Position numbers and translations under genes: made by a program. From Planctomycetales bacterium (lineage in GTDB: Bacteria; Planctomycetota; Planctomycetia; Planctomycetales; Planctomycetaceae): DNA of 64,000 bases. The stretch is from assembly GCA_026400835.1 (NCBI GenBank), contig JAPLOA010000034.1, forward strand, positions 62,001 to 126,000, written 5' to 3'. Shown piece by piece: positions 1 through 64,000 of the stretch (its first letter is position 1; every line of letters begins with the position of its first letter). The notes beneath the pieces are model-generated. The model did not search any database and was not told the DNA's origin. It saw only the letters and a list, made by a program, of their open reading frames with translations.

Positions 1-15
1 CGAGGGGAAGGAAGA

Positions 16-3000
16 TCATCGTTTCAGGAACATCTCATCAAGGTTCAGCAGCACGTTGCTGACAACCGTCATTGTGGCGGCCTGCACGGCATCCACATTC
101 TGCGGCAGCGGTCCCAACGGATCTGTCGCAAGCTTCATGGCGCTCTCGGGATTGGCAGCAAGCTCCTTCTGAGTATCCTCATACAGAGTCGTCAGCGCCG
201 ACAATTCATCGCTGGTCGGTGCCCGCAGAACACAGCGTCGGAATCCAAAATGAATCTGTTCCTGCAGAGTTCCACCCTGAGCCAGCATCAGGCGGCCCAG
301 AGCCTGCGCCGCTTCCACGTAAACGGGATCGTTCATCGTCACCAACGCCTGCAGCGGCGTGTTGGTTCGATTGCGTTTGAGAGTACAGACTTCGCGGTTT
401 GGTGCATCGAATGTCGCCATGGACGGATACGGATTACTACGCCGCCATGTTGTGTACACAGCTCGCCGATATCTGTCTTCGCCCATGCTGGTCTGCCAGT
501 CAGTTGAACTTCCGAATGCTGCCGACAAACCGGAGCTTGGTTGCGGTGGCTTCACAGGGGCCCCGTACATTTTTCGGCTCAACAATCCAGAGGCCAACAA
601 GGCCTGATCTCGCACCATTTCAGCACTAAGACGAACACGTGGTCCGCGAGCCATCCAGCGATTATCCGGATCGGAAGCGGCGGTATCCGGACTGACTTTG
701 GCCGACTGACGATATGTCGCCGACGTCACAACCATACGCAGCAGCGCCTTCGTGTTCCACTGCGATTCCATCAGCTCTCGTGACAGCCAATCCAGCAGCT
801 CCGGATGAGTCGGCAGGTCACCTTGTGAACCAAACTCTTCGCTGGTTGACACAATCCCGCGACCAAACAAGTTTTCCCAGTAGCGATTCACGACGACTCG
901 CGCAGTCAATGGGTTTTCTTCATTGACCAGCCACTTTGCAAACGTCAGCCGATTGACAGGTTCACCGGCGGGAATCGGCGGAAACACGGCCGGTACACCT
1001 GCGTGAACTTCATGCCCTTTGTCCAAATAATTGCCTCGAAACTGAAACAGCGTCTTGCGACGTTGCTCACTGGCCAGTTCACGCAGAACAGGCACGGAGG
1101 TGTCTGGCTTCATCGTGTTGTACTCGGCACGCATTGTATCGCGTTCTTTGCGTTCCGCGGCTAACTCCGGAGCCAGCTTGTCGCGATACCAGGCGGCAAG
1201 TTGCTTCTGTTCCTCCACGCTGCGCTGGTCTGCAGCTTTATCGATGATCGCAACGATATTCTGAGGTAATCCGGCTCGTTCGATGACCGCTGCATCATCG
1301 GTCGTATTGACCTGAAACCGTCCCAGCAGATGATTGGCGTACGGAGAATTCTGCTCAACAATCAGTCGAAGGATGGTGTTCTCTTTGACTTCAATCGCGG
1401 CTGAAGGAACAAGAGTCAAGCGGTGACTTTGTCCCACGCTGCCGCCGATAGCCCAGCCATTCTCAGGCTCAGTCTTTCCGTCAAAGACTTCTTCCGGAGC
1501 AAAGCCGTCCTGCTGGAAGTCGGCCAGCCCGGCGACAAAGCTGATATCGCGGGTGTTGCTCGGAGAGTACTCGGCCGACAGATTTGGAGGTTCGGCAACA
1601 TTCTGACTCCAAAGGACGTTCCGATTCGCATCCAGCATCGACAGGCGAAAACCTTCAAGTCGCTTATACAAACTCTCACCGGCGCGGTTCCAGATCACAA
1701 TTCGATCGATCGCAGAATCTTTGGTCAGATCAAGCTCCCACCAAGGATTGTCAGAAACCGCCGTATGAGTCACCGACATCTTCTCGTACTGGCCGTCCGT
1801 GTTCCCATCAATCGCGTATTCCGGCGGTCCGGCATAATCCGTTGAGCTTTGAGTCGCCCTGCCGGACGTTGCGATATTCTGCCCAGCTGAAAAGACCTGA
1901 ACTTCGGCCAATGACAGCATCTTCTGCTGTCCAGGAATATCGACGCGCACAAACCGGGCGACAGGTGCCTGGCTGTCCTGCGGAACAAGCTGAGCTTTCA
2001 GTTCCGTGATGACAAAGTTACCACCTCCATGACCGCTACCCTGTCCGGGAAGATCAGCAGAAAGAACAGTCTGAATCTGCAGTGCTGCAATCGGCTTTGA
2101 GTCAGAACCGGGCTCGAGCGGAATCTCGATAGTGTATACATCTTTCTCGGTTGCCGTTGGAACTCTGATGGTCCCATCGTCCAGTATCTCTGCCTCACCA
2201 CCACCTGATCGAGTGATCCGTGCGGGCTTACGAAGATTCCACGAGGCAGATTTCTGAAGACGAGTTTCCCATTGCTGCTGCGATCCGGCAACAGCCTCAG
2301 TCGGCGTTGCCATGACCTGATCGAGTTCCGAGAGCCGAGCTTCGATGACAGACCGACGCTGTTTCTGCTCGGCGGTATAGAGCTGCAGACGCGGAGAATC
2401 ATCGCCCCGATCCGCATCTTCCGTGTTGTTCAGAATCGCAAAGATCTGGAAGTATTCGTCCTGCGAAAGGGGATCATACTTGTGAGTATGGCACTGAGCA
2501 CATGCAATCGTGGTGCCCATCCAGACAGCCATTGTGGTGTTGACACGATCGACAACCGCCACATTTCGGAACTCTTCATCCTGAGTTCCGCCCTCATTAT
2601 TCGTCATCGTGTTTCGATGAAACGCGGTCGCAATCAACTGATCTTCCGTTGGATTGGGCAGCAGATCCCCGGCCATTTGTTCAATGGTAAACTGATCAAA
2701 CGGCATATTGTTGTTAATCGCGCGGATGGTCCAGTCACGCCATGGCCAAATCGTCCGAGCCGGGTCGTCCGCATATCCAGAGGAATCAGCATAGCGAGCC
2801 AGATCCAGCCACTTGCGAGCCCAGTGTTCACCAAACTCTGGTCGCGCCAGAAGGCTGTCGACCAGTTCGCTATAAACCTGATCGTTGATTAAACCATTCT
2901 CCGCCGTGAGCTTCCTGTTCCATTCATCGCCTTCTTCGGGAGTCGGCGGAAGTCCAATCAGGTCCAGATAGACGCGACGAACCAGCGACAGACCATCAGC

Positions 3001-3510
3001 TTCCGGTGATGGCTGAAGTTTCAGTTCGATCATTTTGTGCAGCGTGAAGTTGTCGATGGCGTTCTTTGGCCACTTCGCAAAGTCACCTGTCGCTGCAGGG
3101 ACTTCTGCACGTTCCGGTTTCACGTAAGACCAATGGCGAGCAAAGTTGGCTCCCTGTGAAATCCATTGACGAATCTTTGAAATCTCAATCTCAGACAGAG
3201 GTTTCCCGAAATGCGAGGGTGGCATCCGAGTTGATTCGTCGCTACTGAGAACACGAACCAGCATTTCGCTTTCTTCCGGATTTCCCGGAACGATGGCCGC
3301 ATGCCCCGACTCCAGCGATTTCGTGGCAATCGCGGCGTCATCAAGACGCAGGCCCGATTCCCGACGAGCATCATCCGGTCCGTGACACGCAAGACAACGA
3401 TTGGAAAGGATCGGTCGAATGTCTCGATTGAAGTCGATCTGTTGACCAACCACAAGGCTGGCGGACAACACCTGCACAGAAATGACTGCAGCGAGAACGA
3501 GCAATCTCAT
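16..3510 (-). CDS. PSD1 / planctomycete cytochrome c protein with DUF1549, discoidin-like and DUF1553 domains
   Basis: Secreted protein of 1164 residues, start chosen at the ATG at 3510 because it opens a clean Sec signal peptide (MRLLVLAAVISVQVLSAS); a longer frame to 3576 adds an unlikely basic leader. A planctomycete-type cytochrome c motif CLACH lies at residues 39-43. The DUF1549 region follows and carries a second CxxCH motif (CAQCHTHKYDPLS). At about residues 515-645 there is a discoidin (F5/8 type C)-like segment (AIDGNTDGQYE, WWELDL, RLEGFRLSM). The C-terminal third is DUF1553 (TPLQALVTMNDPVYVEAAQ near the end). The family is very abundant in planctomycetes and is usually encoded beside a DUF1501 gene; here the neighbour is a divergent TPR gene instead. 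Biochemical role is unproven; heme binding and carbohydrate binding are inferences from motifs. Confidence 0.9.
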   Translation of the reverse strand: MRLLVLAAVISVQVLSASLVVGQQIDFNRDIRPILSNRCLACHGPDDARRESGLRLDDAAIATKSLESGHAAIVPGNPEESEMLVRVLSSDESTRMPPSHFGKPLSEIEISKIRQWISQGANFARHWSYVKPERAEVPAATGDFAKWPKNAIDNFTLHKMIELKLQPSPEADGLSLVRRVYLDLIGLPPTPEEGDEWNRKLTAENGLINDQVYSELVDSLLARPEFGEHWARKWLDLARYADSSGYADDPARTIWPWRDWTIRAINNNMPFDQFTIEQMAGDLLPNPTEDQLIATAFHRNTMTNNEGGTQDEEFRNVAVVDRVNTTMAVWMGTTIACAQCHTHKYDPLSQDEYFQIFAILNNTEDADRGDDSPRLQLYTAEQKQRRSVIEARLSELDQVMATPTEAVAGSQQQWETRLQKSASWNLRKPARITRSGGGEAEILDDGTIRVPTATEKDVYTIEIPLEPGSDSKPIAALQIQTVLSADLPGQGSGHGGGNFVITELKAQLVPQDSQAPVARFVRVDIPGQQKMLSLAEVQVFSAGQNIATSGRATQSSTDYAGPPEYAIDGNTDGQYEKMSVTHTAVSDNPWWELDLTKDSAIDRIVIWNRAGESLYKRLEGFRLSMLDANRNVLWSQNVAEPPNLSAEYSPSNTRDISFVAGLADFQQDGFAPEEVFDGKTEPENGWAIGGSVGQSHRLTLVPSAAIEVKENTILRLIVEQNSPYANHLLGRFQVNTTDDAAVIERAGLPQNIVAIIDKAADQRSVEEQKQLAAWYRDKLAPELAAERKERDTMRAEYNTMKPDTSVPVLRELASEQRRKTLFQFRGNYLDKGHEVHAGVPAVFPPIPAGEPVNRLTFAKWLVNEENPLTARVVVNRYWENLFGRGIVSTSEEFGSQGDLPTHPELLDWLSRELMESQWNTKALLRMVVTSATYRQSAKVSPDTAASDPDNRWMARGPRVRLSAEMVRDQALLASGLLSRKMYGAPVKPPQPSSGLSAAFGSSTDWQTSMGEDRYRRAVYTTWRRSNPYPSMATFDAPNREVCTLKRNRTNTPLQALVTMNDPVYVEAAQALGRLMLAQGGTLQEQIHFGFRRCVLRAPTSDELSALTTLYEDTQKELAANPESAMKLATDPLGPLPQNVDAVQAATMTVVSNVLLNLDEMFLKR

Positions 3511-3982
3511 AGGGCACCATAAAGAGCTGACAGTTCGAGAGTAAGGCCGCCTGACAAGATCCGCAAGTTTGACCAAGCATTCCGAAGAATGCGGAGTTTC
3601 AAATTCAGAACGATTCCATTGCTGCTTGTTGTCAGAGCCCGATAAAAAAACGCTCGAGGCGGGGTCATGAGTATAGCGAAGATTCCCGACGTCTTCACGC
3701 AGGAAAACAGTCCGATCGGCCCACGAAATCCGGAAACGGCAGTTTTTTTCCCCCGAGAACAGTCACCGATTTCTCGCAGCGCAGTTCCGCGTGCGGCCAT
3801 GCGTGGAGCGTTTGTTCAATCGTCGATGCTGGATTCGTCAGCATCTTGTGTCTTCATGAGGTCAGCTACGCGCGAAACCCTGCAAAATCAGAATGCAACA
3901 CGATTCGAAAACACTACACTACGCTTTGATTCCCTGAAGGTTCCTGCTGTAACTTGGTGCGTCAAAGAGGTTTGAAGTCTGC
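3511..3982. other. Divergent intergenic region, no gene seen
   Basis: About 470 bases between two divergent genes. A plus-strand frame of about 100 codons (3667-3975) has no recognisable motif or good ribosome site and looks spurious. Promoters for both neighbours should lie here, but I could not pick a convincing -35/-10 pair. Confidence 0.5.
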
Positions 3983-6900
3983 GTGGGTAGTTTCACGATC
4001 CGACTAATTTTGTCACTTCCGGCTGCGATTCTTTTCGCAACGTTCTGTCACGCCTGTGGGGCGACACAAATCCACAGCACTGCCGACGAATCATCAGAAC
4101 CTCAGGACGCAACGGCCAAAGAGACGACCGGAAACTCAGAGAACACTCGGAACGAAATTGAGTCTGATGAAGAGCGGAAGGCTCTCGCGGCCAACGACCG
4201 TTTTCTGACACTACTCAAGAAGCAGCCGAAACCAGGCACGGCGCTTGATCGAGTTTATGCGTTTCATCTGGAACGAGGATCGATCGAACAGTTCCTTTCC
4301 GAACAACGAGCATTGATGACTCCTGGTGATGATACCGGTGTCGCCTGTTTGCTGGTGGGACTGTTCGAAACGAAACGGGGAAATCATCGTGAAGCCGAAG
4401 CGGCGTTTCAGCTCGCTGAAGAACGTCGACCACAGGATGCCAGCGCCAGTTGGCTGCTCGGGCAAAGCTTGCTTGAACTGCAACGGGCTGAAGACGCAGC
4501 GACAGCTCTGGAGCGAGCTATGGAACGCTCGCCGCAGAAGGCCGATCTGCTGCTCATCTTTCAGGATCTTGGTCGAGCCTACCGGCGTTCGCGGCAGACA
4601 GAGAAGGCGAACGCTGTCTGGCAGCAAATGGAGTCGCAGTTTCCGAATGATCTGCGTCTGAAGGAACAAATCGCAACCACGCTGTTCGATGAGGGCGATC
4701 TCGAGGCTGCTGTTGTTCGATTCGCAGAACTGTCAACACTGCATCGGGATCCCTATCAAAAGACTCAGAATGCAATCACAGCGGCCGACCTGAAACTGCA
4801 GCTGGGACGACAAGAGGAAGCTCTGCGTGATCTTGAAGAACAATTGCAGACACTGGATCCCGAAAGCTGGCTCGCCCGCGATATTCGCCACCGCATCGAC
4901 AAGGTTTTCCTGCGAAACAATAACCAGGCCGCATTAGTAAGTTACTACGAAACATGGTTGCAGAATCATCCGGACGACCTGGAAGTCATCTCGAGCCTCG
5001 GACGTGCTTTAACGCTACAGGGGCGAGGAATGGATGCTCAGGCTTGGTACCGCAAAGCCCTTGAGAAAGCTCCTGCAAGTATCCCGTTGCGAAAATCGCT
5101 GTTGGAACAATTGGTGCGGGCCAGGTTGTTCGATGAGGCGATGACACAGTATCAGAAACTGCTCGAGATCGATCCGGGTAATATTGAACATCTCCAGGAA
5201 TGGGGGATGTTGGCTCTGTATCGCGATGATGTGCCACTTAGGGAACGCCGAGCCAATGCGACGACGATCTGGAAACGCATGCTGTCGGTTCGGCCTGATG
5301 ATCCCGGAATCCTCGTTCAGGTCGCGGAACTGATGCGCCGTGCAGAACTTTCCGATGACGCATTGTCGTTGTATCGACGAGCCATTGAGCTCGCGCCGCA
5401 GGACACTCAGTATCGCGAGTATCTTGGGGATTATTTAAAGACTCTGGAACGAACCGAAGAGGCTATTCAGGTCTGGAACACAATTGCGGAAGGCGACCAG
5501 CGAAACACTGCCAATCTGATTCGCGTCGCCGAAATCTTCCGCGCGGCCGGGCTGCAGGACAAGGCCATCTCAACGATGCAGGCCGCTTGTGAATTGACTC
5601 CGGACATCAATGACCATCTCAAACTTGCTCGCTGGCTGCGTGAGTATGAATTGGCGGGCAATTATCCCAGGGCCGCGGATTCACTCAAACAGCTCGACAT
5701 CGCAGAGACTCTGGCGGAGACGGATGAAGAACGTCGAATACTTCTGACAGAGCGAATTCTCAGCCTGCTTGCGGCCGATCAACTGGATCAGGCGATTGTT
5801 GATCTGAAGCTCAGGTTGCAGAAGACTGAAGAGGCAGGAAAACCTGTCGACGATGCCGAGGAATTGCAGAAGAACGCTGCGGAATGGACCAGGCTGGCGA
5901 CATACTTCGAAGCCGCAAAAAAACTTCCGGATGCTATGGAAGCCGTGAAAAATTCAACGGCGCTGGCACCGGATGATGTTGCCTCATGGACGCTGGCGGC
6001 CCGGTTGTATGAACAATCGGGCCGCCTCGCTGATGCAGTGGACGCTTATCAAAAGCTGATGTCTCTGGATCTGCGTGCAGGTAGTGAATGTTTGCAGAAA
6101 ATTGCGAGTCTCGAGCAACGACTCGGTCGCCGAGCTGAAGCGCTGACGGCCGGCAAGGAGTTACTGGCCGCCGGTCCGGACAACCCCGAGTTCGTAAAGT
6201 TCTACGCCGACCTCTGCTTTCATTTCGGCGAACGACAGGAAGCCTTGAAGACTCTGCGGCGCTCGGTACGTTCCAGTTCGGCTGATGGCACGTTGATTCT
6301 CGCGCTGGCGCGAACGCTGGCGAATCAGAATGAGATCGACGAAGCGACATCACTCTGCTGGACGGCGTTTGAAAAATCGGCAAGCCTCGATGACAAATCC
6401 AGCGCTGTAATGATGCTGGCGGAATTCGCGTTGCGTGTGAATCGCTTCGACCAGCTCGTCGAGAAACTGGAAGAGCACGGCCGTGTCTCCGGTCAGGAGC
6501 AGGATGCGTCGCAATGCCTGGCGACTGCGTATCGAGTGGCCGGGGATTTGCGTTCGGCTCGGGAAGCGTTGGAAACATTTTTGGTGGTCGATCACCGGGA
6601 CTCGCAACTCTTCCTTCAATTGTCGCGGCTCGCGGAAGAAGATGGTGACCTCGAGGCCGCCGCCGATTATCAGCGGCGAGCCAACTCGGTTGTGGCGTCT
6701 GATGAAGGCGAAACCCGGCTGGCCAATCTGTTGGTCCGTCTGGGAGATCTCAGTGAGGCCGAAGCACTTTGGACGCGAATCGGCAGCAACACCGCTGCAC
6801 CTGCAGACGTCATTGAGGCGATCGATCAACTCATTGCTCTGGAGAGTGTCGAACCCGCTCGAGAAATCTGTGACCGCGCACTCCAGCAAAATCCCGGCCA

Positions 6901-9900
6901 CTGGGAAGTCCTGATTCGGCGCGGGATTCTGGAATGGCGTTACGGCCAGCGAGAAATGGCGAATCCTTTCTTTCAGAGAGTTCTGGATCTGAACCTCGAT
7001 TCGAACACTCCGTCTGCGACTTTGAAGACCGCATTGGAACAAGCGGATCCCGGCGAGCAACTTAAGACTCAGCGGCTGCCGGCCTTGGCGAGACTGGAAA
7101 TGGTTCCGGAACTGGCGTCGTCGTTTCAGGAATCAATGCCATCGTGGTGGTTCGGGCAGAAAGTAGAACCAGAGTTGCCGCGTGACTACGGGGCGGCCCG
7201 GATTGTCGCGATCATCGGACGCTATCTTGCTGCTCGGCCGAGCAGTTCGGAATCCGCAATTCCTGAGCAACTATCCGAGGATGCCGCCAGCGGTAAACTG
7301 CAGGCAACCCTTGATCAGATGGGTCTGGAAATATTTATCCTGGATCGCACCACTGACAAGTTGTTTACGGATTCTGACTTCCAGAAGTTTATGCTCTCGG
7401 CTGAAGCCGGAGATATTGAAGCTCAGGCGATGTGGCTGGAACTGCTTGCACGGCGAATCAATGTTTGGGAGATCAATGACGACGTTGAGTCAACCATCGA
7501 TGATCTCCCCACGCAATTTCTGTCTGAATCGCAGTTTTCGTTGTTGATGAACAGTTTCGACAATGTTCTGCATCAGAAGCCAGAGTGGCTGGAGACATTC
7601 GATGCCCCGAGACTGTTCTGCATCTGTCGACATCAACAGCAACTTGACAAGCTCGACAAGTTGATCGCTACGCTATTACTGCGAGAAGAGGCCGGTCCGC
7701 AGTTATCAATGGGGATTGATCTCGGCTTATTGAGGCAATCGCTCACGCCCCAATCGGCGCTCGAAGCGATGAGTCGAAAGAAGAGTGCACTGGGAACAGT
7801 AAACTCCGCAGGTGCTGTTGAGATGAATTCCGGCGACGAGGCTGACTTCGAATCATTCTCCCCGGGACTGCTGAAGACCGCACGCATCAGGCCAACTCCG
7901 AATGAAGTGCATCCTGGTTTGAAAGTGCTGGACTGGTGGCTCGAGTGGCGCCGTGAGTCCCGCGGTGAATTTGGGTTAAGACGAGGTCCAGGCTTCGAGC
8001 ACCAGGCGGCAAGAGAAATGATTGACGGCGTCGTATTCAAGAACAGGAGTGCTGACTTCGAGTTAAACTCCGCTGTTCTTCGGAAAGACTCGAACGTCGC
8101 TGCAAAGCTCGGCGTACGAAACCGTTTTTCAGATCAGGAATGTGAATTTCTGACGCAGATGTTTGTGCTGTTTCTGCAGGAGAAATCGTCGCTGCAACTG
8201 ACTGAGTGGTTTAAGACGAAGGCTGAGTCTTCTGAAAAGGCCCGTCTGGCTGACCTGGAACTCATGCAGGTTGTGTTCTGGAATATTCAAGGACATCATG
8301 AGCGAGTCCTGTTGCACTTAGTACGAGCCATCGAGCAATCACCGGATGACAATCTCCTGAAGCTTGTCGTGGCCCTGCGGCTGGAAGAGTGGAACATGAG
8401 GGCCGAAGCGATTGAGCTGATCGGTCAACTCCCCGACACCGATACGGTGCTACTCAAATGTCGCGAGTTTAAGTCGCTGGACCTCGCAAACACACTCCAG
8501 CTATCTGAAGTTGCAAAAGTGTCCTTGACTCGGCTGACTGGCATGGACCTCAGCGAATCCGAACGTGACTACGTTTCCCGGGAACTTGGTCGGTTCGGCC
8601 TGGAAGATCTGCGTGCAGAGCTTGAATCACGGCGGACTAAGGTGAAGGCCGAAACGATCGAAGCGTCACCGCTGGCTCTGTTGGATCATTATGAGCAACA
8701 GGGCAATCCTGCAGCGGCTGTTCAAGTGGCTCAACAGTTGTTGAGACGCTCGCATAAGAATCCCACGCCGTGGCGGAATACAACTCGGCCGACGCCCAAA
8801 CAGATTTATGCGCGAGCTTACAAGGTGTTGAAAGAGACTGGTGAACTCGAAAAGATGATTGAACGCCAGAAAGCTCAGTTGGCGAAATCGCCCCATTCCG
8901 GGCGTCTCCAGAAGACCTTGCTGGACTATCTCGAAGCTGCCGGAAGAATCACTGAAGCCGATGAGCTTCGTGCCAGTCGGCAGAGAAACGAGCCGGGATT
9001 GTCAGCAGAGGTCTTGATCACTCAGGCTGAAGAACTAATTGCCGCAAAACAGCCCCAATTGGCCTGCGACAAATTGCTGACAGTGATCCACAAACATCCG
9101 GCTGAGTTCTGGCTTGAAGCCACAAATGAGCAGTTTTTGGGCGTGTTTGCGGAAACAAATCGGCTGACGGAACTGGCCGATACCGTTCTCCTGGCGGACC
9201 GTGGCCGATTCGAAAGTTGTGCGCCCACGGAGACGCTGGAGGAATTGATCAAGTTACTTCTGAGAGATCCCAAAACGCACGGAAAGGCGGCTGAAATGAT
9301 TCAGCGGTACGCGGAAATGTATCCGGCCAATACCGTGATGTTCCTGCAACTTGTCGAACAGTTGCCGCTTTGGTCGTCGTCGGACGAGTTGTTTGCACTT
9401 TTGACGCGGATGTATGTGCCTTCAAATGTCGAGCAGCTTAAACGCCCCTTGCTTGCATGGCCGCTTGAGTATGAGTATCGCAGAGTTCAACTGGGCTACG
9501 ATCAGGCGGCGATCAACAGCGGTGGCAATTTAAAACGTCTTTGGGATGCTCTGAAGTTCAGTGACGAGCGACGAATAGAACTGGAACAATCCACGAAAGA
9601 CGCGATGGTGAAAATACCGGACTGGCCAGCCGGTCCGGTGATCCTCATTGTCTGTGCGCTGAGCGTACCCGAGAAATCTTTGGACATGGATCGTATTGAG
9701 ACGTTCGTCAACAAGATGTGTGACGACTCAAATCGTGCCATTCCGGAAGCTGTTGCCGATAACCTGACACAACTTCTGCGACAACGCGGGGAGCGAATGA
9801 AGAGAGCGGCTGTCAAACTGCTGGAAACAAGTCTGAACGCTGTGCCTCCGGTGAAACTGAACCTGGACCAGCCAGCGTCCCGAGCATTGATAGAACTCTA

Positions 9901-10120
9901 CGCGGAATTGAATGAGCCGGATAAAGTACAGGAGTTCCGTCGCCGATCAATTCGCGAATCTTCTCCGATAGATCCAGCTCTGAAAAAATTGCAGCGGGAA
10001 GAAAACTCACGCGATGCGAAGGTAGTGCCGCGAGATTCAAGTCCGCCAGCCGGAGGCGATCCCCTTGCAGAGCAAGTGAAGGCGGAAATACGAAAGACTC
10101 TGCTGAAGCGGAATCCGTAA
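3983..10120 (+). CDS. Giant secreted tetratricopeptide-repeat protein
   Basis: A 2045-residue protein starting at a GTG (3983), the first start codon after an in-frame TAA; an AGAGG lies about 12 bases upstream. The N-terminus MGSFTIRLILSLPAAILFAT is a Sec-type signal, so the protein probably acts in the periplasm or at the membrane. From about residue 70 to 1050 there are many degenerate 34-residue TPR units with the usual alanine, glycine and tyrosine spacing (for example ASWLLGQSLLELQRAEDAAT). A middle section (about 1060-1450) is less regular, and TPR-like helices return after about 1480. The C-terminal tail is charged. There is no catalytic motif; a scaffold role is inferred from the repeats only. 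The gene is isolated, divergent from the PSD1 gene, and faces a convergent phosphodiesterase gene. Confidence 0.85.
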   Translation: MGSFTIRLILSLPAAILFATFCHACGATQIHSTADESSEPQDATAKETTGNSENTRNEIESDEERKALAANDRFLTLLKKQPKPGTALDRVYAFHLERGSIEQFLSEQRALMTPGDDTGVACLLVGLFETKRGNHREAEAAFQLAEERRPQDASASWLLGQSLLELQRAEDAATALERAMERSPQKADLLLIFQDLGRAYRRSRQTEKANAVWQQMESQFPNDLRLKEQIATTLFDEGDLEAAVVRFAELSTLHRDPYQKTQNAITAADLKLQLGRQEEALRDLEEQLQTLDPESWLARDIRHRIDKVFLRNNNQAALVSYYETWLQNHPDDLEVISSLGRALTLQGRGMDAQAWYRKALEKAPASIPLRKSLLEQLVRARLFDEAMTQYQKLLEIDPGNIEHLQEWGMLALYRDDVPLRERRANATTIWKRMLSVRPDDPGILVQVAELMRRAELSDDALSLYRRAIELAPQDTQYREYLGDYLKTLERTEEAIQVWNTIAEGDQRNTANLIRVAEIFRAAGLQDKAISTMQAACELTPDINDHLKLARWLREYELAGNYPRAADSLKQLDIAETLAETDEERRILLTERILSLLAADQLDQAIVDLKLRLQKTEEAGKPVDDAEELQKNAAEWTRLATYFEAAKKLPDAMEAVKNSTALAPDDVASWTLAARLYEQSGRLADAVDAYQKLMSLDLRAGSECLQKIASLEQRLGRRAEALTAGKELLAAGPDNPEFVKFYADLCFHFGERQEALKTLRRSVRSSSADGTLILALARTLANQNEIDEATSLCWTAFEKSASLDDKSSAVMMLAEFALRVNRFDQLVEKLEEHGRVSGQEQDASQCLATAYRVAGDLRSAREALETFLVVDHRDSQLFLQLSRLAEEDGDLEAAADYQRRANSVVASDEGETRLANLLVRLGDLSEAEALWTRIGSNTAAPADVIEAIDQLIALESVEPAREICDRALQQNPGHWEVLIRRGILEWRYGQREMANPFFQRVLDLNLDSNTPSATLKTALEQADPGEQLKTQRLPALARLEMVPELASSFQESMPSWWFGQKVEPELPRDYGAARIVAIIGRYLAARPSSSESAIPEQLSEDAASGKLQATLDQMGLEIFILDRTTDKLFTDSDFQKFMLSAEAGDIEAQAMWLELLARRINVWEINDDVESTIDDLPTQFLSESQFSLLMNSFDNVLHQKPEWLETFDAPRLFCICRHQQQLDKLDKLIATLLLREEAGPQLSMGIDLGLLRQSLTPQSALEAMSRKKSALGTVNSAGAVEMNSGDEADFESFSPGLLKTARIRPTPNEVHPGLKVLDWWLEWRRESRGEFGLRRGPGFEHQAAREMIDGVVFKNRSADFELNSAVLRKDSNVAAKLGVRNRFSDQECEFLTQMFVLFLQEKSSLQLTEWFKTKAESSEKARLADLELMQVVFWNIQGHHERVLLHLVRAIEQSPDDNLLKLVVALRLEEWNMRAEAIELIGQLPDTDTVLLKCREFKSLDLANTLQLSEVAKVSLTRLTGMDLSESERDYVSRELGRFGLEDLRAELESRRTKVKAETIEASPLALLDHYEQQGNPAAAVQVAQQLLRRSHKNPTPWRNTTRPTPKQIYARAYKVLKETGELEKMIERQKAQLAKSPHSGRLQKTLLDYLEAAGRITEADELRASRQRNEPGLSAEVLITQAEELIAAKQPQLACDKLLTVIHKHPAEFWLEATNEQFLGVFAETNRLTELADTVLLADRGRFESCAPTETLEELIKLLLRDPKTHGKAAEMIQRYAEMYPANTVMFLQLVEQLPLWSSSDELFALLTRMYVPSNVEQLKRPLLAWPLEYEYRRVQLGYDQAAINSGGNLKRLWDALKFSDERRIELEQSTKDAMVKIPDWPAGPVILIVCALSVPEKSLDMDRIETFVNKMCDDSNRAIPEAVADNLTQLLRQRGERMKRAAVKLLETSLNAVPPVKLNLDQPASRALIELYAELNEPDKVQEFRRRSIRESSPIDPALKKLQREENSRDAKVVPRDSSPPAGGDPLAEQVKAEIRKTLLKRNP

Positions 10121-10347
10121 AATCAGCCGCAGGCACGAGGCCACAAAGCTTTGCCGGGATGCAAAGAGAACCAGAACAGACTCTCGCCCAGAGTTCCCGT
10201 ACAGTCAGCGAGCACAGACTTTCGTGTTCAGTGAGTCTACATTTCGATTGTCCATCGACTCCGGGGCAGAGAGAAGCGAGCCGATGAACAAACTATTGTA
10301 ACGCATTCTGAACCAATGCGTGTCACGGTGCTGGCCAGCAGCCCTTT

Positions 10348-11442
10348 TTACTGTTGAGGACGATTATTCAGCAGTCGGAATGGGTTCCCCTGAGTCACCT
10401 GCGACATTCGTTCCGCCCGCCATTTGACAACGACATCTGGCTGGTCAGCAAAAATCCCATCAACACCAGCACCGACAGCCAGCCATTCCAGAAGTTGCTC
10501 GCCGGATTTCGCAAACGTCGGCAATGCGTCGGTGCGAAATGTCCAGACATGAACCTGAAGGCCGTGCTGATGAGCCGTCTCGACCAGTTCTGTGATCGTT
10601 GGTGTTTCGCCATCGGCTCCGGAGACGACCAGCGTCAACAACACTCCGAGTCCATCGCAGAAGCCGGCCGCATCCTTGATGTCATCAGCCGTCGGAGCTT
10701 TGCCGAGCAGATAGATCAGCGGCAGCGGACACTTCATCTCGTTACGAATACGAATCACTTCTTCTTTATCAAAGCACTGCAGAAAGATCGCATCATCGGC
10801 GGCATCGTAACCGTATTCAGTAAGTACTTTCAGGATCTGCGTCGACGCATCAAGGCCCGCGGCGCGATGCTTCTTCGGCTCTTTGACTTCAACATAAACT
10901 CCGGCCGTTCTGCCTCGTGATTGATTCAGCCCCTGGATCAACTGCAGATGCTCGGCCAGCGTTGATATACGAAATGAGCCCAGTTCAAGGGGAAATCGAG
11001 TTCCCTTATCCTTCCATGCTCTCCCCGGAGACCGTCGCTCCGTGAGACGCAGCCGACGAAGCTCCTCAACGGTAAAGTCGTAAACGTACCAGTGGCCATC
11101 GGACTGTTTTCGATCCGGGAATACTTTGGCAACGTCGGTCAAATCGTCGAGCGTAATATCGTGCATTACGATCGGGACGCCATCACGACTGATCACACAG
11201 TCCTGCTCGATGTAATCACACTCCATCATGTGAGCCATCACGGCGGATTCGGTGGAATGCTCAGGCAAATATCCGCTGGCTCCTCGATGCCCAATCACAA
11301 TCGGAGCTGAACTTGCCTGATCCATGCGTGAAACTCCTGCCGGTGCGTCATTCAGTGCGGCGTCAGAAACCTGAGCGTCGGCCGCGGCTGAACCCATCAT
11401 CCATGCTGCTGCAAACAAACAACCGCTGAACAGATCCTTCAC
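10348..11442 (-). CDS. Glycerophosphodiester phosphodiesterase family protein, secreted
   Basis: GDPD-fold hydrolase of 364 residues that would split glycerophosphodiesters to glycerol 3-phosphate and an alcohol. The hallmark GHRGASGYLPEHS sits at about residues 51-63, followed by the metal and catalytic stretch IEQDCVISRDGVPIVMHD. Toward the C-terminus LQVHVWTFRTD and GVDGIFADQPD match the family barrel ends. I start it at the GTG at 11442, which overlaps the stop of the upstream gene as GTGA and gives a signal peptide (MKDLFSGCLFAAAWMMGSAA). A GTG at 11466 is possible but only adds residues before the signal. It is translationally coupled to the CBM9-like gene before it. Confidence 0.88.
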   Translation of the reverse strand: MKDLFSGCLFAAAWMMGSAAADAQVSDAALNDAPAGVSRMDQASSAPIVIGHRGASGYLPEHSTESAVMAHMMECDYIEQDCVISRDGVPIVMHDITLDDLTDVAKVFPDRKQSDGHWYVYDFTVEELRRLRLTERRSPGRAWKDKGTRFPLELGSFRISTLAEHLQLIQGLNQSRGRTAGVYVEVKEPKKHRAAGLDASTQILKVLTEYGYDAADDAIFLQCFDKEEVIRIRNEMKCPLPLIYLLGKAPTADDIKDAAGFCDGLGVLLTLVVSGADGETPTITELVETAHQHGLQVHVWTFRTDALPTFAKSGEQLLEWLAVGAGVDGIFADQPDVVVKWRAERMSQVTQGNPFRLLNNRPQQ

Positions 11443-12053
11443 GATTTTAACTCCAGTTGAAGCCACGTTGAAGGATCAAATGCCACAGGGAAATCGCCAC
11501 CCACGTTCAGCGGAATCTCACCCAGTTCCGTGTCATGAATAAGACAGGAAAAACCGATACGCCCGATTTCCGGAGCTTCATCGAAACCGAACATTTGCGA
11601 CGTTGGAATCCAGATCTCCAGTCGATACCCGTCTGGTCGAACATGAACCTGAACAGGGCACTTACGTCCATCGCGATCACGCCTGGAGGCTCTTTGCTGA
11701 GCAATCTCGACGAACGCCGCTGAAGGCTTCTCGTCAGCGTCTTCATCACAGGGCAGCACGACAAGCGAGAGGCAATACTCGGTGGCTCGATGTACGTTCG
11801 CGGTGTGGCGAGTATCCACAAACAGACTGATGTAATCTGAATTCTTCAGATCTTTATGGCGACCAGCCGGCGGAAGTTTCTTGCCCGGCATATCAAGCTC
11901 GATACCGAGGCCTTCCTGATTCCATGCCATCCTGAGACCGAACGCATTGTCGGTATCGTTCATGCTGCCGGGCACGAACAAACTGCAGCCATCGTCCAGT
12001 TGCAGAAGCGACCCTATTTTGTGAGGGATCGCTTCCACACGAGGAACAGCCAT
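11439..12053 (-). CDS. CBM9/DOMON-like domain protein, hypothetical
   Basis: A 204-residue protein without a signal peptide. The pattern of beta strands and motifs such as NDTDNAFGLRMAWNQEGLG, SDYISLFVDTRHTANVHRA, YRLEIWIPTSQMFGFDEAP and IGFSCLIHDTELGE resembles the single carbohydrate-binding-module-9-like domain found in many planctomycete hypotheticals. The start is ambiguous: ATG at 12053 (MAVPRVEAIP) or ATG at 12089; neither has a good ribosome site, and I prefer the shorter. It lies 47 bases after the ferritin-like gene and overlaps the phosphodiesterase gene by 4 bases, suggesting one transcript. Ligand unknown. Confidence 0.6.
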   Translation of the reverse strand: MAVPRVEAIPHKIGSLLQLDDGCSLFVPGSMNDTDNAFGLRMAWNQEGLGIELDMPGKKLPPAGRHKDLKNSDYISLFVDTRHTANVHRATEYCLSLVVLPCDEDADEKPSAAFVEIAQQRASRRDRDGRKCPVQVHVRPDGYRLEIWIPTSQMFGFDEAPEIGRIGFSCLIHDTELGEIPLNVGGDFPVAFDPSTWLQLELKS

Positions 12054-12100
12054 CGAGTATTGAAAGAGAAAAGACGGAGGCACAATCATGTGGAGCCGAC

Positions 12101-12562
12101 TTATTCTTCGTACTCGGAGAGGAAGCCCATAAACTCGCGGCGGTGCTCTTCTTCATCACCAAGCGCTGTGATGCAAATGTCCTGAGTCACATAGTCGAAT
12201 CCGTCACACAGCTTGATGAGCTTGTTGTACTGAGCGATCGCGGAGTCTTCAGCCTGAATCACGCCTTTGATGACACTCACAACGTCAGTATTCTTCTTTG
12301 GCGGCTGGAGACTGCTTTGACGTGACACGAAAGAAGCACTGCCCGGCACGGTGCCACCCAGCGTCTTGATACGTTTGGCCAAAGTCTGAGCATGCAGCAA
12401 TTCGGCCTGTACGTCCGCCTGCAGAGACGCCTTGATCTCTTCAGCGCGAACACCGTCCAGATTGATCGAGTTGGAGATGAAGTTCATCACCGTTTCGATC
12501 TCCATCCAGTATGCAACACCCAACTCCTGAATGATTGACGATCGCTTTTCCTGATCCGACAT
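12101..12562 (-). CDS. Ferritin-like diiron protein
   Basis: A 153-residue four-helix protein of the ferritin-like superfamily. The helices carry the expected diiron ligands: E21 in YWMEIETVM, E54-x-x-H57 in AELLHAQ, a glutamate in VIQAEDSAIAQY, and a second ExxH in GDEEEHRREF near residue 138. The length fits Dps/bacterioferritin-like or rubrerythrin-type ferritins; there are no rubredoxin cysteines. Iron storage or peroxide detoxification in the cytoplasm is likely. A strong AAGGAG lies 6 bases before the ATG. It is the first gene of a short minus-strand run with the CBM9-like and phosphodiesterase genes. Confidence 0.85.
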   Translation of the reverse strand: MSDQEKRSSIIQELGVAYWMEIETVMNFISNSINLDGVRAEEIKASLQADVQAELLHAQTLAKRIKTLGGTVPGSASFVSRQSSLQPPKKNTDVVSVIKGVIQAEDSAIAQYNKLIKLCDGFDYVTQDICITALGDEEEHRREFMGFLSEYEE

Positions 12563-13018
12563 TGGAACTCCTTATCTTTATCAAAGTACGTTTATTTTTG
12601 GTTCGCCGAAGAGCTCAACAAAGGACAGTTCACTGCCCCGTAAAGACCGCTTAAAAAACTGCCTGGCACTCTCCAGCTGTAGTCTCCGGCGCCTCATTTT
12701 TGCCGTATCTCAGCGCCGCCCCCGAAGTTTCAGACGCCGTTTGCAAAAAGTGAACACGGCGTCGGCTCCACTTTGCCACACGCACAATTCCTTACTGTAA
12801 TCGGTTTCGCCCTGGTAGCAGGACGGCTCCCGCGTGTATTTCCACCTGCACACGATCTCCCCGCGTCTGTGTATTGTAGCCACTTCCCGCCATTTTTCGA
12901 ATCACACATCACCGGGGGCGGTGTTCCCGGCGAAGTTGCGGATTCCACAGGCTCGCGACACTAACCTCGCCGTCAATCACTACTTCGTGACGAGTGCTGC
13001 AGTTTCCGCGAGGATTTC
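12563..13018. other. Intergenic region, promoter of the ferritin-like gene expected
   Basis: About 450 bases. Two overlapping frames of 60-70 codons (around 12730-12964) on opposite strands have no motif, no ribosome site and cysteine-rich shadow composition, so I call no gene. The ferritin operon promoter should lie at the left edge. Confidence 0.4.
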
Positions 13019-13147
13019 ATGGCAGACACGTTCACAGAAGAGAAATCCATCGGAACCCCGAATCCAGATTGGCCGAGGCCGACTTTCGGGCGATTGATCT
13101 GGTCTTTCAGCAGGGCGATCGGCCGAAACAATCCGTTGCGTAGATGA
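13019..13147 (+). CDS. Possible small protein, 42 residues
   Basis: ATG at 13019 opens a frame encoding MADTFTEEKSIGTPNPDWPR, then a tail containing FGRLIWSFSRAIGRN and a TGA at 13145. An AGGA lies 4 bases before the start. Composition is protein-like (acidic start, a tryptophan/phenylalanine-rich amphipathic segment, basic end) and unlike the shadows around it. I do not recognise it. It sits alone between the ferritin-like gene and the terminator of the Gly/Met-rich gene. Conservation in relatives would decide whether it is real. Confidence 0.4.
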   Translation: MADTFTEEKSIGTPNPDWPRPTFGRLIWSFSRAIGRNNPLRR

Positions 13148-13210
13148 TCAATCTGGTCCAATCTTCTCGCGGCCGACTCCGGTTAATGCTCAATCAAATG
13201 CGTCGACGAA

Positions 13211-13242
13211 AAAAGGGTGTGCTGAACGAACAGCACACCCTT
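13211..13242 (-). terminator. Rho-independent terminator of the Gly/Met-rich gene
   Basis: A perfect 12-base stem (13213-13224 with 13231-13242) around a 6-base loop. On the minus strand the stem is followed by a run of T (13212 leftward), about 30 bases after the stop of the gene that starts at 14179. Confidence 0.9.
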
Positions 13243-13273
13243 CAGAGAAACTTCATCTGAGTGAAGATTCGAA

Positions 13274-14179
13274 TTAGCGAACTCGAGGACTTAAAACCTC
13301 AGCCGCCTCAGATGTTTTGCCCTTTTCACCAGTTTCACGAACGCGAGCTTCCGCCGCGACGAAGATGTTCTGGGCCATCATGATGTTCGCGGGCTTAAAG
13401 AAATAGTCGCGTCCGCCACCAATGGAGCGAGTACTCTCGTTCGCCAAATCCTGCCAGCTCATGTTGTCGGTCCGAGTCCAGATCGCTGCCTGAGCAGAAT
13501 GCTGCTCAACTCGACCTGACCCTACCATACGAATCAATTCTGCCAGCACGGGATCCTGTGTGTAATCAGCAACCCGCACCAACTTGTATTCAACTCGGGG
13601 ACTTGGATCCGCTTTGCCATGATTGAGGCACGCACCGACATAGGGAACCTTGACGGACTTTTCAGGTGGCACCGAGAAGAAACCACCTCCTCCTCCGCCC
13701 ATACCGCCCATACCGCCGCCCATACCGCCCATGCCACCTTGCTGGCCACCACCGCCGAATCCTCCTCCTTGAGCTTGGTTCTGACCACCGCCCTGCTGCC
13801 CGCCCATACCACCCATACCGCCACCCATGCCGCCCATACCTCCCATGCCACCCATGCCGCCCAGCTGTTTGAGAACTGGCACTGCGACGAATGAGTCAGG
13901 TAACTCGACAGTCAATGGCTGATCAGAGTTATTGGAAACAATCACGAAACCGCCAGTCGCATCTTTTGCGATGACTTTCGTCTGGACGCGACCGTCTTCC
14001 ATTCCCTCAAACAATCCGACTCGTTCTGCCGTCGGATCAAACTTAGGGTTGGTCAGGACTGGTTTGCGAGTTTCAGTGCGTTTTGATCCGGCGAAGCTCT
14101 CCGCCGATACGGTCAGGAAGAAGCCAAGAATTCCCGTGGCAAGTAATGCCTGGAAGACCAGGGATCGGCTAAAAATCAT
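13274..14179 (-). CDS. Secreted Gly-Gly-Met-rich planctomycete protein
   Basis: A 301-residue protein with an N-terminal signal peptide (MIFSRSLVFQALLATGILGF). Residues about 30-105 form a small domain (GFVIVSNNSDQPLTVELPDS). Residues about 106-168 are low complexity made of GGMG units interrupted by QQGGGQNQAQ. The C-terminal part begins with FFSVPPEKSVKVPYVGACLN and looks folded. A GGAG 7 bases before the ATG supports the start, and a strong terminator follows, so it is a single-gene unit. Proteins with this layout are common in planctomycetes but have no assigned function; an envelope or matrix role is a guess. Confidence 0.75.
   Translation of the reverse strand: MIFSRSLVFQALLATGILGFFLTVSAESFAGSKRTETRKPVLTNPKFDPTAERVGLFEGMEDGRVQTKVIAKDATGGFVIVSNNSDQPLTVELPDSFVAVPVLKQLGGMGGMGGMGGMGGGMGGMGGQQGGGQNQAQGGGFGGGGQQGGMGGMGGGMGGMGGGGGGFFSVPPEKSVKVPYVGACLNHGKADPSPRVEYKLVRVADYTQDPVLAELIRMVGSGRVEQHSAQAAIWTRTDNMSWQDLANESTRSIGGGRDYFFKPANIMMAQNIFVAAEARVRETGEKGKTSEAAEVLSPRVR
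13675..13862. repeat. GGMG-encoding low-complexity repeat
   Basis: Degenerate 9- and 12-base units encoding GGM/GGMG in two blocks (13699-13740 and 13799-13862), separated by a Gln/Gly-rich stretch. It could vary in copy number by slippage. Confidence 0.8.
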
Positions 14180-14450
14180 AGGAAAACTCCAATACTTTGC
14201 GGCGCATTCAAGTCACCAACAACCGAACCGACGGTCATCGACCACCACAATCCCGACGTGAAACGAAAAATTCGGCAGGGCCTCAAGCAGTTTATCGCTG
14301 ATTTGCCCCACTTCACAACAAAAAACCACACAGACTTTGCGAACTCGAGCCCGACAATCCTCGAAAAATCGGACCACGTCGTCACTCGCGAATGTCCGGA
14401 ATGCTCCCGAGCGGAAATCATGTGCGGTTATGAGGATTATCCCGGAGCGA

Positions 14451-16232
14451 TCAGAACAAACCGCCTATCGTCTGCAGGACAGCAGATGGAGTCGCCGTCG
14501 AACCCGGCTGTGTCCACAACCACATCGTTCTGATCAATTCAATGCCGATAACTGCGCAGAACACTGATAGCAGCGTCGTAAAGCCAATCAGTGATTTGAG
14601 TCCAACACCCCAGTCCACATCAGCCCGGGCGCCAGCACGAGCAGGAGCCTGGAATCCACCTGCCTGACTTTGACCTTCTTCGAAATCTTCGTCGTCAAAG
14701 TCTTCGGCGTCATGCACTCCCTCATTTTCATCGTCGCTGTAGTCGTCATCCAGCCCGCCGTCGTCGTCGAAGCTGTCTTCCAGATCGTCTTCAATTTCGT
14801 CTTTGACCGGAGCACTCTTCTTTGCCGCGGGCTTCGCTGTCGCACCAGATTTTACCGGGGCTGCTGTCTTCGCTGTCGGCGTTGGCACAACCACTGTCTT
14901 TGAGGCATCGTCCTCATCGTCTTCGAACGTGAGCACACTGGTGTTCGTGCCGACATCGTCATCATCATCATCGAGACCAGCGAGTTCAAATTCGCTGTCC
15001 TTGCCATAGTTCTGGGCAGGCATGTCGAACTGCGTTGTCATCGCATTCGAATCCGACAGAGCGGCTTTCGAGCCCGGAATCGCCTGCATTGGCATCGTGC
15101 GACCCATATCGTCGGGCTGCATCGAAATGCCGCTGTCATCGTCGTATTCCAGCGAAATTCCACTGTCGCCGGCGTCCAGCGAAATACCGCTGTCGTCGCT
15201 CAGATCGACTCCACTGTCGAAGCTTTCCAGACTAATTCCGCTGTCGTCGCCGAGCTTCGCACCGCTGTCAAAGCTCTCAAGGCTGATGCCACTGTCATCC
15301 GCTTCCAGACTGATGCCACTGTCCATCTCCAGTGAAATGCCGCTCTCGTCAGCGTCGAGACCAATTCCGCTGCCGATACCCTGAGTTCGAATTCCGGATC
15401 CGCTGGGAATCAACTTCAGGTCACTATCATCAGGAATCGGCGGAAGAAGGATGGTCCTGTTATTGGTGCTGCCGGGCGAATCCGCAAGGCGGATATCACT
15501 GTCAGTCCGATCGAGACCGGCGGAAAGCTTTACGTCACTGTCACTGTCTTCAACCAGAAGATCATCGCCACCCATCAGCTTCACGTCGCTGTCAGAGTCG
15601 GACCCGGTAAACGTCATTTCGCCGGTGTTGTCGACGACTTCCTCGGACAAACGCACATCGCTGTCTGAATCTGAAAAGTTCAGTTCCGACTCATCAGCCA
15701 ACAAAACATCACCGTCTGAATCATTAAGGCTGGCGGTACTGGAGAGATCGATCTCCGCCTCAGTCCCTGCTCCAACCAGTTTCACGTCGCTGTCGGAATC
15801 AGAGATCTTCGCATCCCCGTCCCAGCCACTGAATTCAAGGACCTCTTCGGGACCAGATTCTAATCGAGGACCGGAATCCCCGGACAGTCGCACATCACTT
15901 CCAGAATTCGCCAGCTCTTTGGCGTCACTGTCATCCTCAAACATCGACTCGTCAAAGAACAGCCGTACATCGCTGTCTGAAGATGACAAATCCTCGAAAT
16001 CCGGTTCTTGCAGCACCGAAGACGATGACTCCCCCGTAATAATTGGAAAGTCAGGCGATGAATCCGTTTGCCGTGTTCGCAGGAACTCTTCGATGTCCTG
16101 TTCGCGAAACTTCCAGCTTCCGCGATCGGCAAAGCCACGGATATCGCCCTGTTCACGGAAACGCTTCAACTGATCCGCGCTCATTCCGAGTTGGATGGCT
16201 GCTTCTTCAAGACTTAGGTATTTCTTCGCCAT
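14451..16232 (-). CDS. Excisionase/MerR-type HTH protein with acidic SDSDVKL/DSGISL repeats and C-terminal membrane segment
   Basis: A 593-residue protein. Residues 1-57 form an excisionase-type winged helix (MAKKYLSLEEAAIQLGMSAD, then RGFADRGSWKFREQDIEEFL). Residues about 85-370 hold two families of acidic repeats: nine SDSDVKL-like units and then nine DSGISLE-like units, both sharing a DS(D/G)(V/I)xL core. An alanine/proline/lysine stretch and a very acidic segment follow. One hydrophobic helix (GLKSLIGFTTLLSVFCAVIG) lies near residue 550, leaving a short C-terminal tail. The start at 16232 is preferred over 16241 because MAKKYLSLEEA is the natural domain start. The layout suggests a DNA-binding or partner-binding head tethered to a membrane by an acidic stalk. 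Target and function are unknown. Confidence 0.8.
   Translation of the reverse strand: MAKKYLSLEEAAIQLGMSADQLKRFREQGDIRGFADRGSWKFREQDIEEFLRTRQTDSSPDFPIITGESSSSVLQEPDFEDLSSSDSDVRLFFDESMFEDDSDAKELANSGSDVRLSGDSGPRLESGPEEVLEFSGWDGDAKISDSDSDVKLVGAGTEAEIDLSSTASLNDSDGDVLLADESELNFSDSDSDVRLSEEVVDNTGEMTFTGSDSDSDVKLMGGDDLLVEDSDSDVKLSAGLDRTDSDIRLADSPGSTNNRTILLPPIPDDSDLKLIPSGSGIRTQGIGSGIGLDADESGISLEMDSGISLEADDSGISLESFDSGAKLGDDSGISLESFDSGVDLSDDSGISLDAGDSGISLEYDDDSGISMQPDDMGRTMPMQAIPGSKAALSDSNAMTTQFDMPAQNYGKDSEFELAGLDDDDDDVGTNTSVLTFEDDEDDASKTVVVPTPTAKTAAPVKSGATAKPAAKKSAPVKDEIEDDLEDSFDDDGGLDDDYSDDENEGVHDAEDFDDEDFEEGQSQAGGFQAPARAGARADVDWGVGLKSLIGFTTLLSVFCAVIGIELIRTMWLWTQPGSTATPSAVLQTIGGLF
15125..15980. repeat. 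Coding repeat array of SDSDV and DSGIS units
   Basis: Short degenerate repeats in the HTH gene. Reading from the gene start, the SDSDVKL-type units occupy roughly 15980-15420 and the denser DSGISLE-type units 15360-15125, spaced as little as 24-30 bases apart. Confidence 0.85.
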
Positions 16233-17726
16233 TTCTCGCATCTTTCCCGGTGGGGGATTGTCTCAGGATCGACTTCGGAACACGATAACAACTGTTCCGA
16301 AACAACAGTACCAGACCGCTCTTGTCTACGGTCTTCCTGACCTGACTACAATATCCTGCGCAGTTTGTCCCAACAGTCAAATTCTAAAACCCCGTGTTGT
16401 TGATGCAAGTTCTTTGTTGAGAACTGTCAACGAGTTAGGAAGGTTATGCGGGCAACACATGAATTTTTCAGAATTGACGGTTGGACGTTGCAATCTGCGT
16501 CTCTGACAAAGTCCGGAAAATCGCCCCGAGTCGACGACTATCGTCTCCCGAACTGAGCAGAATCGCTCTCCGGAAACCTCAACACGCGCCCAATAGTGCC
16601 CAGAAATTATCGGACGGAGTTTGATCGCACCGTCCTGTGGCTCCCCTCAGTTCCTCCTTTTTTGAGTTTGCAGTATCCTGGCTCTGGCCGCAGCTTTGAG
16701 CCTCAACCTCTAATTGTCTCTAAACCCGATTCGACGACAATTCCGCTCAGACTTCAGGAAAACCACCGGTTGAGACTTCAACCACAGACTTCTGTCTTTG
16801 GATCAATGTCCAGCCGGTGCATTCGTCATCGCAGACCCCCTGGCTTCCCGATCGGCACGCATGACCAGGGATTAGCCCTTCTATGAGGGGCCTATAGTCA
16901 GACGCCAGAGTTAAGGCCAAACAAAGAACCACCCCACGTATGCTTTCGACTGAAGCATTGTAAAAAGTCTACGAACCTTTTGAGGCCACTCCGAAACCCG
17001 CAACTCATTAGTCGCTGTCGAGTTCCAGACACCTTTTTCAGAAGCTTCCTCCGCGGCTTTGCGTTCGATTCTGCTTCGGTCTGCAACACGATGCGACCGA
17101 GCTCAACTCAGCAGCCTCCTGATTTAATTCTCACCCTCTGCGTCAGTGACGGATGTTTTTGAAAACGCGGCGACCCTTATCCTTCACTGACATGTCGGGT
17201 TGGGAAAAGCGATTAAATCGGAGGCTTTTTCGGCGTCGTGCGAAGACCAAAACAGCTCCCGACTCCCGGTGACGATTCTCCCGCGGTCCTCCGCCTGCAG
17301 CTCTCCGTTGCACGGAAACACAGTGATCGCCTCGCGGGCATCATTGCTGACAGTCACACGGGAAAGCTGGCCGGCAGCCACCATTACAAGCGTCACGACA
17401 ACAAAATCAACAACTCGCCGGGGTACACCAAAAGACTTCCCTGCGGCGCCACCCTTTTTAATTAACTCAGCTCCGTTAACTCAGCTCCGTGCCTGTGTGG
17501 ACAACATTCCTGAGCTTGCCACCTGACACGCAGAAAATCGTCCATCAGAAATCTTGACTGAGACAGTGTTCGGATTTTGACTGTCGTGCCTGGCCATTGG
17601 AATTCAACAATCAGGCGGACCTTTGCGCTTTGACAGTCACGGGGAAACCAACAGTGACGACCGGCCGATTCTGCGCGTCTCTGCCTGAATGCAGCGACAA
17701 CCGCCGACGATAAAGGGAGTGCTACA
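16233..17726. other. Long gene-poor region
   Basis: Nearly 1.5 kb between the divergent HTH gene and the sigma-factor gene. Several open frames of 60-108 codons exist on both strands but overlap one another and lack motifs or ribosome sites. A short hairpin-like stretch is visible near 16875-16892. I could not match any known structured RNA (RNase P, tmRNA, SRP, 6S) by eye. It must hold the promoters of both flanking genes; an unrecognised ncRNA is possible. Confidence 0.4.
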
Positions 17727-18611
17727 TTGAACTCAGGCAGCTCCCTTCTCAGGCTGACACAAATGACTCAGACGACTCGCAAGAAGCGTATCACTTCTTC
17801 ACGATTGCAGACGCCGCTGGAAACTTATCTCCGCGAAATCAACGAAACCGCTCTGCTGACCGCGAATGATGAAAAAGAGTTGTCAAACCGAATCTCCAAC
17901 GGAGATGGTGCCGCTCGCGATCGTATGGTGCGAGCCAATCTGCGGCTCGTTGTGAATATTGCCCGCGGCTACAGCGGCAAAGGGCTTCCTCTGCAGGACC
18001 TGATTGAAGAAGGCAATCTGGGACTGCTGCGCGCCGTCGAAGGCTTCGACCCGAATATGAATACCCGATTCAGTACCTATGCCAGCTACTGGATTAAACA
18101 GTCAATCAAGCGTGCCCTGGTGAATTCCGCCAAGACGATTCGTATCCCGGCTTACATGGTCGAATTGCTGTCGAAATGGCGTCGAGCGTCCGCGAAACTG
18201 GCCGAAGAACTGAATGCGACCCCGACGGCCGAGGATATTGCCAAAGAACTGGGGATCCCGAAAAAGAAGCTGCGAATTGTCAAGAAGGCCATCACCCTGT
18301 ACAACGCCACTCCGCAGGCGGAACAGGAAGACAGCGGCATGACTCTGGGAGATATCGTCCCGGATGAACGGATGCGAGGCCCCGAGGACGAACTGATCAA
18401 CTCGGACAACCTGACTCATGTCTCCCGCCTGCTGGATGAAATGGACCCCCGCGAAGCGACGATTCTGCGGATGCGATTTGGTCTGGATGACAGTGAGCCT
18501 CAGACGCTGAAGGAAATCGGCGAATCACTCGGACTGACTCGGGAACGAGTTCGTCAGATTGAAAGTGAAGCTCTTCGCAGACTCTATCGAAGCCTTAGCG
18601 GCGAAAACTAA
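17727..18611 (+). CDS. RNA polymerase sigma factor, sigma-70 (RpoD/SigA-like)
   Basis: A 294-residue primary-like sigma factor lacking a long region 1.1. Region 1.2 is TPLETYLREINETALLTAND. Region 2 contains NLRLVVNIARGYSGKGLPLQ and FSTYASYWIKQSIKRAL. Region 3 contains TPTAEDIAKELGIPKKKL. Region 4.2 is SLGLTRERVRQIESEALRRL. The TTG start at 17727 has a GGGAG 8 bases upstream; an ATG 12 codons later (17763) has no good ribosome site. The length fits the shorter group 1/2 sigma factors, several of which occur in planctomycetes, so whether it is the housekeeping factor cannot be told here. It is a single-gene unit ended by a hairpin. Confidence 0.92.
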   Translation: MNSGSSLLRLTQMTQTTRKKRITSSRLQTPLETYLREINETALLTANDEKELSNRISNGDGAARDRMVRANLRLVVNIARGYSGKGLPLQDLIEEGNLGLLRAVEGFDPNMNTRFSTYASYWIKQSIKRALVNSAKTIRIPAYMVELLSKWRRASAKLAEELNATPTAEDIAKELGIPKKKLRIVKKAITLYNATPQAEQEDSGMTLGDIVPDERMRGPEDELINSDNLTHVSRLLDEMDPREATILRMRFGLDDSEPQTLKEIGESLGLTRERVRQIESEALRRLYRSLSGEN

Positions 18612-18660
18612 GCTGCCAGGCTCCCTGCTGAATTCCGGTGATCATCACAGGACTCACACG

Positions 18661-18694
18661 CCCGGCTGCGACCCAGCCGGGTTGTGTTGTTTTG
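18661..18694 (+). terminator. Terminator-like hairpin after the sigma factor gene
   Basis: An 8-base GC-rich stem (18661-18668 with 18674-18681) with a 5-base loop, followed by a T/G-rich tail (18682-18694), 50 bases after the sigma-factor stop. Confidence 0.7.
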
Positions 18695-18828
18695 CGCGCG
18701 GCGTAAATTGAGGCCCGGTGTTCGCGGGATACCTTAAACAAGGAACACCTCAATCGTTGCCGCGCACAGAATATTTCTGAACTGTTCCCCTCGCGAAGAC
18801 AGCAGACGTCAGGACTGCAGCCAATTCG

Positions 18829-19728
18829 ATGACGACGCCTCACGATCCAGAGTCCACAGACCACGAGCCTTCTGAAGATGATCTTCTGCAGGCTTCGGAG
18901 GAATCGTCGACCGAATCTGGTGATGCCCTGCCGAGTCATCAGGATCCCTCCACGGAATTGCCTCCTGCAGAAACTGCTCGGCCGGCTGTAAGAGTTCGTA
19001 AGCCTTCGGATCAACCGGTCGCCGTAGTAACCGGAGCAGCTCGACGAGTCGGCCGGGAGATTGCACTGGCGATGGCCGCACGAGGTCTCGCTGTTGTAAT
19101 TCATCATGGGACCTCCGCCGTTGAAGCGAAAGTTCTCATGAACCGCATCAAAGCCGCGGGCGGCACAGCCGTTGCCGTCGGTGCTGACCTGCGAGACCCA
19201 CGAGCGGCCGCGGCAACGATCTTTGAAGCGGCCGCAGAACTGGGCGAAGTGACAACTCTTATCAACAGCGCAGCGGTGTTTCAGGATCGAGCCCTCCCGT
19301 GGGTCGATCTTTATCACTGCAATGTCCATTTGTCGGTGAACCTGCTGGCGCCAATTTTTCTGGCTCAACAGTTTATTCGTCAGCTCGGCGAAGGTCAGCG
19401 CGGGCACATTATCAATATTCTCGACTGGCGTGCGCAACGCCCCGGAGCTGATCACTTTGTTTACACGGCAACCAAAGCTGCGTTAAGCAGTGTCACCAGG
19501 TCGCTCGCATTGCAGCTTGCCCCATTGATTCAGGTCAACGGGATTGCTCCAGGAGCCATCCTGCCTCCCGAAGATCGCCGCAACTGGCACGAACAGCGAG
19601 CCATCTCTTCGATTCCTCTCCGCCGAACCGGGTCGCCTCAGGAATTGGTCAATTCGATCAACTTCCTGCTGGATGCGAATTTCATCACCGGAGAAATCAT
19701 TAATGTCTCTGGCGGCGAAGAACTTTAA
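18829..19728 (+). CDS. Short-chain dehydrogenase, pteridine reductase-like
   Basis: SDR of 299 residues. The cofactor loop TGAARRVGREIA and the following VVIHHGTS fit the NADPH-dependent pteridine reductase/FolM branch, where the usual GxG loop is replaced by ARR. The catalytic YxxxK is in YTATKAALSSVTRSLALQL and the C-terminal NVSGGEEL matches the SDR end. The first 60 residues (acidic MTTPHDPESTDHEPSEDD) are an unusual extension with no domain; a later start is possible but no in-frame start has a better ribosome site. The likely reaction is reduction of dihydropteridine/dihydrofolate, but a generic SDR role cannot be excluded. Confidence 0.8.
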   Translation: MTTPHDPESTDHEPSEDDLLQASEESSTESGDALPSHQDPSTELPPAETARPAVRVRKPSDQPVAVVTGAARRVGREIALAMAARGLAVVIHHGTSAVEAKVLMNRIKAAGGTAVAVGADLRDPRAAAATIFEAAAELGEVTTLINSAAVFQDRALPWVDLYHCNVHLSVNLLAPIFLAQQFIRQLGEGQRGHIINILDWRAQRPGADHFVYTATKAALSSVTRSLALQLAPLIQVNGIAPGAILPPEDRRNWHEQRAISSIPLRRTGSPQELVNSINFLLDANFITGEIINVSGGEEL

Positions 19729-19786
19729 TCCAGCGGCTTGATCATCGCGCCGCTCGATGGAAGATTGCCTGCCACGACAGGGTCTC

Positions 19787-20947
19787 TCACTGCCACCGCT
19801 GATTGATCCATTTCCGCGTGGGCTTTTCGATCAGGAAATAGGAAGCCAGTCCGGCAATGATTGAGCCAACGACGGCATAGGCAGCATTCATCTGGCCCTT
19901 GTGTACAGCAATGTAGAATGGTTGCTGCCACAGATAGAGCGAGAACGAAGCGGTACCTATCCAGATCAGCGGCGGGAAGGACCAGAGTTTCCCTTTGGCA
20001 TGCTGAACAATCAACAACAACCCTGCAGCAAGCAAAGCGGACCCGGCAGAGTATTTTGTGAACTCCGGCATGGATTGCAGTCGGAAATAAACGGCCCAGC
20101 AGATTGCCAGCAAGCCCCATCCGATTGTGGGAACTCCCATGTACGACTTTCGGCCACCGACTTGAAGAGACGCCAGACAGGCCGCTGCGGCCCCCATCAG
20201 AATTGAGGCGGATCGACAATCACTCCGCCAATAAACCTGAAAGTAATCCCAGTTCGTTTCACGGCCAACCAAAGTAGCAGACATAAAGCATAACAGGATA
20301 GAACCGCCGATCAGCCAGAGAGGTCGAATGCCAAGTTTTCGATGGAAAACGCTGAGCAGTGAAAGATAGATGTAGCAGTGTTCTTCCACACACAATGACC
20401 AGAAATGGCCGACAGGCAGTCCCAGCTCAAGCTGCGGGTTCAAGGCCACAAGGTAGTTGACATAAAAAAGAAAGCAGGCGGAGATCGACGACAGCGGAGT
20501 TGCCAGATCTCGCGTGACAAGCAACTGCCAGCCCAGCATCGCAAACAGAAAGACATACGCGGCCGGCAGAATTCGGGAGATGCGCCGCTGGTAGAATGTC
20601 TTCAGTGGAGTCTTCCTGACAAACAGGATTTGACCCATCAGGAAACCGCTCAGAACAAAGAAGAGCTCAACCCCCAAAGCTCCACAGTCCCATCGATAAA
20701 TCGGAAAGAAATGTCCGATGAACAATAACACAAGCGCTGCTCCGCGCCATGCATCCAGCACAGGAATATGCTGGACTTTCGTAACAGCTCCCGAAGCTGA
20801 AGTTGTAACGGCGGCAGATGAACCTTGTTGTTCTTTTCGCGGGAGCTCACGATCACGCGGAAACGGCGACCGACGCAGTGACTGTTTCGGTCTGTCCACA
20901 AGTGGCGACAGCGTCGTGTGCGGCGCATCAATGAGCCGTTGGTTCAT
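19787..20947 (-). CDS. Acyltransferase family 3 (OafA/YrhL-like) membrane protein
   Basis: A 386-residue polytopic protein. After a 60-residue polar N-terminus comes HIPVLDAWRGAALVLLFIGH, the signature first helix of acyltransferase-3, then GALGVELFFVLSGFLMGQIL and YQRRISRILPAAYVFLFAML. About ten membrane segments follow. The motif HFWSLCVEEHCYIYLSLLSV matches the conserved WSLxxExxxY segment. These enzymes transfer acyl groups (often acetyl) to sugars of envelope polymers or secondary metabolites. It is monocistronic and convergent with the SDR gene. The substrate is unknown. Confidence 0.88.
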   Translation of the reverse strand: MNQRLIDAPHTTLSPLVDRPKQSLRRSPFPRDRELPRKEQQGSSAAVTTSASGAVTKVQHIPVLDAWRGAALVLLFIGHFFPIYRWDCGALGVELFFVLSGFLMGQILFVRKTPLKTFYQRRISRILPAAYVFLFAMLGWQLLVTRDLATPLSSISACFLFYVNYLVALNPQLELGLPVGHFWSLCVEEHCYIYLSLLSVFHRKLGIRPLWLIGGSILLCFMSATLVGRETNWDYFQVYWRSDCRSASILMGAAAACLASLQVGGRKSYMGVPTIGWGLLAICWAVYFRLQSMPEFTKYSAGSALLAAGLLLIVQHAKGKLWSFPPLIWIGTASFSLYLWQQPFYIAVHKGQMNAAYAVVGSIIAGLASYFLIEKPTRKWINQRWQ

Positions 20948-21460
20948 TTTATTTCCGGTTTACTGCAAAGGGGTCGAAGAGCAACAACGCGTCTGCGGAG
21001 TCAGAGACCTCCCTCATCGCGCTGGACATACTGTCAACGCAGCATTTCCCGTTCCATTGAGTACTCCGGTGTCAAAAATGGACCCTTGCGCCATCGTCAA
21101 AGATTGATAGAAGGCTGCGGGAATTTTTTTTACATGACTCATCCTGCTGACAAAGTTTGGTCGGTGACTGTTGCATACTTTCAACAGTTGGTGGCACTGA
21201 AATCTTTTTCATGCATCAATGGACAGGTTCGAACCCTTTTTTTTCGTTTTTTTCGATTCCTATTTCCCAGGGACTGCACAATCCATTTCCTGAAGCCAGA
21301 GAATAGAGTCGCCGCGTTGTCATCAAGCAACGCTTCCTCCGGCCTGTTTCATTGACGAAACAAAGACTCCCCTTAGATCAATTCAGATCAATCTGCGAGT
21401 CAGTCTCCAGGCAAGTCCCTCGGTGGGCTCACGCCACACCGCTACCAGCCTATGCGATTA

Positions 21461-21500
21461 ATCTGCGTGCATCTGCGTGCATCCGCGTACATCTGTGGAC
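21461..21500. repeat. Four 10-base tandem units
   Basis: ATCTGCGTGC occurs twice exactly, followed by ATCCGCGTAC and ATCTGTGGAC, so the period is exactly ten bases. The copies drift only at a few positions. Confidence 0.8.
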
Positions 21501-21597
21501 AAACAATGGATATCCCTGTTCCTGCAGGCCGCGATCGCCTGCTCATCCACGACAGCGCGATGCAGAACGGTCCACGATATTGACTGGACGGTGCTGA

Positions 21598-21855
21598 TCA
21601 CTAAGTACGCTCGACGATGATCTTTCTACACTTGATGAATCGCCCTGGATTCATGATGAAGAGTCCGGCGGACGTCCTTTTGCCGAAGGACGGCTGGTTA
21701 TTCGACGGCCGGTTTCTGCAGGTCGGAAGGGGTTTGCATTCTTTGATCTGCTGTGCTTCTATCGGAGACGAGAGATTTCTGAAGGTTCAATCCGGGGCGA
21801 GTTCATGCTTACTCGAACTCTGATCGTTTGCGGTGAGTACTTGATTCGCAAATAA
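21598..21855 (+). pseudogene. Possible decayed gene, frame without start codon
   Basis: This 86-codon frame runs from just after a TGA (21595) to a TAA (21853) and has protein-like composition (STLDESPWIHDEESGGRPFA, then GFAFFDLLCFYRRREISEG). It lacks an ATG, GTG or TTG until near its end. A short upstream frame in another phase (21508-21582, MDIPVPAGRDRLLIHDSAMQ) also looks coding-like, so a frameshifted relic is possible. I do not recognise the product. It ends 48 bases before the enolase-superfamily gene. Confidence 0.25.
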
Positions 21856-21902
21856 TCCGGTGGTAGTTCTTCACGGCTTTCTACTCTGCCAGTGAGATCA
21901 CC

Positions 21903-23141
21903 ATGAGTTCACGTTTCGATCGACGGGGATTACTTCGAACCGCCGCAATACTGACTGCCGGAACTGTGCAGGCAGGTCCCGCAGCAGGACAAGTTGCCGA
22001 GAACACGGATCAAGCTCGCAGGTGCACGATCAGGTTGGTGCAAACCTTCCTGTTGCGACATGAGTTGCAGCAACCGTTCGGCGTATCGGTTTCTGTACCT
22101 CTTGATAAAACTCGCGAAACTCTTCTGATCCGGATCGAATCGAATGAAGGCCATGTCGGCTGGGGCGAAACGGCTCCTCTGCCGGGCACTCGGGCAGCGA
22201 TCGATGAGCTGGGCCTTACACTCATCGGGCAGAATCCATTGCAGTATCGGCGGCTATGGAGATCGCTCTGGGGAGCCAACTTCGGCAACGCGCTGGCTGT
22301 CGCCGGGCTCGACATGGCTTTGAACGACTTGCGAGGCAAGGTTCTGAATCTCTCCGTGGCCGAATTGTTCGGCGGGCGGCTGCGAGACAAAGTGCCCGCT
22401 TATGCGTCCGCCATGAGTTATCTCGAAGGAGTCGAACCGGAAACTCATTTTCCACTGGAAGCCGCCACTCTTGCGAAGCAGGGCTTCCGTGCTCTGAAGA
22501 TGCGTCTGGGAAGATATCCTGTGGCTCGCGAAGCCAGGCTGGCGGCGGCCGTTCGTGAAGTGGTTGGCCCCGACGTGCTGCTGATGGCCGATGGCAATGC
22601 AGCCTATACAATGGAGTCGGCTGTCCGCATGGGTCATGTTCTGAATGATCTGAACTTCGAATGTTTCGAGGAGCCGTTGCCGCAGTCTCCGAAGTACGCG
22701 GCGTATGAAGAATTGCGAAACAAGTTGCCGTTGTCGTTGGCAGCGGGCGAAACTGTTGATGGGCGAGCTTCTGCGAAAGAACTGATTGATCGGCGTGCGA
22801 TGGATATCATTCAGCCTGATGTCAGTCTGTGCGGTGGATTCGCCGAAGCCTTATTCATCTCGGAGATGGCTGCTTTATCTGGTATTCGCTGTATTCCTCA
22901 TTGCTGGGGCGCGGATATCCTGATCGCGGCTACGGTGCAATTGCTGTCGATCCTCCCGGATCCTCACTGGGGATTTCCGACCGACACGCCTCTGCTGGAA
23001 CTGGACCAGTCCGAAAACCCGTGGCGCGACGGCCTTGCGAAGGGCGCGTTCCCGCTGCGGGATGGAATGGTTTCCGTGCCGACCGGGCCGGGCCTTGGAA
23101 TCACGATCGACGAGCAGATGATCAAAGAGTTTTCGATGTAG
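21903..23141 (+). CDS. Mandelate racemase/muconate lactonizing enzyme family protein (enolase superfamily)
   Basis: A 412-residue enzyme with a Tat-like N-terminus (DRRGLLRTAAILTAG) that may export it. The capping domain contains RIESNEGHVGWGETAPLPG. Barrel residues are visible: K199-M-R201 in ALKMRLGR, D230 in LMADGNAAY, a glutamate in CFEEPLP, a glutamate in AAGETVDG, and H333 in IPHCWG. The set of D/E/E metal ligands with Lys and His resembles the MR subgroup acid-sugar dehydratases and cycloisomerases. The reaction abstracts the alpha proton of a carboxylate; the substrate cannot be told. It lies 305 bases before a sialidase-like gene, which would fit sugar catabolism. Confidence 0.85.
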   Translation: MSSRFDRRGLLRTAAILTAGTVQAGPAAGQVAENTDQARRCTIRLVQTFLLRHELQQPFGVSVSVPLDKTRETLLIRIESNEGHVGWGETAPLPGTRAAIDELGLTLIGQNPLQYRRLWRSLWGANFGNALAVAGLDMALNDLRGKVLNLSVAELFGGRLRDKVPAYASAMSYLEGVEPETHFPLEAATLAKQGFRALKMRLGRYPVAREARLAAAVREVVGPDVLLMADGNAAYTMESAVRMGHVLNDLNFECFEEPLPQSPKYAAYEELRNKLPLSLAAGETVDGRASAKELIDRRAMDIIQPDVSLCGGFAEALFISEMAALSGIRCIPHCWGADILIAATVQLLSILPDPHWGFPTDTPLLELDQSENPWRDGLAKGAFPLRDGMVSVPTGPGLGITIDEQMIKEFSM

Positions 23142-23189
23142 CCGCCGGACCGATTGATCCCGGTTGCAGACGCATATTGAGCCTGAAGT

Positions 23190-23244
23190 GCTGGCTTCAG
23201 CCAGCGTTCGATTGGAAACTTGAAACAATACCGACTGAAGTCGG
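23190..23244. repeat. Pair of short palindromes (REP-like)
   Basis: Two small hairpins: GCTGGCTTCAGCCAGC (23190-23205) and CCGACTGAAGTCGG (23231-23244). They lie between the enolase-superfamily and sialidase-like genes and resemble interspersed palindromes elsewhere in this window. Confidence 0.6.
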
Positions 23245-23446
23245 CACCACGAACCCAATCGACGCGCGGTGAGCGAAGTCGGGGCGGATCACTTTGCACT
23301 TCGCGATACCGCCTTTGAAGCCCCCGAGGTGAAGAGTCCTGTCGCGTTCTTCTGACACGTCTCCGAGACCTGCACTTTTTGTGGGCGTATCGTATACTGA
23401 GACGCTCCTGATCATTTCAGTCGCACTACTCACCGGGGAACGACAC

Positions 23447-24568
23447 ATGTCCGGCCGTCGCTTAAGTCCGTTTTTCGTGCCAGTTCGAATCGCCGTTCTG
23501 GCCCTTCTGTTGCAAACCAGTTTTCTTGCAGCGGCCGAACAGCCCGGGATCGTGTTGCGAGAATTCATCTACAAAGAAGCGCCATTTCCAGAGTGTCATG
23601 CTTCAACAATTGAGGAAACACCGGGCGGTCTCGTGGCGGCATGGTTTGGCGGAACCGAGGAGAAGCATCCCGATGTGGGCATCTGGGTCTCAAGACAGGA
23701 GAACGGCAAATGGACAACCCCTGTCGAGGTGGCTGATGGCGTTCAATATCTGGGTGTGGATGGGAAACCTCACCGCCATCCCACGTGGAATCCAGTTCTG
23801 TTCCAGTATGCAAACGGCCCGTTGATGTTGTTCTGGAAGTGCGGCCCAACTCCGGACACATGGTGGGGCATGAAGGCTCAATCTCTGGATGACGGGAAAA
23901 CATGGTCAACGGCCGAGCGATTGCCGGAACACATTGATGGTCCCGTCCGCAATAAGCCCATTCTGCTGAAGAGCGGCGTTCTGCTTTGCGGAAGCAGCAC
24001 TGAATTTGATGGCTGGCGAGTTCACTTCGAGCTGACGTCTGATCAGGGCAAGACCTGGCAGCGAACTCCGGCCATTCATGACGGCAAAACTGTCGGTGCG
24101 ATTCAGCCAACGTTGCTGCGACATTCGGACGGCGCCATTCAGGCCCTCTGCCGCAATAAGAATGGCGAAGGTAATATCCTCTCGACTGTCAGCAAAGATG
24201 ATGGAAAAACATGGTCAGAACTGACACCGATTGATCTTCCGAATCCGAACAGCGGCATTGACGGCGTTACGCTGGCCGATGGTCGACACCTTCTGGTCTA
24301 TAACCACACTCATCGCGGATCCGGTTCGCCGCGTGCTCGGGCCATGATGAACGTCGCGATCAGCGCTGATGGGTTCAACTGGAAGCCAGTACTGTTGCTG
24401 GACAATGAAGCGAAGGCGGAGTTCTCTTATCCGGCAGTGATTCAGAAGAGTGACGGCCACGTGCACATTACTTACACATGGAAGCGTCAGCGGCTGACCC
24501 ATGTGGTCGTGAAGCCAGCAGACCTCGTGCTCGGGGAATTCAAGGACGGGCAGTGGCCTCTGGAATGA
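23447..24568 (+). CDS. Sialidase/BNR-repeat family protein, secreted
   Basis: A 373-residue six-bladed propeller-type protein. The ATG at 23447 has GGGGAA 6 bases upstream and starts a signal peptide (VRIAVLALLLQTSFLAAAEQ); an ATG-like start 66 bases earlier is unlikely. Three Asp-box motifs are visible: SLDDGKTWS, TSDQGKTWQ and SKDDGKTWS. The motif CHASTIEETPGGLVAAWFGG is typical of the planctomycete exo-alpha-sialidase-like family. True sialidase activity is not certain, as this family includes other glycoside hydrolases and lyase-like members. The stop codon abuts the stop of the convergent hydrolase gene. Confidence 0.82.
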   Translation: MSGRRLSPFFVPVRIAVLALLLQTSFLAAAEQPGIVLREFIYKEAPFPECHASTIEETPGGLVAAWFGGTEEKHPDVGIWVSRQENGKWTTPVEVADGVQYLGVDGKPHRHPTWNPVLFQYANGPLMLFWKCGPTPDTWWGMKAQSLDDGKTWSTAERLPEHIDGPVRNKPILLKSGVLLCGSSTEFDGWRVHFELTSDQGKTWQRTPAIHDGKTVGAIQPTLLRHSDGAIQALCRNKNGEGNILSTVSKDDGKTWSELTPIDLPNPNSGIDGVTLADGRHLLVYNHTHRGSGSPRARAMMNVAISADGFNWKPVLLLDNEAKAEFSYPAVIQKSDGHVHITYTWKRQRLTHVVVKPADLVLGEFKDGQWPLE

Positions 24569-25591
24569 TCAGGTGGCTTCGGAAACCACCACAGCCGTGA
24601 TCTGGCGATGCATGGCCGATCGTTGTTCGCTCGCTGCTGCTGTGACGGATGCGGGCTTCAGGCAACGCTCAAAATGAGCCACGATGCGGCGGTCGTATTC
24701 TTCGGTCTGGACCGCGCGAGACATATTGTGTTTCGCGCCGGGAACCAGCCACAGTTCCGCCTGTTTCCCGACCACTTCGTGAAGTTTGCCGGCGATCACC
24801 GGTGTCACATAAGAATCGCGAGCGCCCGAGATCAGCAGCACGTTGGCTGATTCGAGTCCTTTGACTTCATCTTCCAGGTGAGCGTACCGGCAACTTCGCC
24901 CGGCTTCACTGAGATGAACGGCCTGCTTCAGCGTGATTTTTATGTGCCAGTTCGGGAGCAGAGCAAACAGCCATTCGGGGATCACGTGTTTCACAAAACG
25001 GTCCACGAAGAAACGAATCATCGCCATCGTGCCGAAAGCGCTGTCCGCGATAACCGCTTGAATGCGAGGATACCTGCACCCGGTCAGCAGCGCGGCAACT
25101 CCACCACGGCTAACCCCAAAGATTACCAGCGGCAGGCTGTCAAGCTTCTGATTCGACTCGACAAACTCCAGAGCTGCTGCGACGTCCGTCATTTCATATT
25201 CGGTCATCCAGTGGATGGGCAAATAGCCATCCATCGATTCGCTTTCACCCTGATTGCGAAAGTCGAATGACAGAACCATGTAACGCTGCTTCAGAAGGGC
25301 ATCACAGTATCGGCGAGCCGTCCAATGGCTACCATGCAATTCCGGCAGGAACAAGACCAGAGCCGGAGGATTGGGGACATCAGCGTTCAGCAGGCTGCCT
25401 CGCAGCAGGATCCCATCGGACGTTCTGAATTCAATGCGCTGAGCGTTCGGGTTTTCCGGCTCAGGAATCACGTTAAACGGCGGAACGTTCTCGAAAATAT
25501 CTCGGATCTTTGGAGAAACGAACCTGCGAAAGCCACGCTCCGTAAGAAGCATAACGGCAAGGATCGCAACCAACACGACAATCACCACCAC
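24569..25591 (-). CDS. Alpha/beta hydrolase, membrane-anchored
   Basis: A 340-residue serine hydrolase. The GTG at 25591 has GGAG 8 bases upstream and opens an N-terminal membrane helix (MVVIVVLVAILAVMLL). The nucleophile elbow is GVSRGG, the acid is in ISGARDSYVTP and the catalytic histidine is in VPGAKHNMSR. The motif LSFDFRNQGESE matches the family. It lies 89 bases after fabF on the same strand and could be the last gene of that transcript. Thioesterase or lipase activity is plausible from context, but the sequence does not show a substrate. Confidence 0.82.
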   Translation of the reverse strand: MVVIVVLVAILAVMLLTERGFRRFVSPKIRDIFENVPPFNVIPEPENPNAQRIEFRTSDGILLRGSLLNADVPNPPALVLFLPELHGSHWTARRYCDALLKQRYMVLSFDFRNQGESESMDGYLPIHWMTEYEMTDVAAALEFVESNQKLDSLPLVIFGVSRGGVAALLTGCRYPRIQAVIADSAFGTMAMIRFFVDRFVKHVIPEWLFALLPNWHIKITLKQAVHLSEAGRSCRYAHLEDEVKGLESANVLLISGARDSYVTPVIAGKLHEVVGKQAELWLVPGAKHNMSRAVQTEEYDRRIVAHFERCLKPASVTAAASEQRSAMHRQITAVVVSEAT

Positions 25592-25680
25592 CGCTTTAAC
25601 TCCGCATTCGCGTGAGACGCCCGACTACACTGACAGCATAGGCCGGACAACGAGGGATCGCTCATACTTTTGGCCGATGA

Positions 25681-26967
25681 TCAGCCCTTGAACTCGGAAA
25701 TGATCAAAGCGACGTTCTGGCCGCCAAAACCGAAGCTATTGGAAAGCGCGGCTTTGATGCGGGTCTGACGTGCCTGATTGGGAATACAGTCCAGATCGCA
25801 GTCGGGGTCAGGCGTTTCGTAATTGATCGTCGGCGGCAACACTCCATCGCGGATCGCCAGAAGGCATGTGATCGCTTCAACCGCCCCGGCCGCTGCAATC
25901 AGATGCCCCATCATGCTCTTAATGCTGGAAACAGGAGTCTTCCAGGCATGTTCGCCCAGCCCGCCTTTGATGGCGGCAGTTTCTACCTGATCATTCACCT
26001 TGGTGCTGGTGCCGTGAGCATTCACGTAACCAATTTCTTCCGGATTCATTTCCGCGTCACGCAGAGCCATCTTGATACAACTGATCGCCCCGCGACCTTC
26101 CGGATGAATGTCCGTAATTCGAAACGCGTCAGCTGTGGAGCCGTAGCCACGAATTTCACCGTAGATTTTTGCACCGCGTTTTCGAGCATGCTCCAGTTCT
26201 TCCAGCATCAGCATACCGGCGCCTTCGCCGAGTACGAATCCGTCACGGTTGAGATCGAATGGACGCGAAGCTGTCTGAGGAGAACTGTTTCGTTCGGACA
26301 AGGCTGTCAAAAGATTGAAGCCCGTCACACCGAACGGGTGAATCATGCTGTGAGCACCGCCGGACAGCATCAGATCCGCATCACCACGACGGATGATCTC
26401 CGAGGCTTCTCCAATCGCCTGGCTGGAAGCCGCACAGGCTGTGAGGCAGTTCAGATTTGGTCCCTGAGCATTGAAGATGCTGGAAAGATGAGCGGCCGGC
26501 ATGTTGGGTTCAAGCTCCAGCTCGAACCGCGGATTCATGCTCCTGATGAATTCGTTTGTGAACTTCTGCAGGTCGGCTTCACCATCTTTAAACGAGCCAG
26601 CCACCAGATTCATAAACTGCATGAAGTCCTGTTGGCCTTCACCAGCACCGAGATAAACCCCGAACCGAGCCGGATCAAACCGCTGGTCGTCATGAATCCC
26701 GGAATCCTTGACCGCCTGAGTCGCCGCGCCGATTGCGTAACGAATATTGCGCCCGGCGTCGGAGAAGCGAGATGGATCTTCCACGCAGGAATCGAAATCG
26801 AAATTACGAACTTCCGCTGCAAACTTCGTCGGGAAGTGCGTCGCATCAAAATGCGTAATCGTGCCCACGCCGTTGCGAGCTTCCTGTTGCGCCTTCCACA
26901 TTGCCTCTGCGTCATTGCCAATCGGCGTCAGACTACCAATCCCCGTCACAACTACTCGACGCTTCAT
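25681..26967 (-). CDS. fabF: Beta-ketoacyl-ACP synthase II (FabF-like)
   Basis: A 428-residue condensing enzyme with the Cys-His-His triad: C178 in CLTACAASSQAIG, His near 319 in VNAHGTSTKVND and His near 355 in SMMGHLIAAAGAVEA. The glycine-rich C-terminal SNSFGFGGQNVAL is standard. It extends acyl-ACP by condensation with malonyl-ACP. An AGGAG 7 bases before the ATG supports the start. It is the fifth gene of a minus-strand cluster of dehydratase, fabG, ACP and second dehydratase. Because the ACP and dehydratases are atypical paralogs, this may be a dedicated acyl-chain pathway rather than the main fatty acid synthase. Confidence 0.9.
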   Translation of the reverse strand: MKRRVVVTGIGSLTPIGNDAEAMWKAQQEARNGVGTITHFDATHFPTKFAAEVRNFDFDSCVEDPSRFSDAGRNIRYAIGAATQAVKDSGIHDDQRFDPARFGVYLGAGEGQQDFMQFMNLVAGSFKDGEADLQKFTNEFIRSMNPRFELELEPNMPAAHLSSIFNAQGPNLNCLTACAASSQAIGEASEIIRRGDADLMLSGGAHSMIHPFGVTGFNLLTALSERNSSPQTASRPFDLNRDGFVLGEGAGMLMLEELEHARKRGAKIYGEIRGYGSTADAFRITDIHPEGRGAISCIKMALRDAEMNPEEIGYVNAHGTSTKVNDQVETAAIKGGLGEHAWKTPVSSIKSMMGHLIAAAGAVEAITCLLAIRDGVLPPTINYETPDPDCDLDCIPNQARQTRIKAALSNSFGFGGQNVALIISEFKG

Positions 26968-27031
26968 CAGTTGACTCCTGCTTTTCTTGACGAAAGCCGA
27001 CGCGGCAGCGCCACCTTTCAGAGCGCGGCCT

Positions 27032-27526
27032 TCAGGACGCAGCTGGCTGTTCTCCGGAACCGGCCTTACCCACAGTCAGGATATCGAGCAGATTCATGCG
27101 GAAGACAAAATTCTTCTGATCGATCCGGCTTAACTGCGGATCGCTGGAGTTCAGATGGACAAACACAATTTCCGCGTCTGCCACAAGTCTGTCACCCACC
27201 GTGGCCGTGACCGTCACGCTGCCACCTTCGGGCTTGGCATCCTGAAGATCGGCAGTATAGATCAACTGATCACCGGGACACGCCCAACTATGGAAGGTCA
27301 CTTTCGGCACCTTCGCCAGGATCACGTTGTATTCAAACTTGAAATGTTCACCCAGCAGAATTCCGCCGGTCTGAGCCATTCCTTCAATCATCAACGACCC
27401 AGGCATCACCGGAAACCCCGGGAAGTGATCGTGCAGATGTTCTTCGGCCAATGACACGTTCTTCACAGACTTCGCGCGCTTGCCGGATTCAAACTCTATA
27501 AATTTGTCGATCCAGTACCAGCGCAT
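27032..27526 (-). CDS. fabZ: (3R)-hydroxyacyl-ACP dehydratase, FabZ-like (copy 2)
   Basis: A 164-residue hotdog-fold dehydratase. The catalytic pair is visible: His in HDHFPGFPVMPGSLMIEGMAQ's first half (DHFPGF) and Glu in LMIEGMAQ. It would dehydrate 3-hydroxyacyl-ACP to trans-2-enoyl-ACP. I start at the ATG at 27526 (MRWYWIDKFIEFESG) with AGGTG just upstream; an ATG 12 codons earlier adds unlikely sequence. The C-terminus is about 15 residues longer than E. coli FabZ. It shares the unusual KNVSLAEE-DHFPGF block with the dehydratase at 29233-29709, so the two are probably old duplicates that flank the ACP and fabG genes. Confidence 0.87.
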   Translation of the reverse strand: MRWYWIDKFIEFESGKRAKSVKNVSLAEEHLHDHFPGFPVMPGSLMIEGMAQTGGILLGEHFKFEYNVILAKVPKVTFHSWACPGDQLIYTADLQDAKPEGGSVTVTATVGDRLVADAEIVFVHLNSSDPQLSRIDQKNFVFRMNLLDILTVGKAGSGEQPAAS

Positions 27527-27705
27527 GAAACACCTGGAATACGTTAAGATCAAAGCCAACAAAACAAGCAGACACGCCAGACATCCAAACAGGAACTACC
27601 ACGGCGCCAGTTCACTGCAACAATACTCAGAACGACTGTCAGGGGCCGCGAAACGCGAGCCCCTGTTCAGTTAGCCTGATTTTCCGAAAGGGATTCGGAA
27701 ACAGA

Positions 27706-28092
27706 TTACTTCAAGCGAGCTGCAATAAACTTACAGATCATGTCGACAGTAAACAGATCGGAGATCCTGGAGACGACCGGATCTTTCGCAAAGCTGTCGA
27801 TGTCCGCATGAGGCATTTTCGTGCGAAGTTGAGCAATCCCGTCGGTCGTGACTTTACCGTCAGCGACGAAGCCGGAATCCGCAGTGGCGAGATTTTCCGG
27901 GAACAGTTCGCCGCGAGGGATCTTGATATCAAAGTTCTTCTCGAGACGAAACACGATGTCGAGGAAGTCGATTGACTCTGCACCAAGGTCGCCAATCAAA
28001 GTGGCCTTCGGAGTAACTTCGTCATCATCTACACCCAAAGCATCAACCAGCGTATCACGGACTTTTTCGTAAATCTCATCAGCAGACGGCAT
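27706..28092 (-). CDS. Extended acyl carrier protein
   Basis: A 128-residue acyl carrier protein, start set at the ATG at 28092 because of AGGAG 8 bases upstream and because MPSADEIYEKVRDTLVDALG is the natural ACP start. S40 in DLGAESIDFLDIVFRLE is the phosphopantetheine site. After helix III (FDIKIPRGELFPENL) there is about 35 residues more than in AcpP (QLRTKMPHADIDSFA region) before the final helix VDMICKFIAARLK. This insertion is seen in specialised ACPs of Planctomycetales as far as I recall. It sits between fabG and a fabZ-like gene, so it presumably carries the chains made by this cluster. Confidence 0.85.
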   Translation of the reverse strand: MPSADEIYEKVRDTLVDALGVDDDEVTPKATLIGDLGAESIDFLDIVFRLEKNFDIKIPRGELFPENLATADSGFVADGKVTTDGIAQLRTKMPHADIDSFAKDPVVSRISDLFTVDMICKFIAARLK

Positions 28093-28396
28093 TGAAGAAT
28101 TTCTCCTGATTCGACCACCAGCATGGCAGCCAAAACGGCGATCACCAGAATCCCAGCAGGATGCTTCGGACTGGTGATCTGTCCCAAAGCAACACCCATT
28201 TTTAACACAGTATAAACATCGTTCCCGCAAACCCAGTTTTCACGGAAACAATCAGTCCGAAATCCTGAGCCAGACGACGTCCCGGCCGTTGGCTCATTCG
28301 ATTCAGGAACTGCGTATTGTTGCGAGAACATCGCAGAAGTTCCAGACGTCGTTCTTTTGAAAGCCCCAGACCCTCAAAAAAACCACGTTACAACGG
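28093..28396. other. Spacer between fabG and ACP genes
   Basis: About 300 bases inside the fatty-acid-type cluster. No motif-bearing frame is present. The length suggests an internal promoter for ACP, fabZ and fabF, though no clear -35/-10 could be chosen. Confidence 0.35.
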
Positions 28397-29149
28397 CTAC
28401 AGTCCTCCTAAAGTCAATCCACCGTCCACTTTAAGGATCTGACCCGTAACGTAAGAAGACTCGTCAGCAGCGAAGAAAAGTACCGCATTTGAGATATCAT
28501 CGGGGCGACCAAGTCGCCTTACGGGGATCTTTTTCTTGATTTCGTCGCCCGCAAGGTTCACAACAGCGACCGTCATATCGGTCTCGATAAAGCCCGGAGC
28601 CACGGCATTCGCCGTCACGCCACGGCGAGCCAGCTCAGTCGCGACGCAGCGTGTGAAGCCTTCAACTCCGCCCTTGCTGGCCGCGTAGTTAGCCTGCCCC
28701 GGATTGGAAACGTCCGCTGCGACACTGGACATATTGATAATGCGACCATAACGCTGAGACATCATCTGCATTGTCGCAGCCTGACAGAAATTAAACACGC
28801 TGGTCAGGTTGGTATCGATCACATCCTGCCACTGCGTCGAATCCATCTTCGCCAACAGAGTGTCACGAATGATCCCGGCATTGTTGACGAGGATCTCCAG
28901 CTTGCCCCACTTGGCAACGACGTCAGCAACGACCTGATCGGCCGCAGGCTTCGATCGCACATCCGCCTGAATCGCCCACGCTTCGTGACCTTCAGCAGCC
29001 AGAGCTGACACGACTTCCTCAGCAGCGGCCGAATTGGAATTGTAAACGAATGCAACCTTAGCGCCATTGCGAGCCAGTGCTTCGACGATGGCCCGGCCAA
29101 TGCCGCGGCTTCCTCCGGTCACCAAAGCCACGCGATCCTTAACGGTCAT
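28397..29149 (-). CDS. fabG: 3-oxoacyl-ACP reductase FabG
   Basis: A 250-residue SDR with all FabG landmarks: TGGSRGIGRAI cofactor loop, NNAGIIRD, the catalytic serine in NMSSVAADVSNPGQ, YAASKGGVEGFTR and the C-terminal YVTGQILKVDGGLTLGGL. It reduces 3-ketoacyl-ACP with NADPH. AAAGGTAG precedes the ATG. It lies 83 bases after the first dehydratase gene and upstream of the ACP gene, consistent with a co-transcribed elongation module that also includes fabF. Confidence 0.93.
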   Translation of the reverse strand: MTVKDRVALVTGGSRGIGRAIVEALARNGAKVAFVYNSNSAAAEEVVSALAAEGHEAWAIQADVRSKPAADQVVADVVAKWGKLEILVNNAGIIRDTLLAKMDSTQWQDVIDTNLTSVFNFCQAATMQMMSQRYGRIINMSSVAADVSNPGQANYAASKGGVEGFTRCVATELARRGVTANAVAPGFIETDMTVAVVNLAGDEIKKKIPVRRLGRPDDISNAVLFFAADESSYVTGQILKVDGGLTLGGL

Positions 29150-29232
29150 GGGAACTACCTTTACGAACGAAACTACAGACAGGGAATCAAATAATCACAA
29201 AGTGAATCAATGGAAACGCCGCGATTCGGAGA

Positions 29233-29709
29233 TCACGGCTGAGCAGAATACATCTGCTGATAGAGATCCTTCATCGATGCTATCAATCGAGCATCGTTCT
29301 CCGCGAGAGCGGGATTGAGATCCGCGAGGTTCTGACGCGTGAGAAGCAGGCGAGCACTGACGGCCGACTGACCGTTGACGGTTCCCGAAGCCATGAACTC
29401 TGCAGTTCCGACGTCGGTGGACCGTAGCGTCGCTGTGACCTCCAGCGTTTGCCCGGGTTTCAGGAAGTTGTTGAACTTTACAGCCCGGGCCTGTTTCAGC
29501 AGAAGTGTACTGTACTGAAAGTTATCCGTGACGCGTGAAAGCCATGCACAGGACTGCACGAGGCACTCCACCATCATCACACCCGGGAGCACTGAAAACC
29601 CGGGGAAATGGTCCTGAAGATATTCTTCCGCCAGCGACACGTTCTTAATGGTCTGAATACTCTCTCCGGGAACGAGGGAGTTGATGCGGTCAACAAGGCA
29701 GAACTTCAT
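29233..29709 (-). CDS. FabZ-like beta-hydroxyacyl-ACP dehydratase (copy 1)
   Basis: A 158-residue hotdog-fold protein, first gene of the cluster. The family active-site block is present with His in LQDHFPGFSVLPG and Glu in VMMVECLVQ; the residues after Glu differ from the usual EAMAQ. The remainder (QARAVKFNNFLKPGQTLEV) matches the FabZ/FabA-like fold. It is a diverged paralog of the dehydratase at 27032-27526. It may be the dehydratase of a specialised chain or act with it as a pair. No clear ribosome site precedes the ATG at 29709. Confidence 0.83.
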   Translation of the reverse strand: MKFCLVDRINSLVPGESIQTIKNVSLAEEYLQDHFPGFSVLPGVMMVECLVQSCAWLSRVTDNFQYSTLLLKQARAVKFNNFLKPGQTLEVTATLRSTDVGTAEFMASGTVNGQSAVSARLLLTRQNLADLNPALAENDARLIASMKDLYQQMYSAQP

Positions 29710-30052
29710 CGGACGGGTGCTCAGTGATTTCTTGGGAACTCGGCAGTCGGCTCACTTCCGGAGCCACTACAACCGTGCGCAGTCTAAGGAATGAGAGCGA
29801 CTCTTCCAAAACCCAGGTCACGCGGGATGGAAGATTTGGGGAAAAAGCAACTCCGAGAATAACCAGGAAGATCAGGCTCTCACAGCCTGCCGGACTGGAA
29901 TCTTCCACTGCAACCATCAGGATTACCCACGAGGAAAACTTAACTCAAATTGCTGAATCGTAAGGTTCGTTTTGGGTTCCATCCTCTTGAACGCTATCAA
30001 TCGCCAGAAATAACCCATTCGCGACATGCGTCACAAAGTGCCCGCTGTTCTC

Positions 30053-30103
30053 AAACTGTTTATTTTTTACAGTTTTCGTTTCCGAATCTGAACGCGCTAT
30101 GCT
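30053..30103 (+). promoter_or_regulatory. Candidate promoter with operator-like inverted repeat
   Basis: An exact 7-base inverted repeat, AAACTGT (30053-30059) and ACAGTTT (30069-30075), is separated by a T-rich 9-base spacer. A -10-like TATGCT lies at 30098-30103; the -35 is weak. It is upstream of the repeat cell-wall gene and its structured leader. This is inference from sequence only. Confidence 0.35.
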
Positions 30104-30124
30104 AAGTTGAGCGCAGAATAGGGT

Positions 30125-30230
30125 GATTCGGTTGAATGGGTAGGAATTGCTGGCATTAAACAGTACCCGCCTAATGAGGGTTTGCCCTCATCCGAATCCA
30201 AGCATTATAAGAATCTGGCTGGGTGTCCAG
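30125..30230 (+). promoter_or_regulatory. Foldable 5' leader, predicted three-way junction
   Basis: Three helices fit together: P1 GATTCGG (30125-30131) with CCGAATC (30192-30198); P2 GGGTA (30138-30142) with TACCC (30164-30168), extended by CTG/CAG (30150-30152 with 30161-30163) across a bulge; P3 ATGAGGG (30174-30180) with CCCTCAT (30185-30191). P3 directly abuts P1, allowing coaxial stacking. A further CTGG/CCAG hairpin lies at 30215-30230. It precedes the start codon by about 50 bases. I do not recognise a known riboswitch class; it could be a stabilising leader of a highly expressed mRNA. Confidence 0.4.
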
Positions 30231-30281
30231 GTGCTTTAAATTGGTGTTATCGTTTCAGAACTTTGGGAGGAGTTACAGAGC

Positions 30282-31772
30282 ATGCGTTTGATTCTTTCAT
30301 TGGCACTTGCTGTTACTATGACAGCATCTGCTCAGGCGGGTGGTTGCTTCGGTAAGAAGTCCAGCCGTTGTTGTTCAGCACCTTGTGCTACCAGCTGCAG
30401 CCCATGTGGTGCCAGCTCTTGTGGTTCAAGCTGCGGTGATTCAGGTGGCGGCGCTCCAGCAGCGTGCGGAACATGGGAAGAGGTTCAGAAGACTGTTCTG
30501 GTTCCAACCACTGTTACTGAAACCCGCAAGGTTACTGTAATGGTTCCTGTAACTCAGGAACACGTTGGCACTCGCAATGTCGTCAAGACAGAGTGGGCTG
30601 ACGAAGTTCAGAAGTACACAGTCATGGTTCCGGAAACTGTTGAGCACACTGGCACTCGCCACGTCTGTAAGACAGAGTGGGCTGACGAAGTTCAGAAGTA
30701 CACAGTCATGGTTCCGGAAACTGTTGAACACACTGGCACTCGCCACGTCTGCAAGACAGAGTGGGTTGACCAGGTTCAGAAGTACACAGTCATGGTTCCG
30801 GAAACTGTTGAACACACAGCAACTCGCAATGTCTGCAAGACAGAGTGGGCTGAAGAAGTTCAGAAGTACACTGTTCTGGTGCCTGAAACCGTTCAGCACT
30901 CTGGCACTCGTACCGTCTGCAAGACCGTCCCAGTCCAGAAGACTCGCAAGGTTTGCCAGGACCAGGGTCACTGGGAAGAGCGAGTTGTTGAATCGCCCGG
31001 TAATGGCTGTGGTTCAGCTTCAGGTTGCGGCGGTTGCGCTTCAGCTCCAGCTTGCGGTGGTTGTGCTCAGGCTTCAAGCTGCTGCGGTGCAGTTGCTTCT
31101 GCCTGTGGCGGTTGCGGTGTAGCCAGCGCTTGCGGTGCTGTTGCTGCAAGCTGCAACGGTGGCACACAGACCGTGAAGGTCTGGGTTGCTAACATGGTTG
31201 AAACAGAAGTTGCGTATACCTGCTACGAACAGCAGAAGGTTGAAGAGCCTTACACATACACAACAACTGTCTGCAAGCCAGTTGAAAAGGAACGTACTGT
31301 AAAGGTCGCTAAGCACGTAACTGTTCCAGAAGAGTACAAGTACACAACAACTGTCTGCAAGGCCGTTGAGCAGGAACGCACAGTGAAGGTCTGCAAGCAG
31401 ATCACCGTTCCAGAAGAGTACAAGTACACAACAACTGTCTGCAAGGCCGTTGAAAAAGAGCGAACTGTAAAGGTTGCTAAGAACGTTACAGTTCCAGAAG
31501 AGTACAAGTACACGACAACTGTCTGCAAGGCCGTTGAAAAAGAGCGAACTGTAAAGGTTGCTAAGAACGTTACAGTTCCAGAAGAGTACAAGTACACGAC
31601 AACCGTGTGCCAGCCACAGGAAAAGGAAGTCCAGGTTCAGGTTTGCAAGATGGTTGAGCAGGTTGTAACCCACAAGGTTTACCACCCAGCAGCTCCAGCT
31701 TGCAGCAGTGCTCCGGCAACAGCTTGCGGCGGTTGCGCTCCAGCAGCTCCAGCTTGTGGTTCTTGCCACTAA
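30282..31772 (+). CDS. Cysteine-rich 'YTV'-type repeat protein, probable cell-wall protein
   Basis: A 496-residue secreted protein with signal peptide MRLILSLALAVTMTASAQAG and a GGGAGGAG about 10 bases before the ATG. It has a mirror-like layout. A Cys-rich head (residues 21-60) is followed by five 28-residue units of the type VPETVEHTGTRHVCKTEW plus QKYTVM. A central Cys/Gly/Ala-rich segment (about 240-288) comes next, then five units of the type EYKYTTTVCKAVEKERTVKV, and a Cys-rich tail. Most units contain one cysteine, suggesting disulfide cross-linking. I recall cell-wall proteins with a YTV repeat reported from Rhodopirellula; this protein fits that description. It has its own leader and a strong terminator and is likely abundant. 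Confidence 0.85.
   Translation: MRLILSLALAVTMTASAQAGGCFGKKSSRCCSAPCATSCSPCGASSCGSSCGDSGGGAPAACGTWEEVQKTVLVPTTVTETRKVTVMVPVTQEHVGTRNVVKTEWADEVQKYTVMVPETVEHTGTRHVCKTEWADEVQKYTVMVPETVEHTGTRHVCKTEWVDQVQKYTVMVPETVEHTATRNVCKTEWAEEVQKYTVLVPETVQHSGTRTVCKTVPVQKTRKVCQDQGHWEERVVESPGNGCGSASGCGGCASAPACGGCAQASSCCGAVASACGGCGVASACGAVAASCNGGTQTVKVWVANMVETEVAYTCYEQQKVEEPYTYTTTVCKPVEKERTVKVAKHVTVPEEYKYTTTVCKAVEQERTVKVCKQITVPEEYKYTTTVCKAVEKERTVKVAKNVTVPEEYKYTTTVCKAVEKERTVKVAKNVTVPEEYKYTTTVCQPQEKEVQVQVCKMVEQVVTHKVYHPAAPACSSAPATACGGCAPAAPACGSCH
30540..30959. repeat. Five 84-base coding repeats (first array)
   Basis: Units begin at 30540, 30624, 30708, 30792 and 30876. The second and third are nearly identical at the DNA level, so recent duplication or gene conversion is likely. 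Confidence 0.9.
31242..31660. repeat. Five 84/87-base coding repeats (second array)
   Basis: The first unit is 87 bases and the others 84. The third and fourth units are almost identical at the DNA level over their whole length. Confidence 0.9.
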
Positions 31773-31824
31773 TTGACGAACACTTTCCTCGGCTTGTCCG
31801 TTGAAAGGTTTGCTCATAAAATTG

Positions 31825-31863
31825 ACACACCCCGGAAGTAGATTTCCGGGGTGTGTTTTTTTG
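31825..31863 (+). terminator. Strong rho-independent terminator of the repeat protein gene
   Basis: A perfect 13-base stem (31825-31837 with 31844-31856), a 6-base loop and six T residues, 50 bases after the stop. It overlaps the leader of the following lipid kinase gene. Confidence 0.95.
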
Positions 31864-31874
31864 CGCAAAGGGAA

Positions 31875-32777
31875 TTGCACATCGCCCTCGACTCCATCAA
31901 CGATGAACTCGTCATTATCCAGAGGAATCCTCATTCCGGTTCCGGCGCTGGTCGCAACCAGCTACGAGTTCTCTCACGCCATCTGCGCGAGGCGGGATTT
32001 CGCGTGCGAATGTTTTCCGGTCGTCCTAAGCTGGATCGCTATCTGGCAAAAAAGCCTGCTCAACGCATCGTTCGCTGTATCGTCGCGGCTGGCGGTGACG
32101 GAACTGTGGCCGATCTGGTCAATCGCCATCCCGGTGTTCCTATTGCCGTGCTTCCGCTGGGGACCGAAAACCTGCTGGCGAAATATCTGGGGCTCCGCCG
32201 TTGTGGTCGTCAGCTGGCTCAAATCATCCAGCGAGGCCAGGTCAAAGTCTTCGACTCCGCCATCGTTAATGGCCGGCGAACACTCCTGATGGTAAGCGTT
32301 GGAATTGACGCAGAAATCGTGGAAGCCGTGCACAAGGTTCGTTCCGGGAATATCCATCGCCTGAGTTACGTCCGCCCGGTGCTGCGAGCACTGCTGAAGA
32401 ATCAGCCGACAACCTACAGAGTTGTTGCCTCCGACGGATCTCACCATGTTTCCGGCAGTCACATCATCGTAACGAATGTTCCACGGTACGGTTTCGACAT
32501 CCCATTTGCCCCCGAGGCTCGTCCGGACGACGGAGTCCTGGACGTTCGCGTGTTTCATGGGACAACTCGCTGGCACGTTTTTTGTCATGCGGTCAAACTG
32601 CGTCTTGGGCTGCCAATTGGCCAACAGGAGTTTACTCGCTTCTCGGCTTCGGCCGTGAGCATTGAATGTCTTGACTTAACGGCGCCTCGCACGTCACAGT
32701 GCGACGGCGACCCAGGCCCGGAACTACCCTTGCAGATTGTGACGGATCACCATTCCCTGACACTGATTGTCCCATGA
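31875..32777 (+). CDS. Diacylglycerol/sphingosine kinase-like lipid kinase (YegS/BmrU type)
   Basis: About 300 residues. The catalytic domain motifs are IIQRNPHSGSG near the N-terminus, the nucleotide loop AAGGDGTVADLV and PLGTENLLAKYLG. The C-terminal half has the family's beta-rich domain (IIVTNVPRYGFDIPFAPEA, DDGVLDVRVF). It phosphorylates a membrane lipid from ATP. The start is uncertain: TTG at 31875 (AAAGGG just upstream) is preferred over a GTG at 31851 that lies within the preceding terminator stem. The stop overlaps the ATG of the acyltransferase gene as ATGA, so the two are coupled and probably act on the same membrane lipid pathway. Confidence 0.83.
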   Translation: MHIALDSINDELVIIQRNPHSGSGAGRNQLRVLSRHLREAGFRVRMFSGRPKLDRYLAKKPAQRIVRCIVAAGGDGTVADLVNRHPGVPIAVLPLGTENLLAKYLGLRRCGRQLAQIIQRGQVKVFDSAIVNGRRTLLMVSVGIDAEIVEAVHKVRSGNIHRLSYVRPVLRALLKNQPTTYRVVASDGSHHVSGSHIIVTNVPRYGFDIPFAPEARPDDGVLDVRVFHGTTRWHVFCHAVKLRLGLPIGQQEFTRFSASAVSIECLDLTAPRTSQCDGDPGPELPLQIVTDHHSLTLIVP

Positions 32778-33730
32778 AACTTCGCCGGATCAGACATCTG
32801 CTTGAGTACGCCGTCTTTCTGACGCTGCTCTTTGTCGTGCGATGTCTGCCCGTCCGCGCAACTGTGGCGATGGCCAATGGCCTGGCCTGGTTCATTCACT
32901 GTGTATTGCCGAAAAAGCTGACTCGCTATCACGTCGCGCGAGAGAACCTTGCGATCGCGTTCGGGGAATCGCTCAGCGATGATGAAGCCGACCGAATTAT
33001 TCTCGGAATGTGGCGGCACTTGTTTCGTATGGTCTGCGAAATGATCCAGTTACCTCGCCGCTTTCGCCTGAGATCCTGCGCCGATGTGCTGGATTTTGAA
33101 CGCCGCGATGACTGTGTTAAGGCGTTGTGTTCTGGTCGCCCCGTGCTGTTTCTGGGAGGGCATTTTGGTAACTGGGAGATCTCCGTTAATACGTTTGGAC
33201 ACTTCGGCTTTCCCATGGGAGTTGTCGCGCGACCATTGGACAATCCCTATCTTCATGAATGGTTCAAGGCGTTTCGTGAATCGACAGGGAACTCCTTGAT
33301 CTCCAAGCAGGGAGCTGGCTCTGAGCTTTCTGAGATCATGGAAAAGAAAGGCATGGCTTCGTTGCTGTGTGATCAGGACGCCGGCGTTTCAGGCTTGTTC
33401 GTGGATTTTTTCGGCCGACCTGCATCCACCTTTAAATCGATTGCCCTGCTGGCTTTGCAATACAATGCGTTGATCGTTGTGGGTGGAGCCTGGAGGTTGC
33501 CTGATCAAGCCAGCCGAACTTCTCACTGGGTTCGTTTTTGCCTGACCACGCAGGACATTATTGATCCGGGCGACTATCAGGGGGCGAATGGAATCAACGA
33601 GCTGACTCAGAGATTCACCTCCGCGCTGGAGGCCCTGATTCGAAAAGCTCCGGAGCAGTACTTCTGGGTTCACCGTCGCTGGAAGACTTCGCCGGATGCT
33701 CGCCGCAAGCGCCGGACTGCAGCGGCGTAG
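32774..33730 (+). CDS. Lysophospholipid/lipid A-type acyltransferase (LpxL/HtrB family)
   Basis: A 318-residue membrane-associated acyltransferase. The N-terminal helix LEYAVFLTLLFVVRCLPV anchors it. The catalytic HX4E-type motif is GGHFGNWEIS, followed by the substrate-binding stretch VVARPLDNPYL and DQDAGVSGLFVDFFGRPAST. The family end PEQYFWVHRRWKTSP is present. The ATG at 32774 overlaps the lipid kinase stop by 4 bases. The family adds the secondary acyl chain to lipid A; whether this organism uses it on lipid A or another glycolipid is not shown here. Together with the lipid kinase it forms a lipid-modifying pair. Confidence 0.9.
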   Translation: MKLRRIRHLLEYAVFLTLLFVVRCLPVRATVAMANGLAWFIHCVLPKKLTRYHVARENLAIAFGESLSDDEADRIILGMWRHLFRMVCEMIQLPRRFRLRSCADVLDFERRDDCVKALCSGRPVLFLGGHFGNWEISVNTFGHFGFPMGVVARPLDNPYLHEWFKAFRESTGNSLISKQGAGSELSEIMEKKGMASLLCDQDAGVSGLFVDFFGRPASTFKSIALLALQYNALIVVGGAWRLPDQASRTSHWVRFCLTTQDIIDPGDYQGANGINELTQRFTSALEALIRKAPEQYFWVHRRWKTSPDARRKRRTAAA

Positions 33731-33946
33731 GCGACTCGACACACTGCGGATCGAGGCTGATTTCTCCGGCTGGTTTCTGCTGTCGATGGCATTGAGCCCG
33801 TCTGGCATTTTCCGACAACATGAACCGCCTTGACGCAGTGACGCGATGGCATCAAGATCCGCAGCGATGTGATGCACCGTGGAGCAGGGAATTTTTTTTC
33901 TCTGCGAGGTTTGATACGTTTACCAATTGAAGACAAGGCTGACCAA

Positions 33947-34138
33947 ATGAGCGGACCGATTGTTCGGACCGGGACGACACCTGCATTCTGGAAAAACTGG
34001 GAGCAGGCGTTCGGCGGGAAGAAAACTGAAGGTAGTGCAAAGAAGAAGGCCACTGGCGCAGACAAGAAGCCGGTTGTCGCAGCGAAGAAAGCTGCCAAGA
34101 AGGCCGGTAAGAAGGCTGCAGCGAAGAAGAAAAAGTGA
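33947..34138 (+). CDS. Small basic protein with histone H1-like Lys/Ala tail
   Basis: A 63-residue protein starting MSGPIVRTGTTPAFWKNWEQ and ending in a lysine/alanine-rich tail (KKAAKKAGKKAAAKKKK). A start 26 codons earlier is open, but the ATG at 33947 is the natural one. Small planctomycete proteins with the same N-terminal TTPxFWxNW block are common as far as I recall, without known function. The tail suggests nucleic acid binding. Its stop overlaps the GTG of the following membrane protein gene as GTGA. Confidence 0.65.
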   Translation: MSGPIVRTGTTPAFWKNWEQAFGGKKTEGSAKKKATGADKKPVVAAKKAAKKAGKKAAAKKKK

Positions 34139-35844
34139 GTCAGTTGAATTCTGCAGAAGAATCAACATCGCGACCACAGGCCGAGCATTCTCGCATTGGC
34201 CTGTGGTCGACTTTGTTTATTGCCGGGCTGTTTTCTGCTGTTTCAGTTCTCAGCAGTGCTGTTCCGGGGGTCAACGAACCTCATTATCTGGCCAAGGCCC
34301 GCGCGTTCGTGGGTCCAGCCTGGTGTTCACGCGATTTCTTTCTGACTTCGGCTAATGCGCATTATTGTTTTTTCTGGCTCGTGGGCCAGATGACTCAATG
34401 GCTGTCGTTTGAACAGATCGCAGTCGCCGGCAGAATCTTCTCGGCCCTGTTGCTGGCGATCGGCTGGACACTTCTTGCTCGCGCGGTGCATTTGCAGGCA
34501 ACCTTCAGCGTCCTGAGTGCCGCGATGTTTGCCTCGCTGAGCCTGCTCGGGAGTTTCTCGGGGGAGTGGCTACTGGGGGGATTCGAATCCAAAGTGCCTG
34601 CCTGGGGGCTGTGCCTGATCGCCGTGAGTCTCTGGATCAGCGGCCGCGGCTCAGTTCGAAGCATGCTGCTCGCGGGAATCATCTGCGGTCTGGGATGCTC
34701 GCTTCACCCCGTGGTCGGTGGCTGGGTTGCCGCCTGTGTCTGCCTGGCCTCCGTGTTTTTTCTGGTGGCCGATTTGATTTGGAAACGTTCGCCAAGCAGC
34801 GATGAGAACCAGCGATCATCCTTGTCTGGTCTGATCGCCTTTTCGACTCAGACAATCCTGTTCGCGTTGCCCGGGCTGATTCCTGCGTTGACGCTTGTCA
34901 TGGACAAGAGTCTTCCTCAAAAAGATCGTGAGCTGGCGTCCTTTTATCAGGTCTTCTGGCGATTAAAGCATCATCTGGACCCGACTGAGATTCCTGGTTC
35001 TCAATGGCTCTATTTATTGCTCGTGGGCAGTGGACTGCTGGCTGGGGTGGCAGGCCTGAAACGCTGCAACCGTGAAACATCAAGGCCGGATGGTCTGCGA
35101 TGGATGCTGGTCTTTTTCGCCATGTCGGCACTGATCGCATTGGCGGGTGTAATTATCGGCTGGCACACTGTGCGAGCTCAGGAGTTAGACGGTTGGGAAT
35201 GGCGTGCGTCGTTGCTGAAGTTTTATCCGTTTCGTTGTTTCGACGCACTGCTTCCGATCACGACCGCTCTGGTATTTGGACGCCTGGTGCAGGCCTTCGC
35301 ACAGCATTTGGAACCTCGAAATTCGATGGCTTCCAGATCGTTCGCTGGTGGATCGTTCGCTGGAGGATCGTTGAGTACTCCGCGCGTCCGGCAGATTGCT
35401 CTCTATGGAATGCTGCTGCTGCCGTTGTGGCTGTCCTGGCGCAGCCGAGAAGCAGCTCCGGCGGGGTACACGATAGATCAGTTCACCGACTGGCGACAGG
35501 CCTGCGACTGGTTGCGGGAGAATACTCCGAAGGACGCCCTGATCCTGACGCCCAGAGAATCCTCGGCCTTCAAATGGTTCGCGGAACGTGCCGAGTATGT
35601 CTGCTACAAGGATTGCCCTCAGGATGCCGCCGGAATTCTGACGTGGAACAAACGCCTGTGGCTGCTGCACGACTGGACGCTGCAGAGTTCATCGGATGCG
35701 ATCTACGATCAGCGAGATCTGATGATTCTGCGAGCCAGAACGGATTGCGATTATATCCTGACACGGATTCTGGGGCCGTTCGAAACGGATCCACTTTGGG
35801 AAGGCCGGTATTGGAAGATCTACGCGGTGCCATCGAAGAAATAG
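34135..35844 (+). CDS. Polytopic membrane protein, possibly DUF6798
   Basis: A 569-residue integral membrane protein with about ten hydrophobic helices (for example SVLSAAMFASLSLLGSFSG). The loop VNEPHYLAKARAFVGPAWCS near the N-terminus resembles glycosyltransferase-C/oligosaccharyl-type first loops. The C-terminal soluble part has LTPRESSAFKWFAERAEYV and YKDCPQDAAGILTW. It begins with GTG overlapping the stop of the small basic gene. Near residue 405 there is a short in-frame tandem repeat (RSFAGGSFAGGS). A sugar- or lipid-transfer role is only suggested by the fold. Confidence 0.65.
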   Translation: MSQLNSAEESTSRPQAEHSRIGLWSTLFIAGLFSAVSVLSSAVPGVNEPHYLAKARAFVGPAWCSRDFFLTSANAHYCFFWLVGQMTQWLSFEQIAVAGRIFSALLLAIGWTLLARAVHLQATFSVLSAAMFASLSLLGSFSGEWLLGGFESKVPAWGLCLIAVSLWISGRGSVRSMLLAGIICGLGCSLHPVVGGWVAACVCLASVFFLVADLIWKRSPSSDENQRSSLSGLIAFSTQTILFALPGLIPALTLVMDKSLPQKDRELASFYQVFWRLKHHLDPTEIPGSQWLYLLLVGSGLLAGVAGLKRCNRETSRPDGLRWMLVFFAMSALIALAGVIIGWHTVRAQELDGWEWRASLLKFYPFRCFDALLPITTALVFGRLVQAFAQHLEPRNSMASRSFAGGSFAGGSLSTPRVRQIALYGMLLLPLWLSWRSREAAPAGYTIDQFTDWRQACDWLRENTPKDALILTPRESSAFKWFAERAEYVCYKDCPQDAAGILTWNKRLWLLHDWTLQSSSDAIYDQRDLMILRARTDCDYILTRILGPFETDPLWEGRYWKIYAVPSKK

Positions 35845-36166
35845 GGTTCGGTCTGTGATTAGGCGACGTGTAGCCGGGGTATGATGGATGGTCCTCGGAA
35901 CCTGGAAGCATGCTGTCGGTGAAGCGTCTCTGCTGAGGGGGGGGGCAGGCGTTCGATCGATCATTCGCAGGGGATCGGATCGGCAATTTCTGCCGGTGTT
36001 CCTGCGATGAGATTTTCCGCTGGAATCACTTATGCGTTTTGGTTGAGAGCGCTATTACTCGCTTCAAATCAAATTGAGCAGCGGTCGCAATCCGGACGTT
36101 TCGCAGGTCGATCAAAAGAACACCTGTGTTTTACCCGTAGCGTCTGCGATTGCCTGGAGCGTTCCC
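35845..36166. other. Intergenic region upstream of the porin gene
   Basis: About 320 bases. It contains a run of ten G (35936-35945) and an open 31-codon extension of the porin frame that lacks a ribosome site. The porin promoter should lie here. No gene is called. Confidence 0.4.
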
Positions 36167-37552
36167 ATGCCTGTTACCACGAGAGCCTTATTTCGTACTG
36201 CGTTTCTTGGGCTGGGGCTGAGCATTTTGTCGCCTGCAGTGCTCGCCGACCAACCGGAGTTTATGCGTTGCAGCGGGGCAAGCTGCAGTGCCTTGAGCTG
36301 TGGCGACGTTTCGACGCAGTGCGGAACTGAGGAACCCTGTGGAGAAGATTCCTGCGGGGAAACATTATTCGGGTGCATTGAGCCTCAGAGCTGCAGCAAA
36401 GCCAGCGGCGACTGGCTTGGACTTCGGCCTCATCTGCAGGAATCGGGAGTTACGGTCGACGCCAATGTGGCTCAGTTCTACATGGGAGCCGTGAGTGGCG
36501 GATTGGATAACAGCGCACGATACGCCGGCCATGGCGACTACGTCATGAACATCGACGGCGACAAAGCCTTAGGCATGAAGGGCATGTTTATCAAGTTGCG
36601 GGCCGAACATCGCTTTGGGCAATCGCTGGGTGGCGTCACGGGGGCTCTTCTGCCATCGGCCGTGGCTTCCGATCTGCCATATCCAGAGAGCGAGCAGATC
36701 TATCTGACGAACGTTTTGTTTACTCAGATGTTTTCAGAAACATTCGGAGTGTTTGCAGGAAAGCTGGACACACTGGATGGTGATGCCAACGCCTTCGCCA
36801 GTGGTCGTGGGATGACTCAGTTCTCCAACATGGCGTTCGTTGGGACGCCAATCGGCCTGCGAACGATTCCGTATTCCACATTGGGAACGGGGTTCGTCAT
36901 TCTGCAGGACCTTCAGCCGATCTTTACATTCACGGTAATTAACTCTCGTGAAACAATTAAGAGTTCGGGCTTCAACGAGCTTTTCAACGACGGCGCTACG
37001 CTCGCACCGGAACTGCGTTTGCCGACGGAGTTCTTTGGGCTGCCCGGACATCAGTTGTTCGGAGGCACGTGGAGCAGTCGCAATTATGTCAGTCTGGACC
37101 AGGACCCCCGTATTGTTCTACCGAACATTCCAATCGCCCGCAGTTCCGATTCCTGGTCTCTGTATTACAACTTCGATCAGCATTTGTTTGTCGATTCTTC
37201 TGATCCAACGAAGGGCTGGGGATTGTTTGGACGCGCTGGACTGGCTGATCAGGCCACCAATCCGATTGGCTGGTTCCTGAGTGCAGGGGTTGGCGGGAAC
37301 AGTATGATTCCGGGTCGCAGCAATGACACATTCGGAGCTGGCTATTATTACGCCGGGACCAGTTCAGAACTTGAGCCACTGTTGGCACTGGCACTGGGTG
37401 GAGTCGGTGACGGGTACGGCACGGAGTTGTACTACAACATTGCGGTCACGGAGTGGTTCCGTCTGACCGCCGACGCTCAGTTCATTACACCGGCTCGTGA
37501 ATCTGTGGACTCTTCAGTGCTGCTGGGGATGCGCGGCGTAGTCGCGTTCTGA
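36167..37552 (+). CDS. Carbohydrate-selective porin, OprB-like
   Basis: A 461-residue outer-membrane-type beta barrel. The ATG at 36167 has GGAG 8 bases upstream and a signal peptide follows (TAFLGLGLSILSPAVLAD). The mature N-terminus has a cysteine-rich stretch (about residues 36-80), then SGDWLGLRPHLQESGVTVDA, a hallmark of OprB-family porins. Alternating beta strands and the C-terminal LLGMRGVVAF (aromatic end) match a barrel. Its presence supports an outer membrane in this organism. A function in sugar uptake is known for the family; the substrate is not shown. The cysteine segment is unusual for porins and may link to the cysteine-rich wall. Confidence 0.82.
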   Translation: MPVTTRALFRTAFLGLGLSILSPAVLADQPEFMRCSGASCSALSCGDVSTQCGTEEPCGEDSCGETLFGCIEPQSCSKASGDWLGLRPHLQESGVTVDANVAQFYMGAVSGGLDNSARYAGHGDYVMNIDGDKALGMKGMFIKLRAEHRFGQSLGGVTGALLPSAVASDLPYPESEQIYLTNVLFTQMFSETFGVFAGKLDTLDGDANAFASGRGMTQFSNMAFVGTPIGLRTIPYSTLGTGFVILQDLQPIFTFTVINSRETIKSSGFNELFNDGATLAPELRLPTEFFGLPGHQLFGGTWSSRNYVSLDQDPRIVLPNIPIARSSDSWSLYYNFDQHLFVDSSDPTKGWGLFGRAGLADQATNPIGWFLSAGVGGNSMIPGRSNDTFGAGYYYAGTSSELEPLLALALGGVGDGYGTELYYNIAVTEWFRLTADAQFITPARESVDSSVLLGMRGVVAF

Positions 37553-37586
37553 TCCTGATTACGAGTCGACAAGAGATGACGCAACC

Positions 37587-37622
37587 ATGCCTGCAGTGCG
37601 CGAGTTCGCATGCTGCAGGCAT
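37587..37622. terminator. Hairpin between convergent genes
   Basis: A 10-base outer stem (37587-37596 with 37613-37622) with an inner TGCG/CGCA stem. No T-run follows on either strand, so it may be a factor-dependent terminator structure or a REP-like palindrome. Confidence 0.45.
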
Positions 37623-37652
37623 AGAGTGTCCCGCTAGTGGCCTACGGCTTGA

Positions 37653-39635
37653 TCACTCACTCATCAACTTGCGGATCGCAGCCTCGATATCATGCACTGA
37701 AGGAACCACTGCCGCTTCCAGTGACGGACTGTAAGGCGTTGGTGCAAACGCTCCATTGAGCCGTTTGATTGGGGCGTCCAGATCATTGAACGCCAGATCA
37801 CTCACTTGCGCGGCGACTTCTGCTCCGAAGCCGAACGCAGCCGGTGTCTCTTCCACGATCAGCAATCGACCGGTTTTCGCTACGGACCGGCAAATCGTCT
37901 CTGTATCAAGCGGTGAAACGGTTCGAGGATCAATCAACTCCACCGAAATCCCCGACTGGTGCAGACTCTCACAGAGCGACAACGTCATCGGCACCATGCG
38001 AGCTAGCGCAACAATGGTGATGTCTTTGCCTTCCCGAACCACAGCTGCCTTACCAAATTCAATCTCATAGTCATGCTCGGGCACATGGCACTTCATAGTC
38101 AGAATCTCACGATGCTCAAGAAACATCACGGGATCATCGCAACGCAGAGCTCGCAGCATCAAGCCTTTGGCATCATAGGCATTCGACGGTACGACAACTC
38201 GCAATCCCGGGACCTGGCCGTACAACGCGTGATAACTTCCGGAATGATGCGTTGCCGCCGAGTGACCAATCCCGATACAGCCGCGCATCAGCACCGGCAT
38301 CTTCAGTCGCCCGCTGGACATGTATTGCATTTTAGCGATCTGATTGATGATCTCGCCCACGGAGTCCAGAATAAAGTCAGCAAACATAAAGTCAATCACG
38401 GGCCGAGTCCCCGTCATCGCCGCACCGCCAGCCAGCCCGACGAATCCTCGTTCGCAAATCGGCGTATCACACAATCGATCCGGCCCGTGCAGATCGTAAA
38501 GTCCAGGAGTTGTGCGGAAGTTCCCGCCACGCTTTCCGATGCCCTCGCCCATCACAAAAATGCCAGGATTGCGAGACATCTCACCGGCCAAAGCTTCGAC
38601 AGTGGCCTGTGTAAACGTGATCTCCCGTGGTTGACTAACCGCGGCCACAGCCTTGCGAAATTCCGGGGCCGACTTTACTACCGATGATGCGGCGTAAACA
38701 TGATTCGTCGCGGTGCTGCCATCCGGAACGGGACTCTGTTCAGCGAATTCTTTCGCCGCACGGACGAGCTCCAGAATCTCGGCGTCGATCTTATCAAACT
38801 CGGGCAACAGGGATTTCGGAGCATTTGCGCGTAACCGAGCGATCGGGCACTTTAACTTCCATGCTTCGACTTCTTCCCGCGTGCGATAGGTGAAGTCGCC
38901 CATGCCTTCCGCGTGGGCTCGAGTTCGATACGTGCGACATTCGATCAGCGTCGGTCCCTCGCCAGCGCGAGCCCTTTCCACGGCTTCTCCGGCGACTCGA
39001 TGAATCTCCAGGACATCGTTGCCGTCGAGTTCATATCCGGCAACTCCATAGCCAGCGGCATGGGCCGCGACAGATGGTGAACCGCTGGAGTAGGAAAAAG
39101 GAACCTCGGTCGCGTACTGATTGTTTTCGCAAATGAACAGCGTTGGCAGCTTCCAGATACTCGCCATGTTCAGCGCTTCGTGGAACGCGCCATTGTTGGC
39201 CGCTCCGTCACCGAAGAACGCGGCCGCGACCGTACTGTTCTTCAGGATCTTTGAGCTATACCCACCACCGCAGGCCTGCAGCATGCATGGGCCTACAATG
39301 CCGCTGGTTCCCATCATGCCGATCTCCGGCGAGAAGAGATGCATGGAACCGCCTCGACCACGCGAGCAGCCGGTTGAGCGACCAAAGAGCTCCGCCATCA
39401 ATTCTCTGGGTGGCATACCTTTAGCCAAAGCATGCCCGTGGCCTCGATGAGTGCTGAAGACAGAATCGTTTGCGTTGAGGTGAGCACAGACCGCCGTGGC
39501 GATGGCTTCCTGTCCGACATATGTATGACAGGCTCCATGGATCAGCCCCCGCTGATGACATCGCGCCAGCTCTTCTTCGGTCTGGCGAATAATCTGCATC
39601 GTGCGATAAAGCGAAACGATCTTTTCGTTGGTCAT
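37653..39635 (-). CDS. Fused alpha/beta 2-oxo-acid dehydrogenase E1 component
   Basis: A 660-residue single chain joining both thiamine-diphosphate E1 subunits. Residues 1-320 are E1-alpha with the ThDP motif GDGAANNGAFHEALNMA and ENNQYATEVPFSY. Residues about 335-660 are E1-beta with GEGIGKRGGNFRTT, TPICERGFVGLAGGAAMTG and LIVEETPAAFGFGAEVA. Similar chains decarboxylate pyruvate, acetoin or branched 2-oxo acids and pass the acyl group to an E2 lipoyl protein. No E2 or E3 gene lies nearby, so the substrate is open. The gene is monocistronic and no clear ribosome site precedes the ATG. Confidence 0.9.
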   Translation of the reverse strand: MTNEKIVSLYRTMQIIRQTEEELARCHQRGLIHGACHTYVGQEAIATAVCAHLNANDSVFSTHRGHGHALAKGMPPRELMAELFGRSTGCSRGRGGSMHLFSPEIGMMGTSGIVGPCMLQACGGGYSSKILKNSTVAAAFFGDGAANNGAFHEALNMASIWKLPTLFICENNQYATEVPFSYSSGSPSVAAHAAGYGVAGYELDGNDVLEIHRVAGEAVERARAGEGPTLIECRTYRTRAHAEGMGDFTYRTREEVEAWKLKCPIARLRANAPKSLLPEFDKIDAEILELVRAAKEFAEQSPVPDGSTATNHVYAASSVVKSAPEFRKAVAAVSQPREITFTQATVEALAGEMSRNPGIFVMGEGIGKRGGNFRTTPGLYDLHGPDRLCDTPICERGFVGLAGGAAMTGTRPVIDFMFADFILDSVGEIINQIAKMQYMSSGRLKMPVLMRGCIGIGHSAATHHSGSYHALYGQVPGLRVVVPSNAYDAKGLMLRALRCDDPVMFLEHREILTMKCHVPEHDYEIEFGKAAVVREGKDITIVALARMVPMTLSLCESLHQSGISVELIDPRTVSPLDTETICRSVAKTGRLLIVEETPAAFGFGAEVAAQVSDLAFNDLDAPIKRLNGAFAPTPYSPSLEAAVVPSVHDIEAAIRKLMSE

Positions 39636-40151
39636 GATTGTCAGTGCAGTCAGCGGCAGGAAACCAGGGACGTTTTTTCACAGCGTGGCGTCTCGGAAGA
39701 CAGGTGGAGCGACAGAAGCGTAGCGTGCCGCACGTCATCCGAGCAAGCGCTGACAAATCGACGTGGAACTCCGGACTGGTATTGAGTTCGATCGGGCCCC
39801 TTTTCGGCGAGCTGAGTTCTGCAGCGTCCCCTGCACCCGACAGGACTTTTTCGCAGTATCGAAGACTCCCTCGGTAACGTCCCCCGGATTTGCAATTTTC
39901 CGTTTCTGTCTCGATGGCGGAGACGGCTCCTCTCGCTGGAGCTTCGCTACGGCCGTTGTAACCCTGCGAGAGACAGCCGACCAGGCACCGACTCGGGAGT
40001 GATCGTGCGTTCATTTATTTATTCCTGCCGAGAATGGAATTCTTGACGAATCCGTGGAACTACCGCTCGAAAAGGACGTCTGACAGAAAAATCACTGCGC
40101 GCACTCCGCGATATCAGTCAGTGTGTTTCCCTCCCGAACTTGTCCCGCCGA
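39636..40151. other. Divergent intergenic region, no gene seen
   Basis: About 500 bases between the E1 gene and the anti-sigma-like gene. Overlapping frames of up to 80 codons on both strands look like chance openings. Promoters for both genes are expected but not resolved. Confidence 0.4.
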
Positions 40152-41372
40152 ATGCTTTCCATGCCAGAATTTACTCCTCAAACGCCAGAATCTCCTGACC
40201 AGCAAGCGCTTTTTGAGCTTCTGTCTCGGCATTATGACGGGGATCTGGGGGCGGCAGAATCTGAGCGTCTTGCGACTCTTGAGTCCGCTCACCGGGAAGC
40301 ATCAGAAAACTTCCGTCGTCAGGCCGGTATGGTCAGTTGTCTGCTCAAGGGAATCCCGGTCTGCTCAGTACAAGCATTGCTCTTCGAGACGCCGGTGACC
40401 ACGACTCCCCGCGCGACCTCCGGACCAGACCCGGCAATTCTTCCGAGACGAAGTGGTGCTCAGCGAGTTGTCGTTGGGGCGGTGACGTCATTGCTGTGTG
40501 CGGGGTTATTACTGGCTTTGAATCAAACACCGGACGACGCTGGTGCACCAATGCTGGCCAAAGCAGACAGGCTGCACGGGACAATGGAAGCTCGCGGAGG
40601 GAGTGGCTCTCCCATGGACAGCGGATCGATGATGGAACAGGGCCGCATAATGTCTGATGCGATGTCCATGCCAATGGCCGCAGATGTTCCGCCCAACGCG
40701 TTGCTGGGTGCAGCGGCGATCGCGAATACTGAGGCTGCCGGTGACACGAATACTGAAGCTTCCTCTGCGTTGGAAGTGCAACCATTGATTCAGTCCGATG
40801 ACTGGAATGTGGTGGTGGTGAGGATCGACGGCAAGGATCGAGATCAGGCGATGGACCAGATTCAGTCGATCGTGCAAAAGGCGGGCTTGCAGTTGAAAGG
40901 TTCCGCGGGGCCTGATGAATCGCGATGGCTGGGAGTTGTGCTGACATCCAACGTTGTGGGACGGGAGGATGTTGTCAATGCCATGGAGAGTGTTGGAGCA
41001 TCGAATGGCTACGTGACAGAAACGCCGCCGGCGGATTCTCAGGAAGCGATGTTTATCGCTGCGGCTCGCGAATCCCTGAAGCACCCGACGCGATCAGAAT
41101 TGCATCATGGAAAGGTCTTTGTCGTGCTCCCATTGTCGCCATTGATGAACGGTGATGAACAGACTGTTGCGGCCAACCCACAGGTTGCTGCGACCGGTCG
41201 TGCGAATGCGACGAGTCCGTGGCCTGTCGAAAGCTCAGCCGTCGACTCGGAAGGATCAGCCGCAAAGTCAGCCAGGATCTCCGCAACGGCGGTTCCGGCC
41301 GTGACGCTTGTGGTGTTTGAGTTCTCTGATGTTGAAAAATCCGGGCCAAACAATTCGCGGCAGCAGATCTGA
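40152..41372 (+). CDS. Membrane protein with anti-sigma-like N-terminus
   Basis: About 406 residues. The cytoplasmic N-terminus LFELLSRHYDGDLGAAESER resembles the start of anti-sigma factors but has no HxxxCxxC zinc site. A membrane helix follows near residue 105 (VVVGAVTSLLCAGLLLAL). A methionine/glycine-rich linker (MDSGSMMEQGRIMSDAMSMP) leads to a periplasmic domain with WNVVVVRIDGKDRDQAMDQI and VFVVLPLSPLM. Starts at TTG 40140, ATG 40152 or ATG 40161 are all possible, none with a strong ribosome site. No sigma gene is adjacent, so regulation of a sigma factor is only a possibility. Confidence 0.6.
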   Translation: MLSMPEFTPQTPESPDQQALFELLSRHYDGDLGAAESERLATLESAHREASENFRRQAGMVSCLLKGIPVCSVQALLFETPVTTTPRATSGPDPAILPRRSGAQRVVVGAVTSLLCAGLLLALNQTPDDAGAPMLAKADRLHGTMEARGGSGSPMDSGSMMEQGRIMSDAMSMPMAADVPPNALLGAAAIANTEAAGDTNTEASSALEVQPLIQSDDWNVVVVRIDGKDRDQAMDQIQSIVQKAGLQLKGSAGPDESRWLGVVLTSNVVGREDVVNAMESVGASNGYVTETPPADSQEAMFIAAARESLKHPTRSELHHGKVFVVLPLSPLMNGDEQTVAANPQVAATGRANATSPWPVESSAVDSEGSAAKSARISATAVPAVTLVVFEFSDVEKSGPNNSRQQI

Positions 41373-41528
41373 GCCATTGCGAGAAAGTTGTCCGCATGAG
41401 ACAATCAGGAGGGAGATTGTTCTGCAGTTATTGATAACTCAGCGTCTCACCTGACTTCCCACAGTCGCGTTCGAACCCACGTCAGAGAACTCTTCTGATC
41501 TCGAACCGATGATCTTCGCGGGGCCTGT

Positions 41529-42824
41529 ATGAACCATCACGAATCCTTCCCCAGTTTCACGCGTCGACAGGTTTTGGCCGCTGGCGGTGCGAGTACACTG
41601 GCGGCATCAATGAGTCGTCCGGGGATTGCCTCCGACATTATCCGTGGCAAAGCCGAACATGTGATTTCGATTTGGCTTGGCGGCGGTATGGGAGCTGGTG
41701 ACACATTTGATCCGAAGGCGAAAGGTGATCCTGCAAAGAAACAAGCGGGCTCCTATTACGACAGCATTGAAACCGCAGTGGCTGGCGTGAAAGTCTGTGA
41801 ACACCTGAAGCAGGTTGCGGTCCTGATGGATTGCGTGACGGCCGTCCGAACCGTTAATCACAATGTGATCGATGAGCATGCCGCTGCGACGAATCGCATG
41901 CATACTGGCCGAGCAGTCAGTGGGACCGTCGTTTACCCTTCGCTGGGTTCTTTAGTGGCTCATGAACGTGGTGCTGCCGTTGACGGAGCGCCGCCGTATG
42001 TTGTGATCGGCTATCCTAATATTACTCGCGGACCAGGCTTCCTGGGAACTCGTGACAGTTATCTGTATCTGACTGATACCAGCCGAGGTCCGGCGGGCTT
42101 ATCGAGGCCTGATGGAATCTCCGTTTCGCGTCAATCACGTCGCCAGGGATTTCTGGAGGAGCTGCGGAAGAGTCAGGTCGAAGTCAGTGATCAACAACTG
42201 CAGGACTATGATGCGGCGATCGAACAGAGTCTTCGCCTGAGCGGTCCGGACTTTATGCAAAGCTTTCAACTGGACAACGAGCCAGCCGACCTTCGCGCTT
42301 CTTATGGTGGTGAGTTTGGTCAGCGCTGTTTGTTGGCTCGCCGATTGATTGAACGTGGCGTGAGGTTTATCGAAGTCTCACACAACCTCAATTTCCTTAA
42401 CGGTGCAGGTTGGGATGTTCACAACGAGGGAATCGTGCGTCAACATGCGTTGATTCAGGAACTGGACACTGCCATCGCGGGTCTGATCAAAGATCTTGAA
42501 TCCAGGCAAATGCTCGAGAAAACTCTGATCGTGGTCACCACGGAGTTTGGACGCCCGCCGGAGTTTGACAGCGGCGGTGGTCGAGGTCATCAGGGAACGG
42601 CATTCACGTGCGTGCTGGCTGGCGGTGGTCTCAAGCATTGCGGAGCGTATGGTGAGACGGACGAGTTGGGCAAGAAGATTGTGACAAACCCTGTTGGAGT
42701 GCCGGACTTCTTCGCCACAATTCATGCGGCCCTTGGAATCGATTACTCGAAGAACCTCTACGACGGCGATCGTCCTGTTCCCATCACTGATATGGGGCAA
42801 CCGATTGCCGCGTTGTTTGGTTAG
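41529..42824 (+). CDS. DUF1501 family protein with Tat-like signal
   Basis: A 431-residue protein of the planctomycete DUF1501 family, whose fold is related to alkaline phosphatases and sulfatases. The N-terminus [20 protein letters not shown] is a Tat-like signal. Family landmarks include [50 protein letters not shown] and [20 protein letters not shown]. The paired DUF1549/DUF1553 gene usually found next to it is absent here; the only one in the window is 38 kb away. The stop is 3 bases before the methyltransferase ATG, suggesting coupling. Activity is unproven. Confidence 0.9.
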
Positions 42825-42827
42825 CTC

Positions 42828-43691
42828 ATGTCCGCAAGTGTGCCAGCCTACTTTGAACGCATCGTTGCGTCGTATCACGACGGAAAGAGAAACCGATGCG
42901 CTCATCTTGGGCATTGGGATTCGGTTGCGGAAGAGATCACCCACTCCGGGTCAACTGAAACAGCGTCGCCGCCATTAATCTCTGCCAGCGAATTTCAAGC
43001 GGCTCAGCAGCGCCTGGACGAACAGATGATTCGCCTGGCTCGGCTCAATCATGGTCAGTCCGTGCTGGATGTCGGTTGCGGTCTGGGAGGTCTGATTGAG
43101 AGTATGAATGAACATTGGTCGGGAATGGAGCTAACGGGATTGAATGTCGATCCCGAGCAACTCGATATCTGCCACCGCATTCGACCTCAATCCGGAAACT
43201 CCTTGCGATGGCAGGAAGGTGATGCCTGCCAGTTGCCATTTGAGGATCAGATTTTTGACCGCGTGTTCTGTGTGGAGGCGATGTTTCACTTTCCATCCAG
43301 ACGCAGGTTTTTGGCTGAAGTGTTGCGAGTTCTGAAGCCCGGAGGACGCTTTGTGGCATCCGATATTGTTCTGTTGGATGTGCCACACACCGAGAGCTTT
43401 CCGCGTTTCGCAGTGGCTGCAATTCTGAACGACGGCTACGGCCCCTGGCCGGATCCGTGGTGTCATCACGGATCCATGTCTTCACTCTGTGATGAGCTGG
43501 GCTTTGGGGAGTTGACTCGGATCGATGCGACAAGCAACACATTGCCAACCTATGACTTCATCGTACCTCGTCGATTTGATGATGATCATGATCCCGGCGA
43601 TCCTGCAACTCGGGCGGCTCTTATGCTCCGCTGGCTGCATCGGGGTTCAGCGTTGAGGTACGAATATTTTGCCGCGTCGAAGAGTTACTGA
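42828..43691 (+). CDS. SAM-dependent methyltransferase
   Basis: A 287-residue class I methyltransferase. The SAM-binding motif is SVLDVGCGLGGLIESM, followed by ELTGLNVDPEQLDICH, the acidic DACQLPFEDQIFDRVFCVEA and LRVLKPGGRFVASDIVL. This pattern resembles the small-molecule methyltransferases related to tocopherol, sarcosine or ubiquinone/menaquinone enzymes. It starts 3 bases after the DUF1501 stop, so the two are likely co-translated, though a joint function is not obvious. Substrate unknown. Confidence 0.85.
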   Translation: MSASVPAYFERIVASYHDGKRNRCAHLGHWDSVAEEITHSGSTETASPPLISASEFQAAQQRLDEQMIRLARLNHGQSVLDVGCGLGGLIESMNEHWSGMELTGLNVDPEQLDICHRIRPQSGNSLRWQEGDACQLPFEDQIFDRVFCVEAMFHFPSRRRFLAEVLRVLKPGGRFVASDIVLLDVPHTESFPRFAVAAILNDGYGPWPDPWCHHGSMSSLCDELGFGELTRIDATSNTLPTYDFIVPRRFDDDHDPGDPATRAALMLRWLHRGSALRYEYFAASKSY

Positions 43692-43858
43692 AAGAATGCT
43701 GGCTCTAAGTCAGGCTTGTGGCCTATTGGGCCGAAGACTGAACTGAATTCTGTCCCCGCGGGAAAGGCCGAAGAGCTTCTGCCGGCCGATGCATTCACTG
43801 GAGAACGCCCGCACAAAAAATCGAGAGAACTGAGCTTTCCTCAACACTCCCTGCGCAG

Positions 43859-44419
43859 CTAATTCGGCCACAGTATCCCGAACACAGCTCCAGTGATGAG
43901 ACCGTAAAAGATGCCATCAACGACGTCCAGCGCAGCAGATCGAAAATCCAGTCCAAACCAAATGGCGTTGGGAATGCCGCCAAAAGCGTAGGCAAGAATT
44001 CCAGCGGTTCCGATGACCTGAAACACTCTGGAAAAATCATCGCCAGGACTCAGAGCCAGTGTTCCGAGATAGGCCACGAAAACGCTGGTCACAAGACAAA
44101 AGGTCAATGACTGAACAAGAGCTTTCCCGATGCTCGGCTGTCTGGCCCGAATGTTTACGGTGCCCCATGGTCCGGATTCCATACGCTGAACACGTGACTC
44201 CTCAGACGCGTCTGAGGCTCTGCTGTGCGCCCCCGGGAAGACATAGAAGCCCGGGCCTGTCCCTGACTTCTGCAGTTGCTCGACAGTTGCATCTTCTTCT
44301 GGCAGCGTCTTCCAGTTCCGCAGACGTTGCGCGATAAAAACATGGACGACGCAACTGGCTCCCGGAACAGCGAGCGATGAAACGACGATGGGAATCCAGA
44401 GTCCGGCAAGTTCATTCAT
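43859..44419 (-). CDS. Small integral membrane protein, hypothetical
   Basis: A 186-residue protein with about four membrane helices: LWIPIVVSSLAVPGASCVV at the N-terminus, then SLTFCLVTSVFVAYLGTLAL, VIGTAGILAYAFGGIPNAIW and IFYGLITGAVFGILW. The ATG at 44419 (MNELAGLW) is preferred over 44437. Between helix 1 and 2 is a polar loop of about 80 residues. I do not recognise the family. It is divergent from the SPFH gene pair. Confidence 0.65.
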   Translation of the reverse strand: MNELAGLWIPIVVSSLAVPGASCVVHVFIAQRLRNWKTLPEEDATVEQLQKSGTGPGFYVFPGAHSRASDASEESRVQRMESGPWGTVNIRARQPSIGKALVQSLTFCLVTSVFVAYLGTLALSPGDDFSRVFQVIGTAGILAYAFGGIPNAIWFGLDFRSAALDVVDGIFYGLITGAVFGILWPN

Positions 44420-44702
44420 GCTCACACTTCCACGCATTCCTGGTGATGAAGCTCGGAATCACGATCTCTCTCGAGCGATGTGCTCTGGAACCGCTCCCGA
44501 TCTCTTGCCCGCAAAGGTGTCGTCTCAGAGGATTGCGAAAGCAAGCCGCGGCGGGCACTTAATTGTATCCGATTTGGCAGCCACAGATGAGCCGCGAGAC
44601 GACACTCTGGCAGCAAATGCTGCTCACACAACCGATGCAATTGCTCAGTTGCTTGAGACCGGACGACCAGTCTGGCCCGAATCTGCAGAGAATCCCGAAT
44701 AA
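44418..44702 (+). CDS. Possible small protein, 94 residues
   Basis: A frame beginning MLTLPRIPGDEARNHDLSRA and ending with the acidic LAANAAHTTDAIAQLLETGR region. The second half has clear protein-like composition, the first half less so. The start codon overlaps that of the divergent membrane protein by two bases. No ribosome site or known motif is visible. It could instead be leader DNA of the SPFH operon. Confidence 0.3.
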   Translation: MLTLPRIPGDEARNHDLSRAMCSGTAPDLLPAKVSSQRIAKASRGGHLIVSDLAATDEPRDDTLAANAAHTTDAIAQLLETGRPVWPESAENPE

Positions 44703-44846
44703 AACGGGGGCCGACGCGAACACAACCTAGATTTTTTGATCCATGCGGGGCGTTACACCGTTTCGACAGGAAACAGCACAAGTTTCACGTTGATGCAGGC
44801 AAGTTTCCCTGCCATCTGGTTGTCTGATCTCTCGGAGTTCCCCTTT

Positions 44847-46448
44847 ATGTCTTCTGGCAATTTGTCCTATTCCGGTCGTCGACAGGTTCGATTCTCAGGG
44901 CCATCGCTGGCGGCGGTGCTGCTGCTGGCAATCGTCGGGTTGTCGGTGATCTGGACTGTGTACACCAGCTTTCGAATTGATGTCGGCAGTGGCGAAATGG
45001 CCGTTCTGATTCGCAAGACAGGGCTCGACATCACGAACGGTGATGAGATCGCTCCAACACCAGACCACAAAGGCATCCAGCGAGAAGTACTTGCCGAAGG
45101 TCGACACTTTTATAATCCCTACACCTGGTCATGGCAGGTCGACAAGCAGATTGAAATCGCTCCCGGGGATATGGGAATCAAGATCAGCCTGACTGGCGAT
45201 GATCTGGGCTATGGCGACTTCCTCGCCAAGGTCAATGAAAAGGGCGAAGCAACCACAAAGGGAATCATGCCAGGCGTTCTCAATCCGGGACGTTACCCGG
45301 TCAATCCTTACCTCTATGCGGTTGAGATTCAGAAGCCAGTCACAATCCCTGCTGGCTTCAAAGGTGTCGTCACCAATCTGGCAGCTCCACTGGCTGAAGA
45401 CCCAAACAAGTTACTTGTGAAGCCGGGAGAGCGAGGCGTTCAGGAGGCAACACTGGAAGCCGGAACTCATTATCTGAATCCGTATGTGACTCGCGTTGAT
45501 CAGGTTGACTGTCGCAGTCAGCGTTTCAACCTTGGCGAGGAAGGCGACATGGGGTTTCCTACCAAAGACGGTTTCTGGGTCAGTCTCGATGGCGTGATTG
45601 AATTCCGAGTCGTCCCGGAGAAGGCGGCGGAAGTCTATGTGCTGTTTAACCGCAGTGATAATGGCCCGGAGATCGACAAAGAGATCGTGGAAACGATCGT
45701 CATGCCGAATGCTCGCAGTTTCTGCCGTCTGCAGGGATCGAATTCGTCCGGACGTGATTTTATTCAGGGGACAACTCGCACAGCCTTTCAGGAGTCGTTC
45801 GAGAAATCCATGAAGGAAGCATGTCAGCCGCTGGGAATTGAAGTCATTCAGGCTCTTGTGACCAAGATTCGTCCTCCGCAGCAGATCGCAGATCCAGTTC
45901 GTCAGCGAGAAATTGCCAAGCAACAGGAGTTGCAGTATCAGCAGCAGGCGTTGCAACAGGAGTCGGAACAGAAACTCGCAGTAGAGAAAGCTCTGGTTGA
46001 ACAAAAGCAGGCATTGGTGAAGGCCGACCAGGACATCGTAAAGATCACGACTCAGGCTAAGCAGGATCAGGAAGTTGCGATCACCAAGGCCAACGAAAAG
46101 GCCGCCGTCGCTCAATTGAAATTAGACGCGACCATTGACGAAGCCGCTGCGATCGAAGCGAAAGGCAAAGCTGCGGCTGACGTGGTTCGGTTCAACAACG
46201 AAGCAGAAGCGGCCGGATGGACGAAGGCCGTAGAAGCCTTCCAGGGCGATGGCCAGGCTTATGCTCAGTATGTGATGTATCAGAAGTTGTCGGCTTCTTA
46301 TCGCAGGATTATGGTGAACACGGCAGACAGCCCGATCATGAAGATCTTCGAATCATTTGCGGAATCCGCAGACGCTGCGAAAGCCGCGAATCTCAAGCCG
46401 TCATCGACTCCAACACCGACTACAGCCGCGAGCGGTGAGGAAGAATAA
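44847..46448 (+). CDS. SPFH/Band 7 domain protein 1 (flotillin/prohibitin-like)
   Basis: A 533-residue protein, start at the ATG at 44847 with GGAG 9 bases upstream. One N-terminal membrane helix (SLAAVLLLAIVGLSVIWTVY) is followed by an SPFH region at about residues 45-350 (GFKGVVTNLAAPLAEDPNKL, KDGFWVSLDGVIEFRVVPE). A long Gln/Glu/Lys coiled coil follows (about 350-470, with KQQELQYQQQALQQESEQKL) and then a Pro/Thr-rich tail. SPFH proteins form large membrane-bound rings or scaffolds that organise membranes and proteases. It is followed 171 bases later by a paralog of similar layout. Confidence 0.85.
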   Translation: MSSGNLSYSGRRQVRFSGPSLAAVLLLAIVGLSVIWTVYTSFRIDVGSGEMAVLIRKTGLDITNGDEIAPTPDHKGIQREVLAEGRHFYNPYTWSWQVDKQIEIAPGDMGIKISLTGDDLGYGDFLAKVNEKGEATTKGIMPGVLNPGRYPVNPYLYAVEIQKPVTIPAGFKGVVTNLAAPLAEDPNKLLVKPGERGVQEATLEAGTHYLNPYVTRVDQVDCRSQRFNLGEEGDMGFPTKDGFWVSLDGVIEFRVVPEKAAEVYVLFNRSDNGPEIDKEIVETIVMPNARSFCRLQGSNSSGRDFIQGTTRTAFQESFEKSMKEACQPLGIEVIQALVTKIRPPQQIADPVRQREIAKQQELQYQQQALQQESEQKLAVEKALVEQKQALVKADQDIVKITTQAKQDQEVAITKANEKAAVAQLKLDATIDEAAAIEAKGKAAADVVRFNNEAEAAGWTKAVEAFQGDGQAYAQYVMYQKLSASYRRIMVNTADSPIMKIFESFAESADAAKAANLKPSSTPTPTTAASGEEE

Positions 46449-46619
46449 AGAGGGGCATGGATTCGCAACACCCGCGAGTCCCATGAATCCGAGGCAACCC
46501 ATCGAATGCTCCTCTGAGATGGCGTTTTCAACACGTCCAACGACCAACAACATTCCGCAGCAGTCTCTATCAGGCTGTCGCGATGACCAGCTCAATCAAT
46601 TATTAAAGGTCATACTGAC

Positions 46620-48272
46620 ATGAGTGAAACTACTTCAGGAAGTAAAGCCCTTTCTCGAGCAGCACTGGCTATGCCGGCGTTTCTGCTGCTGGTGCTTGGG
46701 TACGAGATGTTTGAATGGACATTTAATCGAGTCTACGTACCGGAAGGCTACAGCCTTGTCATGCGGTACAAAGGTCCGCCATTGCCGTTCCTGCCTGGTA
46801 ATCGTCCGCCAGCTGCACCGGGACAGTTTGCACAAGTGGACGAGAATGGACGGCCATTGGAGATCGGAATTCTTAAGGACATGCTTGGGCCCGGGCGTCA
46901 CTTTCGCTGGATCGGCTGGTGGGAAACTCGTCTCATCCCTGACGTCGTTGTGAAACCGGGTGAAGTCGCGGTCGTGACCTGCAAAATGGGGACTGACTTG
47001 ACGGACGGAAAGTTCCTTGTCGAAGGTCACGTGAACGAAACCAAAGAGAAGGGCATTCTCCGGCAAGTGCTCGCCCCCGGCAATTACCGAATCAATGATT
47101 ATGCCTACGCTGTCGCAGTGATTACCGAGCAGGCCATTCCGCAAGGCACTCAGATCAAGCATTCCGGCTGGGTCTCAATCCCCACGGGCTATGTGGGCGT
47201 CGTTACAAATCTGAGCAAAGGTGAGTCAAATGTTGCCCGGTCCGTGATTCAGGACAAAGTTCTGCAGCCTGGACTGTATCCGGTCAATCCCCGTGAGCAG
47301 GAAATTGACATCATCGGCGTGGGCTACTCAGAAAAATCCATCAAGTCAAATCTCTTAAGTCGAGACGGCATCCCGGTGCTTGATGAAAGCGGCGAACCTT
47401 CCGTCGCGGATGACGAGAGTGGCATTGCATTCCCATCCAATGACGGGTTCAAGATCCATATGGACTTCACTGCAGTCTGGGGCATCATGCCTGATCAGGC
47501 CGCCAATGTAATCGCGACTTTTGGAAACCTTGAGGCCGTCGAAACAAAAGTCGTTATTCCCCAGATCGAAAGTATCGGCCGCAACAAAGGTTCTTCCGTG
47601 GGAGCCGTGGACTTGCTGGTTGGGGAGACTCGACAGAAGTTTCAGGAAGAAGTTTCCGCCGCGTTTCACAAGATCCTGGAGGAGAAGGATCTGACGCTGC
47701 TGCACGGCTTTGTGCGTAACATTCACATTCCACAAGAAGTTCGCAAACCGATTCAGGAAAAGTTTATCGCCGACGAACTAAAGCTGACTCGAGAACAGGA
47801 ACTGCTGACAGCTCGCACAGAAGCCACGCTTCGCGAAGCCGAAAAGAAGGTGGACCTGGAGAAAGAACGGGTCACCGCCGAGACCATGAAGATGGTGGCT
47901 CAGGCGATTGCGGAAGGAAATAAAGAAGCCGAGGAGACCAAAGCAGAAACGTTGAAAAAAGTCGCCTCGATTGATCGAAAAACAGCGGAACTGGATGCTC
48001 AGGCCAGCGTTGCCCTGGGTAAAGCAACAGCCTCCAGCAAGCAGCTTGAAGCCGAAGCCAAGTCAGAACTCTTCGGCCTTGCGGTCGGAGCCTTCGGCAG
48101 CGGCAGTGCTTACAATCAGTGGGTCTTTGCTTCCGGGTTGCCAGAAGATGTCGAACTCAATCTGTTCTACGCTGGTGAAGGCACCCTCTGGACAGACCTG
48201 AAAGGTTTCTCTGACGTCATGCTTGGTAAAGAGGCCGTAAAGCCGATGCCGGTACAGAAGTCGCAACCTTAA
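46620..48272 (+). CDS. SPFH/Band 7 domain protein 2 (paralog)
   Basis: A 550-residue paralog of the preceding gene. It has an N-terminal membrane helix (ALAMPAFLLLVLGYEMFEWT) and two Band 7-like blocks (VVVKPGEVAVVTCKMGTDLT and IPTGYVGVVTNLSKGE). A coiled coil rich in Glu/Lys/Ala follows (about residues 385-490), and the C-terminus ends in AFGSGSAYNQWVFASGLPED and a short tail. A strong terminator follows. Paired SPFH genes suggest a hetero-oligomeric assembly similar to HflK/HflC, although no FtsH gene is nearby and neither protein is a close HflK/C match by eye. Confidence 0.83.
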   Translation: MSETTSGSKALSRAALAMPAFLLLVLGYEMFEWTFNRVYVPEGYSLVMRYKGPPLPFLPGNRPPAAPGQFAQVDENGRPLEIGILKDMLGPGRHFRWIGWWETRLIPDVVVKPGEVAVVTCKMGTDLTDGKFLVEGHVNETKEKGILRQVLAPGNYRINDYAYAVAVITEQAIPQGTQIKHSGWVSIPTGYVGVVTNLSKGESNVARSVIQDKVLQPGLYPVNPREQEIDIIGVGYSEKSIKSNLLSRDGIPVLDESGEPSVADDESGIAFPSNDGFKIHMDFTAVWGIMPDQAANVIATFGNLEAVETKVVIPQIESIGRNKGSSVGAVDLLVGETRQKFQEEVSAAFHKILEEKDLTLLHGFVRNIHIPQEVRKPIQEKFIADELKLTREQELLTARTEATLREAEKKVDLEKERVTAETMKMVAQAIAEGNKEAEETKAETLKKVASIDRKTAELDAQASVALGKATASSKQLEAEAKSELFGLAVGAFGSGSAYNQWVFASGLPEDVELNLFYAGEGTLWTDLKGFSDVMLGKEAVKPMPVQKSQP

Positions 48273-48298
48273 CTTTTCTGTTCTCGGCTGAAGATGAG

Positions 48299-48337
48299 AA
48301 ACGGGGAAAGAGTCAGACAGACTGTTTCCCCGTTTTT
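48299..48337 (+). terminator. Rho-independent terminator of the SPFH pair
   Basis: An 11-base stem (48299-48309 with 48324-48334) followed by T residues, about 30 bases after the second SPFH stop. Confidence 0.9.
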
Positions 48338-48432
48338 GTTTCAGAGATTGATGATGTGAACCGATTTACTTCACCCGCTCAGCCAGAGTCCCGCAAAGAA
48401 ATCCCGGCTTGAAGCATGTGCAGGCTCGATCG

Positions 48433-48528
48433 GTGTGCCTGCGTTCGCTGAGGCTCACTTGTCACACCCTACAGAAAAAAGCTGGCTTAGAAGCGTGTGA
48501 CAAGGTCGTCCAGCGAACGCGGCCACAC
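48433..48528. repeat. Imperfect 34-35-base inverted repeat element
   Basis: The arm 48433-48467 and the arm 48495-48528 are near reverse complements, with identical ends (GTGTG, TTGTCACAC) and a shared GCGTTCGCTG core. The 27-base spacer is A-rich. It lies between the SPFH terminator and ubiX and resembles a REP-pair or short MITE. Confidence 0.75.
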
Positions 48529-48557
48529 CATTCACGGATCCTATTTCGAACCAAATC

Positions 48558-49232
48558 CTAAGCTTCGCCCCATCTCTGCATCAAGGTATGAGGCACGTGC
48601 AGATGATCGCAGATTCTCGCGACAACAAAATCGACCAGATCGGCTACCGATTGAGGCTGATGATAAAAGCCTGGCATTGATGGCAGCACGGTCGCACCGG
48701 CCTGGCTCACGCGTGTCATGTTCTCCAACTGGATGACACTCAGTGGAGTCTCCCGCGGCATCAGCACAAGCGGTCGTCGTTCTTTGAGATGAACATCGGC
48801 GGCTCGATGAATCAGATTCGTCGAACCACCGGTCGCAATTGCGGACAGTGTTCCCATTGAGCAAGGGCAGATCACCATTCCGGCCGTTAAAAATGATCCG
48901 CTGGCAATACCGGCCGAGTAATCGCCGATACCATGCACTTTCAATATTCCCGCATTGGGATCAAACGGGGTTGAAGCCTGTTTCGTATCAAAGCCCCATT
49001 TGAGTGCAATCGGGCTCTGCTGAATCTTTTGCAAAGCAGCACGCCACGCAGACTCTCCCGCACTGACAGCGGGAAAATCGCACTCCAGTTCACGTCGCAT
49101 CACCTGCCCGGCGGCACCGCTGGTGACGAGATGAACGGTCCTGTTTGCCGCCAGCAACACCGAGATCAGTCGGACCGCATAGATCGATCCGCTGGCTCCG
49201 GTGATGGCAACGACGACATTTTGAGAAGTCAT
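48558..49232 (-). CDS. ubiX: Flavin prenyltransferase UbiX
   Basis: A 224-residue FMN prenyltransferase that makes prenylated FMN for UbiD-type decarboxylases. Landmarks are the N-terminal VVAITGASGSIYAVRL, the active-site CPCSMGTLSAIATGGSTNLI and RRPLVLMPRETPLSVIQLEN. The length is slightly above the 190-200 usual because of an internal segment near residues 60-90. It begins 18 bases after the gyrB stop and is likely its operon partner. No ubiD gene is in the window. Confidence 0.92.
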   Translation of the reverse strand: MTSQNVVVAITGASGSIYAVRLISVLLAANRTVHLVTSGAAGQVMRRELECDFPAVSAGESAWRAALQKIQQSPIALKWGFDTKQASTPFDPNAGILKVHGIGDYSAGIASGSFLTAGMVICPCSMGTLSAIATGGSTNLIHRAADVHLKERRPLVLMPRETPLSVIQLENMTRVSQAGATVLPSMPGFYHQPQSVADLVDFVVARICDHLHVPHTLMQRWGEA

Positions 49233-49250
49233 GAAATCAATATCCCGTGA

Positions 49251-51176
49251 TCACAGGTCAAGGTCGTCCGCGAAACTCGCGTCTTCCATGATGATCCGAT
49301 ATCGCTCACTGGCGTCCTTGCCGAGCAGTTGATGAAAAGTCGCGTCAGCTTCCAACTGACTCTCAATATTGACTCGCAGCAATACCCTTGCCCGTGGATC
49401 CAAAGTCGTGTCACGCAACTGAGCCGCGTTCATTTCTCCGAGACCTTTGAAGCGGAGCACTGTCGCCGTACGATTCGCTGGCAGTGACGCCAACAACTCT
49501 TCCTTCTCCGCGTCATGCCGAGCATAGTGGACTTCTTTGCCCACCTCGATGCGGTACAACGGCGGCTGAGCAATAAACAGTTTTCCCTGACGAATCAGCT
49601 CCGGCATATGCCGGAAGAAGAACGTCAGCAACAACGTGGAAATGTGGTATCCGTCGCTGTCGGCATCCATAAGCAGGATAATCCGGGCATATCGCAACTG
49701 ATTAACATCAAAACTGTTGCCAACCCCGGCACCCAGAGTTTCCACGATGTCCCGAATTTCGTTGCTATCCATGATTTTGGACATCGACAACGCTTCGGTG
49801 TTCAGAATTTTTCCGCGCAGAGGCAATACAGCCTGAGTCGCCGCCTTGCGTCCCATCACCGCTGTGCCACCGGCCGAATCTCCTTCGACGATAAACAGTT
49901 CCGAATGCAGGGCATCTTTCGCCTGACAATCAACCAGCTTCCCGGGAAGATTGGTCTTTCGTCCGCCGACCGTTTTCCGCCGAACTTCCGAGACGGCTTC
50001 GCGACTGGCCTGCCGTGCGCGAGCAGCCAGCACCATGCGTCCCAGAATCACGTCTGCCAGAGAGGGATTGTTATTCAGCCAGTTTTCCAGAGCAGGCCGG
50101 ACAACTCCATCGACAGCCGCGGCCGTTTCCGGATTATTCAATCGCTCCTTGGTCTGCCCCTGAAACATCGGATCGCCAATGAAGACGCTCAGGATGCACA
50201 CAATCCCTTCACGAATATCGTCCGACGTGATCGTGACACCGCGAGGCTTATAGTCGTGCACGTCCATGTAGTTGCGGACAGCTTTGACCACTCCTGCCTT
50301 GAAGCCATTCTCGTGCGTTCCCCCGGCGTGAGTTCTGATGCCGTTCACATAACTGCGGATATTCTCTTCCGTGGAATCCGTCCAGCGCAGAACGACTTCG
50401 ACTTTGGCATCTTTGTCGTCCTTCATCACGGCAAAGAGTTGTTCATGCGCAGGCTTCTTGCCGGTATCTTTTGTGACCTTTTCGATATAAGCCACAATGC
50501 CGTCCGGATGATGCAGCTCGATGGTTTCTTTCCTCTGCTCATCATGAAAGACCAGTGTCAAGCCACCGTGGATGAACGAGATATCCTCAAGATGCTGACG
50601 AATGGTTTCCGCATTGAAGATGGTTCGACGGAAGATCTCTTCATCGGGGCGAAAAAAGATTGTCGTGCCGCGGCCACGAAACGGTTTCACTTTCTCGACC
50701 GGTGCTTTGGGCTTTCCCCGTCGAAACGTCTGGCACCATTCAAAACCGTCACGATGAACGGTTGCGATCATTTCTGATGACAAGGCGTTGACCACGGACG
50801 AGCCGACTCCGTGCAATCCGCCGCTACGCGCGTAGTTCTTGTCGCTGAATTTTCCGCCAGCATGCAGAGTCGTCAGAATGACTTCCAGCGTCGATTTTTT
50901 CATCTTCGGATGTTTATCAACCGGAATCCCGCGGCCATTATCCTGCACGGAGCATGAACTGCCATCTTTGTGCAGAGTGACCGTGATGCGATCACATTCA
51001 CCGGCCAGAAATTCGTCGACCGAATTGTCAACGATTTCCCACAACAGGTGATGCAAGCCGCGTGAATCCACGCCGCCGATGTACATTGACGGACGACGGC
51101 GAACGGGTTCAAGCCCCTCAAGGACTTCAATATCTTCGCCTGTGTAGCTGGAATTGGATTTGGTCACGGATGCCAT
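49251..51176 (-). CDS. gyrB: DNA gyrase subunit B / type IIA topoisomerase B subunit
   Basis: A 641-residue GHKL ATPase/TOPRIM subunit. The ATP-binding landmarks are EIVDNSVDEFLAG, DNGRGIPVD and SGGLHGVGSSVVNALS. The TOPRIM domain has EGDSAGGTAVMGR and MDADSDGYHISTLLLTFFFR, and the tail has LRFKGLGEMNAAQLRDTTLD. The length matches GyrB/ParE without the E. coli insertion. DADSDGYHI replaces the usual DADVDGAHI but keeps the three metal-binding aspartates. Whether it pairs with gyrase A or topoisomerase IV ParC cannot be told; no A subunit is adjacent. AGGAAG precedes the ATG. A second gyrB elsewhere in the genome is quite possible. Confidence 0.88.
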   Translation of the reverse strand: MASVTKSNSSYTGEDIEVLEGLEPVRRRPSMYIGGVDSRGLHHLLWEIVDNSVDEFLAGECDRITVTLHKDGSSCSVQDNGRGIPVDKHPKMKKSTLEVILTTLHAGGKFSDKNYARSGGLHGVGSSVVNALSSEMIATVHRDGFEWCQTFRRGKPKAPVEKVKPFRGRGTTIFFRPDEEIFRRTIFNAETIRQHLEDISFIHGGLTLVFHDEQRKETIELHHPDGIVAYIEKVTKDTGKKPAHEQLFAVMKDDKDAKVEVVLRWTDSTEENIRSYVNGIRTHAGGTHENGFKAGVVKAVRNYMDVHDYKPRGVTITSDDIREGIVCILSVFIGDPMFQGQTKERLNNPETAAAVDGVVRPALENWLNNNPSLADVILGRMVLAARARQASREAVSEVRRKTVGGRKTNLPGKLVDCQAKDALHSELFIVEGDSAGGTAVMGRKAATQAVLPLRGKILNTEALSMSKIMDSNEIRDIVETLGAGVGNSFDVNQLRYARIILLMDADSDGYHISTLLLTFFFRHMPELIRQGKLFIAQPPLYRIEVGKEVHYARHDAEKEELLASLPANRTATVLRFKGLGEMNAAQLRDTTLDPRARVLLRVNIESQLEADATFHQLLGKDASERYRIIMEDASFADDLDL

Positions 51177-51678
51177 CGTTTGCTTCCTGCAGATGTCAAT
51201 TTTACCAACTCAATCGCCCCGAAACTCGCGAATCTGACGCTTCAACCACCGCGGACCGTTTCAGTACAGAGCATTTCCAAAGCTGTTTTCTTTGCGTAAC
51301 TTCGCAATCCTTACTGAAATTGGGAGGATTGGAAGGGCTGCGAAAACACAAGTGGCGGAGTTTAGCGGCAACCCGGCTTCTCGCACAGGCTTCCATTTCC
51401 AGATCTTTTTACGTCAGTGTATCCGCGGAATTCTTCAGGTCTTGCCTGCCGGGCTGGATTCGCGGCAAGGAGGACGTCCCGAAATCGGCGACTGCACCCT
51501 TGAGAAAAACCCAGCAATCGGCTGCCTGACATTCGTGAGTTCATCTGGTAGATTCTGACCGATCGTCAGATCATCATATATCGCCACAGTCATGCACTGG
51601 CCTGATCACTGAGCAATGTTCTCGGGAGAATTGAGGGAGCAGTCGAGCAGGCAATTCACGAGGACGCATTCGACTCCC
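51177..51678. other. Divergent intergenic region between gyrB and the cyclase gene
   Basis: About 500 bases. Overlapping frames of 60-88 codons on both strands lack motifs. The cyclase frame is open upstream to 51616, but the segment looks non-coding. Promoters of both genes are expected. Confidence 0.4.
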
Positions 51679-53559
51679 ATGTCTATTCGGAACTCTACTC
51701 CGGCGTTAGTGAACGATGCCGTAAACGCGGTGAATCGCCTTCTCCTTTCGCAACGCAACGAGCAGGGTTGGTGGACCGGGCGATTGTCGACATCTGCATT
51801 ATCCACCGCGACCGCCGTAATGGCTCTGCATAAGGCGGCCGAAGCCACCGATGATGAAGTTCAGCGACTTCGCTGGAGGTCCCTGATGAAGGGCGGTCTG
51901 CAGTGGCTGGCTGATCATCAGAACTCAGACGGCGGCTGGGGTGATACGGTTCTTAGTATCAGCAACATTTCGACAAGCATGTTGTGTCACGCTGTTTTTC
52001 GAGCCACCGCGGAGGTCGTGCAACAACAAACACTGCCGGATGAGACGATCGCGAGGTGGCAGCAAGTCACGGAATCTTCCGGCCAGCATATTGCTCAGGT
52101 GGGTGGTGTGCCGGCGGTCATTCGAAGATATGGAAAGGACCATACGTTTTCGGTTCCCATTCTCACTCACTGTGCGTTGGCGGGAATCGTGAAGTGGAAA
52201 GACGTGATTCCGCTGCCGTTTGAATTGTCGTGCGTGCCACATCAGCTTTACGCCGCCGTGAGAATGCCGGTTGTCAGCTACGCTTTACCAGCGTTGATTG
52301 CGATTGGCCAGGTCATCTTCAAGCATCGGGGGCACTGGAATCCCATCGTGCGTATGATTCGTCACGCGGCGATAAAGCCATCATTGAATGTGCTGGAGTC
52401 GATTCAGCCAACGAACGGTGGATTTCTGGAAGCGACTCCGCTGACGAGTTTCGTCTGCATGAGTCTTCTCGGATGCGGCCTGCTTGACCACGTGGTGACG
52501 CAGCGATGCCTGAAGTTTATCGAGGCGTCCGTTCGCGAAGACGGCAGTTGGCCAATCGATACGAATCTGACCACATGGGTCACAACGCTCAGCGTGAATG
52601 CACTCGGGGTGAGTAACCTCGGCGAGCGGCAGGGCGTCAGCCCTGCGAGCATTCCATCACCCGACTCTGCCGCAAACGGTGTTTGGCAACCCGAAACAAT
52701 TCGCAACTGGCTGCTTGGCCAACAGTACCGAGTCGTTCATCCCTATACACATGCAGCACCCGGTGGCTGGTCGTGGACGAATCTTCCCGGCGGAGTGCCC
52801 GACGCAGACGATACTCCGGGCGCAATGTTGGCGGTGATGAATCTTCGCTCACCAGAAGAATCGTTTTCTTCGGAAGAAATTTCCTCCCTTCGCGCGGCGA
52901 CAATTTGGTTGCTCGACCTGCAGAACCGTGATGGGGGCTGGCCCACGTTTTGTCGAGGCTGGGGCACTCTGCCGTTTGACCGAAGTTCCTGCGATTTGAC
53001 GGCTCATACATTGCGAGCATTTTACTTGTGGCTGCATCGAATTCCTGGGATCGACCAGAAGCTGCGGATTCGAACTGAAAAGTCGATGCAACGAGGAATC
53101 CGGTATCTGGAAAACGTTCAGCGAGCCGACGGAACCTGGCTGCCGCTCTGGTTTGGCCATCAATTCAATGAAGACGACGAAAATCCTCTGTACGGGACAT
53201 CGCGAGTCGTCCGCGCGCTGGGTACGATAGGCCGAAATTCATCGGACTGCTGCCAAAGGGCTGTTCGCTGGTTGCTGGAAAATCAGAACGACGACGGGGG
53301 CTGGTCAGCTCGTCGCGGTCTGGAAAGTTCCGTGGAAGAAACCGGACTGGCATTAGACAGTCTTGTCGACTTTCCGGCAGCTCGACTGGCAAATGACAAG
53401 GCCGCTCAGTGGCTGGCAGCCCGGGTGAATGAAGGCACAGTGGATCGGCCCAGTCCGATCGGATTCTATTTTGCTCGACTCTGGTATTTTGAGGATCTTT
53501 ACCCGATCATATTTGCGGCAACGGGGTTGAACCGTTGGCGGAACAGGCGATTAAGTTAA
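51679..53559 (+). CDS. Squalene-hopene cyclase-like class II terpene cyclase
   Basis: A 626-residue alpha-alpha barrel protein. The catalytic acid motif D375-A-D377-D378-T lies in GGVPDADDTPGAM, at nearly the same number as in bacterial squalene-hopene cyclase. QW-type repeats are visible: NEQGWWTG, QNSDGGWGDT, EDGSWPIDT, NRDGGWPTFCRGWG, ADGTWLPLW and NDDGGWSARRG. These enzymes protonate and cyclise squalene or a related polyprene. The ATG at 51679 is preferred over one 21 codons earlier. A 25-base palindromic repeat lies in frame inside the gene (52621-52645). The next gene encodes a polyprenyl synthase, so a terpenoid pathway is likely; the exact substrate is not certain. Confidence 0.8.
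   Translation: MSIRNSTPALVNDAVNAVNRLLLSQRNEQGWWTGRLSTSALSTATAVMALHKAAEATDDEVQRLRWRSLMKGGLQWLADHQNSDGGWGDTVLSISNISTSMLCHAVFRATAEVVQQQTLPDETIARWQQVTESSGQHIAQVGGVPAVIRRYGKDHTFSVPILTHCALAGIVKWKDVIPLPFELSCVPHQLYAAVRMPVVSYALPALIAIGQVIFKHRGHWNPIVRMIRHAAIKPSLNVLESIQPTNGGFLEATPLTSFVCMSLLGCGLLDHVVTQRCLKFIEASVREDGSWPIDTNLTTWVTTLSVNALGVSNLGERQGVSPASIPSPDSAANGVWQPETIRNWLLGQQYRVVHPYTHAAPGGWSWTNLPGGVPDADDTPGAMLAVMNLRSPEESFSSEEISSLRAATIWLLDLQNRDGGWPTFCRGWGTLPFDRSSCDLTAHTLRAFYLWLHRIPGIDQKLRIRTEKSMQRGIRYLENVQRADGTWLPLWFGHQFNEDDENPLYGTSRVVRALGTIGRNSSDCCQRAVRWLLENQNDDGGWSARRGLESSVEETGLALDSLVDFPAARLANDKAAQWLAARVNEGTVDRPSPIGFYFARLWYFEDLYPIIFAATGLNRWRNRRLS
52621..52645 (+). repeat. REP-like element inside the cyclase coding sequence
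   Basis: A 25-base GC-rich palindromic element (core AGGGCGTCAGCCCT) whose exact reverse complement occurs at 53765-53789. It encodes roughly GERQGVSPAS in frame. Beyond the exact match the two copies remain similar for about 8 more bases. Confidence 0.85.
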
Positions 53560-53579
53560 GGCGTAATGATCGGGCGCTG

Positions 53580-53655
53580 ATCACAACCCGAAGCGTCAGC
53601 GAGGGATAAACGTTGCCGCGTTTTCAACAACAATCCCTCGCTCACGCAGCGGGTT
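53580..53655. repeat. Inverted-repeat hairpin element
   Basis: Arms 53585-53607 and 53633-53655 match as reverse complements at 20 of 23 positions. The left arm with its flank (53580-53606) is also an exact 27-base inverted match to 56002-56028, on the far side of the next gene. Confidence 0.85.
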
Positions 53656-53764
53656 AGGATTAAATCAACACGCCCAGAAGACATTGGACGACCTGGACTA
53701 AGGACGTGAAGGTCTGTTAGCCACCAAAAAAGAATTGTGTCTGATCCGCGTCTTGAATTGCTCT

Positions 53765-53789
53765 CAGGGCTGACGCCCTGCCGCTCGCC
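53765..53789 (-). repeat. Second copy of the REP-like element
   Basis: Exact reverse complement of 52621-52645. It lies in the 5' leader of the DUF116-polyprenyl synthase gene, 56 bases before its start codon. Confidence 0.85.
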
Positions 53790-53844
53790 TGGTAAACTAG
53801 CCCACCACCGAAATCATCTATAGCTCCACCCGGAGAGTTTCCCT

Positions 53845-55803
53845 GTGTCAATCGCCCATGTCGACAACTCCATCGCAGACGATGACGAACCAATGCGTCC
53901 TTCCTTTCCGGAAGATCACCGACTCGTGGACGACGAAGATGATCCGGCCCCGGTAAAGAAAAAGGGCAAGCGTCGCAGTACGACTCACCTGAAAGCCGTT
54001 CCGGATACTCTGGAACTGCGAGAGAAAGTCAAAGTCGCAGCCGAAGAGTATGCTCGGTCACTGGATCGCAGTCGTGCGTTTACTCGCAATGAACTGGAAC
54101 ATCACGGGCGAACATTGCTCGACCAGATGCAGTTGCCCGAGAAGTATCTGGGCTTTTCGATGGTGATGGTCGGCAACTTTTTCTGGAAGCAGCAGTTCCT
54201 TGCGATTCCGTTTAATCGACGCATGCTGTTGCTGCCTCACTGTTTGAAACATGCCGAAGGTTGTCCGGCCGAGTACACTCAGTTTGGTCTCGACTGCGAA
54301 CGTTGCGGTGCCTGTTCCATTGCAGACTACAAAGTTCGTGCGGAGCAACTGGGCTACAAAGTTCTGGTTGCGGAAGGTTCCCCGGTTGTTCTGAAGATTA
54401 TTGTCTCCGGATATATCGACGGAATTCTTGGTGTGGCCTGCCTGAACGTGTTGGAGAAGGCGATTGATAAAATTCTGATCGCCGGGGTTCCATCCTACGC
54501 GGTACCCCTGCATTCCGGCGACTGCCTGAACACAACTCTGGATGAGGCGTGGGTCTGGGACGTTCTGGATAAGTATGAACCGCTGCCGGAAAAGCCCACG
54601 ACAAGTTATGTGCCGCTAATGCGAGCAACGGCAAAGATCTTTGAAGACGATTTCGAGCGACTTTCGCCAAGAGTACGCACGAAGGATGAGTCGCGCCGAA
54701 ACTCACCGATTGCCTTCACTGAAAATATCTCCTACGAATGGCTGTCGAAAGGCGGAAAACGTTTTCGCCCGTTTATTACGGTCGCCGCGTGGCACGCCGC
54801 ATTGGGGACCGGTGGATTGACGACCGGAGCTGAGACACCCGCGATTCCGGATGCGGTGGCTCGTGTGGCGATGGCGATTGAAGCCTTCCATAAAGCATCG
54901 CTCGTCCATGACGACATTCAGGACGATGATCAGTATCGCTATGGTCGTGAAACTCTGCATCGCCAGCACGGAGCAGGTCAGGCCATTAACATCGGCGATC
55001 ATCTGATCGGGTTGGGATACCGCTTTATTCATTCGGCTCGTGAACTCGGCCCTGAAATTGCGATCGACGTGTTGAACAGCATGTCGACCGCTCATATTCG
55101 GCTGTGCGACGGGCAGGGTGCGGAGATGGCGTTTCAGAAGTCTCCGGACTGGAATCTGACTCCGCTGGATGCACTTCAGATCTATTCATTGAAGACCTCT
55201 CCCGCCTTTGAGGCGGCTTTGTATGCCGGGCTGCGAATGGCCGATCATCCGCTGGCATCAACGGATTTGGTTCCTCAGTTCTGCCGTCACGTGGGCGTCG
55301 CGTTTCAGGTGTTGAATGACCTGAAAGACTGGCAGGGCGATACCGACAATAAGCTGGTTGCCGGTCAGGATGCACTCGCATTGCGACCAACCGTTCTGCT
55401 GGCACTGGCGTTGAAAGATGCTAACGAACAGCAGCAAGCCGAATTGAAGGAGATCCTGTCCGAGACTCCAGGTCGATCGACGAATCACAAGCGAGTTGAT
55501 CGGTTGCGAGATATCTTTAAGGCATGCGACGTCTTCGAAAAGGCAGAGATGCTGGTTGAGCGATCGCGGGAGAAAGCGGAGTCGCTCGTCGCGGACATCG
55601 AAAACGACCAGGTTCGCGATCTGCTGCATTTCTTTATTGAGACGGTGCTCGCGAAAGATCTGCCGCCAACTCCGCTGGAAGAGAATCCAGGCGTGTTTGT
55701 CCAGTTGGATACTCAAACGAACGGCAGTCGCAGCCTGCTTCCAATTATTGGTGGAACAGTGATGGCCGCTGCGACATGTTCGGCCACGGGTGTCCCCGGT
55801 TAG
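53845..55803 (+). CDS. DUF116-polyprenyl synthetase fusion protein
   Basis: A 652-residue two-domain protein starting at a GTG. Residues about 50-255 are DUF116, with the cysteine set C133, C140, C151, C154 and C157 ([11 protein letters not shown] and DCERCGAC), which could bind metal or an iron-sulfur cluster. Residues about 270-620 are a trans-prenyl transferase: GGKRFRPF at 303, the first Asp-rich motif DDIQD at 356-360, [11 protein letters not shown], and the second motif N491-D-L-K-D495 with Asn in place of the first Asp. It condenses isopentenyl diphosphate onto an allylic primer. It lies directly after the cyclase gene. The N-terminal 45 residues are acidic and lysine-rich and probably disordered. 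Confidence 0.87.
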
Positions 55804-55896
55804 CAGCGGGTTGATTTAAGCCTAAGCCGCTGATGCGTTCTGAATTAGCGCCGCTGAAGACTGCCGGGAATCAACGCGATGAAAACACGTGGAACG

Positions 55897-56074
55897 ATCC
55901 CAACCCGACGCGTGGGTTTTGAAGTTGCGCATTTGTGTCTATCCCAAGCCGCTCCGTAAGCGAGGCATTGCGTTTCGCGGTTTACGCAGGGTTGCCGGAA
56001 ATCCCTCGCTGACGCTTCGGGTTGTGATGGCCGCAGAAACTCGCCACTTCAAAACCCACGCGTCGGGATGGGAT
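55897..56074. repeat. MITE-like element with 28-base terminal inverted repeats
   Basis: The ends 55897-55924 and 56047-56074 are reverse complements at 27 of 28 positions. Inside is a second inverted pair (about 55935-55946 with 56068-56079), and 56002-56028 is an exact inverted match to 53580-53606. No protein is encoded. Confidence 0.85.
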
Positions 56075-56100
56075 AGACGGAACTTATTTCGCCACTGTTC

Positions 56101-56565
56101 CTAGGGAGATGTCGACTTTTCCGCGACCTGGCCAACCAGAGTATTGGAAATCACAGTGTAACCGCGGTCAGGCGAGTCCGCTTCGGAGAAGGTAAGCTCA
56201 AACGCATCGACCTTGTTGTCTCCGACTTCGATCCCCATCTTGAAGGTTCCTTCCGGCTTCAGTTCAAAGGATTCAAGAGGCCTGATTCCGACCTGTTCCG
56301 TTCCTGGAAAGATTACATTGCAAAGATAGGTCTTTACGGGGGATCCGGACTTAAACAGATAACTGACCTCGAAACGAATCACATTGTTTTCGTCCCGAGT
56401 TGCCGAGGCACTGTTCAGTTCCACGACACCGGGGGCAATTGGCCCGGCGTCAGTTGTTTTGGTAATCGTCGGCCCTGCACTTCTCGCAGAATCAGACTCC
56501 GGTTGGGAGCATCCAGCAATGGCAAGCACATTCACGAACAGAAGACCAAGCGACGGCCGCATCAT
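56101..56565 (-). CDS. Lipoprotein, hypothetical
   Basis: A 154-residue lipoprotein with lipobox LAIAGC at the N-terminus (FVNVLAIAGCSQPESDSARS). The mature part looks like a beta-sandwich (NVIRFEVSYLFKSGSPVKTY, VDAFELTFSEADSPDRGYTV). The ATG overlaps the TGA of the preceding lipoprotein gene as ATGA, so they are translationally coupled. I do not recognise a family. Confidence 0.75.
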   Translation of the reverse strand: MMRPSLGLLFVNVLAIAGCSQPESDSARSAGPTITKTTDAGPIAPGVVELNSASATRDENNVIRFEVSYLFKSGSPVKTYLCNVIFPGTEQVGIRPLESFELKPEGTFKMGIEVGDNKVDAFELTFSEADSPDRGYTVISNTLVGQVAEKSTSP

Positions 56566-57029
56566 TTCGAGATCCTTTTTGGGTCCAGCAACGCGACCGG
56601 AATTTCAACCACGACTTCTCCGCCCTCCGGAGCGATCGTAATTTTCAGGGGCGAAAGTATCGTCGAATAGGGCTGCGGAATCGACTCACTTGCGTCGGGA
56701 TAATCGGCTTCGGGCGCATCGACGGGCACCGGTGATCCGTCGGAGTTGATGAGTCGACTAATTCGAACGGTGTACTGCCCCGGTGGTATGCCGTCATCAC
56801 TCTTCCGTGAGCTGATCACTTCAAACTTGCCTTCTTCATCTGACGAGCCCAATGCTCCTTCGCCGGGCGTTCCAGGTTCCGGCAGGAACTGAACCAGGGC
56901 GTTCGACAAAGGCACTCCCTCAACCTTAAGAAGTCCCGTTATCGGAGCGCGCTCAATGCCGTCGCCCCCACACCCCACGATCACTATGGAACTCAACGAC
57001 ACAAATAAAGAGATCGCTCGGAGCATCAA
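56562..57029 (-). CDS. Lipoprotein with carboxypeptidase-regulatory/transthyretin-like domain
   Basis: A 155-residue lipoprotein. The lipobox is IVIVGCGGDG. The mature part GLLKVEGVPLSNALVQFLPE with SDEEGKFEVISS and GQYTVRISR is typical of the small planctomycete carboxypeptidase-regulatory-like family, which usually follows DUF1559 genes, as here (175 bases downstream). It may be displayed at the envelope. Function unknown. Confidence 0.82.
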   Translation of the reverse strand: MMLRAISLFVSLSSIVIVGCGGDGIERAPITGLLKVEGVPLSNALVQFLPEPGTPGEGALGSSDEEGKFEVISSRKSDDGIPPGQYTVRISRLINSDGSPVPVDAPEADYPDASESIPQPYSTILSPLKITIAPEGGEVVVEIPVALLDPKRISK

Positions 57030-57204
57030 TCTGACCTTTGAAAAAGGGCTTTCACAACGCTTCTCAATGACAGGTCGTCAATTCAGAACAGAGGACGGGC
57101 GTGCGAGTCCTTGACTGCCCACGCCCAAAAACTTCCCAAACAAGCAGTTCCGACAATCCTGAGGTTGTCATGTTTAGTCGGTCAAGACCGTTGAAAATGG
57201 TGTG

Positions 57205-58212
57205 TCAGAATTCGCCGAGTACCTGACCATCGGCAGCGCGGCAAAGGAACGTCAGCGTGTTTACGTTGATGTTCTCGGAGATATATCGGACACTACCGTC
57301 GCCAAGCAGGAACTGAGCACCGCCCGTATGCAGGCTGGCACAGGTGTACCAACTGGCCCTCTGGCCTGGTCTGTTGGCGACATTGTTATAGTTCCATACG
57401 TTGATACCGGTCGCTGGATAAGTGAGGTTCCATCGTCCAACCGGGTCAATTCCCACATCAACCCAGCCAGAGTGGAGCCAGCCACCTGTTCGGCCGTTGT
57501 ATGTCTCCAGCGTTTTCTCGGCCATTGCGATCGTGTTGCTCAAGCCGTCGGTGCAGTCTGCGATCCGGATATAGCTGTTTTCTCCGAATAGAAATCGAGC
57601 ATCGACCGAGAGGGAACGATGATGATTGCAGTCTCTTAGGGAGAGATTAGGCATGACAAAGTCATAGGACACTTTGGCATAGGCCATCCCCGGAGTCCCT
57701 GCGTCAGGACTATAGAACGAGCCGCCACCCTCAAGAATAACGCGTCCGGAATCGCTGGGGCATACGAAGGCGGGAATCACCTGCGATGCAAGAGCCGCAT
57801 GTCCAGTTGCGACAGCATCAAGTCCTGCAGGAACGGGGTTCGAACCGGGCCGAACCAGATTACCCTGAGCACCTGAGAAGTTGATTCTGCTGTACAGGGC
57901 CGCCTGCTCCATGAAAGGCAGGAGTAGTGCCAGACCTTGCGCGTTCTTTGTTTGGGGATCCGGCCGACTTGGGGCCGTCGCTCCGGCAGTGCAGATTCCC
58001 TGACTCATGCGGCCAGCAGGAAAGCGGTTATACGTGCTCTCGTAGTTGTAAATGGCCAACCCAAGCTGCTTCATGTTGTTCTTACATTGAGTTCGGCGAG
58101 CCGCTTCGCGAGCCTGCTGCACGGCTGGTAACAACAGCGCGATCAGAATCGCGATGATGGCAATCACAACCAGCAACTCGATCAATGTAAAACCCCGTCT
58201 TCGTACACTCAT
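57205..58212 (-). CDS. DUF1559 family type II pseudopilin-like protein
   Basis: A 335-residue protein with a type IV pilin-like N-terminus: GFTLIELLVVIAIIAILIAL is the processing site and N-terminal helix, followed by LLPAVQQAREAARRTQCKNN and MKQLGLAIYNYESTYNRFP. The C-terminus HTGGAQFLLGDGSVRYISEN is the usual DUF1559 end (H-X9-DG). The family is greatly expanded in planctomycetes; its role is unknown but the pilin helix suggests export by a type II or type IV pilus-like machinery. GGGAGGAA lies 8 bases before the ATG. Confidence 0.94.
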   Translation of the reverse strand: MSVRRRGFTLIELLVVIAIIAILIALLLPAVQQAREAARRTQCKNNMKQLGLAIYNYESTYNRFPAGRMSQGICTAGATAPSRPDPQTKNAQGLALLLPFMEQAALYSRINFSGAQGNLVRPGSNPVPAGLDAVATGHAALASQVIPAFVCPSDSGRVILEGGGSFYSPDAGTPGMAYAKVSYDFVMPNLSLRDCNHHRSLSVDARFLFGENSYIRIADCTDGLSNTIAMAEKTLETYNGRTGGWLHSGWVDVGIDPVGRWNLTYPATGINVWNYNNVANRPGQRASWYTCASLHTGGAQFLLGDGSVRYISENINVNTLTFLCRAADGQVLGEF

Positions 58213-59173
58213 CCTGATTCCTCCCGGGCAAAAGCCTCAAACAAAGTTCCAAGAGTGAAACGCAAAAAAGTAAGCCTGCCATGGTCTTCCTTCCCGTATG
58301 AGAGCAAGTGGCGTTCCGTTCTCGAGAGTTGTCGCTTTTATGCGGAGATTCGCGAGTTGTTATTCGAGGCAGGCGGATCGAAACAGGATCGATCACGTGT
58401 TCCTGCCGCCCGACATTGCGGTCTCAGGATGACAATTGGCGTTGGTTTAGCCTGGGATCGCACTGCCCGAAAGGTATGCACGTTGCAGTTTTTTTGAGTC
58501 TGTGTGGTCTCATGCAGTGCTGGCAGCTACTCGGCAGGACATTGAACACTTTTCTTGACGGACGTCAGAGACTGAGGTTCGCCGGAAGCTTGCCGGATCC
58601 GTTGCGGGGAGTAAAGCGGGGCAATCTTTGGATGGCCATGACTGAGGTCGCAAACAGAGCGAAGTCTCCGGCGAGCAATCGACCAATCTCTGTGCTTCCC
58701 GAAAGCCTGCGCGAGAACGCCGTAGAAGCGAATCCTGCATGGTTTGTTGTTTTGCCCCGCGATTCCGCAGCCCCCGCACCGTTCTGAAGCGGTTCTCTGC
58801 CGGAAACAGGAACTTTGTTCAGGGGCATTGCCAAAGAACAGTCGAGAATCTGAGAGAAGACCAGAATTTACCTGTCTATTTGGACGATTGCTGGTATACT
58901 GCTGACACAACTGATTTTCGAGTCCACTTTAATGACGTGATGTCTTCACGCCGGTGTTGACTTGATCAGGGAAGCATTCAGTTTCGATTCCATAGGCTGC
59001 TGAGCCTCTCAAGACTCCGGTTTTGAACTCGCTTTTCAATGGACGACTGCCAGTTCCAATAGTTCTTGAGTACGCCCTTTTGGTTCCATCGAGAGTCCAC
59101 TTTCTCGACACCATGCAAGTCGCGTCTCTCGCATTCGGTCCTGGGAATGTTTCATTTTACCCCAGGATAAAGA
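58213..59173. other. Gene-poor region, possible small gene not resolved
   Basis: About 960 bases. Two overlapping open frames have some protein-like composition: plus-strand 58631-58786 (MAMTEVANRAKSPASNRPIS) and minus-strand 58565-58834 (MAMPLNKVPVSGREPLQNGA). They exclude each other and neither has a recognised motif, so I call neither. The helicase promoter and leader should lie at the right edge. Confidence 0.35.
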
Positions 59174-60958
59174 ATGAATTTCAGAGACTTCGGGCTCGCC
59201 GAGCCCCTGTTGCGCGCGGTATTGCAGGAAGGTTACACAGTTGCCACTCCAATTCAGGCCCAGGCCATCCCCACAGTGCTTGAAGGGCACGATGTGATCG
59301 GGATCGCTCAGACCGGAACAGGGAAAACAGCAGCTTTCGCATTGCCGATCCTTAATCGTTTATTGGATTCCGCTCCGGCCGCGAAAGGTGCTCCGCGCCA
59401 AATTCGCGTGCTGGTTCTCGCGAGTACTCGCGAACTGGCTGTTCAGATTCACGAAAGCTTTACGAACTACGGAGCCTTTGCCTCCGTTCGAGTTGCCACG
59501 ATCTATGGCGGAGTTGGACAACAGCCTCAGGTGAGTGCTCTGCGCAAAGGCGTCGATGTGGTTGTGGCCACACCCGGACGTTTGCTGGACCTGATTAAAC
59601 AGGGCTATGTTCATCTGGAAGGCCTGAACACGCTCGTCCTTGACGAAGCGGACCGCATGCTGGACATGGGCTTCTTTCCGGCCATTCGTCGGATCCTCGA
59701 GCATGTGCCTCGCAAGCGTCAGACACTGATGTTTTCTGCGACGATGAAGCCTGAGATTCGAGATCTCGCGAACTCCATCCTGCACAACCCAGTCAGCATT
59801 TCGATCGTTCCAAAACAGAAGACGACGGAGCTGGTTGAGCAGAGTGTTTGCTTTGTGCCGCAGAAACAGAAGACTCGCCTGTTGATCGAGCTGCTGGTCC
59901 AGCACAATCCATCACGAGCGATCGTCTTCAGCCGAACCAAGCACGGGGCTGACCGAATCGTACGCAACCTGGTCGCGGCCGGATTTAAGTCGGAAGCGAT
60001 TCACGCGAACAAGAGCCAGAACAAGCGACAGCGAATTCTGGAAGAGTTTAAGGGGCAGCGTCCTCCGATTCTTGTGGCGACAGACATCGCTGCTCGCGGG
60101 ATCGATGTGGATCTTGTGTCTCACGTTTATCTTCACGACATGCCAACCGAAGAAGAAACCTACGTGCATCGTATCGGCCGATCTGGTCGAGCTGGTGCGA
60201 CGGGCGTTGCGGTTTCGCTTTGTGATTCCGAAGAGCGTCGCATGCTGAAGAGCATCGAGAAGCTGATCGGTATGAAGATCGATGTTCTGGAAGTTCCGGG
60301 CTTCGATATGAATCAGCATGTTGAAGACGCTCCGCGGGAATCCGGTGACTCACGTCGCGGACAGGGTCGCGGCGACAGGCCGCAACGTGGTGGTCAGCGT
60401 CCGGCACAGCATTCAGGTCGTCTGCATCCACTGCAGGCAGCTCGTGGCGAACGCCCGTCACAAGGCGATCGCGATGATCGACCTCGCAATCCTGCTCCGG
60501 CCAGAGACGATCGTCCTCGCAGTCCGCGAGCGGGTGATCGGACCGAGCCACCTCGAAAAGATCTGGGGCGTGAAGCCGAGCGTCAGCGACGTCCGGATCC
60601 TCGCCGTCAGGATACTCCAGTGGCCAATTCTGGTCTGCGTCGTCAGACGTCAAGTCCACAGGAATCACGGTCTCAGGAGACAGGTCGACCTCAACAGTCA
60701 GACCGCTCTTCGCAGGGCAGTCGACCACAGGGTTCAGGAAGGCCTCAGCAATCTGGTCGTCCACCTCAGGGACGTCCGGGGCAAGCTGGACCACTTGCCG
60801 GTCGAGCTCCGGCAGCTCGCCGTCCGAGTGGCAATGATTCGCGAAACGATGGCCTCAGTTTTGGTGATGGGGTTGATGTGGAAGAACGACAGTCGTCAGC
60901 ACGCGGTGAGCGTCGGCCGGAACGCCGTCAGCGACCTGCGGCTCGCACGAATCAGTAG
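59174..60958 (+). CDS. DEAD-box RNA helicase 1 with Arg/Gly/Gln-rich tail
   Basis: A 594-residue ATP-dependent RNA helicase. The motifs in order are the Q motif TPIQAQAIP, Walker A AQTGTGKTAAFALP, TPGRLLDL, DEAD in LVLDEADRMLDMGF, SATM, and HRIGRSGRAGATG. The core ends near residue 375. The last 200 residues are a low-complexity Arg/Gly/Pro/Gln/Ser tail (RGDRPQRGGQRPAQHSGRLH) that is probably disordered and RNA-binding, as in RhlE-type helicases. AGGATAAAG precedes the ATG. It is followed 81 bases later by a second DEAD-box gene. Confidence 0.93.
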   Translation: MNFRDFGLAEPLLRAVLQEGYTVATPIQAQAIPTVLEGHDVIGIAQTGTGKTAAFALPILNRLLDSAPAAKGAPRQIRVLVLASTRELAVQIHESFTNYGAFASVRVATIYGGVGQQPQVSALRKGVDVVVATPGRLLDLIKQGYVHLEGLNTLVLDEADRMLDMGFFPAIRRILEHVPRKRQTLMFSATMKPEIRDLANSILHNPVSISIVPKQKTTELVEQSVCFVPQKQKTRLLIELLVQHNPSRAIVFSRTKHGADRIVRNLVAAGFKSEAIHANKSQNKRQRILEEFKGQRPPILVATDIAARGIDVDLVSHVYLHDMPTEEETYVHRIGRSGRAGATGVAVSLCDSEERRMLKSIEKLIGMKIDVLEVPGFDMNQHVEDAPRESGDSRRGQGRGDRPQRGGQRPAQHSGRLHPLQAARGERPSQGDRDDRPRNPAPARDDRPRSPRAGDRTEPPRKDLGREAERQRRPDPRRQDTPVANSGLRRQTSSPQESRSQETGRPQQSDRSSQGSRPQGSGRPQQSGRPPQGRPGQAGPLAGRAPAARRPSGNDSRNDGLSFGDGVDVEERQSSARGERRPERRQRPAARTNQ

Positions 60959-60981
60959 TTTTCTTCCCAGCATCTGCAATG

Positions 60982-61006
60982 CCCCGGTGAAAGCCGTTCG
61001 CCGGGG
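60982..61006 (+). promoter_or_regulatory. Hairpin between the two helicase genes
   Basis: The stem CCCCGG (60982-60987) with CCGGGG (61001-61006) is extended by GAA/TTC after one mismatch. A weak pyrimidine tail follows. It could be an attenuator or processing site in the 81-base spacer. Confidence 0.5.
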
Positions 61007-61039
61007 ATTTCTCTCATCCAAAATTGGAAATTTGTTCTT

Positions 61040-63118
61040 ATGTCCGTCAGTGAAATCTCAGAAAACATGAACTCTGAAGAACTTGAAATCGAAACTTTGG
61101 TTGAATGTGAAGACATGGCTGAAGCAGAAGAAACGATCATTGAAGAAGTAGAAGTGATGGTCCAGCCGGAGCCCGAGAATGGGTTTCGCAAGCTGGGTCT
61201 GTGCGCACCATTGATGGCCGCGATCGAAGCGTCCGGTTACACCAATCCCACGCCGATTCAGGAGCAGACGATTAAGCTGCTGCTGGAAGGTCGTGATATG
61301 GTCGGACAGGCTCAGACTGGTTCCGGGAAAACCGGAGCCTTCGCGTTGCCGATGCTGCAGCGGATTGAACTTGAACTGAAGCAGCCTCAGGTGCTTGTGC
61401 TCGTACCGACGCGAGAACTTGCGATTCAGGTCGCGGCTGCGTTCGAAAAGTACGCGGCAAAGATGAGTCAGTTGCGAGTCGTCGCGATCTACGGTGGTGC
61501 CGCCTATCAGCCTCAACTTTCACAACTGAAGCGTGGCGTGCATGTTGTCGTGGGAACTCCGGGGCGAGTCATGGATCACATGAATCGCGGCTCGCTGAAC
61601 CTCGGTCACCTGAAGTGTCTGGTTCTGGACGAAGCCGATGAAATGCTCCGCATGGGTTTTGCGGAAAGCGTGGAATGGGTGCTGACTCAGCTTCCGGAAA
61701 AACGCCAGATCGCGCTGTTCTCCGCGACAATGCCGGAACCAATTCGACGGATTGCTCAGCAGCATCTGAAGAATCCTGCTGAGGTCACGATTCGTCAGAA
61801 GACCGCAACCGCCGACACGATTCGTCAGCGTTTTGTTGTCGTCGGTCAGTATCAGAAGGAAGCCGCTCTGGGCCGAGTTCTCGAAGCAGAACCGATCGAT
61901 GGCGTGATCATTTTTGTCAAACTGAAGTCAACAACGGAACCACTGTGTGAGTTCCTGAGTTCTCGCGGTTACCGAGCAGCCGCCCTGAACGGCGACATCG
62001 CTCAGGCCCAGCGCGAACGAATTATTGAACACTTCAAGGCTGGCAAGCTGGATATCGTGGTCGCCACGGACGTGGCGGCTCGAGGCCTGGACGTACAACG
62101 TATCAGCCACGTGATCAACTACGATCTGCCGGGTGACAGCGAAGCTTATGTGCATCGCATCGGTCGAACAGGCCGAGCTGGTCGCAGCGGTGAAGCGATT
62201 CTGTTCATTCACCCAAAGGCTCAGCGGATGCTGAAAAGCCTTGAGTATGCGACTCGACAGAAGATCGAACCAATGGATCTGCCGACCAATCGTCAGATCA
62301 ACAAGAATCGTGTCTCACGATTCCATGGCCAGATTGTCGAGAACATGTCTCATCCTCTCGCGGATGCGATGGGTTCTATCGTCGATCAGTTTCGCCGTGA
62401 GAATCCCGAGATGCCGGTCGAGAAGATCATCGGCGCTCTGGCCATCATGGCCAACAGTGGTAACCCGCTGTTGCTGAAGGAAGAACTGAAGCAGGAAACT
62501 TTCTTTGAACCTCGTCGCCGTGACGAACGCGGATCACGTGATTCTCGCGGACCGCGAGATGATGGGTTCCGTGGTCAACGCCGAGATAGTTTTTCGAGCA
62601 ACGGTCCACGCTATGAACGTGCTCCGGGTGATCGTGGATTCCGAAACGATCAGGGGCCAGGCGATAACTTCTCTCGCCCGGAACGCAGCTTTCGTGACGA
62701 CCGAGGACCTCGGGAAGATCGTGGGCCGCGTGAAGATCGTGGACCTCGGGCTCCTCGCCAGGGCGACGAGAATATGGAAACCTTCCGCATCGAAGTCGGC
62801 CATATGCATCAGGTGAAGCCTGGCAATATCGTCGGCGCCATTGCGAATGAAGCCGGGATCGATAGTGCTCAGATTGGACGCATTGAAATCTTTGAAGACT
62901 TCAGCACCGTGGATTTGCCTCAGGGCATGCCGCAGGAAGTCTTCTTTGCTCTGCAGAAGGTCTGGGTTTCTGGTCGTCAGTTGAAGATCGCAAAAGCAGA
63001 CGCAGCACGCTCTGGTGGATCGTCTTCAGGCGGACCATCATCTGGCCGACGCCCTGATCGACCATTCCGCCCGAACCGTCCGGCTCGCAAGCCAGGCGGT
63101 CGAGGAATGCGATCCTAA
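61040..63118 (+). CDS. DEAD-box RNA helicase 2 with DbpA-type RNA-binding domain (DeaD/CsdA-like)
   Basis: A 692-residue helicase. An acidic leader (MSVSEISENMNSEELEIETL) precedes the core: NPTPIQEQT, AQTGSGKTGAFALP, LVLDEADEMLRMGF, SATM and HRIGRTGRAGRSG. After a helical segment and an Arg/Asp/Gly repeat stretch (DDRGPREDRGPREDRGPRAP), residues about 575-655 form a DbpA-like RNA-recognition fold (FRIEVGHMHQVKPGNIVGAI, IGRIEIFEDFSTVDLP). This matches the DeaD/CsdA ribosome-assembly and cold-shock helicases. A strong hairpin terminator follows. Confidence 0.93.
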   Translation: MSVSEISENMNSEELEIETLVECEDMAEAEETIIEEVEVMVQPEPENGFRKLGLCAPLMAAIEASGYTNPTPIQEQTIKLLLEGRDMVGQAQTGSGKTGAFALPMLQRIELELKQPQVLVLVPTRELAIQVAAAFEKYAAKMSQLRVVAIYGGAAYQPQLSQLKRGVHVVVGTPGRVMDHMNRGSLNLGHLKCLVLDEADEMLRMGFAESVEWVLTQLPEKRQIALFSATMPEPIRRIAQQHLKNPAEVTIRQKTATADTIRQRFVVVGQYQKEAALGRVLEAEPIDGVIIFVKLKSTTEPLCEFLSSRGYRAAALNGDIAQAQRERIIEHFKAGKLDIVVATDVAARGLDVQRISHVINYDLPGDSEAYVHRIGRTGRAGRSGEAILFIHPKAQRMLKSLEYATRQKIEPMDLPTNRQINKNRVSRFHGQIVENMSHPLADAMGSIVDQFRRENPEMPVEKIIGALAIMANSGNPLLLKEELKQETFFEPRRRDERGSRDSRGPRDDGFRGQRRDSFSSNGPRYERAPGDRGFRNDQGPGDNFSRPERSFRDDRGPREDRGPREDRGPRAPRQGDENMETFRIEVGHMHQVKPGNIVGAIANEAGIDSAQIGRIEIFEDFSTVDLPQGMPQEVFFALQKVWVSGRQLKIAKADAARSGGSSSGGPSSGRRPDRPFRPNRPARKPGGRGMRS

Positions 63119-63171
63119 GGAGGCATGATCTCTCTGACGCATCGCATTTATAGGACTTAACAATGATCGCG

Positions 63172-63204
63172 AACGCCTCCGAGTTAACCTCGGAGGCGTT
63201 TGCA
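63172..63204 (+). terminator. Terminator-like hairpin after helicase 2
   Basis: A perfect 12-base stem (63172-63183 with 63189-63200) with a 5-base loop and a short T-containing tail, 54 bases after the stop. Confidence 0.8.
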
Positions 63205-63223
63205 TTTGTGCCCCTTTGGACTG

Positions 63224-63342
63224 CTGCAGCCTGCTGCAGCTTTCCCGTCCACAGCCTGCTGTGGACCGCGATTTCAAACAGCTCTCTCCAGCTTGTGGTT
63301 TTGCAGCAGGCTGCCTGCACCAAAGCGGCAGCAGGCTGCCGC
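63224..63342. repeat. BIME-like cluster of four hairpins with CCTG/CAGG centres
   Basis: Successive palindromes: CTGCAG-CCTG-CTGCAG (63224-63239), GTCCACAG-CCTG-CTGTGGAC (63247-63266), GCAG-CAGG-CTGC (63303-63314) and GCGGCAG-CAGG-CTGCCGC (63325-63342). The first two have CCTG in the loop and the last two its complement CAGG, so the units alternate in orientation. The element has no coding potential. Confidence 0.8.
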
Positions 63343-63761
63343 AGTTGTGGGCCTGCCAGAAACTGGTCGCGCCGAAACCGGCGGCTTGACTCGTTTGGTC
63401 TGTAGTGTGATCCTGCAACTCAGAACAAATTGGTTCTGTGTTGCGAATCTACACGACCGCTTGCTGCTGGTCAGAAACCACAGACTCAGATGAATTGTCA
63501 AGACTTATAACTGGCAGGATTCTGGAACCCACGGCGACTGAGGCAGGTCCGCTGATGCAGGAACAACGACTGCTCACAGGAGCGGCGTGCTCAAGTTTCA
63601 GCCTGACGACTGTCGCAGGGGAAGATGGTCTCGTCAAAGCCGCTCAGTTTTGTTTGCGTGACATCGCGGTTCAATGAACCATGGCCGTTGAAATGAAACA
63701 GAAATGCGGGCTCGGGCGACGGGCGTCCGGATTGTGCTCAGATCTTCGCGGGGGCAATCAG
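63343..63761. other. Intergenic region, no gene seen
   Basis: About 420 bases between the hairpin cluster and a small minus-strand frame. Frames of about 60-80 codons occur on both strands (for example 63438-63677) but overlap and have no motif. Confidence 0.4.
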
Positions 63762-63920
63762 CTAACTTCGAAAGGAGTCAAGAATCGCGGCATGAGTCGC
63801 CTGAGCCTCGGTGAGAGTCATCAATTGCAACTCATCCGCAAACATCTGCCTCAGTACGAGCGACACACGAGCCACCTTGTAGACATTGATAACGACGACA
63901 AGTGCGTGCAGGATCGCCAT
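63762..63920 (-). CDS. Possible small protein, 52 residues
   Basis: ATG at 63920 with AAGGAA 7 bases upstream; the frame encodes MAILHALVVVINVYKVARVS, then LRQMFADELQLMTLTEAQAT and ends at a TAG at 63762. The first part is hydrophobic and the second helical and acidic. I do not recognise it. A plus-strand frame runs antisense through the whole segment to the window edge (from 63681), so the coding strand is not certain. The end of another minus-strand gene may overlap the window edge. Confidence 0.4.
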   Translation of the reverse strand: MAILHALVVVINVYKVARVSLVLRQMFADELQLMTLTEAQATHAAILDSFRS

Positions 63921-64000
63921 TTGTATTTCCTTATGAGCAGCATCGACGCATGCTCAATTTGTCGGTTCATTCAGGCGATGTTTCGCAGGATCATCGATTC

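Follow-up and report, generated by a model that had tools for sequence, protein, structure and literature searches.

What might a protein do that begins with a winged helix-turn-helix (HTH), continues as a long acidic array of near-identical motifs and ends in a single membrane helix? The question is raised by a gene in the window studied here, the 64,000 nucleotides at positions 62,001 to 126,000 of contig JAPLOA010000034.1 of a Planctomycetales bacterium (GCA_026400835.1). The gene lies at 14451-16232 and encodes 593 residues. A sequence-only reading, whose coordinates and counts are correct and which left the strand, minus, unstated, had described an HTH head, about 18 repeats, an acidic linker and a C-terminal membrane helix, and had suggested that the whole could tether DNA to a membrane. 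Our sequence analysis confirms that layout, with the following parts:

16065..16232 (-), residues 1-56: winged HTH head of the HTH_17, excisionase or MerR-type fold, with a mostly charge-reversed recognition helix (Pfam, AlphaFold2, fold matches, position statistics)
15408..15980 (-), residues 85-275: motif zone 1, irregularly spaced SDSDV[RK]L-type motifs (motif pattern, slow evolution, predicted unstructured)
15117..15377 (-), residues 286-372: motif zone 2, DSGISLE-type motifs each 8-10 residues (motif pattern, slow evolution, predicted unstructured)
14607..15116 (-), residues 373-542: acidic disordered linker (alignment of relatives, AlphaFold2)
14514..14606 (-), residues 543-573: membrane helix, probably N-in/C-out by the positive-inside rule (hydropathy, charge distribution, AlphaFold2, relatives)
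14451..14513 (-), residues 574-593: short uncharged C-terminal tail, with the stop codon (sequence)

The reading frame is open over 14451..16241 (-), and the start at 16232 (MAKKYL) is backed by orthologues; a start at an ATG three codons upstream, giving 596 residues, is possible because the close relative L004 has CTG at the matching codon. In the full-length AlphaFold2 model residues 57-542 have no secondary structure and pLDDT is below 50 in 440 of the 593 residues. The alignment of relatives picks out two conserved stretches in the linker, SEFEL and TSVLTF.

The gene has itself as the single match in its own genome, and relatives occur in 49 of the 59 genomes searched, a figure that includes the window's own and each of the 17 others of its genus. 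When named genomes were searched, 110 relatives came up, every title bearing a planctomycete name but one ('bacterium'), and the best 80 of these 110 form the named loci of the window's taxonomic family analysed below. At greater distance, a profile built from 17 relatives has matches in 253 of 297 genomes of the class and in 104 of 199 of the phylum, 10 of the latter belonging to the same family and most of the others being covered in the head region only. Twenty regions from the class and 20 from the phylum were then picked by choice, mostly from the top of the match lists; the head is present in 19 of the former (L171 has none) and in all of the latter. Head, acidic middle and C-terminal helix are kept together in 76/76 complete family relatives, with net charges of -52 to -255, and in 19/19 class loci; lengths and charges of the phylum loci were left out of account, one phylum row having a mis-trimmed length (45). 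The SDSDV/DSG motifs are a class-level feature: the proteins of the 19 class loci carry 4-9 each, those of the 20 phylum loci 0-1. Judged from these comparisons, the gene belongs to an old, undescribed protein family, and among the papers listed by our literature searches no title or abstract opening describes it.

The protein has a sole hydrophobic segment, which starts 44 residues before its C-terminus (Kyte-Doolittle 2.17, against 0.55 for the next best), and AlphaFold2 models a helix at 543-573 (block pLDDT 79-91); with a single membrane helix near the C-terminus and no second membrane segment, the protein has the form of a tail-anchored one. Since the C-terminal 22 residues are uncharged and basic residues lie on the opposite side of the helix, the positive-inside rule would place the head in the cytoplasm. 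Hydropathy gives exactly one hydrophobic segment, no more than 60 residues from the end, in each of the 76 loci with a complete C-terminus among the 80 of the family, and the membrane helix proposed earlier is thus supported by sequence. All 19 class loci likewise have a segment within 60 residues of the end, L157 having a second. Among the 20 phylum loci the segment is equally close in 13 and farther in for six, two loci have two, and the one exception, L177, is partly masked and has none.

The middle of the protein is dominated by its motifs. Residues 85 to 372 hold 18 matches to the pattern S[DG][IVLA]x[LMI], where 5000 shuffles of residues 56-400 give a mean of 0.79 and a maximum of 6. In zone 1 most motifs read SDSDV[RK]L and are irregularly spaced; those of zone 2 are DSGISLE-like, at intervals of 8-10 residues. 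The joined repeats, searched against the window's genome, gave three matches at E <= 10, all within this gene, and a literature search for four motif strings found them printed in no paper. For selection, the gene was compared with five relatives in a codon alignment, with motif positions defined from the window sequence alone. In three diverged pairs (L037, L041 and L038) motif dN is 0.060, 0.047 and 0.046 against 0.239, 0.324 and 0.328 for spacers of the same zones, with identities of 92-95% and 60-67%, respectively; the comparison rests on dN because dS was saturated or not computable in much of these pairs. Motif residues thus evolve 4-7 times slower than spacers, and the repeats are therefore under selection. 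The close relatives L035 and L036 give motif dN of 0 and 0.008 against 0.024 and 0.054 for spacers. The motifs are tighter than the HTH head (dN 0.042, 0.114 and 0.145) in two of the three diverged pairs.

Within the motif, the hydrophobic V/I and L positions suggest docking sites rather than mere charge. This bears on the idea that the array is a calcium- or cation-binding acidic brush, which would account for the 140 acidic against 40 basic residues of the whole protein and for the alternating Asp/Ser. We consider it the least probable of the readings weighed here, as no strands or helices are predicted in the array and charge alone would not need the V/I and L of the slow-evolving motif. 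Calcium beta-rolls of the RTX type are built of regular nonapeptide repeats that fold as a beta-roll; such a roll seems unlikely here, as the motif spacing is irregular and AlphaFold2, at low confidence in the array, predicts no strands. An NCBIfam match of the linker to SepX/GlpR (15.9 bits against a cut-off of 160) was set aside as compositional.

The head itself is recognisable by fold. Pfam HTH_17 (PF12728) matches residues 5-54 (E 2.1e-7, 31.5 bits) above its gathering cut-off of 27, and the excisionase model TIGR01764 scores 21.2 bits, below the NCBIfam cut-off of 28.8. The AlphaFold2 model of residues 1-75, built from 51 sequences (mean pLDDT 76), shows an HTH with two wing strands, which makes it a winged HTH. 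Its best Foldseek matches are complexes with DNA, of RacA (5i44, E 5.2e-3, 20% identity), BldC and HiNmlR, none of the 687 matches reaching E <= 0.001; aligned to BldC (6ama) with VIA-align, the head gives Z 7.1 and 2.1 Å over 53 residues, a middling Z by the tool's own notes. By model and fold matches, then, the protein has the MerR-type winged HTH head that marks tethers of the RocS/RacA type. A profile search of PDB sequences with the head returned only a CAP-repeat protein and Cryptic loci regulator protein 1, neither taken as related. A viral origin of the excisionase-type head was also rejected, as none of the 75 viral-contig stretches that matched a pattern encodes a relative.

Winged HTH domains of this kind do not all read DNA. 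The Foldseek matches also include DafA (9dvi, rank 14) and CbpM (3ucs, rank 17), protein-protein complexes by title, and CbpM aligns with the head at Z 6.6 by VIA-align. CbpM binds its J-domain partner via acidic residues (PMC4063869), so that an adaptor of the CbpM/DafA sort, recruiting a J-domain co-chaperone to the membrane, has some structural appeal; we nevertheless hold it to be very improbable, given that neither protein came up when PDB sequences were searched with the head profile at E <= 5.

Whether the head is likely to read DNA can be judged from its recognition helix. The DNA contacts of BldC include Lys26, Thr27, Arg30, Trp31 and Arg47/Arg48, and replacing Arg30 by Ala abolished DNA binding (PMC5859096). 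By our own mapping through the shared helices, these correspond to residues 20, 21, 24, 25 and 40/41 of the window protein. As controls we used 30 HTH_17 domains, out of 38 matching places, from seven planctomycete genomes including the window's; they were taken at E <= 1e-8, so weaker HTH_17 matches might differ, and clustering at 80% identity reduces them to 24. An acidic residue stands at position 20 in 42/51 family, 18/19 class and 19/20 phylum members (79 of 90 relatives overall) against 1/30 controls (1/24 clusters). For position 21 the corresponding counts are 29/51, 18/19 and 18/20 against 1/30 controls (1/24 clusters), and 20 of the 30 control domains have Thr there. The Arg30 equivalent, position 24, is R or K in 41/51 family, 1/19 class and 16/20 phylum members, and in 23/30 controls (17/24 clusters). 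All 90 relatives have a hydrophobic residue at position 40, where 15 of the 30 controls have Arg, and position 41 is K or R in 51/51, 18/19 and 18/20, Lys41 being invariant in the 51 family rows. The wing carries a net charge of +2 to +3, and the mean charge of residues 1-56 is +0.5 in the family, +0.05 in the class and -2.5 in the phylum, against +4.8 in the control domains.

The acidic recognition-helix positions speak against DNA binding of the canonical kind and in favour of a winged HTH that binds protein, as in CbpM, and canonical recognition of DNA by this head looks doubtful. Residual DNA binding is possible, because the Arg30 equivalent is mostly kept in family and phylum, Lys41 is invariant and the wing is positive. 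The DNA-binding head of the sequence-only reading is therefore borne out in its fold, through weak and consistent Foldseek matches, and partly contradicted, by the refuting condition which that reading itself had set, in its DNA-facing residues: in orthologues those at positions 20 and 21 are mostly replaced by acidic ones, and the Arg30 equivalent mostly stands in family and phylum and is nearly lost in the class.

These data weigh directly on the DNA-to-membrane tether, in which the head would bind chromosomal DNA and the helix anchor it, so that the nucleoid is organised or segregated much as proposed for RocS. The parts follow the order seen in RocS, an N-terminal MerR-type winged HTH and a C-terminal membrane anchor (PMC11500499), the first-ranked fold match is RacA bound to DNA, and the kept Arg30 equivalent and positive wing speak for contact with DNA. 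Set against this are the two mostly acidic DNA-facing positions, the near absence of the Arg30 equivalent from the class, a net charge across the family that should disfavour closeness to DNA, and a middle in which no helix, hence no coiled coil, is predicted. Of the earlier proposal the membrane anchor survives and the head charges partly fail it; we regard the tether as the main rival, unlikely on balance, and rank it below a scaffold. The same charge problem besets the idea of a ToxR/CadC-like regulator that works on promoters while in the membrane or once it has been cleaved. ToxR and CadC are membrane-tethered transcription regulators, and an HTH head with a single membrane helix is what such a protein would show; here, however, about 20 residues follow the helix, with no sensor domain past the membrane, and we consider this reading improbable.

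The explanation that we place first, tentatively and at a little under even confidence, is that the protein is a membrane-anchored (tail-anchored) multivalent cytoplasmic scaffold. The single C-terminal helix would fix it in the membrane and leave its bulk in the cytoplasm. Some 18 near-identical short linear motifs (acidic-Ser-[Asp/Gly]-[Val/Ile]-x-Leu) in the long acidic disordered middle could then serve as repeated docking sites, so that many copies of one partner, or several different partners, collect at the membrane. The head, a derived MerR/excisionase fold, would most likely bind protein rather than read DNA; since the usual DNA-reading charges are largely lost, it resembles a protein-gathering hub more than a DNA tether. 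A protein-gathering scaffold also fits better than a tether with the charge pattern of the head, with a middle that is polyacidic and disordered, and with the lack of a coiled coil.

The gene neighbourhood may hint at where such a scaffold works. In the window's family no neighbour cluster occurs in more than 15 of 81 loci, an OmpA-family neighbour is found in 7/80 (66 loci having 1.2 kb of downstream sequence) and a small upstream gene in 0/80 (77 having enough flank); the family genome L200 does have an OmpA-family gene downstream of the relative. A second, diverged HTH-membrane paralogue lies in the same genome (L199, 4000-5419, minus strand), without an OmpA-family neighbour. Outside the family, 14/19 class and 16/20 phylum loci have a small protein gene upstream on the same strand, 9/19 and 9/20 have an OmpA-family gene within 1.2 kb downstream, and 9/19 and 8/20 have both. 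These counts show an arrangement rather than independent discovery, because both profiles were built partly from the loci themselves and some of the matches (L163, L164 and L175 for OmpA; L189 and L192-L194 for the small protein) are weak. Two of the OmpA-family neighbours match Pfam OmpA at 1.3e-17 and 5e-19, and by our own reading they are probably lipoproteins with a coiled coil; an OmpA-family relative (40% identity) is encoded on another contig of the window's genome.

The small proteins form a planctomycete family marked by a hydrophobic stretch at the N-terminus and by a few residues that never vary, encoded upstream of relatives outside the window's family (loci L158, L159, L160, L168, L170, L172-L174, L177, L180-L183 and L190); two of them gave no Pfam match. 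No small protein was matched in the window's genome or in eight other genomes of the family, and that search did find it in 11 of the 14 genomes covered outside, five of these 11 having supplied query sequences. Each of the 11 has a copy of the small protein gene adjoining this gene, and nine carry just one copy. In the window itself, three other genes may be recorded:

13274-14179 (-): directly downstream gene for an exported-looking protein with GGMGG runs and no Pfam match
17727-18611 (+): divergently oriented gene that, by reading alone, resembles a sigma-70-type factor
30282-31772 (+): protein of 496 residues, rich in Cys, whose 84-bp (28-residue) tandem repeats stand in two arrays
30540-30925: first of these arrays, 4.6 copies
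31257-31610: second of these arrays, 4.2 copies

Because the gene so often stands beside OmpA-family and small protein genes outside the window's family, the scaffold may work at the envelope, perhaps through a physical link. A bolder version, which we think distinctly unlikely, would be a membrane-anchored hub: its repurposed HTH head and its motif array would collect partners in the cytoplasm, with a wall-binding protein of the OmpA family lying opposite, and would so link cytoplasm and wall in growth or budding; such a protein would be a widespread, undescribed organiser in bacteria that divide without FtsZ. Planctomycetota are reported to divide without FtsZ (PMC12283558), and 108 essential proteins of unknown function in P. 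limnophila are phylum-specific (PMC10632474). A widespread family with a near-identical, slowly evolving motif array offers a clear handle for pull-down experiments. More generally, an HTH_17 annotation alone does not make a DNA-binding protein, and the recognition helix should be checked first.

Several known systems can be compared. The head scores above the curated cut-off of the HTH_17/excisionase family (PF12728) and is unlike the 30 planctomycete control domains, with their average charge of +4.8. It shares its winged HTH fold with BldC of Streptomyces (6ama), which differs in being a soluble protein of 68 residues that binds DNA through basic contacts (PMC5859096). SepH of actinobacteria offers a parallel in which an HTH motif binds a protein, FtsZ, and is followed by an unstructured C-terminal half, although its HTH belongs to another family, DUF3071 (PMC7968930). 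CbpM of Escherichia coli has a MerR-like fold without the MerR DNA-binding residues and an interface with acidic residues; it binds a J-domain and forms dimers through a coiled coil, and the cited sections mention neither a motif array nor a membrane helix (PMC4063869). RacA of Bacillus subtilis, the best Foldseek match, is alike in the fold of its head and, unlike the window protein, binds DNA, has a central coiled coil and a disordered C-terminus and reaches the pole via DivIVA (PMC11500499). RocS of Streptococcus pneumoniae, the proposed tether of the pneumococcal chromosome to the membrane, is alike in plan, with an N-terminal MerR-type winged HTH, a long middle and a C-terminal membrane anchor (PMC11500499). 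Its middle is a coiled coil, its anchor an amphipathic helix and its DNA binding has been shown (PMC11500499), whereas in the window protein the middle is a disordered array of motifs, the anchor a membrane helix and the recognition helix mostly charge-reversed.
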